Source of the DNA: a virus
Virus record (IMG/VR): IMGVR_UViG_3300036770_003938
Coordinates: 1-20,789 of that record
Direction: 5' to 3' (one strand)
DNA length: 20,789 bases
Position numbers and translations under genes: made by a program. The notes below the pieces were generated by a model. That model was given only the letters and a program-made list of their open reading frames with translations, was not told the origin of the DNA and searched no databases. Shown here piece after piece: positions 1 to 20,789 of the stretch (within the stretch, counting starts at the first letter, position 1; each line of letters opens with the position of its first letter).

Positions 1-225
1 CAAATAGTCAGTGACTCGCAGCAACAGTGATTCAGTAAACTCAAAAGTGTATAGCATGGTGTATTTACACTAGATATACTAGACTACAATTATAGGGTCT
101 AAAGACCCGAGAGAGATATATATGTGTATGCGAGCAGCTATTGTATTATACTTATGGACCATATTGACAGTGAGTAAACCCTCTCTGATCGTGTTAGCTG
201 CGGCAGCACTGATAGGACTGGTACT

Positions 226-411
226 ATGACTGTGGGATTTACTGTTACTGTGATATGGGCATTGATGATCTCTGGCTCGACTGTGAGCGTACACATGACT
301 GAATCAGCATGCGAGGCCGCAAGAGATCTCCAAGTGCAGGAACAAGCGCACACACAGCGTAAAGAGCATGTGGAGTGTAGACAGCGTGTGCGCACTGTGT
401 TCACACAGTGA
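226..411 (+). CDS. possible small exported protein (hypothetical)
   Basis: 61-residue ORF with a hydrophobic N-terminus (about residues 2-21) that looks like a signal peptide or a single membrane segment. It is followed by a short hydrophilic, helix-prone tail with two cysteines (C29 and C51) that could form a disulfide outside the cytoplasm. A weak AGGA lies 8 bases before the ATG, and an in-frame TAA at 175 closes the frame upstream. I see no good promoter. The stop falls in a hairpin (CACTGTG/CACAGTG) followed by A residues, so that hairpin is not a + strand terminator. No family recognised. It is kept because the signal-like start plus paired cysteines is plausible for a phage envelope protein; it could be chance. 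Confidence 0.35.
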   Translation: MTVGFTVTVIWALMISGSTVSVHMTESACEAARDLQVQEQAHTQRKEHVECRQRVRTVFTQ

Positions 412-852
412 AAAAACCCAAAATCTAGCAGGCCCCGCTGCAGAATCGTGCGTGTAGATGGCAGAGATGCTAAGGAACAAGGGAATAGCAGCATAAGATG
501 CTGAAGATTGGCCGACCATTTTAGCATAGCCTGTCAATCCACCACTCTGAGAAAAAAATTTGCGCAGATCTTTGCCTACAAACTGCCCCAAACGACCATA
601 AAACCCTGTTTAGACTGTGGCCCCGCTGCGTGATCTACTATAGATATTACTATAAGTGTGGGACTTTCGCATAGTATTTCGCTTACATATACTATATGCC
701 AGTCTACTTCTACATTCTATCACTATGCGTACTCTCGATCACACTATACACTCTAGGTGAGTTCCTATCATGTTACTATATGCTCACAGGATCCGCATCA
801 TGGTGCGAGCCCGTATTAGCCCTATTTTGGCTATAGGCCCCGCTGCAGATAG
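412..852. other. non-coding leader region with short repeated motifs
   Basis: No convincing gene is seen on either strand. The stretch holds three copies of a GGCCCCGCTGC element (431, 619 and 836) and a run of ACTATA words (637, 649, 691, 743, 775, plus ACTATG at 722). It is richer in A+T and in CTA/TAC words than the coding regions. It may be a regulatory or replication-related region upstream of the tRNA cluster, but nothing in it identifies a function. Confidence 0.4.
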
Positions 853-881
853 TTGACAGATCACCCATATGCACGTATAAT
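853..881 (+). promoter_or_regulatory. sigma70 promoter for the 925 gene and tRNAs
   Basis: Perfect TTGACA (853-858) and TATAAT (876-881) with a 17-bp spacer. It lies 43 bases before the 925 start and directly after a CCCCGCTGC element. No terminator separates it from the three tRNAs, so it probably drives them too. Confidence 0.85.
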
Positions 882-924
882 AGTCTACATAGTGATTGAA
901 ACAGTATTGAATCAGAGGCGATCA

Positions 925-1170
925 ATGACACTTCCAGACGAAAGATACCGTGCAGTCAAATGGGCTGAACAGTTTCTACAGCGCCTAGCGGCTGGGCATT
1001 ATGCCCGTGTGCCACGAGCAGTGCGTGATGAAGCTCGCAGCATCTTGCGGCACTATCCAGGATCGTGGGATATGAATCGTGCTGCGGAAGCAGCGCCACA
1101 TGTGTTCCAGGAAAGGATGGAAGAGCTGCATCGGTTTGTGTTAGCAGCGGACAAGGAAAGGGATAACTAA
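925..1170 (+). CDS. BPSL0761-like small protein
   Basis: 81 residues from ATG 925. This start is preferred over the in-frame TTG at 853 because that TTG is the -35 box of the promoter, while AGAGG sits 6 bases before ATG 925. The N-terminus (TLPDERYRAVKWAEQFLQ) and the central ARSILRHYPGSWDM resemble the BPSL0761 family: small proteins of unknown function found in beta- and gammaproteobacteria, with a 'TPxERxRA ... LRHYPS' pattern. The assignment is from memory of the pattern. Predicted soluble and helical. It is the first gene after a consensus promoter and lies 8 bases before the first tRNA, so it is probably co-transcribed with the tRNA cluster. Function unknown; the homology hints at exchange with a host chromosome. 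Confidence 0.75.
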   Translation: MTLPDERYRAVKWAEQFLQRLAAGHYARVPRAVRDEARSILRHYPGSWDMNRAAEAAPHVFQERMEELHRFVLAADKERDN

Positions 1171-1178
1171 ACAGTCTA

Positions 1179-1255
<77 letters not shown>

Positions 1256-1259
1256 AATT

Positions 1260-1336
1260 GTCGCGTTAGCTCAGTCGGATAGAGCAACAGCCTTCTAAGC
1301 TGTGGGTCAGGGGTTCGAATCCCTTACGCGACGCCA
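1260..1336 (+). tRNA. tRNA-Arg (TCT)
   Basis: Complete cloverleaf: acceptor GTCGCGT/ACGCGAC (1260-1266 with 1326-1332), discriminator G, encoded CCA. The anticodon stem ACAGC/GCTGT holds the loop CTTCTAA, with anticodon TCT at 1294-1296. It reads AGA, a rare codon in many proteobacterial hosts. It follows the previous tRNA by 4 bases. Confidence 0.95.
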
Positions 1337-1349
1337 AGTTTCAGGTATT

Positions 1350-1434
1350 GCCCGGATGGTGAAATAGGTAGACACAAGGGACTTAAAATCCCTCGGCGAA
1401 AGCTGTGCCGGTTCGAGTCCGGCTCCGGGCACCA
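1350..1434 (+). tRNA. tRNA-Leu (TAA)
   Basis: Class II tRNA with a long variable arm: acceptor GCCCGGA/TCCGGGC (1350-1356 with 1424-1430), discriminator A, encoded CCA. Anticodon stem AGGGA/TCCCT, loop CTTAAAA, anticodon TAA at 1384-1386. It reads UUA, a rare leucine codon in GC-richer hosts. No clear T-rich terminator follows the cluster. Confidence 0.95.
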
Positions 1435-1546
1435 CCCAAAGACCCTAGCACTAGTGCGGGTTCTAGCTCAGTAACCCCAGGGCGGCAGTGCCTAGATTCC
1501 GATCACTCTGTGGCATTTTGGCAACACTCGGGCCTGGCGTTTTTGG

Positions 1547-1575
1547 TTGACAGTTTGGCTCAGAGAGCATACAAT
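1547..1575 (+). promoter_or_regulatory. sigma70 promoter for the 1582 gene (leaderless)
   Basis: TTGACA (1547-1552), 17 bp, TACAAT (1570-1575). The start codon begins 7 bases after the -10 box, so the expected first transcribed base falls on or next to the ATG. Confidence 0.8.
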
Positions 1576-1581
1576 ATAGGT

Positions 1582-1905
1582 ATGATGAGAGCTAAAAGAT
1601 CCGACCGTAATCATATCATTTACCAAATAGTAGGTCCCGAGGGCGTCTACATTGGTGTCACTGCCAAGACGGAGAGCACTGTACTGAAGTCAGTGCGGGC
1701 ACGTATAGCCAAGCATTTCTATCGCGCCAAGACGGAGACCAAATCCTGGGCCTTGTGCGAGCTGCTTCGTTCGTATCAATCCAAGGACGACATCGATGTC
1801 AGAGTCTTAGAGATCGTCCGTGGCAAAGCAGAAGCCCATGCTCGTGAGCGCGAGCTGATCCGTTTGGAAAACCCATTCTATAACACAGACAAGAGAGGTG
1901 TGTGA
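1582..1905 (+). CDS. GIY-YIG-like nuclease domain protein
   Basis: 107 residues. The N-terminus reads I13-Y14-Q-I16 then V22-Y23-I24-G25, the paired strands of the GIY-YIG nuclease fold. They are followed by arginines R39/R41, H45, a conserved-looking acidic cluster (E89/E91) and N97, in the order seen in the family. These would be the catalytic Tyr, Arg and Glu, but the canonical first 'GIY' is only IYQI, so activity is uncertain. The fold fills the whole protein; there is no separate DNA-binding domain as in GIY-YIG homing endonucleases. ATG ATG at 1582/1585 lies at the expected transcription start with no Shine-Dalgarno, hence leaderless. An in-frame extension back to 1405 would run through the promoter and the tRNA-Leu 3' end and is rejected. 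Its stop overlaps the start of the next gene. Confidence 0.65.
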   Translation: MMRAKRSDRNHIIYQIVGPEGVYIGVTAKTESTVLKSVRARIAKHFYRAKTETKSWALCELLRSYQSKDDIDVRVLEIVRGKAEAHARERELIRLENPFYNTDKRGV

Positions 1906-2198
1906 TGTGGTACGTATACGATAAATCTAGCACTGTGATCCAAAAGACCCTAAAGACCCGTGCTGCGGCCATGTCATGGCGTACCCGCAAGCAGAATGAG
2001 TTCCTTCGTCGGGATGCCGCGTTCGTGTCTAACGAAGGGCCCTTGTTCGATTGGGGCTGCGCTGATGCGGCCTACTTTCATCAATACATAGAAAAGACAC
2101 GCAGGGTCAAGAACTTGATGTCAGGGCAAGAAGTAGAGATCGCAGCCAACACACCCCGTAGCTGCGACCCTAGTTCAGAGCTCTACTGGACGATGTGA
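1905..2198 (+). CDS. hypothetical phage protein
   Basis: 97 residues from ATG 1905, which overlaps the preceding TGA (TGATG), so the two genes are translationally coupled; AGAGAGG lies 6 bases upstream. The N-terminal half (WYVYDKSSTVIQKTLKT followed by R-A-A-A and W-RTR) resembles small T4-like phage proteins that begin with a strand such as 'W.VYDK.T' and a 'KT..AA...' helix. The C-terminal half has a WGCADAAYFHQYIE stretch. No catalytic motif or membrane segment. Function unknown; it probably acts with the GIY-YIG-like protein it is coupled to. Confidence 0.75.
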   Translation: MWYVYDKSSTVIQKTLKTRAAAMSWRTRKQNEFLRRDAAFVSNEGPLFDWGCADAAYFHQYIEKTRRVKNLMSGQEVEIAANTPRSCDPSSELYWTM

Positions 2199-2199
2199 G

Positions 2200-2228
2200 T
2201 TGACAACGGGCTAGATTGGCTATACAAT
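2200..2228 (+). promoter_or_regulatory. early sigma70 promoter for the 2253 operon
   Basis: TTGACA (2200-2205), 17 bp, TACAAT (2223-2228). The leader has the AGAGTCATAGT element also found after the promoters at 3097, 3608 and 14696. Confidence 0.85.
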
Positions 2229-2252
2229 AGAGTCATAGTGAAAGGAGCGACT

Positions 2253-2612
2253 ATGCGGCACTGGGAAACATTGCTGGAACGCGAGCAGGACGGGTTCCAG
2301 ATCATCCTAGACAAGACCTGGGAAGAGGTGCACCCCAGTGACTGCTTTGATGAATCTGCCTACGATATCCGGGAGATGTGCGAGGACATAGACGCGGGCA
2401 GATTGGATTGGTTCATGGCCCGGGCCCGTGTGTTCGTAGAAGGTCTAGAGCTAGGTGATGCCTGCCTGGGCGGACTGTTATACGAAGATGCTCGCGAGTT
2501 CGTCAAGGACGGCATGGCTGAGGACTTGATTTTGGATGCCGTACAAGAAGCCAAACAGAGGTTGACAGGTTTGGCCCAAAAGTTTACAATGCTAGCTATC
2601 AAACACAGTTAA
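2253..2612 (+). CDS. hypothetical acidic helical protein
   Basis: 119 residues from ATG 2253, with AAAGGAGCGA 3 bases upstream; the earlier in-frame GTG at 2238 lies in the leader and is rejected. The protein is acidic (many D/E), predicted mainly helical, with W-rich positions in the first half and no cysteine cluster, membrane span or recognised motif. Its TAA is the first part of the next gene's TAAGGAGCGAATG, so the two genes form a compact pair. Function unknown. Confidence 0.8.
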   Translation: MRHWETLLEREQDGFQIILDKTWEEVHPSDCFDESAYDIREMCEDIDAGRLDWFMARARVFVEGLELGDACLGGLLYEDAREFVKDGMAEDLILDAVQEAKQRLTGLAQKFTMLAIKHS

Positions 2613-2619
2613 GGAGCGA

Positions 2620-3114
2620 ATGATGCAGACAGTTACCCTACGTGCCGAAGACTTCCGCACGGTCCACAACACACTCTGCGAGCTGCGCGGGCTGGTGCAG
2701 CGTATGGTGGAGAGCACTATCAAAGTAGACGATGTGCAGCGTATCATCCAGGGCTTCGAAGCAGGGTTGGCTGATGCCTATGCTCAGGACAACGAGGTCT
2801 TTGAGTCAAAGATGGACTACTACAGTGCCTTCCAAACGGAAAACGGGCTCAGCACGATCTGGTCGATCTACGAGCTGCCTGTACACGGGTTCCTAGACAA
2901 GCATCCGTTCCCTGGAGCCGTGCAGGTAGCTTATAAGCAGCATTGGGGCGAAAAGGCTGTGTTCGAGGAGATCAATGGCGCGACATGGGCCGATCTCTAT
3001 CGTGCTGCGGATGCTGCGATCCGTCGTAGCGGTGACGATCATCACATCTTTATCGAGCACTTTGTTGTAAATCCGCAACAGCCCGATCAGCTGCTGTTGA
3101 CAACTGGTAGCTGA
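2620..3114 (+). CDS. hypothetical phage protein
   Basis: 164 residues, starting at the double ATG 2620/2623 straight after GGAGCGA. The first 60 residues are helical and amphipathic (VTLRAEDFRTVHNTLCELRG onward), perhaps an oligomerising helix. The rest is mixed alpha/beta with several aromatic residues and an HH pair near residue 145. No family recognised. The 3' end carries the promoter of the next gene: its last codons (LLLTTGS) are encoded by the -35 region at 3097. Confidence 0.8.
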   Translation: MMQTVTLRAEDFRTVHNTLCELRGLVQRMVESTIKVDDVQRIIQGFEAGLADAYAQDNEVFESKMDYYSAFQTENGLSTIWSIYELPVHGFLDKHPFPGAVQVAYKQHWGEKAVFEEINGATWADLYRAADAAIRRSGDDHHIFIEHFVVNPQQPDQLLLTTGS

Positions 3115-3125
3115 TCTGCTATACT
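3097..3125 (+). promoter_or_regulatory. early sigma70 promoter for the 3155 gene
   Basis: TTGACA (3097-3102), 17 bp, TATACT (3120-3125). The -35 box lies inside the 3' end of the upstream gene. A 14-bp dyad ACTA-N6-TAGT (3123-3136) overlaps the -10 box. Confidence 0.85.
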
Positions 3126-3154
3126 AGAGTCATAGTTAACACAAAGGAGCGAAA

Positions 3155-3574
3155 ATGGGTACACGTAGTCGAGTTGGTGTAATGCATGGCGATGTCTGCA
3201 AATCAGTCTATTGCCACTATGACGGCTATCTCAGCCACACCGGACAGATGCTGCTGAAGCACTACGACTCAGTGAAAGCCAACGAATTGGTGTCGCTGGG
3301 CGATAATTCAGGTGTGCAGGAAACTGTCGCTGAGATGAACTTCTACAAGGACCGCGGTGAGACGGGCGTGGACTATCAGGTAGCCCACACTTTCGAGGAG
3401 TTCCTCGATCAGGTCGAACGCTGCTTCGCTGAGTACTACTACGTGATGCGAGACGGTGTTTGGTACGCCGGCTGCGTCTATGAAACAGACGGCTTGATCA
3501 AGGGTGGACTAGTGCCTTTGGACGAAGCTATCGCTGACGCACTGATCGCAGAAGCTGTAGCAGAAGACGAATAA
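3155..3574 (+). CDS. conserved phage protein of the 'MGTRS' type
   Basis: 139 residues, ATG 3155 with AAAGGAGCGAA directly upstream. It begins MGTRSRVGVM and continues with VYCHYDGYLSHTGQMLLKHY. This pattern (MGTRS.IG...G.V..IYCHWDGY..H.G..L..HY) recurs in hypothetical proteins of many tailed phages and some prophages. No biochemical role is known to me. The H/Y/D/G-rich segment around residues 20-30 looks like a conserved pocket. Single-gene transcript: own promoter in front and a hairpin terminator right after the stop. Confidence 0.85.
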   Translation: MGTRSRVGVMHGDVCKSVYCHYDGYLSHTGQMLLKHYDSVKANELVSLGDNSGVQETVAEMNFYKDRGETGVDYQVAHTFEEFLDQVERCFAEYYYVMRDGVWYAGCVYETDGLIKGGLVPLDEAIADALIAEAVAEDE

Positions 3575-3597
3575 CCCTACGGTTTGTAGGGGTATTA
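3575..3597 (+). terminator. intrinsic terminator (weak)
   Basis: Stem CCCTAC/GTAGGG (3575-3580 with 3586-3591), loop GGTTT, then a short mixed T-rich tail. It is the same kind of stem as the stronger terminator at 9536. Confidence 0.5.
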
Positions 3598-3607
3598 TTG
3601 CTAGGGG

Positions 3608-3636
3608 TTGACAACAGCTCCTAGTTGTAATACAAT
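3608..3636 (+). promoter_or_regulatory. early sigma70 promoter for the AAA+ ATPase operon
   Basis: TTGACA (3608-3613), 17 bp, TACAAT (3631-3636), followed by the AGAGTCATAGTTAAC leader. Confidence 0.85.
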
Positions 3637-3668
3637 AGAGTCATAGTTAACAAACAGGAGCGAAACTG

Positions 3669-4772
3669 ATGGACATTACTTTTACTGAGGGCTGGTACAA
3701 TATCAAAGGTCAACCCGTTAACGTTGGTGGTTTGACTTTCAAACTGGTAGAAGACTACAAGGTAGCCAAGAGCGGTGAAGGCTATGTTACTGTAGACGGT
3801 ACTAGTGTTATTGGGTTCCCTGAGCGCAATATCCGTATCAAATGCCGCCAGGGCGATTATGCTGTGGCAGGTGCTGTATCCAAACCCATTCCAGAAGGAG
3901 TAGCAATGCTGACAGCCCTTAAGGCTAAGAGTGTCAAAGGCGGTGAGGTCACTGACTTTACCCAGATCAAGGTCGCTGACAGTGCTGTAGCGCACGAGAC
4001 TGACGAAGAGATCATCGAGCGTACTCGCATGCGCTTTGAGATCCTCACTGACATGACCAAAGCTGTCAAGCAGGGCGATGTACGTGCTATGATCGTCACT
4101 GGCCCTCCGGGTGTTGGCAAATCGTTTGGCGTAGAAGAAGTACTTGCCAAAGACGACCTGTTCGACATGATGGGTCAGCGCAAGCCCAAGTACGAGATCG
4201 TCAAGGGTGCTATGAGTGCTATTGGCTTGTACTCTAAGCTCTACAAGTTCTCGGACGCTAAGAACATCCTTGTGTTCGACGACTGTGACTCAATTCTTTT
4301 GGACGACATTGCACTGAACATCTTGAAGGCTGCTTTGGACAGTTCCAAGAAGCGTACTATCTCTTGGAACACTGACAGCCGTATCCTGCGCTCTGAGGGC
4401 ATTCCAGACAAGTTTGAGTTCAAGGGCGGTGCTATCTTTATCACCAACTTGAAATTCGAGAACGTGCGTTCTAAGAAACTGCAAGAACACTTGGCTGCTC
4501 TCGAGTCACGCTGTCACTACATCGATCTGCGTATGGACACTGATCGTGAGAAGGTCTTGCGTATCAAGCAGATCGTCAAAGACGGCATGCTCAATGACTA
4601 CGATCTGTCAGACATCGCTAAGGACGAGGTCGTTAGCTTTATCGACGACAATCGCAACATTATGCGCGAGCTGAGCCTGCGCACTGTGCTCAAAGTAGCA
4701 GACCTGCGCAAGAGCTTCCCTAACAATTGGCAGAACATGGCCAAGGTCACTGTTATGAAAGGGGCATATTAA
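3669..4772 (+). CDS. AAA+ family ATPase
   Basis: 367 residues, ATG 3669 with CAGGAGCGAAACTG upstream. About 110 residues of N-terminal beta-rich sequence come before the ATPase core. Walker A is GPPGVGKS (145-152) and Walker B is LVFDDCD (201-207). A sensor-1-like asparagine sits in the AIFITN stretch and an arginine-rich helical segment follows, ending in a C-terminal lid-like region. Proteins of this kind occur in T4-like and other large phages; I do not know an assigned role. It is too short and lacks the signatures for clamp loader, terminase or helicase. It is first in an operon with 4774 and 4988. A second, MoxR-type ATPase lies 1.6 kb downstream under a related promoter. Possible roles are remodelling of host or phage complexes. 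Confidence 0.85.
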   Translation: MDITFTEGWYNIKGQPVNVGGLTFKLVEDYKVAKSGEGYVTVDGTSVIGFPERNIRIKCRQGDYAVAGAVSKPIPEGVAMLTALKAKSVKGGEVTDFTQIKVADSAVAHETDEEIIERTRMRFEILTDMTKAVKQGDVRAMIVTGPPGVGKSFGVEEVLAKDDLFDMMGQRKPKYEIVKGAMSAIGLYSKLYKFSDAKNILVFDDCDSILLDDIALNILKAALDSSKKRTISWNTDSRILRSEGIPDKFEFKGGAIFITNLKFENVRSKKLQEHLAALESRCHYIDLRMDTDREKVLRIKQIVKDGMLNDYDLSDIAKDEVVSFIDDNRNIMRELSLRTVLKVADLRKSFPNNWQNMAKVTVMKGAY

Positions 4773-4773
4773 T

Positions 4774-4995
4774 ATGACGTGCGGGTGCCAATGGATCGGT
4801 GCAGAGCAGGATCCCCAACGGGGTCCTGTGGAGTACTGCGGTAAGCTGCCCTTGTGGCCAGGCCGTTCATATTGCGAAGATCACGTATGGCGGGTCTACC
4901 AAAAGAACTCGGCTGTGGGTGTTAGCCGTAAGAACAAAGCAATTGAAAAGGAACTTGCAGAGCTGAAGAGGCTCGAGGAGATCGACAATGAATAA
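4774..4995 (+). CDS. small zinc-binding protein with a GcrA-like C-terminal motif
   Basis: 73 residues, starting 2 bases after the ATPase gene. C3/C5, Y21-C22-G23 and Y33-C34-E-D-H37 with a following V-x-x-V-Y resemble the zinc motif at the C-terminus of GcrA (C.W..G......FCG....G..YC..H...AY). GcrA is a sigma70-associated transcription factor of alphaproteobacteria. The DNA-binding N-terminal part of GcrA is absent; instead a charged coiled-coil-like tail (residues 48-73, rich in E, K and L) follows. The zinc site is a sequence inference. It could be a small adaptor binding RNA polymerase or another protein. Its stop overlaps the start of 4988. Confidence 0.65.
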   Translation: MTCGCQWIGAEQDPQRGPVEYCGKLPLWPGRSYCEDHVWRVYQKNSAVGVSRKNKAIEKELAELKRLEEIDNE

Positions 4996-5188
4996 AGGTT
5001 GGGGTGTGATTGTGCTAGGGTTGATTTTGATCCTAGTATTGGTGGCCATAGGGCCGTTGCTGGTAATCTGGAGCATCAACACGCTGTTTCCAGTGGCTGC
5101 GATCCCCTATGATGTGTGGACGTGGTTGGCAGTGATCGTTCTGTTTGGTGCAGTTCGGACGAATGTTACCTACAAACGGAAAGATTAA
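4988..5188 (+). CDS. small two-span membrane protein
   Basis: 66 residues; ATG 4988 overlaps the end of the previous gene (ATGAATAA). Two hydrophobic segments, about residues 5-28 and 42-58, are joined by a short loop with NTLFP and IPYDVWTW. That arrangement is common among small membrane proteins of T4-like phages and their relatives. The tail is basic (TYKRKD). It could sit in the inner membrane during early infection. Holin function is possible by size alone, but the early-type operon and ATPase neighbour argue against it. Confidence 0.75.
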   Translation: MNKGWGVIVLGLILILVLVAIGPLLVIWSINTLFPVAAIPYDVWTWLAVIVLFGAVRTNVTYKRKD

Positions 5189-5190
5189 AG

Positions 5191-5219
5191 TTGACCTTTA
5201 GATTGGTATACTGTAATAT
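5191..5219 (+). promoter_or_regulatory. divergent sigma70 promoter for the 5275 gene
   Basis: TTGACC (5191-5196), 17 bp, TAATAT (5214-5219). It is less consensus-like than the others, and the leader is different: it starts with a hairpin and lacks GGAGCGA. Confidence 0.65.
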
Positions 5220-5227
5220 AGTAGGAC

Positions 5228-5245
5228 GCTGATAGATAAATCAGC
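5228..5245 (+). promoter_or_regulatory. 5'-terminal mRNA hairpin of the 5275 gene
   Basis: Perfect stem GCTGAT/ATCAGC with loop AGATAA, beginning 1-2 bases after the predicted transcription start. A hairpin at the extreme 5' end typically protects an mRNA from 5'-end-dependent decay. A similar hairpin starts the 13461 transcript. Confidence 0.55.
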
Positions 5246-5274
5246 TAATTTTAACTTAAAAGGAAAAGGCAAAA

Positions 5275-5547
5275 ATGAAACGTTTCAATCCCGAAACCAA
5301 AACTTTCAAAGTGTTCAACGCACTCTACAACGGTAAGGTTCTTACCCCAGCTTCCGCCAAGCATGATCTTGGTGTTGGCAACTTGGCTGCAGAAGTCAGC
5401 CGCATCCGTCAGGGTGGCTATGCTGTTTATTCTAACAGCCGCAAAGCTGGCAACGGCGTCCAGGTAACTGAGTACGCTATGGGCAAGCCCAGCCGCGAAA
5501 TCGTTGCTCTTGGCTACAAGGCTAAGGCAATGGGCATCACCCTGTAA
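5275..5547 (+). CDS. winged-helix-like DNA-binding protein
   Basis: 90 residues, start set by AAAAGGAAAAGGC before ATG 5275. The order NGKVLTPASAKHDLGVGNLA (a helix-turn-helix-like unit), then AEVSRIRQGGYAVYSN and a basic beta-hairpin (SRKAGNGVQVTEYAMG), is the layout of small winged-helix proteins found in many T4-like phages. It probably binds DNA as a structural or regulatory protein. The gene looks built for high expression: preferred codons, a 5'-terminal mRNA hairpin and a strong terminator. It is monocistronic. It does not use the GGAGCGA site, while its own 3' UTR holds a loop complementary to that site. Confidence 0.75.
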   Translation: MKRFNPETKTFKVFNALYNGKVLTPASAKHDLGVGNLAAEVSRIRQGGYAVYSNSRKAGNGVQVTEYAMGKPSREIVALGYKAKAMGITL

Positions 5548-5624
5548 GAAACAGGTTTTCAAACCAAGCCGATTCGCTCCCGGGGCGGTTTGAAGGGTGT
5601 TGTGTAAAAGCAACACCCTTTTTT
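5548..5624 (+). ncRNA. candidate 3'UTR-derived regulatory RNA A
   Basis: Between the stop of 5275 and its terminator sits a stem-loop: TTCAAACC (5558-5565) pairs with GGTTTGAA (5587-5594) and GCC (5568-5570) with GGC (5584-5586). This leaves the loop GATTCGCTCCCGG (5571-5583). TTCGCTCC (5573-5580) is exactly complementary to GGAGCGAA, the ribosome-binding site of many genes in this window. A GC-rich terminator follows with no gap. This is the architecture of an sRNA processed from a 3' UTR; no RNA evidence is available. Copy B lies at 13773-13838. Confidence 0.5.
5595..5624 (+). terminator. strong intrinsic terminator after the 5275 gene
   Basis: Perfect 8-bp stem GGGTGTTG/CAACACCC (5595-5602 with 5611-5618), loop TGTAAAAG, then six T. 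Confidence 0.9.
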
Positions 5625-5644
5625 CTTGACCGGCACTCCACCGG

Positions 5645-5673
5645 TTGACAGTTTGGGCGGGTGGTGCTATAAT
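5645..5673 (+). promoter_or_regulatory. early sigma70 promoter for the 5701 gene
   Basis: Perfect TTGACA (5645-5650), 17 bp, TATAAT (5668-5673), with an extended -10 TGC. The leader contains the ACTGAGA element. Confidence 0.9.
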
Positions 5674-5700
5674 TGAAACACTGAGAGATTGGAGCGAACC

Positions 5701-6333
5701 ATGGAATTCACAGCAGATCAAGTTTGGGCCTACGCGGCCACAGCAGATCGCATCAACGGTGGTTACGTCAAGATGGACCAATGGTCTACTGATGGCCAAT
5801 GCGTGATCAAGCGGGCCAACAAACTCATGGTCAAAGAGTGGCTGCGCCAGAACTACTGTGGCGAGGACACTGAAGCAGATTGGGAGACTGGACGTAGGTT
5901 CCGTGCCCATTTCAACTCCTATACTTTCCTAGCTCTAGCTGGCAAGCTCAACGACTTCCAGCATCAGGCTCTGAAGATAGCACAGATGGACAAGTTCACT
6001 GGCCGGAATATGTTGGAGTTCGCGATCATATCTTGCCTGCCTGATGTTGCTCGTAGAGATCAAGCCCGCAAGGAGCTAATGAAGGAGCTATACGAGTCTA
6101 CCCCTCTACAGGGACAAGAGGGCGATTCCATCAGCGGGTACCTAGAAGTCACCGATTGCCGGTTCAACCCAAACTACAATAAGTTCCGGGTCCAGGGCCG
6201 TATGGGCGAAAGCTTCGTGGACTTCTGGTTTGGTCGCGAACTGTCAGCGGGCACTAACTTAGCGATCAAGGGCAAGATCAAGCGCCATCGTGGCGATAAA
6301 ACAACACAATTAAATTATGTTCGTATCGGTTGA
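5701..6333 (+). CDS. phage protein with OB-fold-like C-terminal domain
   Basis: 210 residues from ATG 5701 (TTGGAGCGAACC upstream; the ATG-less extension to 5689 is leader). Residues 1-140 are mostly helical and not recognised. The last ~65 residues (from about Y146) form an alternating strand pattern with VTDCRFNPNYNKFRVQGRM, an aromatic FVDFWFG strand, then AIKGKIKRHR and a final TQLNYVRI strand. This is the look of an OB-fold nucleic-acid-binding domain seen at the end of several T4-like phage proteins. It may bind RNA or DNA. Its TGA stop lies inside the -35 box of the next promoter. Together with 6409 and 7602 it forms a series of three separately promoted genes. Confidence 0.65.
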   Translation: MEFTADQVWAYAATADRINGGYVKMDQWSTDGQCVIKRANKLMVKEWLRQNYCGEDTEADWETGRRFRAHFNSYTFLALAGKLNDFQHQALKIAQMDKFTGRNMLEFAIISCLPDVARRDQARKELMKELYESTPLQGQEGDSISGYLEVTDCRFNPNYNKFRVQGRMGESFVDFWFGRELSAGTNLAIKGKIKRHRGDKTTQLNYVRIG

Positions 6334-6358
6334 CAGTTCCAGAGGTTGGTGCTACAAT
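6330..6358 (+). promoter_or_regulatory. early sigma70 promoter for the MoxR-like gene
   Basis: TTGACA (6330-6335), 17 bp, TACAAT (6353-6358), extended -10 TGC. The stop codon of the 5701 gene (6331-6333) is part of the -35 box. Confidence 0.85.
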
Positions 6359-6408
6359 TATGATACTGGGAAAGCAATTTTGTTCGTAGTTTTTTGAAAG
6401 GGTCAATT

Positions 6409-7485
6409 ATGTCAGATATTTCCGTTCGCCAAATGGGTCCTAAGTCGGCCAAGAAGGCAATCCGCAAGGCTTTGAAAACCCGCCGTCCTGTGTTCCTTTG
6501 GGGCCCTCCAGGTATTGGCAAGTCCGATATCGTTAAGCAGATCGGTGCTGATGCTGAGCGTGAGGTCATTGACGTTCGTCTCGCTCTGTGGGAACCCACC
6601 GACATCAAGGGTATCCCCTACTACAATGCCGATGCCGGCAAGATGGTTTGGGCTCCTCCCGCTGAACTGCCTGTGAACGCAGACAGCACCGCAATCATCT
6701 TCTTGGACGAGCTGAACTCCGCTCCTCCGGCAGTCCAGGCCGCGGCCTATCAGCTGATTCTCAACCGTCAAGTAGGCACCTACAAATTGCCTGCGGGTGT
6801 TGACATCGTTGCCGCTGGTAACCGCGAAGGCGATCGTGGCGTCACTTACCGTATGCCTGCTCCGTTGGCTAACCGCTTCGTTCACTTGGAAGCCAAAGTA
6901 GACTTCGACGACTATGTTGAGTGGGCTACTGCTAACAAGATCCACCCTGAGGTGGTTGGTTATGTTTCGTTCGCCAAGCAGGACCTCTACGACTTTGATC
7001 CTAAGAGCCCTTCTAAGGCGTTCGCTACTCCACGCTCTTGGACTTTCGTGTCTGAGCTCTTGGAGGACGACGACACTGATGTTGAGACCCTGCACAATCT
7101 GATCGCAGGTGCTATCGGTGACGGCTTGGCTGTTAAGTTTATGGCTCACCGTAAGATCGCTTCCAAACTGCCCAAGCCTGAAGACATCCTCGCTGGCAAG
7201 GAGAAGGAGCTGAAGATCAAAGAAGTCAGTGCCATGTATTCGTTGACTACTTCGCTCTGCTACGGTCTCAAGGACATGGCAGACAAGAAGGACAAGAAGT
7301 TCGACGAAGCCGCTGACAACTTCTTCCGCTACATGATGGACAATTTCTCTACAGAGATTGTGGTCATGGGTGCCAAGACTGCTTTGACTAACTTCGAACT
7401 GCCGTTGGACGCTTCTAAGATGAAGAGCTTCGACGAGTTCCACAAGCGTTTTGGCAAATATGTTTTGAGTGCGATGGAGAACTGA
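6409..7485 (+). CDS. MoxR-type AAA+ ATPase
   Basis: 358 residues from ATG 6409 with GAAAGGG upstream (not the GGAGCGA site). Walker A is GPPGIGKS (32-39) and Walker B is IIFLDELN (96-103). The sensor-1 asparagine N138 lies in VAAGNREGD and the arginine finger R156 in LANRF. An alpha-helical C-terminal lid follows. The spacing and the LDELN and AAGN motifs are those of the MoxR branch, ATPases that work with von Willebrand A (VWA) domain proteins to activate or remodel target complexes. The next gene encodes exactly such a partner, as in RavA-ViaA and MoxR-CoxE pairs. Target unknown. A strong hairpin follows the stop, so expression relative to 7602 may be set by partial termination. Confidence 0.9.
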   Translation: MSDISVRQMGPKSAKKAIRKALKTRRPVFLWGPPGIGKSDIVKQIGADAEREVIDVRLALWEPTDIKGIPYYNADAGKMVWAPPAELPVNADSTAIIFLDELNSAPPAVQAAAYQLILNRQVGTYKLPAGVDIVAAGNREGDRGVTYRMPAPLANRFVHLEAKVDFDDYVEWATANKIHPEVVGYVSFAKQDLYDFDPKSPSKAFATPRSWTFVSELLEDDDTDVETLHNLIAGAIGDGLAVKFMAHRKIASKLPKPEDILAGKEKELKIKEVSAMYSLTTSLCYGLKDMADKKDKKFDEAADNFFRYMMDNFSTEIVVMGAKTALTNFELPLDASKMKSFDEFHKRFGKYVLSAMEN

Positions 7486-7537
7486 CCCCCTCCGGAGTGC
7501 CTGGGGGTGTTGTTTCCCAGCAACACCCCCACCCTTT
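7486..7537 (+). terminator. hairpin terminator with a possible competing fold
   Basis: Stem GGGGGTGTTG/CAACACCCCC (7503-7512 with 7521-7530), loop TTTCCCAG, followed by ACCCTTT, a weak T tail. ACCCCC (7485-7490) just upstream can instead pair with GGGGGT (7503-7508), which would open the terminator stem. It separates the MoxR gene from its VWA partner. Confidence 0.6.
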
Positions 7538-7544
7538 AGGGCGG

Positions 7545-7573
7545 TTGACAATTGGGCACAGTGAATATATAAT
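7545..7573 (+). promoter_or_regulatory. early sigma70 promoter for the VWA gene
   Basis: Perfect TTGACA (7545-7550), 17 bp, TATAAT (7568-7573), then the GATACTGAGA leader and AGGAGCG. Confidence 0.9.
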
Positions 7574-7601
7574 AATGATACTGAGAGATTAGGAGCGTTT
7601 T

Positions 7602-8810
7602 ATGTCAGATCTTATCGATAAACTTACCACTGCCCGAGTAGGCCTACTGCTCAAAGCACCGTTCTTCGGCAACATGGCCACTCGTATGCGTCTAGTAGAT
7701 GCTACTGATTGGTGCCCTACCGCGGCAACTAACGGCCGTGACTTTTACTATAACAAGGACTTCGTATCTAAGCTCAGTGTTAAGAAGCTGGAGTTCCTGT
7801 TCGGTCACGAGATCCTCCACGCTGTCTTAGATCACTTTGGACGCCTTGGTAGCCGTGATGCCAAGTTGGCCAATATCGCTCAGGACTATGCTGTCAATCA
7901 GATCCTTGTAGACGAGCGTATCGGCGAGAAGATCAACGAAGTCCAGATCTGCTACGACAGCAAGTACCGTGGCATGGCCTGGGAAGAGATCTACGACGAG
8001 CTCTACGAGAAAGCAGAGAAGATCAGTATGGACAACCTGCTCAAAGAGCTAGGCGATCTGCTTGACGAGCATATCAAAGAGGGCGAAGGTCAGGGGCAAG
8101 GTGACAAGGACGGTAAAGGTAACCGCCCTGGCATCAGCAAAGAGGATCTGCAGAAGATCCGTGACGAAGTCAAAGAAGCAATGATCCAGAGTGCCGCGGC
8201 CGCAGGTGCAGGTAAGACTCCTGCCGCTATCCAACGCATGATCAAGAACTTGACTGAGCCCAAGATGAACTGGCGTCAATTGGTTCGTCAAGAGATCCAG
8301 AGCATCGTCCGCTCTAACTACTCTTTCACTCGTCCTAGCCGTAAGGGCTGGCAGACTGGTGCAGTATTGCCTGGCATGATTCCAGACACTACGATCGATG
8401 TGGCTATCGCTATTGATATGTCAGGGTCTATTGGCGACGATGATGCTAAGACATTCCTTAGCGAGATCAAAGGCATCATGGATCAATACGAGGACTTTAA
8501 GATCTCGTTGTGGTGCTTTGACACTGATGTCTATGCGTTCAAAGAGATCAGCCAAGACAACAGCCAGGACCTGCTTGAGTATCAACCTCAGGGTGGCGGA
8601 GGCACAGACTTCGAAGTGAACTTTACCTACATGAAAGAAAATGGTATTGAGCCTAAGAAGTTTATTATGTTCACAGACGGATACCCATGTGGTTCGTGGG
8701 GTGACGAGAACTACTGTGATACATTGTTCATTGTCAAAGGTAATACTTCCGCAGAAGCACCTTTTGGCCAGACTGTGATCTACGAAAAGGATGCGGCTCT
8801 AGTAGGTTAA
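7602..8810 (+). CDS. HExxH metallopeptidase-like / VWA domain protein (DUF2201-like)
   Basis: 402 residues. The N-terminal domain carries HEILHAVLDH (69-78), an HExxHxxxxH zinc-metallopeptidase signature. A linker rich in G, Q, D and K (about 160-180) and a helical stretch follow. The C-terminal VWA domain has a MIDAS: DMSGS (272-276), T335 in GGGGTDF and D359 in FTDG. This two-part layout matches bacterial DUF2201/VWA-like proteins that pair with MoxR ATPases. Likely role: a metal-dependent adaptor, perhaps a protease, powered by the MoxR-type ATPase encoded just upstream. The zinc and MIDAS residues are intact. Own promoter and AGGAGCG site; the start is unambiguous. What it acts on in infected cells is unknown. 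Confidence 0.85.
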   Translation: MSDLIDKLTTARVGLLLKAPFFGNMATRMRLVDATDWCPTAATNGRDFYYNKDFVSKLSVKKLEFLFGHEILHAVLDHFGRLGSRDAKLANIAQDYAVNQILVDERIGEKINEVQICYDSKYRGMAWEEIYDELYEKAEKISMDNLLKELGDLLDEHIKEGEGQGQGDKDGKGNRPGISKEDLQKIRDEVKEAMIQSAAAAGAGKTPAAIQRMIKNLTEPKMNWRQLVRQEIQSIVRSNYSFTRPSRKGWQTGAVLPGMIPDTTIDVAIAIDMSGSIGDDDAKTFLSEIKGIMDQYEDFKISLWCFDTDVYAFKEISQDNSQDLLEYQPQGGGGTDFEVNFTYMKENGIEPKKFIMFTDGYPCGSWGDENYCDTLFIVKGNTSAEAPFGQTVIYEKDAALVG

Positions 8811-8817
8811 AAGTGCC

Positions 8818-8846
8818 GGGGGTGTGGCGTAAATGCCACAGACCCC
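8818..8846 (+). repeat. structured hairpin with a CCCCGCTGC element
   Basis: TGTGGC (8823-8828) pairs with GCCACA (8835-8840), flanked by GGGG and CCCC arms; loop GTAAAT. No T run follows, so it is not a standard terminator. The 3' arm runs into CCCCGCTGC, the element also found at 431, 619 and 836. Here, as at 836, it sits just before a promoter. Confidence 0.45.
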
Positions 8847-8870
8847 GCTGCTACGTGTGTGCGTATAGAT

Positions 8871-8899
8871 TTGACAGAACTCTAGATCGGTGTTATTAT
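8871..8899 (+). promoter_or_regulatory. early sigma70 promoter for the 8929 operon
   Basis: TTGACA (8871-8876), 17 bp, TATTAT (8894-8899) with extended -10 TGT, then a GATACTGAGA leader. Confidence 0.85.
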
Positions 8900-8928
8900 T
8901 ACGATACTGAGACATTGAAAGGAGCGAT

Positions 8929-9192
8929 ATGAACATTTCAAACTTGGAAGCATATGTAGAGCAAGAGAATCGGTTTTCTGCGATCTTTGGAGGCAAGCCT
9001 CTGAGCCTGCTGAACAAATCAGATCGTCAGAAGATCGCAGACAAGATCGATTGTGCCCTTAGCCCGGAGAACTTGACCTGCGATGGTGAGTTGAGCCGAG
9101 CACAGGTGCAGAAGCGATATACCCAACTAACCCGTGTTGCTCGTGAATTGCAGAGCATTGATCCAACTGTAACCTTTATGGAGTTCGCATAA
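8929..9192 (+). CDS. small conserved phage protein ('LSPENLTCDGE' type)
   Basis: 87 residues, AAAGGAGCGAT before ATG 8929. The centre, ADKIDCALSPENLTCDGE, followed by L-SRAQV-KRY and a helix ending in TRVAREL, is a pattern I associate with small conserved proteins of T4-like phages. Mainly helical, two cysteines, no catalytic motif. Function unknown. The TAA overlaps the next start codon (TAATG). Confidence 0.8.
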   Translation: MNISNLEAYVEQENRFSAIFGGKPLSLLNKSDRQKIADKIDCALSPENLTCDGELSRAQVQKRYTQLTRVARELQSIDPTVTFMEFA

Positions 9193-9320
9193 TGATTTCA
9201 CATTTAACCGCATTCATTGCAGGTGTCATCGTAGCCACTATCGGATTCACGGGCGTAGCCCAGTATGCCGATATGGGTGTTAATAAGATCAAGGAAATCA
9301 CGCAGGAGGTATCTAAGTGA
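9192..9320 (+). CDS. membrane microprotein
   Basis: 42 residues from ATG 9192, overlapping the stop of the previous gene. One hydrophobic segment (HLTAFIAGVIVATIGFTGVA, residues 4-23) is followed by a charged amphipathic tail (ADMGVNKIKEITQEVSK). It is probably a single-span inner-membrane protein. Its stop overlaps the GTG start of the next gene, so the three genes form a translationally coupled unit. Similar short membrane genes are common in T4-like phages. Confidence 0.7.
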   Translation: MISHLTAFIAGVIVATIGFTGVAQYADMGVNKIKEITQEVSK

Positions 9321-9517
9321 GCAAGGTAGCAGAACTAGCCTACGACATTGAGCAGATGTTCATCGAGGGTTATAGCCCTACGACTATCGCGGCACTGTTG
9401 AGCTGTCCACTCGGAGTCGTATATGACTGGTTGGAAGAGAACGGTATGAACAGCAAGGCCACAGAAGCCTGCTACACGATGGCAGACTACGATCCATTTG
9501 ATACGATTAATTCTTAA
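9317..9517 (+). CDS. small helix-turn-helix-like protein
   Basis: 66 residues with a GTG start at 9317, supported by GGAGGT 6 bases upstream and coupling to the previous stop. Residues 7-40 (YDIEQMFIEGYSPTTIAALL then CPLGVVYDWLEEN) have the helix-turn-helix spacing of a sigma-region-4 or resolvase-like DNA-binding unit. The acidic C-terminal tail (DYDPFDTINS) is short. Could be an anti-sigma, co-activator or small repressor; the motif is the only evidence. Confidence 0.7.
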   Translation: MSKVAELAYDIEQMFIEGYSPTTIAALLSCPLGVVYDWLEENGMNSKATEACYTMADYDPFDTINS

Positions 9518-9525
9518 TTAGCCCA

Positions 9526-9562
9526 CGCTCCCTTTAACCCTACACTCCGTAGGGTTTTTTTT
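9526..9562 (+). terminator. strong intrinsic terminator preceded by CGCTCCC
   Basis: Stem AACCCTAC/GTAGGGTT (9536-9543 with 9549-9556), loop ACTCC, followed by six further T. CGCTCCC (9526-9532) just upstream is a shorter match to the anti-RBS loop of RNAs A and B, but it is not held in a clear stem-loop. Confidence 0.9.
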
Positions 9563-9571
9563 GATCTGCGG

Positions 9572-9600
9572 TTGACAGATTGGACGGGTGGTGTTAGAAT
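9572..9600 (+). promoter_or_regulatory. early sigma70 promoter for the 9634 operon
   Basis: TTGACA (9572-9577), 17 bp, TAGAAT (9595-9600) with extended -10 TGT; GATACTGAGA leader. Confidence 0.85.
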
Positions 9601-9633
9601 TATGATACTGAGACAACGAACTAAGGAGCGAAG

Positions 9634-9981
9634 ATGACTGCAACATTTGATACCGTGAAAGTCCAGATGGCCCATGTACGTGCCCTGGCAGAAGCCCAGA
9701 GTGCCGCCCAGGCGTTCAGCGACAAGTACTTTGGCGGCCGTGATGGCGGACCCTGCGGCTTTGCCTGGGTCAACATCTACAAGGTGCGTTCCAACTCCAA
9801 ACTGGGCAAGGCCCTAGCAGAGGTTGGCTTCCGCAAGAGCTACGACGGCGGACTCCAGCTGTGGAACAAGTGGTGGCCCGGTCAATCCGTGGATGCCGCT
9901 GAGCACGGTGCTACGGCCTACGCGGCTGTGATGAAAGAAGAGCTGGGCTTGGACTTCTACAGCGGTAGCAGGTTGGACTGA
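9634..9981 (+). CDS. conserved phage protein ('CGFAWVN' type)
   Basis: 115 residues, AAGGAGCGAAG before ATG 9634. The segment GPCGFAWVNIYKVRSNSKLG, then F-RKSYDGGLQLWN and a C-terminal Y-SGSRLD, matches a hypothetical protein family seen in many tailed phages. Mixed alpha/beta, one cysteine, no membrane span. No known activity. Its stop overlaps ATG 9981 of the next gene. Confidence 0.85.
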   Translation: MTATFDTVKVQMAHVRALAEAQSAAQAFSDKYFGGRDGGPCGFAWVNIYKVRSNSKLGKALAEVGFRKSYDGGLQLWNKWWPGQSVDAAEHGATAYAAVMKEELGLDFYSGSRLD

Positions 9982-10184
9982 TGGGATACAAGGTTCTAGG
10001 ACAGCGAGACATCCGCTGGGAACCGAGGAAGGGGCTTGAGGGCCCTTTCCAATTCCTAAACGGACAGACACTCTACTACGATCCCAAAGAAGGGCAGTAC
10101 TGGGATCCTACCACAGACTTCTACGTGCCAAACGAGGATGTGGCGCAATTACAACAGCAATTGGTTGACTTTTTGGCTAGGTGA
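9981..10184 (+). CDS. small hypothetical protein
   Basis: 67 residues, coupled to the previous gene by a TGATG overlap. Beta-rich first half with several tyrosines and tryptophans (LYYDPKEGQYWDPTTDFY), then a helix (VAQLQQQLVDFL). The first part reads like a small phage protein common in T4-like genomes. The last codons are encoded by the -35 box of the next promoter (TTGACT at 10165). Function unknown. Confidence 0.75.
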   Translation: MGYKVLGQRDIRWEPRKGLEGPFQFLNGQTLYYDPKEGQYWDPTTDFYVPNEDVAQLQQQLVDFLAR

Positions 10185-10204
10185 CGCTATACTATAGGTA
10201 TAGT
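10165..10204 (+). promoter_or_regulatory. early sigma70 promoter with operator-like dyad
   Basis: TTGACT (10165-10170), 17 bp, TATACT (10188-10193). ACTATA-GG-TATAGT (10191-10204) is a symmetric dyad over the -10 box and start site, of the ACTA-N6-TAGT type. It drives the 10224 operon. Confidence 0.8.
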
Positions 10205-10223
10205 GAATAGCAAGGAGCGAAAG

Positions 10224-10490
10224 ATGTATATTGCAATGATGGATGTCAAAGAGCAGGAACAAGTGGTCCGCGCTCTCAAAGGTCCCCAATTTGTCCGTGA
10301 GAACCACGGTAGCCTGTTTGATCGTGGCAGTGCCGATTCCTACTACGGTCGAGCACCTGATCCGCACTACGGTGGTGTAGGCGGTGATTCAGGTCCGCGT
10401 GTCACTGTCCAGGACAAAGACTCAGTAGCCGAATACATGGCTGGCTACGAGGACAACGAGAAGTCCGGCGGTAAGAAGGACTACCGTTAA
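10224..10490 (+). CDS. conserved phage protein ('MYIA-MDVK' type)
   Basis: 88 residues from ATG 10224 (AAGGAGCGAAAG upstream; the GTG at 10203 is in the leader). It starts MYIAMMDVKEQEQVVRALKG and contains NHGSLFDRGSADSYYGR, DPHYGG and a C-terminal AGYEDNEKSGGKKDYR. These are features of a small protein present in very many tailed phages. Rich in G, D and Y, probably with little regular structure at its end. Function unknown. Its TAA overlaps the next ATG. Confidence 0.85.
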   Translation: MYIAMMDVKEQEQVVRALKGPQFVRENHGSLFDRGSADSYYGRAPDPHYGGVGGDSGPRVTVQDKDSVAEYMAGYEDNEKSGGKKDYR

Positions 10491-10822
10491 TGGAAGCGGT
10501 CTTAGAGACCACGGTGTGGGAGGGTGTGACTCGTCAGCCCAACCACATCTACCTACTAGATGGAGATCGTGTTAAGGCCTACATCAAGTTCGGTGAAGGA
10601 CCTGTGGAATGGCTCAGCGGTAAGATCAAGATCGATCGCAGAGGCCGCAAGTTCCAGAAGGTAGACTTGAGTTTGTTTGATGTTAAAGAGCAGAAGTCTA
10701 GTATTATAGAGGTCAAGGGTAGCAAGGGCAACTCCTACTTCGTTGATCCAGAAGCAGGAACCTGTACCTGCCCGGGATTCACGTTCAGGGGTTCTTGTAA
10801 ACACACAAAGGAGTTGGTATGA
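10490..10822 (+). CDS. SWIM zinc-finger protein
   Basis: 110 residues, coupled to 10224 by a TAATG overlap. The N-terminal part is beta-rich with a K/R-rich stretch (KIKIDRRGRKFQKV). The C-terminus carries C92-x-C94-x8-C103-x-H105, exactly the CxC...CxH pattern of a SWIM zinc finger. This finger binds nucleic acid or proteins and occurs in phage and recombination-related proteins. The finger is at the very C-terminus, so it acts as the binding module of a small adaptor. Partner unknown. The 10819 microprotein overlaps its stop. Confidence 0.8.
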   Translation: MEAVLETTVWEGVTRQPNHIYLLDGDRVKAYIKFGEGPVEWLSGKIKIDRRGRKFQKVDLSLFDVKEQKSSIIEVKGSKGNSYFVDPEAGTCTCPGFTFRGSCKHTKELV

Positions 10823-10932
10823 CAGACGAAGAATTTGCTAAATGGATGTGGGCTGATACATTCAAAATGACCCTACAGGCTGTAGGGATTTACGCAGTCC
10901 TGCTTGGGGCATATTGGTTGACAATTGGCTAG
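10819..10932 (+). CDS. membrane microprotein overlapping a promoter
   Basis: 37 residues; ATG 10819 overlaps the preceding TGA (ATGA) with AAAGGAG 6 bases upstream. A short amphipathic start is followed by one hydrophobic segment (about residues 18-36). Its last codons (YWLTIG) are made of the -35 region of the next promoter. It is likely a single-span membrane peptide, supported by coupling and a good ribosome-binding site. Confidence 0.6.
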   Translation: MTDEEFAKWMWADTFKMTLQAVGIYAVLLGAYWLTIG

Positions 10933-10946
10933 TTTGGTGTTAGAAT
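10918..10946 (+). promoter_or_regulatory. early sigma70 promoter for the 10974 operon
   Basis: TTGACA (10918-10923), 17 bp, TAGAAT (10941-10946), leader ACTAATACTGAAAC and AAAGGAGCGAA. Confidence 0.85.
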
Positions 10947-10973
10947 ACTAATACTGAAACAAAGGAGCGAACT

Positions 10974-11180
10974 ATGAGTTTTACCTGGACTGCCGCAGAT
11001 GCTCGCAAGAGCCGCGCATACACCTGCAAGCTCATCGAGCTAGGTGAAGAGGGTGTGGTAGATTGGGAGAGCTTGGCCCGTGATCTGCTGAACTGGATGA
11101 GCGAGGACGAGGTGCAACAGTTTGCTCTGAAAAACGACTTCCTTCCTGAACTCTACGAAGACGAGTTTGAAGATGAGTAA
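10974..11180 (+). CDS. small acidic phage protein
   Basis: 68 residues, AAAGGAGCGAACT before ATG 10974. Helical and acidic, with LIELGEEGVVDWESLARDLL and NWMSEDEVQQFA. This arrangement is typical of a small conserved T4-like phage protein of unknown function. No cysteine cluster or membrane span (one Cys). The strongly acidic tail (YEDEFEDE) overlaps the start of 11173. Confidence 0.8.
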   Translation: MSFTWTAADARKSRAYTCKLIELGEEGVVDWESLARDLLNWMSEDEVQQFALKNDFLPELYEDEFEDE

Positions 11181-11418
11181 ACAGTTTCGATTTCCTGTGA
11201 TCCGCCGCAGCATCATCGAAGAGACGTTTTGGATTGATGCTGACTCAGAAGAGGAAGCACTAGACCTAGCCCGTGATGGTAACTACGATGAGAAACGTAT
11301 AACCACAGAATGGGTTGATTGGTATGACGATGAGTTCAGTATGGATCCCAATCTAGAACCCGAACCTCTTTGTCCTTTGTATCAAATGGTAAAGGAACAC
11401 TCATGCGCTACTTCCTAA
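11173..11418 (+). CDS. hypothetical protein
   Basis: 81 residues from ATG 11173, which lies inside the end of the previous gene (GATGAGTAA). The in-frame TTG at 11167 is less likely. The first 50 residues (strand, then ADSEEEALDLARDGNYD) look like a small alpha/beta domain in which a strand, helix and strand pair, as in many 'DSEEEA' type phage and bacterial proteins. The C-terminal part has W/Y/D residues. It overlaps the next gene by 16 bases. Confidence 0.75.
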   Translation: MSKQFRFPVIRRSIIEETFWIDADSEEEALDLARDGNYDEKRITTEWVDWYDDEFSMDPNLEPEPLCPLYQMVKEHSCATS

Positions 11419-11756
11419 TCAGTTTCGACTGCAACGGTCTTGAGTGCCTACAGGACATCACCGAGTATCATCCCGACAACTGGGACAAGAACCAGCTGTT
11501 AGGTGTGATGATGGGCAAGGCCTACAAGAAAGCTCCCATCCACGCTCAGATTTCGCAGATGATCATGCGGGCCAAGTTCAACCCACAGCGCAACTACGAG
11601 ATCTATGTGCAGGAAGCAGACGACGAGATAACTGCCGCAGACTTTGCCAGCGCCTTTAACAGTAATCCGCAGTTCTGGGCAGACTTCGTTCGAGAGCGTC
11701 ATTCTGTAAAATTGTATAGTGATAGAATCCCTAAGGGCAGTAGGGTTATTGAATAG
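11403..11756 (+). CDS. hypothetical protein
   Basis: 117 residues from ATG 11403, chosen because AAAGGA lies 6 bases upstream; the longer frame from 11370 has no ribosome-binding site. It starts with a strand (MRYFLISFDC), then W-D-NQLLGVMMG and a helical region, ending in a basic tail (YSDRIPKGSRVIE). No motif recognised. Last gene of the operon begun at 10974; a new promoter starts within 6 bases of its stop. Confidence 0.75.
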   Translation: MRYFLISFDCNGLECLQDITEYHPDNWDKNQLLGVMMGKAYKKAPIHAQISQMIMRAKFNPQRNYEIYVQEADDEITAADFASAFNSNPQFWADFVRERHSVKLYSDRIPKGSRVIE

Positions 11757-11761
11757 ATTGG

Positions 11762-11801
11762 TTGACAGTTTGGCAGGGCGGTGCTATACTATGTGTATAG
11801 T
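11762..11801 (+). promoter_or_regulatory. early sigma70 promoter with operator-like dyad
   Basis: TTGACA (11762-11767), 17 bp, TATACT (11785-11790) with extended -10 TGC. ACTA-TGTGTA-TAGT (11788-11801) overlaps the -10 box. Drives 11821. Confidence 0.85.
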
Positions 11802-11820
11802 AAACGATTAGGAGCGAAAG

Positions 11821-12084
11821 ATGGCAAAAACAGCACAACAGAAGTTCAACGAATATCTCGACGAGTGCCACAGCACCACAGACGCGATCAACGCATTTGT
11901 TAATGCATCGCAAGAGAACTACAACGGATATGCCTATGCCGCAGGCGCTTTGACTATGATCCTTGCTGATGCGATCTCAGAACTGCCCAAAGCACGTCGA
12001 GCTGACTTCCGTGATCGACTCAACAGGGAAGCACAGAAGCAGAAGAATGAACTGCTGGCTAAGATGCTCAAGGAGACAGCATGA
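11821..12084 (+). CDS. hypothetical helical protein
   Basis: 87 residues, TAGGAGCGAAAG before ATG 11821. Almost entirely helical, with an N-terminal KTAQQKFNEYLDEC and a C-terminal R/K/E-rich helix that could form a coiled coil (about residues 58-85). No known family. Its stop overlaps ATG 12081. Confidence 0.75.
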   Translation: MAKTAQQKFNEYLDECHSTTDAINAFVNASQENYNGYAYAAGALTMILADAISELPKARRADFRDRLNREAQKQKNELLAKMLKETA

Positions 12085-12281
12085 TCACCGAAACAGAGTT
12101 GAAATGGATTCGTATGGCTATGGGCACAGATATGTCACCCATGCAGATGGCCAAGACCTATCGTGTGATCGCACAGATCTTCCAAAAAGCCTCTGACCGA
12201 ATCGAAATGAATTTGGTTGACAAAGTGGACGATCGGTTGTATAATACTAATACTGAGACAAAGGAGCGACGTTATGCCTAA
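12081..12281 (+). CDS. small protein whose C-terminus is encoded by a promoter
   Basis: 66 residues, ATGA-coupled to 11821. The first part (ETELKWIRMAMGTDMSPMQM then AKTYRVIAQIF) has a weak helix-turn-helix look. From about residue 44, the coding sequence runs through the whole promoter (12217-12245), leader and GGAGCGA site of the next gene and stops 8 bases inside it. The tail DKVDDRLYNTNTETKERRYA is therefore a translated regulatory cassette, unlikely to have been selected as protein. The original gene may have been shorter. Confidence 0.65.
   Translation: MITETELKWIRMAMGTDMSPMQMAKTYRVIAQIFQKASDRIEMNLVDKVDDRLYNTNTETKERRYA
12217..12245 (+). promoter_or_regulatory. early sigma70 promoter inside a coding region
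   Basis: Perfect TTGACA (12217-12222), 17 bp, TATAAT (12240-12245), followed by ACTAATACTGAGAC and AAAGGAGCGA. It lies wholly within the 12081 coding sequence. Confidence 0.85.
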
Positions 12282-12903
12282 TTGGTGTTCTAACTACATA
12301 TCCGTGCGTGGCACGAACTCTGCAGAGATCAAGCGTTTGGCAGATGCATTTGATGCCGGTGAACTCTGCAATGCGGTGATCCCCTGTCCAGAAGATCTGC
12401 AGATCACTGCTGGTCGTGTAGGGGATGACAACAACCCCGAGCAGATTGAGCTCGAGCGTAAGACCAAAGAGAACCTAGAGAAGTATGGTGTGGCTAACTG
12501 GTATGACTTCCAGACTAGCCGTTGGGGCACCAAATGGGACATTTCGGTGCATTCAGAGTGTGAGCGTAGCGAGGACGGACTCAGTTTCGAAGGTCACTTT
12601 GACACTGCTTGGTCGCCGCCCATGGGTGTTGTTGAGGAGTTGGTTGAGCGTGGATTCGAAGTCACTCTTTACTACTACGAGCCAGGCATGGCCTATGTAG
12701 GCAAGTATGAAGATGGCTGTGATGACTACTATGATCTCAGCGGTTTGGATTCGTCTACAGTGATCGCAGCCATTGGCAACGAATTGGATGACTTCTTTGG
12801 TATCTCAGAGTCTATGGCTGAATACGAAGCAGAGAACGCTGAGGAAGAGCTCACAGAGTGGCTCAAAGATGGCGCTGAGAAGCGTGAGCTGAAGACTGTA
12901 TGA
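12274..12903 (+). CDS. Api92/DUF1281-like protein (YubB ferredoxin-like domain)
   Basis: 209 residues from ATG 12274 (AAAGGAGCGACGTT upstream; the TTG at 12217 is the -35 box). Starts MPNWCSNYISVRG and contains PCPEDL, NWYDFQTSRWGTKWDI, a FDTAWSPPMG stretch, then FEVTLYYYEPGMAYVGKYED. These are the hallmarks of the Api92-like/DUF1281 family, a ferredoxin-like fold found in phages, plasmids and mobile elements. Function unknown; the family occurs on conjugative plasmids as YubB. The C-terminal 40 residues are a charged acidic helix. The TGA overlaps ATG 12900. Confidence 0.85.
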   Translation: MPNWCSNYISVRGTNSAEIKRLADAFDAGELCNAVIPCPEDLQITAGRVGDDNNPEQIELERKTKENLEKYGVANWYDFQTSRWGTKWDISVHSECERSEDGLSFEGHFDTAWSPPMGVVEELVERGFEVTLYYYEPGMAYVGKYEDGCDDYYDLSGLDSSTVIAAIGNELDDFFGISESMAEYEAENAEEELTEWLKDGAEKRELKTV

Positions 12904-13190
12904 TGAAGGTAGTCAAGCTCACACGCCAATACAACGGCTACGGATACTTTACACATCGTGTAGAGTTCCGTGGTGCGAACCGGGTCTCTCAGTGGATCCG
13001 AGTCAGAAATTGGTTGTGGGCGCAGTTTGGTGCCAGTGCCGAGCAGAATTTGGCTCGCGCTGTCCACTTCGATGGTACACAGCCCAAATGGGCCTGGGAC
13101 ACAGACAAGGCAGCGATCTATCTAGTTGATGAAGCCTATACCATGTTCCAATTGAAAAAGGAGTTTTGGGAAAATGCCGAGAACCTATAA
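12900..13190 (+). CDS. hypothetical protein
   Basis: 96 residues from the double ATG 12900/12903, overlapping the previous stop. A beta-rich start (KLTRQYNGYGYFTHRVEFRG) is followed by WIRVRNWLWAQFG and a W-A-W-D segment. Several tryptophans and a basic character suggest nucleic-acid or carbohydrate contact, but no family is certain. It resembles a small protein common in T4-like phages. Overlaps 13174. Confidence 0.7.
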   Translation: MMKVVKLTRQYNGYGYFTHRVEFRGANRVSQWIRVRNWLWAQFGASAEQNLARAVHFDGTQPKWAWDTDKAAIYLVDEAYTMFQLKKEFWENAENL

Positions 13191-13368
13191 GTTCCAATTC
13201 GAAGTGATCTGCGCCAACGATTCAGCACAGCCCGATCTAGGTGAAGTAGAACGTTTGATTGATATCAGCATGCAGGAGCTGGTCTTTGACGATCGTTTCG
13301 TGACCGCTCTAGACGAAGACACCGCAGTGACCATCCGTGTGTCACAGATTGGAGGAACGAACGGTTGA
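13174..13368 (+). CDS. small hypothetical protein
   Basis: 64 residues, ATG 13174 inside the end of the previous gene; AAAAAGGAG lies about 10 bases upstream. Alpha/beta pattern: a strand (TYKFQFEVIC), a helix around LGEVERLIDISMQEL, then VTIRVSQI. Its TGA stop is part of the -35 box of the next promoter. No function recognised. Confidence 0.65.
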   Translation: MPRTYKFQFEVICANDSAQPDLGEVERLIDISMQELVFDDRFVTALDEDTAVTIRVSQIGGTNG

Positions 13369-13393
13369 CAGATTGACACAGAGGCAGTATACT
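13365..13393 (+). promoter_or_regulatory. sigma70 promoter for the 13461 gene
   Basis: TTGACA (13365-13370), 17 bp, TATACT (13388-13393). The leader is long and differs from the GGAGCGA cassettes. Confidence 0.85.
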
Positions 13394-13399
13394 AAGAAC

Positions 13400-13419
13400 A
13401 ATGGGGAATAGGCTCCATT
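13400..13419 (+). promoter_or_regulatory. 5'-terminal mRNA hairpin of the 13461 gene
   Basis: AATGGGG pairs with CTCCATT (one G-U), loop AATAGG. It begins at about the predicted transcription start, like the hairpin at 5228. Confidence 0.55.
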
Positions 13420-13460
13420 ACGAAACAGGCAACTTTTAAGGCAAATTAGGAGATAGTAAA

Positions 13461-13775
13461 ATGGCAACAGATAAGAAATTCGCAGTAGCAGGTGTAAGCA
13501 CCCAGAACGGTAAGACCAAGGTGCGTTTCGCTAACGACTCGACCCGCATCAAGATCCTGGTCAAGAACGGACACACGGACATCGAGCTGATCGATCTTCC
13601 CCGTGAGATGACCAAAGCTGAGATCGCACAGTACATGCATGAACAAGACTTCGCCAAAGGCCGAGTACATGTCATGGATGCTATCAAAGATCTAGCTAAG
13701 AAGAATAAGGTTGCTGTGAAGCAATCCAAGGCACAGACCCTCGAGGAGGTTCTGGCCACTCCCGCCCTAGTGTGA
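13461..13775 (+). CDS. conserved T4-like phage protein, probably highly expressed
   Basis: 104 residues with TTAGGAGATAG (not GGAGCGA) before ATG 13461. It begins KFAVAGVSTQNGKTKVRFAN, then R-IKILVKNGHTDIELIDLP and REMTKAEIA, a pattern I associate with a small conserved protein of T4-like phages, especially marine ones. Basic in the second half. Like 5275, it has a 5'-terminal hairpin, a 3' UTR with an anti-RBS stem-loop and a strong terminator, and is monocistronic. Function unknown; nucleic-acid binding is possible. Confidence 0.8.
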   Translation: MATDKKFAVAGVSTQNGKTKVRFANDSTRIKILVKNGHTDIELIDLPREMTKAEIAQYMHEQDFAKGRVHVMDAIKDLAKKNKVAVKQSKAQTLEEVLATPALV

Positions 13776-13838
13776 AGACCGACTCGCTCCCGGTTTAGGG
13801 TGGTTTCAGGGGCTGCTGTAATGGCAGCTCCTTTTTTT
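13773..13838 (+). ncRNA. candidate 3'UTR-derived regulatory RNA B
   Basis: TGAAGACC (13773-13780, G13777 bulged) pairs with GGTTTCA (13802-13808). The loop (13781-13801) begins GACTCGCTCCCGG, differing from the loop of RNA A at one base. TCGCTCC (13784-13790) is complementary to GGAGCGA. The terminator follows at once. The stem base uses the stop codon of 13461, so translation could affect its folding. Confidence 0.5.
13809..13838 (+). terminator. strong intrinsic terminator after the 13461 gene
   Basis: Stem GGGGCTGC/GCAGCTCC (13809-13816 with 13824-13831, one G-U), loop TGTAATG, then seven T. Confidence 0.9.
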
Positions 13839-13857
13839 ATTTCTATTAAATAACGAT

Positions 13858-14229
13858 ATGGAACTTTTGTTAGTGATCGCAGTGGCATTCTTCCTAGGCT
13901 GGAAAGCATCACAGACCTGGCATCTATTCACGTTCAAGCAGATCCTGCAGGATCTCAAAGTCACTAACAGCGACCTGCATCGGTTAGCCCAAGAGCAGGG
14001 CATAGAGATAGAGCAGCCCGAAGAAGAGGATCCCAACAGCCATCTACCCGAGCTAGAAGTCAAGATAGAACAGCACCCTGAGGGCCTGTTTGCTTACCGT
14101 AAAGCAGATGGTTTCTTTATCGCACAGGGCAAAGACCGTGAAGCACTGATGCAGAACCTAGTCAATAACCTTACCAATGTCAGGGTCATCGTGGCCAAAG
14201 AGGACGGAGCGGATCTCATAAGCTCCTAG
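13858..14229 (+). CDS. membrane-anchored phage protein
   Basis: 123 residues. One N-terminal membrane anchor (MELLLVIAVAFFLGWKASQ), then a charged region, acidic around residues 49-60 and rich in E and H, and a compact C-terminal part (LFAYRKADGFFIAQGKDREA, then NVRVIVAK). This resembles a conserved T4-like phage protein with an anchor followed by a small alpha/beta domain. There is no Shine-Dalgarno; ATTAAATA lies 5 bases before the ATG, like a late promoter giving a leaderless mRNA, and a strong terminator precedes it. The early gene next door has its own promoter. Confidence 0.7.
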   Translation: MELLLVIAVAFFLGWKASQTWHLFTFKQILQDLKVTNSDLHRLAQEQGIEIEQPEEEDPNSHLPELEVKIEQHPEGLFAYRKADGFFIAQGKDREALMQNLVNNLTNVRVIVAKEDGADLISS

Positions 14230-14234
14230 ATTGG

Positions 14235-14263
14235 TTGACAATTTGGCTGCTTGAACTTACAAT
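14235..14263 (+). promoter_or_regulatory. early sigma70 promoter for the 14287 gene
   Basis: TTGACA (14235-14240), 17 bp, TACAAT (14258-14263), then a short leader with GCATAGT and AAGGAGC. Confidence 0.85.
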
Positions 14264-14286
14264 AGAAGCATAGTAAGGAGCAAGAG

Positions 14287-14688
14287 ATGAAGATCACAGA
14301 CTACAGCCGCAAACGGATCATGGAGTCAGCGGCCTACTGGGAAGTGCCCCGAGACTACTTCGAACCGCTCTACAACTATCTGGTCTTTGCATTCCATCCA
14401 GGCGGATTCTGGCGGGCAGCATTGGCCAACGATTTCGTCATGGCCATGCAGCACAGCCATCCCAACAACTCGATCCCCCGTCTGAAGAACACCGCAGGCT
14501 GGATCCGTGACACCTTTCCCGATCAGGCCGTAGGCAGCTACGACAGTGTAGATCGTTGGTGCCAATCTACGCCAGAAGATGATCGCAGAAAGACCCTAGA
14601 GTCTGTAGGGTTGATCTACACAGAAAAGCAGGAAGTCGAGATGGTCCTGCGAGGTATCGCAGTAAAACCCGATCCTGTTCTGTGGTAG
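14287..14688 (+). CDS. conserved phage protein
   Basis: 133 residues, AAGGAGCAAGAG before ATG 14287. The block YFEPLYNYLVFAFHPGGFW, then ALANDF-AMQHSHP-NSIP and GWIRDTFP, matches a recurrent hypothetical protein of tailed phages (NYLV.GFHPG.F...LANDF). Probably globular and mainly helical. No catalytic motif or known role. A new promoter starts 7 bases after its stop. Confidence 0.85.
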   Translation: MKITDYSRKRIMESAAYWEVPRDYFEPLYNYLVFAFHPGGFWRAALANDFVMAMQHSHPNNSIPRLKNTAGWIRDTFPDQAVGSYDSVDRWCQSTPEDDRRKTLESVGLIYTEKQEVEMVLRGIAVKPDPVLW

Positions 14689-14695
14689 CGTTTGG

Positions 14696-14735
14696 TTGAC
14701 AGTTTGGATGCCTTTTGCTATACTAGAGTCATAGT
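14696..14735 (+). promoter_or_regulatory. early sigma70 promoter with operator-like dyad
   Basis: TTGACA (14696-14701), 17 bp, TATACT (14719-14724), extended -10 TGC; ACTA-GAGTCA-TAGT dyad (14722-14735). Drives 14754. Confidence 0.85.
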
Positions 14736-14753
14736 TAAACAAAAGGAGCCAAA

Positions 14754-14996
14754 ATGTTTGTACAAGCACTAGCAACTAAAGCCCGCGCAAAACTAGTTAA
14801 AAACGCCAAGCTAAAAACCCTGCGCCTAGTAGTGGCATTTAACGTCTACGAGCAAAATAGCAAGGGAGAGTATAAGTTCCCTGTGAGCAAAAAATGCGAC
14901 TATGTTAGTGGGGACTTACAACCCGAAGATGTGCTTGCGGCTGTTGCTAACGCTAAAGCACAATTACGCACAAACAACATCGAGTTTGTAGTATAA
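14754..14996 (+). CDS. hypothetical basic protein
   Basis: 80 residues, AAAAGGAGCC before ATG 14754. Basic (many K) with a helical N-terminus (ALATKARAKLVKNAKL) and a beta segment (LRLVVAFNVYEQNS). It ends just before an intrinsic terminator. No family recognised; single-gene transcript. Confidence 0.7.
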   Translation: MFVQALATKARAKLVKNAKLKTLRLVVAFNVYEQNSKGEYKFPVSKKCDYVSGDLQPEDVLAAVANAKAQLRTNNIEFVV

Positions 14997-15001
14997 CCCT
15001 G

Positions 15002-15024
15002 GGCCCGCAAGGGCCTTTTATTTT
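15002..15024 (+). terminator. intrinsic terminator
   Basis: Stem GGCCC/GGGCC with a GCAA loop, followed by TTTTATTTT. It lies directly before the next promoter. Confidence 0.8.
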
Positions 15025-15026
15025 GG

Positions 15027-15067
15027 TTGACAGTTTGGGCAAACTATAGTATACTGTTTATAACAGT
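15027..15067 (+). promoter_or_regulatory. early sigma70 promoter with dyad at the start site
   Basis: TTGACA (15027-15032), 17 bp, TATACT (15050-15055). ACTGTT-TAT-AACAGT (15053-15067) is a perfect inverted repeat over the -10 box and start site. Drives 15088. Confidence 0.85.
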
Positions 15068-15087
15068 TCAACTACAAGGAGTCAAAT

Positions 15088-15222
15088 ATGTACTATGTCA
15101 AACACCAAGACCAAGGCTGTCAATGCGTTGCTTGCTTTACCATGTGGGAGAGTGCTAACAACTTCCTACAACTTTGCCATCAACAAGGTCGCAGTGCCTA
15201 CATCACAAAGACCCTCCGCTAA
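15088..15222 (+). CDS. cysteine-rich microprotein
   Basis: 44 residues with CAAGGAGTC before ATG 15088, own promoter and own terminator. MYYVKHQDQGCQCVACFTMW has three clustered cysteines (C11, C13, C16) and a fourth is at 30, possibly a metal site. The tail (SAYITKTLR) is conserved-looking. Single-gene transcript. Function unknown. Confidence 0.75.
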   Translation: MYYVKHQDQGCQCVACFTMWESANNFLQLCHQQGRSAYITKTLR

Positions 15223-15230
15223 GGCGGGTT
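15213..15230 (+). terminator. intrinsic terminator overlapping a stop codon
   Basis: TCCGC/GCGGG stem (one U-G pair) with a TAAG loop, then TTTTT; the TAA stop of 15088 forms part of the loop. Confidence 0.6.
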
Positions 15231-15243
15231 TTTGTCATTTTGG

Positions 15244-15272
15244 TTGACAGTTTGGTAGCCCAGTGCTATACT
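15244..15272 (+). promoter_or_regulatory. early sigma70 promoter (leaderless)
   Basis: TTGACA (15244-15249), 17 bp, TATACT (15267-15272), extended -10 TGC. The ATG begins 7 bases after the -10 box. Confidence 0.85.
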
Positions 15273-15278
15273 AAGAAC

Positions 15279-15503
15279 ATGATGAACTTGAACACACTTA
15301 AATGGCTAGGCACTGGGTTTACTATCCTGGGCGCTGCACTAACAAGCCTGGGCAATTGGGATCCCCTAAACGTCCTAGCATTCAACCTAGGCGCGATATT
15401 TTGGCTGTGGGCCTCTATACGTATGCGCGAAGCATCGTTGATAACTGTGAACGCTGTGCTATTGACAATCTATGTGTTTGGCAGTATACTAAGACTAAGT
15501 TAA
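15279..15503 (+). CDS. small multi-span membrane protein (leaderless)
   Basis: 74 residues from ATG ATG 15279/15282, located at the predicted transcription start without a Shine-Dalgarno, as for 1582. Three hydrophobic segments (about 8-24, 28-46 and 52-70) are joined by short loops (SLGNWDPLNV; RMREASL). The layout resembles small phage proteins of the SWEET/PnuC-like or DUF6552 kind, from memory only. The 3' end carries the promoter for 15520 (TTGACA at 15462). Confidence 0.7.
   Translation: MMNLNTLKWLGTGFTILGAALTSLGNWDPLNVLAFNLGAIFWLWASIRMREASLITVNAVLLTIYVFGSILRLS
15462..15490 (+). promoter_or_regulatory. early sigma70 promoter inside a coding region
   Basis: TTGACA (15462-15467), 17 bp, TATACT (15485-15490), within the end of 15279. 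Drives 15520 and probably 15701 and 15876. Confidence 0.75.
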
Positions 15504-15519
15504 CAAAGAAAGGCAACAA

Positions 15520-15699
15520 ATGGACAAGAAACTTGGAGCAGTTGGTGGTGTGTTCATCCTGGGCGGTTTCCTACTGATGTTTGGTGCAGTGGGCGGCATG
15601 GACGACCCTAGTAAAGCGGACATGTTCTGGGCACAGGTGGCCACAGCAGCCGTAGGCGCTATGTGGGCCTATGTTGGTGTTCGATTGATCCGGGACTGA
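15520..15699 (+). CDS. two-span membrane microprotein
   Basis: 59 residues from ATG 15520, with AAGAAAGG 6 bases upstream. Two hydrophobic, glycine-rich segments (about 5-26 and 38-53) flank a polar loop (MDDPSKAD). The C-terminus is basic (RLIRD), typical of a small inner-membrane protein. Common in T4-like phages as an uncharacterised protein; holin-like by topology only. Followed within 1 base by ATG 15701. Confidence 0.75.
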   Translation: MDKKLGAVGGVFILGGFLLMFGAVGGMDDPSKADMFWAQVATAAVGAMWAYVGVRLIRD

Positions 15700-15700
15700 T

Positions 15701-15910
15701 ATGACTATCACTCTCACAGGACTCACACCCAGGCAGCGTTTGATCGCGGACCTGCTATGGCACACGGATGATCCCCAGGAAGTGGCTAGGCTCTGCAGCC
15801 TAGACAGCGATGCCCGCATAGTCTACGATCTAATCGTGGCCGCAGAACTAGACTCTGTCACAGAGGTAAGCGCAGATGTTAAAGATCTTATTAGCCGTTG
15901 CAGCCGTTAG
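15701..15910 (+). CDS. small conserved phage protein ('LTPRQRLIADLLW' type)
   Basis: 69 residues. GLTPRQRLIADLLWHTDDPQ followed by an acidic helical tail (VYDLIVAAELD) matches a small hypothetical protein seen in many tailed phages. It looks like a single helical domain, possibly protein- or nucleic-acid-binding. It overlaps the lipoprotein gene 15876 by 35 bases in another frame. No strong Shine-Dalgarno, so probably translated by coupling to 15520. Confidence 0.75.
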   Translation: MTITLTGLTPRQRLIADLLWHTDDPQEVARLCSLDSDARIVYDLIVAAELDSVTEVSADVKDLISRCSR

Positions 15911-16073
15911 CATAGTCACGGGCTGCGCATATCGCGACCCTAGGGACGCACCTTGGGATCCTCCCCCGGGCAGGCAGTTGTTCGAACAGTTGCCAGCATG
16001 GGACGGAGCGGCATCTAAGATCTGTTGTGGACATCTTAGACATTGTGAACCTCACCAATCACCGAGGTGTTGA
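15876..16073 (+). CDS. small lipoprotein
   Basis: 65 residues from ATG 15876 (AGAGGTAAG about 6-10 bases upstream). Lipoprotein signal MLKILLAVAAVSIVTGC with lipobox V-T-G-C17, then a short proline/aspartate-rich segment (YRDPRDAPWDPPPGRQLF) and a cysteine-rich end (CC at 50-51, C57, C65). Probably anchored in the outer or inner membrane with disulfides in the periplasm. Outer-membrane spanin function is possible from size and proline content, but no inner-membrane spanin partner overlaps it. Similar small lipoproteins ending in 'PHQSPRC' occur in related phages, from memory. Confidence 0.75.
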   Translation: MLKILLAVAAVSIVTGCAYRDPRDAPWDPPPGRQLFEQLPAWDGAASKICCGHLRHCEPHQSPRC

Positions 16074-16248
16074 GGTCGGTGGGGTCATGGTGGGGGGTGG
16101 CTGGTTATAGTGTATGTAAGCGTACACTAACTTAGCTAGCGCTAACGCAAACTAGGGGTAGCAAATCACCACCCTGAAACTGTAAGTACTCCACCCAAAT
16201 TTTTTGCACAGCAGAAAAATCACCCCACAGGTACCCTTTTGCTATTTT

Positions 16249-16274
16249 AAAAAAACTGCGCGGCCAGATTTTTT
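16249..16274 (+). terminator. probable bidirectional terminator
   Basis: Seven A, then CTG-CGCGGC-CAG, an A, then six T. The A- and T-tracts extend the stem except for one A-A mismatch. The hairpin works in both directions. Confidence 0.5.
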
Positions 16275-16296
16275 CTACTGTAGACCCATTTGCCCG

Positions 16297-16304
16297 TGTA
16301 AATA
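16297..16304 (+). promoter_or_regulatory. late-promoter-like octamer
   Basis: TGTAAATA, 7 of 8 matches to the T4 late consensus TATAAATA, ending 5 bases before ATG 16310. Confidence 0.5.
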
Positions 16305-16309
16305 GCTGT

Positions 16310-16501
16310 ATGAGCTATACCGCACAAGTTCCCACCTCACTATACACAGATTCAACGGCACGTAATTGGCTCACTGTGCGTAACTGTCTCGTATCGCCTA
16401 CCAAGCTGGGCACACTAGAAATAGTGTTCCATTCTGAATCACAGCAGCTAGAGTTCTTTCTACGTTTCAGCCACTATCAATGCGCACAGTCTACTACCTA
16501 A
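16310..16501 (+). CDS. hypothetical protein, late-type start
   Basis: 63 residues from ATG 16310; no Shine-Dalgarno. Beta-rich with several F/Y residues and two cysteines (C26, C58). No known family. The upstream octamer predicts a leaderless late mRNA. It overlaps 16480 by 22 bases. Confidence 0.55.
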   Translation: MSYTAQVPTSLYTDSTARNWLTVRNCLVSPTKLGTLEIVFHSESQQLEFFLRFSHYQCAQSTT

Positions 16502-16734
16502 CGCATCGTGACTCTGATCGTCGCTTACGCTACTACAGTACACTCGCAGGTGCTCGCATAGCGCAAAGGCAGCGTAATCATCGTCTAGGCTTCCACACAC
16601 GCATAGAGCGCATACAGCTAGATCACTATGAATACGAACGCTGCGTAGACAGTGACGATCAAATAGTAGATGCCACTTGGGTCATAGAAGAAGCAGTCAT
16701 AGATTCTCCAGACCTCACCATAGAAGCACAGTAG
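16480..16734 (+). CDS. hypothetical phage protein
   Basis: 84 residues. TLAGARIAQRQRNHRLGFHT then R-IERIQLD and a C-terminal ATWVIEEAVID: a pattern I associate with small T4-like phage proteins. Strongly basic centre, acidic end. No clear Shine-Dalgarno; probably translated by coupling to 16310. Different base use from the early array (more TAC, CTA and CGC codons). Confidence 0.65.
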   Translation: MRTVYYLTHRDSDRRLRYYSTLAGARIAQRQRNHRLGFHTRIERIQLDHYEYERCVDSDDQIVDATWVIEEAVIDSPDLTIEAQ

Positions 16735-16862
16735 ATCCTAGATCGCTGTGCATCATTAACTACTCTGATAACTCCACGGAAAACCGCTAAAAACCGCGCT
16801 TGCTTCGCAGATCGCTATCGCTCAAAATTTTTGCGCTGCGCTTCGCGTTGAATTGTCCCGCG

Positions 16863-16870
16863 TATAAATA
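16863..16870 (+). promoter_or_regulatory. T4-type late promoter
   Basis: Exact TATAAATA octamer, 7 bases before ATG 16878. The predicted transcript would have almost no leader. Confidence 0.7.
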
Positions 16871-16877
16871 ATTGACT

Positions 16878-17084
16878 ATGGCACAATTTCTATTACCCAA
16901 AGCTCGTAACCTCGTTACAGGACAGTCAGTTAAAACCCAGGATCTTACTGGGCATCGTTTCACGCAGAATCAGCGTCAGTTGGCTGAGATCGCTGCTGAG
17001 GATCTCGCACGTAAGATGACTGAACGCACTGGTGATACCTGGGTAGGCTACACAGAGCTTTACACTCCATCTCAGCGCAGTTAA
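16878..17084 (+). CDS. small phage protein, late gene
   Basis: 68 residues from ATG 16878; the in-frame TTG at 16872 lies between the octamer and ATG. RQLAEIAAEDLARKMTERTG followed by W-VGYTELYTP is a helix plus tail seen in small late proteins of T4-like phages. No Shine-Dalgarno; late octamer directly upstream. Convergent with the GNAT-like gene: the two stop codons are adjacent. Confidence 0.7.
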   Translation: MAQFLLPKARNLVTGQSVKTQDLTGHRFTQNQRQLAEIAAEDLARKMTERTGDTWVGYTELYTPSQRS

Positions 17085-17519
17085 TTACCTGTATAGGTAG
17101 TTGACAGTATCGGGGTTTTCCCTGTAGACTTCCGCACCATTCTTTAGGTGGAATCTGCGGGCCATTTCCGTTTTAGGACTCAGAGTCACGTAGGTCATGA
17201 TCTCGGGCTTTTCCTGCTTGATCTGTGCCTGTGCTTCTTCTATGAGCCTGCGTCCTGCACCCGCAGCATACGACCATATGGTATAGAACACCGCGGTATT
17301 GGCAGTGAGGCTGTCGTTGACTAGATCGTCTACACGCTCGGGTATTCCGGCTAGGAATTTCACGCAGGTCACGGCTAGGGCTTCTCCGTTGTCGTCTTTG
17401 AGCACGAAGATCTCGCTGTGCTGGTTCACACGCTGTTCCGGGGGTATTTCGGGCCGCACTGGATCGTCTTTGATCAACTGGATCAGTTCGTCTTGTAGGT
17501 CTCGGATAGTGTGTAGCAT
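17085..17519 (-). CDS. GNAT-like acetyltransferase
   Basis: 144 residues on the minus strand. After a helical start, beta strands EIFVLKDDNG and AVTCVKFLAG lead to FYTIWSYAAGAGRRLIEEAQ, in which A-G-A-G-R-R-L sits where GNAT proteins bind acetyl-CoA (motif A, Q/RxxGxG/A). The end, YVTLSPKTEMARRFHLKNGA then Y, is the GNAT motif-B region. Conserved relatives are found in T4-like cyanophages and marine phages. Substrate unknown. An AATAAATA octamer on the minus strand (17548-17555) upstream is compatible with late transcription; AGAG precedes ATG. Confidence 0.7.
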   Translation of the reverse strand: MLHTIRDLQDELIQLIKDDPVRPEIPPEQRVNQHSEIFVLKDDNGEALAVTCVKFLAGIPERVDDLVNDSLTANTAVFYTIWSYAAGAGRRLIEEAQAQIKQEKPEIMTYVTLSPKTEMARRFHLKNGAEVYRENPDTVNYLYR

Positions 17520-17547
17520 GTGAATCTCTAGTGGGTTATTATATGCG

Positions 17548-17555
17548 TATTTATT
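17548..17555 (-). promoter_or_regulatory. late-promoter-like octamer for the GNAT-like gene
   Basis: AATAAATA on the minus strand, 7 of 8 matches to TATAAATA, 28 bases before the start codon. Confidence 0.4.
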
Positions 17556-17594
17556 ATCACAGTGAAAAAACCCTGTTTTCCTGGCAGTTTGGCC

Positions 17595-17623
17595 TTGACC
17601 TATTAAATAATTTCGTGTAACAT
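17595..17623 (+). promoter_or_regulatory. possible sigma70 promoter for the BI-1 gene
   Basis: TTGACC (17595-17600), 17 bp, TAACAT (17618-17623), weaker than the early array. Confidence 0.45.
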
Positions 17624-17648
17624 ATTACATCATCTATTCAAGGAGGCA

Positions 17649-18326
17649 ATGATGAATTATACAGGTATGTCAGCCGCGGCCAGTCTCAATGCCGCTGTCG
17701 CTGGTGTTTTAGGTCGTATGGCCGTGGGTGTCATGGCCACTATGATCGCAGCCGCAGTGATCAGCACACTGGGGTTGGTTCCCCTGCTGTTCGGTGGGGT
17801 TTTGGGCTATGTGATCATTTTCGCTCCATTGGCCATGAGTCTGTACCTAGCATGGCGTGGCAGCGAAATGAGCGAATCTACGATCAAAGCATGGTACTTT
17901 GCCTTTGCTGCGGTCATGGGCGTCAGCCTCAGTGTCATCATCTCAGTGTTTACCACGGCAAGTATCGTGAACGCACTCATAGGCACCACAGTGAGTTTTG
18001 GAGCCCTGGCATTTTACGGTTATTTCACCAAGCGTGATCTATCGGGTTTTGGTCCGTTCTTGTTCGCGGGTGTCGTGGGGTTGATCGTAGCTGGCATCGC
18101 TAACATTTTCATTGAGAGTTCGGCACTGCAAATGACCCTAAATGCTCTGACTATATTGATCTTCCTGGGACTCACTGCCTACGATATGAATCGTATCCGT
18201 GACATGTTCTGGAACGCCTCGGCTGGTGAAATCGCTCGTATGCAGTGGTTTGCTGCTCTGAGCCTTTACATCAACTTTATCAATATTTTTGTCAGCCTGC
18301 TACAGCTATTTGGCAACAGAGAATAA
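17649..18326 (+). CDS. Bax inhibitor-1 (BI-1/YccA) family membrane protein
   Basis: 225 residues from the double ATG 17649/17652 with AAGGAGG 6 bases upstream. Seven hydrophobic segments are seen at about 22-44, 46-68, 80-100, 104-124, 134-154, 158-178 and 200-220. GFGPFLFAGVVGLIVAGIAN, then ILIFLGLTAYDMNRIRDM and a final ALSLYINFINIFVSLLQLFG, are the signature of the BI-1/TMBIM family. Bacterial members such as YccA and YbhL are inner-membrane proteins; some leak calcium, and YccA is a substrate and modulator of the protease FtsH. A phage copy could influence membrane proteolysis or lysis timing. The terminator for this gene lies inside the convergent gene that starts 1 base after its stop. 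Confidence 0.85.
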   Translation: MMNYTGMSAAASLNAAVAGVLGRMAVGVMATMIAAAVISTLGLVPLLFGGVLGYVIIFAPLAMSLYLAWRGSEMSESTIKAWYFAFAAVMGVSLSVIISVFTTASIVNALIGTTVSFGALAFYGYFTKRDLSGFGPFLFAGVVGLIVAGIANIFIESSALQMTLNALTILIFLGLTAYDMNRIRDMFWNASAGEIARMQWFAALSLYINFINIFVSLLQLFGNRE

Positions 18327-19034
18327 TTAATCTAAACTAGGTTTAAGCTGTTCTAAAGAGAGCTCGGAATCTTCCAGCTCTCTTATTTTTTCTGTGATCT
18401 GATCGATAACACCTAGGTTACGCAGGATCTTAAACACTAGGTTTTCCACAGACCACTCGCCTGCACGTTCCAGTCCTGCTTTGCGCATCTGTGTGATCTT
18501 GTCTTTGACTGCTCTGAGCTTGTCTAGATCTTTGCTCAGCAAAGCAGTTTCTACCGCAGACATCAGGGCTGTTTTTTTGGCTTCTACTGCTGCATCATCT
18601 ACGTCGGGTTTGACTTTCTTGGGAGTTACTAACCAGCGCTGTTTAGCGATGCTGTAGACTCCTGTTGAGTGATGCGGCTCGTCTTGGCCCTGTATGTAAC
18701 ACTCTACGGGTAGCCCTTTGATAGTGATATCGTGCTGTTCAGCCCACAGGCTCTTTTTAGCAGAGTACAGCTCTCGCTCAGATTCTGATGGAGTGCCGGG
18801 AACTATGAGATGCAGGTCTAGATCTGAATACTTGGTCCACGTATAATTGGCGTTAGAACCCGTGACAGTGATATCGACCACTGTTAGTTCTACACCCACG
18901 AACTCTTCGAAGGCTGCTGCGATCTTTATGAGTTTTTCTCGTACTTCCGGGCGCAGATCACCGTCGGCCCAGATAACAGGATTTAATCGTTTATTAACAG
19001 TGATAGACTTAGAAAACAGTTCACGTAACAGCAT
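18327..19034 (-). CDS. nucleotidyltransferase-like protein
   Basis: 235 residues, minus strand; GGAG 7 bases before ATG. G59-S60-N-A-N-Y-T-W-x-K-Y-S70-D71-L-D73-L-H is the GS...DxD motif of the nucleotidyltransferase superfamily (helix turn, then two acidic metal ligands). A helical, K/E-rich C-terminal half follows. Related predicted nucleotidyltransferases occur in T4-like cyanophages; the target (tRNA, protein, small molecule) is unknown. The last codons form the + strand terminator of the BI-1 gene. It is the second gene of a minus operon with 19036-19380. Confidence 0.7.
   Translation of the reverse strand: MLLRELFSKSITVNKRLNPVIWADGDLRPEVREKLIKIAAAFEEFVGVELTVVDITVTGSNANYTWTKYSDLDLHLIVPGTPSESERELYSAKKSLWAEQHDITIKGLPVECYIQGQDEPHHSTGVYSIAKQRWLVTPKKVKPDVDDAAVEAKKTALMSAVETALLSKDLDKLRAVKDKITQMRKAGLERAGEWSVENLVFKILRNLGVIDQITEKIRELEDSELSLEQLKPSLD
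18356..18391 (+). terminator. strong terminator of BI-1, inside the convergent gene
   Basis: Perfect 9-bp stem AAGAGAGCT/AGCTCTCTT (18356-18364 with 18376-18384), 11-base loop, then A and six T. It lies in the coding sequence of the minus-strand nucleotidyltransferase-like gene. Confidence 0.85.
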
Positions 19035-19035
19035 A

Positions 19036-19380
19036 TCAAACTCCGTAGCGATTACGTTTTGGACGAGCTACTGCGCTGACAGTGTTTGTGGTTGCTGGCT
19101 CGTTGCTGCCACGATCTGTTAGCATCTTTCCGTGATGCCCAGACTGTTTTTCACCGCCGCGGATAATGTCTTCTTCTTGGGGAGTATATGCTACTACCAC
19201 CGCATGTTGTGCTGCTGGGCCTTCTGCATGAGCGATAGTGTGATTGGCCATGGCCACACCGAATCTGTAGATCCGATAGGGATCACTGCTGGGCATAGTT
19301 GGGTAATGCTTGCTCAATGGCATGGTAGAGCTCTTACGCTCTGGCATTTCACGCTCGACAATGAATTCTCTGGCTCTCAT
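19036..19380 (-). CDS. conserved T4-like phage protein
   Basis: 114 residues, minus strand. Starts MRAREFIVE, a common beginning of marine and T4-like phage proteins, and contains DPYRIYRFGVAMA followed by VVVAYTPQEEDII and a G-rich, basic end. From memory this resembles small proteins of T4-like cyanophages of unknown function. No Shine-Dalgarno; GCTAAATA on the minus strand ends 5 bases before the ATG, so the mRNA is probably leaderless and late-type. It precedes the nucleotidyltransferase gene in the same direction. Confidence 0.7.
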   Translation of the reverse strand: MRAREFIVEREMPERKSSTMPLSKHYPTMPSSDPYRIYRFGVAMANHTIAHAEGPAAQHAVVVAYTPQEEDIIRGGEKQSGHHGKMLTDRGSNEPATTNTVSAVARPKRNRYGV

Positions 19381-19384
19381 TTAA

Positions 19385-19636
19385 CTATTTAGCGAAACGC
19401 AAAGCGAACTCTGAGCGTAAACTAGGACGAAAAAATTCTACATATAGTTTGATTATGTTCGAGCCAAATCCATTGTCGTGCTCTATGATCATTTGTGCAT
19501 CGTGTGCCTGCTGGCCGTTGATCCAACGTATGATTTCTTGGCCTACTAAATCATGCACCCTGGGCCAGGGAATATCGTGATAATCGTCGCAGTTGTCGCT
19601 GTGCCACTCTGCTAGAAAAACTCTGTCATTCCTCAT
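19385..19636 (-). CDS. small hypothetical protein after the helicase
   Basis: 83 residues, minus strand; its ATG lies inside the end of the helicase gene, overlapping by 11 bases. H/D-rich first half (WHSDNCDDYHDIPWPRVHDL), a helical centre and a basic C-terminus (RPSLRSEFALRFAK). The D/H cluster might bind metal, but no motif is certain. Probably translated by coupling with the helicase. Confidence 0.65.
   Translation of the reverse strand: MRNDRVFLAEWHSDNCDDYHDIPWPRVHDLVGQEIIRWINGQQAHDAQMIIEHDNGFGSNIIKLYVEFFRPSLRSEFALRFAK
19386..19393 (-). promoter_or_regulatory. late-promoter-like octamer
   Basis: GCTAAATA on the minus strand, 6 of 8 matches to TATAAATA, 5 bases before the start of the 19036-19380 gene. 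Confidence 0.4.
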
Positions 19637-20789
19637 CGTCGTTGCCGAGATTGTTCAAAATTTCTCTAAGTTTAGTACTTTCTACTTGGGCACGTACTTT
19701 GCCCACAGCCACGCCCTGTTTAGGGTCTTCTTCTCGATCGTCTGACTCTACGGTTGTTTTACGTTTGATCTGATCGATGATGCTAGAACTGCCACGATTG
19801 CCGCCGTTAAAAGATTCTTGTTCTTCTTCTGGCAGATCTGAGATCTTAAGTGTTTCTAAGTTAAACTCTAGATCTACCTTCTGACCTACACCGCTCGATG
19901 AACGAGTTTTCATCAACTGGATCTGGTAGCGACCACGTTCACGCATAGCTCTTGATGTAAAGATACCAAATACGTTGTCTGCTGTCTGGATCTTTGAAAG
20001 ACCGCCGGAAATATGACTGTGATCAAATTCAACTTCTTCCACAGCACCACGGTTTAACTGTGCGGCAGTTACCAAGATACATTGTTTCTCCATAGCCAAA
20101 TTACGGAGTTCTTCTGACACATACTTGTCTTTGATAAACAGATTTTCTGCGGAGATCTTACGACTTGCAGGCATCAACAAGTCTAAATAGTCTACCAATA
20201 GTACGTCAATCTTTGAGCCAGTCTTGATCTCAAACTCTTTCATATATGCTCTAAGATCATTGGCAGTTTTGCCGGATGGCATATATTTGATCTGTAGTTT
20301 GCCTGCCTTCTTACCGATGATCTTTACTTTCATTTCCACGTTCTCGAGATCTTTGAAAATCTCTTTGGTAGATACTCCTGTGGTCATCGCATCGATACGC
20401 ATGGCCACTAAGTCTTCTGAAAGTTCTAATGTTAGATACAAGACATTCAGTCCTTGTAAACACCAATTCACACCCAAGTTAGCCAAGAATAAAGATTTAC
20501 CTGCGCCTGATCCACCTGCGAAGATATTCAGTTCGCCTCTGTTCATTCCGCCAAACAGTCTACGATCCAAAGTCGGCCAACCTGTCGAGATCTGTCCGTT
20601 CTTGTCTTTGATGCGCATCAGTCGCTGTCTAGGATCTTCGAAGTAATCTGTACCTAGGTCTTTTGTCAAACTAATCTGTACTGCTTCTTTGATCAGTGCT
20701 TCTACCTGACCATAGTCTTTCTTTTCAAGCAAATCAGCTGAGTTAACGATCGCACGTTCGAGTGCTTTGTGGCGAGTAAAGTTTTCAAA
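19626..20789 (-). CDS. DnaB-like replicative helicase (T4 gp41 type), 5' end missing
   Basis: The reading frame stays open to the window edge, so the start lies beyond 20789; 387 residues are visible (T4 gp41 is about 475). After an N-terminal helical part, P-TLDRRLFGGMNRGE leads to Walker A GGSGAGKS (about 20516-20493). LTLELSEDLVAMRIDA follows, then Walker B IDVLLVDYLDLL, AAQLNRG and SRAMRERGRYQIQLMKTRSS. This is the RecA-fold order of hexameric DnaB-family helicases, which unwind DNA 5' to 3' at phage forks. The acidic C-terminal tail (NNLGNDDEE) may recruit primase or loader. It is transcribed opposite to the early array. Confidence 0.9.
   Translation of the reverse strand, partial: FENFTRHKALERAIVNSADLLEKKDYGQVEALIKEAVQISLTKDLGTDYFEDPRQRLMRIKDKNGQISTGWPTLDRRLFGGMNRGELNIFAGGSGAGKSLFLANLGVNWCLQGLNVLYLTLELSEDLVAMRIDAMTTGVSTKEIFKDLENVEMKVKIIGKKAGKLQIKYMPSGKTANDLRAYMKEFEIKTGSKIDVLLVDYLDLLMPASRKISAENLFIKDKYVSEELRNLAMEKQCILVTAAQLNRGAVEEVEFDHSHISGGLSKIQTADNVFGIFTSRAMRERGRYQIQLMKTRSSSGVGQKVDLEFNLETLKISDLPEEEQESFNGGNRGSSSIIDQIKRKTTVESDDREEDPKQGVAVGKVRAQVESTKLREILNNLGNDDEE

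Follow-up and report, generated by a model that had tools for sequence, protein, structure and literature searches.

What might a small hairpin do when it lies directly behind a phage gene and displays, in its loop, the exact complement of the ribosome-binding site (RBS) of other genes of the same phage? This question is raised by a stretch of viral DNA of 20,789 nucleotides, IMG/VR record IMGVR_UViG_3300036770_003938, hereafter referred to as the window. Its initial annotation proposed that the 3′ end of a winged-helix gene could be an sRNA that represses, or titrates against, the early mRNAs of the phage. Comparison with related sequences makes it quite probable, in our view, that uncultured large freshwater phages use antisense RNAs located in 3′ untranslated regions (3′UTRs), which would pair with dedicated RBSs and block the translation of a whole set of genes. 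The features on which the argument is built are collected in Table 1.

Table 1. Positions of the two RNA elements, their host genes and the putative target RBSs in the window
Feature	Position	Strand	Sequence or remark
Target RBS	2244-2250	+	GGAGCGA(C); gene 2253-2612
Target RBS	2613-2620	+	GGAGCGAA; gene 2620-3114
Target RBS	3146-3153	+	GGAGCGAA; gene 3155-3574, phrog_1987
Target RBS	3657-3664	+	GGAGCGAA; AAA ATPase gene 3669-4772, phrog_1250
Sigma70-like promoter of RNA A host gene	5191-5219	+	TTGACC-17-TAATAT; consensus match only
5′ leader hairpin of the HTH mRNA	5228-5245	+	GCTGAT...ATCAGC; conserved in relatives
RBS of the HTH host gene	5258-5270	+	AAAAGGAAAAGGC; lacks complementarity to the loop
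Host gene of RNA A	5275-5547	+	90-aa winged-helix protein; Pfam HTH_39, phrog_4973
RNA A anti-RBS hairpin	5558-5594	+	8 bp + AA bulge + 3 bp
RNA A stem arms	5558-5565 / 5587-5594		TTCAAACC / GGTTTGAA; AA bulge; inner GCC/GGC
RNA A invariant loop	5571-5583	+	GATTCGCTCCCGG; 13 nt
Intrinsic terminator	5592-5624	+	strong; immediately 3′ of RNA A
Sigma70-like promoter of gene 5701-6333	5645-5673		12 of 12
Target RBS	5691-5698	+	GGAGCGAA; gene 5701-6333
Partial target RBS	7592-7597	+	GGAGCG(TTTT); gene 7602-8810, DUF2201/VWA-like
Target RBS	8921-8927	+	GGAGCGA(T); gene 8929-9192
Target RBS	9625-9632	+	GGAGCGAA; gene 9634-9981
Target RBS	10214-10221	+	GGAGCGAA; gene 10224-10490
Target RBS	10964-10971	+	GGAGCGAA; gene 10974-11180
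Target RBS	11811-11818	+	GGAGCGAA; gene 11821-12084
Target RBS	12263-12269	+	GGAGCGA(C); gene 12274-12903, phrog_20518-like
Host gene of RNA B	13461-13775	+	104-aa protein, function unassigned; RBS GGAGATAG, not a target
RNA B hairpin	13762-13803	+	outer stem CCGCCCTA/TAGGGTGG, inner CCG/CGG
RNA B loop	13781-13793	+	GACTCGCTCCCGG; core TCGCTCC, 7 nt complementary to GGAGCGA

Structure of the hairpin behind the winged-helix gene

The stem of 8 + 3 bp, the loop and the adjoining terminator described in the initial annotation are all present (RNA A), and the segment 5548-5624 has a folding z-score of -3.27. Loop positions 5573-5580 (TTCGCTCC) are the exact complement of GGAGCGAA. The annotated pairing is, however, not the one of minimum free energy when the window sequence is folded alone with ViennaRNA, which returns a shifted pairing (-29.0 versus -25.4 kcal/mol) that engages part of UUCG with CGGG. 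We prefer the annotated outer stem over this shifted structure because it is backed by covariation among the relatives (see below). Over 112 relatives, the mean unpaired probability of the loop core is 0.71, as compared with 0.45 when the flanks are shuffled. Neither RNA A nor the second element of the window, RNA B, matches an Rfam 15 family at gathering thresholds, and a comparison of positions 5190-5720 with Rfam yielded nothing at E ≤ 1.

The winged-helix (HTH) gene that hosts RNA A does not share the RBS of the putative targets: GGAGCG is found in none of 80 distinct HTH leaders of relatives. No sigma70-like promoter was found within the HTH gene upstream of RNA A. The conserved hairpin in the leader of its mRNA could confer unusual stability on the transcript. 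A second conserved string, ACCGGCACTCC, lies at 5628-5644, past the RNA A terminator and ahead of the next promoter; it occupies the same place in most relatives, in some of them as GGCCGGCACTCTCC, and a GGAGTG RBS would be a potential pairing partner of its CACTCC.

Loop conservation and stem covariation

Relatives were collected with the HTH protein, a search that is unbiased toward the loop and that gave 80 IMG/VR contigs. A CCGATTCGCTCCCGGGG-type hairpin with an unchanged loop follows the gene in 73 of them, and the other seven are devoid of any such hairpin. With the addition of a second, more distant HTH protein search, the collection rose to 99 distinct 3′UTRs, 70 of which contain the exact 13-nt loop; the rest are at least four mismatches away from it, i.e. 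the loop is absent. RNA A is thus all-or-none, with no near miss in the entire set, and because of this no compensatory pair could be recovered: a point-mutated loop accompanied by the matching change in the RBSs was sought among the relatives and not found.

The stem behaves differently. Among 20 distinct RNA A stems that align gap-free, both sides have changed in 6 of 10 pairs, the number of double-changed cells being 33 as against 10.5 ± 2.8 after shuffling; the covariation score is 0.429, and at most 0.147 for slid partners. A loop that drifts while the RBSs are conserved would have spoken against the proposed function. The comparison gave the opposite outcome, with an invariant loop on covarying stems.

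A dedicated RBS class

On both strands of the window together, GGAGCGAA occurs 10 times exactly, where 0.56 would be expected, and none of 100 shuffles reached 10. The estimate of about a dozen complementary RBSs made at the outset holds for GGAGCG, which precedes 12 starts, but the exact GGAGCGAA stands at only eight of these; the others read GGAGCGAC/T (at 2244, 8921 and 12263) or GGAGCGTT (at 7592). Predicted duplexes between the loop and the 12 target leaders range from -12.0 to -15.6 kcal/mol, as compared with -5.6 to -10.2 kcal/mol for a generic 16S tail, which may differ from that of the host. With -3.4 kcal/mol, the AAAAGGAAAAGGC of the HTH gene is unfit for the loop, in agreement with the earlier remark that this RBS cannot pair with it. 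Most of the targets encode proteins without a known function, and no antirepressor (ant) was recognised among their genes. We also considered a kissing interaction, in which the RBS would be displayed in a leader hairpin, and rejected it, GGAGCGA leaders being no more structured than other GGAG leaders. Three tRNA genes (Rfam tRNA) stand in a row at 1179-1431.

Among contigs in which HTH is followed by the loop, GGAGCGA makes up 320 of 803 distinct GGAG-type RBSs, versus 1 of 161 in HTH-bearing contigs without it; counted by gene family, the figures are 40/216 and 3/225, respectively. The most frequent 8-mers before starts are AGGAGCGA and GGAGCGAA (279 and 242 of 1210). Even so, in a 353-kb relative (G001) only 16 of 214 GGAG-type starts carry GGAGCGA, and half of these 16 lie in the 17 kb that surround RNA A and RNA B. 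A sigma70-like promoter is found upstream of 334 of 345 GGAGCGA starts, as opposed to 330 of 865 other starts. Since GGAGCGA is a minority among the RBSs, is linked to promoters and is avoided by the host genes of the loop, the GGAGCGA starts appear to form a regulon rather than to reflect a phage-wide RBS. The promoters also lend indirect support to the suggestion that the targets are early mRNAs, a label that has to rest on them because so few of the encoded proteins have an assigned function.

The above comparison scored the loop only after HTH, and whole genomes revealed that several of the ‘minus’ phages carry it elsewhere. The loop pattern GRYTCGCTCCC and GGAGCGA(N1-8)ATG were counted over the entire sequence of 22 long relatives (108-400 kb). 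Such starts number 8-21 in each of the 14 that carry the loop and 0-3 in each of the eight that do not, a co-occurrence that does not amount to 22 independent events, the genomes being related and some of them fragments. Several of the 14 lack a hairpin after HTH and have the loop at another place; the RBS class therefore tracks the presence of the loop and not the HTH locus. That loop and RBS come and go together over these genomes supports the interpretation of the element as an anti-RBS RNA.

At three sites the complementarity to the loop extends over 11-13 nt, the RBS being CCGGGAGCGAATC(G)ATG or GGGGGAGCGAATCTATG (G001:40294, G003:9262 and G002:299826; L276, L272 and L271). Judging by this match, the genes concerned are candidates for the strongest targets. 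The product encoded at G001:40294 is a small protein with the signal-like start MVKFIIATILMATAS.

The same loop after unrelated genes

RNA B contains a second copy of the loop (13779-13793), with one base changed, and follows an unrelated host gene; including its 3′ end, it spans 13762-13833. The end of the coding sequence pairs with the 3′UTR to form its outer stem, and its predicted z-score, -1.49, is modest. When relatives of this host gene were collected by protein, 58 distinct 3′UTRs were obtained, of which 46 contain the element, 30 of them in exact form. The non-exact loops are GACTCGCTCCC, GGTTCGCTCCC or AGTTCGCTCCT, with the variation falling mostly outside the 7-nt core: TCGCTCC is intact in 43 of the 46, and the C-to-U change in the other three still allows G-U pairing. 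No GGAGCG is present among the RNA B host-gene leaders listed.

In five other large relatives, the AAA ATPase gene (homologous to window 3669-4772) has two tandem copies of the loop behind it, the second copy often being the terminator hairpin itself, and a sixth large relative has two copies after HTH. The stems in the HTH, RNA B and AAA ATPase contexts are unrelated; the loop is common to all.

Proposed mechanism and alternative explanations

The comparative data establish, at the level of sequence, the structure, the invariance of the loop, the RBS regulon, its co-occurrence with the loop and the fact that the host genes are exempt, and pairing between loop and RBS is accordingly well supported by them. 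We propose that RNA A (5558-5624) and RNA B would act as 3′ ends of phage mRNAs, or as short RNAs freed from these. Their loop core UUCGCUCC would pair with GGAGCGAA, the dedicated RBS of promoter-proximal phage genes, and mask the Shine-Dalgarno sequence, so that initiation would be blocked on all of these genes; those that host the loop use other RBSs and would escape. The RBS tail CGAA would thus serve as an address and the loop as its reader in an RNA-based regulon switch. Blocked initiation would be the natural outcome because the pairing covers the Shine-Dalgarno sequence, as in established sRNA mechanisms such as that of LhrC (PMC4132741). The accumulation of the RNAs, the direction of the repression and its timing, with early genes being shut down once the level of RNA A and RNA B is high enough, are what we infer from this arrangement. 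Whether a class of large lytic phages uses a ‘translational address code’, in which early genes would carry a dedicated RBS and interchangeable anti-RBS loops would shut early translation, and perhaps that of a superinfecting sibling as well, is close to an even question, with the balance tipping slightly against it.

Complementarity gives no direction, and the data on pairing and co-occurrence would also fit if the abundant GGAGCGAA mRNAs acted as a sponge on the 3′ ends of the two host mRNAs, affecting their stability or release. We consider this reversed titration unlikely. Three unrelated genes are followed by the loop, on stems that are likewise unrelated; a few loops facing 8-21 clustered sites per genome is the one-to-many arrangement typical of a repressor RNA; and the sites coincide exactly with the Shine-Dalgarno sequence, a position at which pairing stops translation of the target itself.

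Chance or shared descent could also be invoked for the match of the loop, if GGAGCGA were simply the favourite RBS of the clade and the hairpin a protein-bound or stabilising 3′ element. The genomes are indeed related, and the phages with the loop all come from one broad group. This explanation is nevertheless very improbable, given that GGAGCGA is a minority RBS tied to promoters, that the chance of an exact 8-nt match within a loop of 13 nt is ~1e-4 (simple arithmetic), that the loop shifts between genes while the RBS class stays, and that HTH relatives without the loop anywhere are also without the RBS class. Hardly any weight can be given to a third possibility, namely that GGAGCGAA and its reverse complement are DNA operators bound by the HTH_39 protein, the copy in the 3′UTR being one more site. 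It would account for the winged-helix protein encoded by the host gene and for the sigma70-like promoters just upstream of the target starts, but the sites are fixed in the sense direction with the spacing of an RBS, the loop is antisense in every case and lies within a covarying hairpin with a terminator next to it, and copies are found behind the ATPase gene in genomes that lack a hairpin at HTH. Repression by an anti-RBS RNA is thus the reading that we retain.

Relation to known regulators

In phage T4, the early mRNAs are subject to regulon-wide translational repression at the RBS by the protein RegA (Pfam Translat_reg, PF01818). What we propose for RNA A and RNA B is similar in scope, except that the repressor would be an RNA. 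A homolog of RegA (PF01818) was found in none of the 22 long relatives, by a search that did find RegA in Pelagibacter phage HTVC008M. If our interpretation is correct, large phages possess an RNA-made, regulon-wide post-transcriptional switch, a type of control known mainly in protein form, as with RegA. Raw sequence suffices to recognise both the address GGAGCGAA and the loop, so that co-regulated gene sets of uncultured phages might be read directly. The element would also represent a simple, modular anti-RBS part testable in E. coli reporters, and it would offer a possible reason for the existence of several RBS types in one phage.

Small RNAs with UCCC motifs or C-rich loops that bind the Shine-Dalgarno sequence are known in bacteria, including LhrC of Listeria, RsaE, RNAIII and SprD of S. 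aureus and FsrA of B. subtilis (PMC4132741). RNA A and RNA B may be likened to them in function, with no sequence relation implied: a C-rich motif, here UUCGCUCC, stands in an unpaired loop, occurs in multiple copies and is complementary to the Shine-Dalgarno sequence of several targets, where pairing would block initiation. They differ from these sRNAs in being phage-encoded and located in 3′UTRs, with interchangeable stems and host genes, and in reading an extended Shine-Dalgarno address of 8 nt, GGAGCGAA, that is common to the targets. Phages, too, encode antisense RNAs that block translation of a phage mRNA by pairing at its RBS, namely c4 of P1/P7 and sar of P22 (PMC12197685). As in c4, the complementary bases of RNA A and RNA B lie in loops. 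However, c4 and sar each serve one antirepressor gene in a temperate phage, whereas here one loop, carried by three unrelated host genes, faces 8-21 starts; with many targets instead of a single ant gene, and no Rfam match that would indicate homologous sequence, RNA A and RNA B do not belong to that class. In its layout, with a hairpin and a Rho-independent terminator closing a coding gene, the putative RNA resembles sRNAs derived from 3′UTRs.

No anti-RBS element was found in sequenced phage isolates. The RNA B host gene has no homolog in cultured phages, and the sole one of the HTH gene is in Pelagibacter phage HTVC008M (33% identity). Three tandem hairpins, with loops UAGCUCGUAAAU, CUCUCGUAAAU and AUCUCUUUAAAA, follow this HTH_39 homolog (L195:3230-3330; 91.77-91.87 kb). 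They were considered as a parallel case (loop CUCGUAAAU) and discarded, the complement not being an RBS motif in that phage. Bacterial genomes (257 Gb) contain 36 matches of the 17-mer, about the number expected by chance, and none lies beside homologs of the HTH or RNA B genes. We found no earlier description of an anti-RBS element in the literature, subscription papers being outside the scope of the search.

A sister clade with a different loop

The GGAGCGA/anti-RBS code is not universal. In 34 contigs, HTH is followed by TCGCTCC in unpaired form (in a few contigs, TTGCTCC or CCGCTCC) and then by a hairpin with the loop GGUAGUGU. The RBSs of this clade are mostly GGAGCA (42/143 families), and ACACTA, the complement of UAGUGU, is present in 33 of 143 of its leaders versus 6 of 216. 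These observations are suggestive of a rewritten code, in which the loop GGUAGUGU would be matched by leaders with ACACUA; they are no more than suggestive because ACACTA ranks only tenth among the enriched 6-mers. Among the relatives, this clade comes closest to the compensatory pair of loop and RBS changes mentioned above. The region downstream of HTH in L298-L331 is highly conserved, reading TCGCTCC-GAAGTCCTGGG-GGTAGTGT-CCCAGGCA, with a possible GGGG/CCCC pseudoknot. The same scaffold is found in L212, L219 and L451, with ATTCGCTCC as the loop instead.
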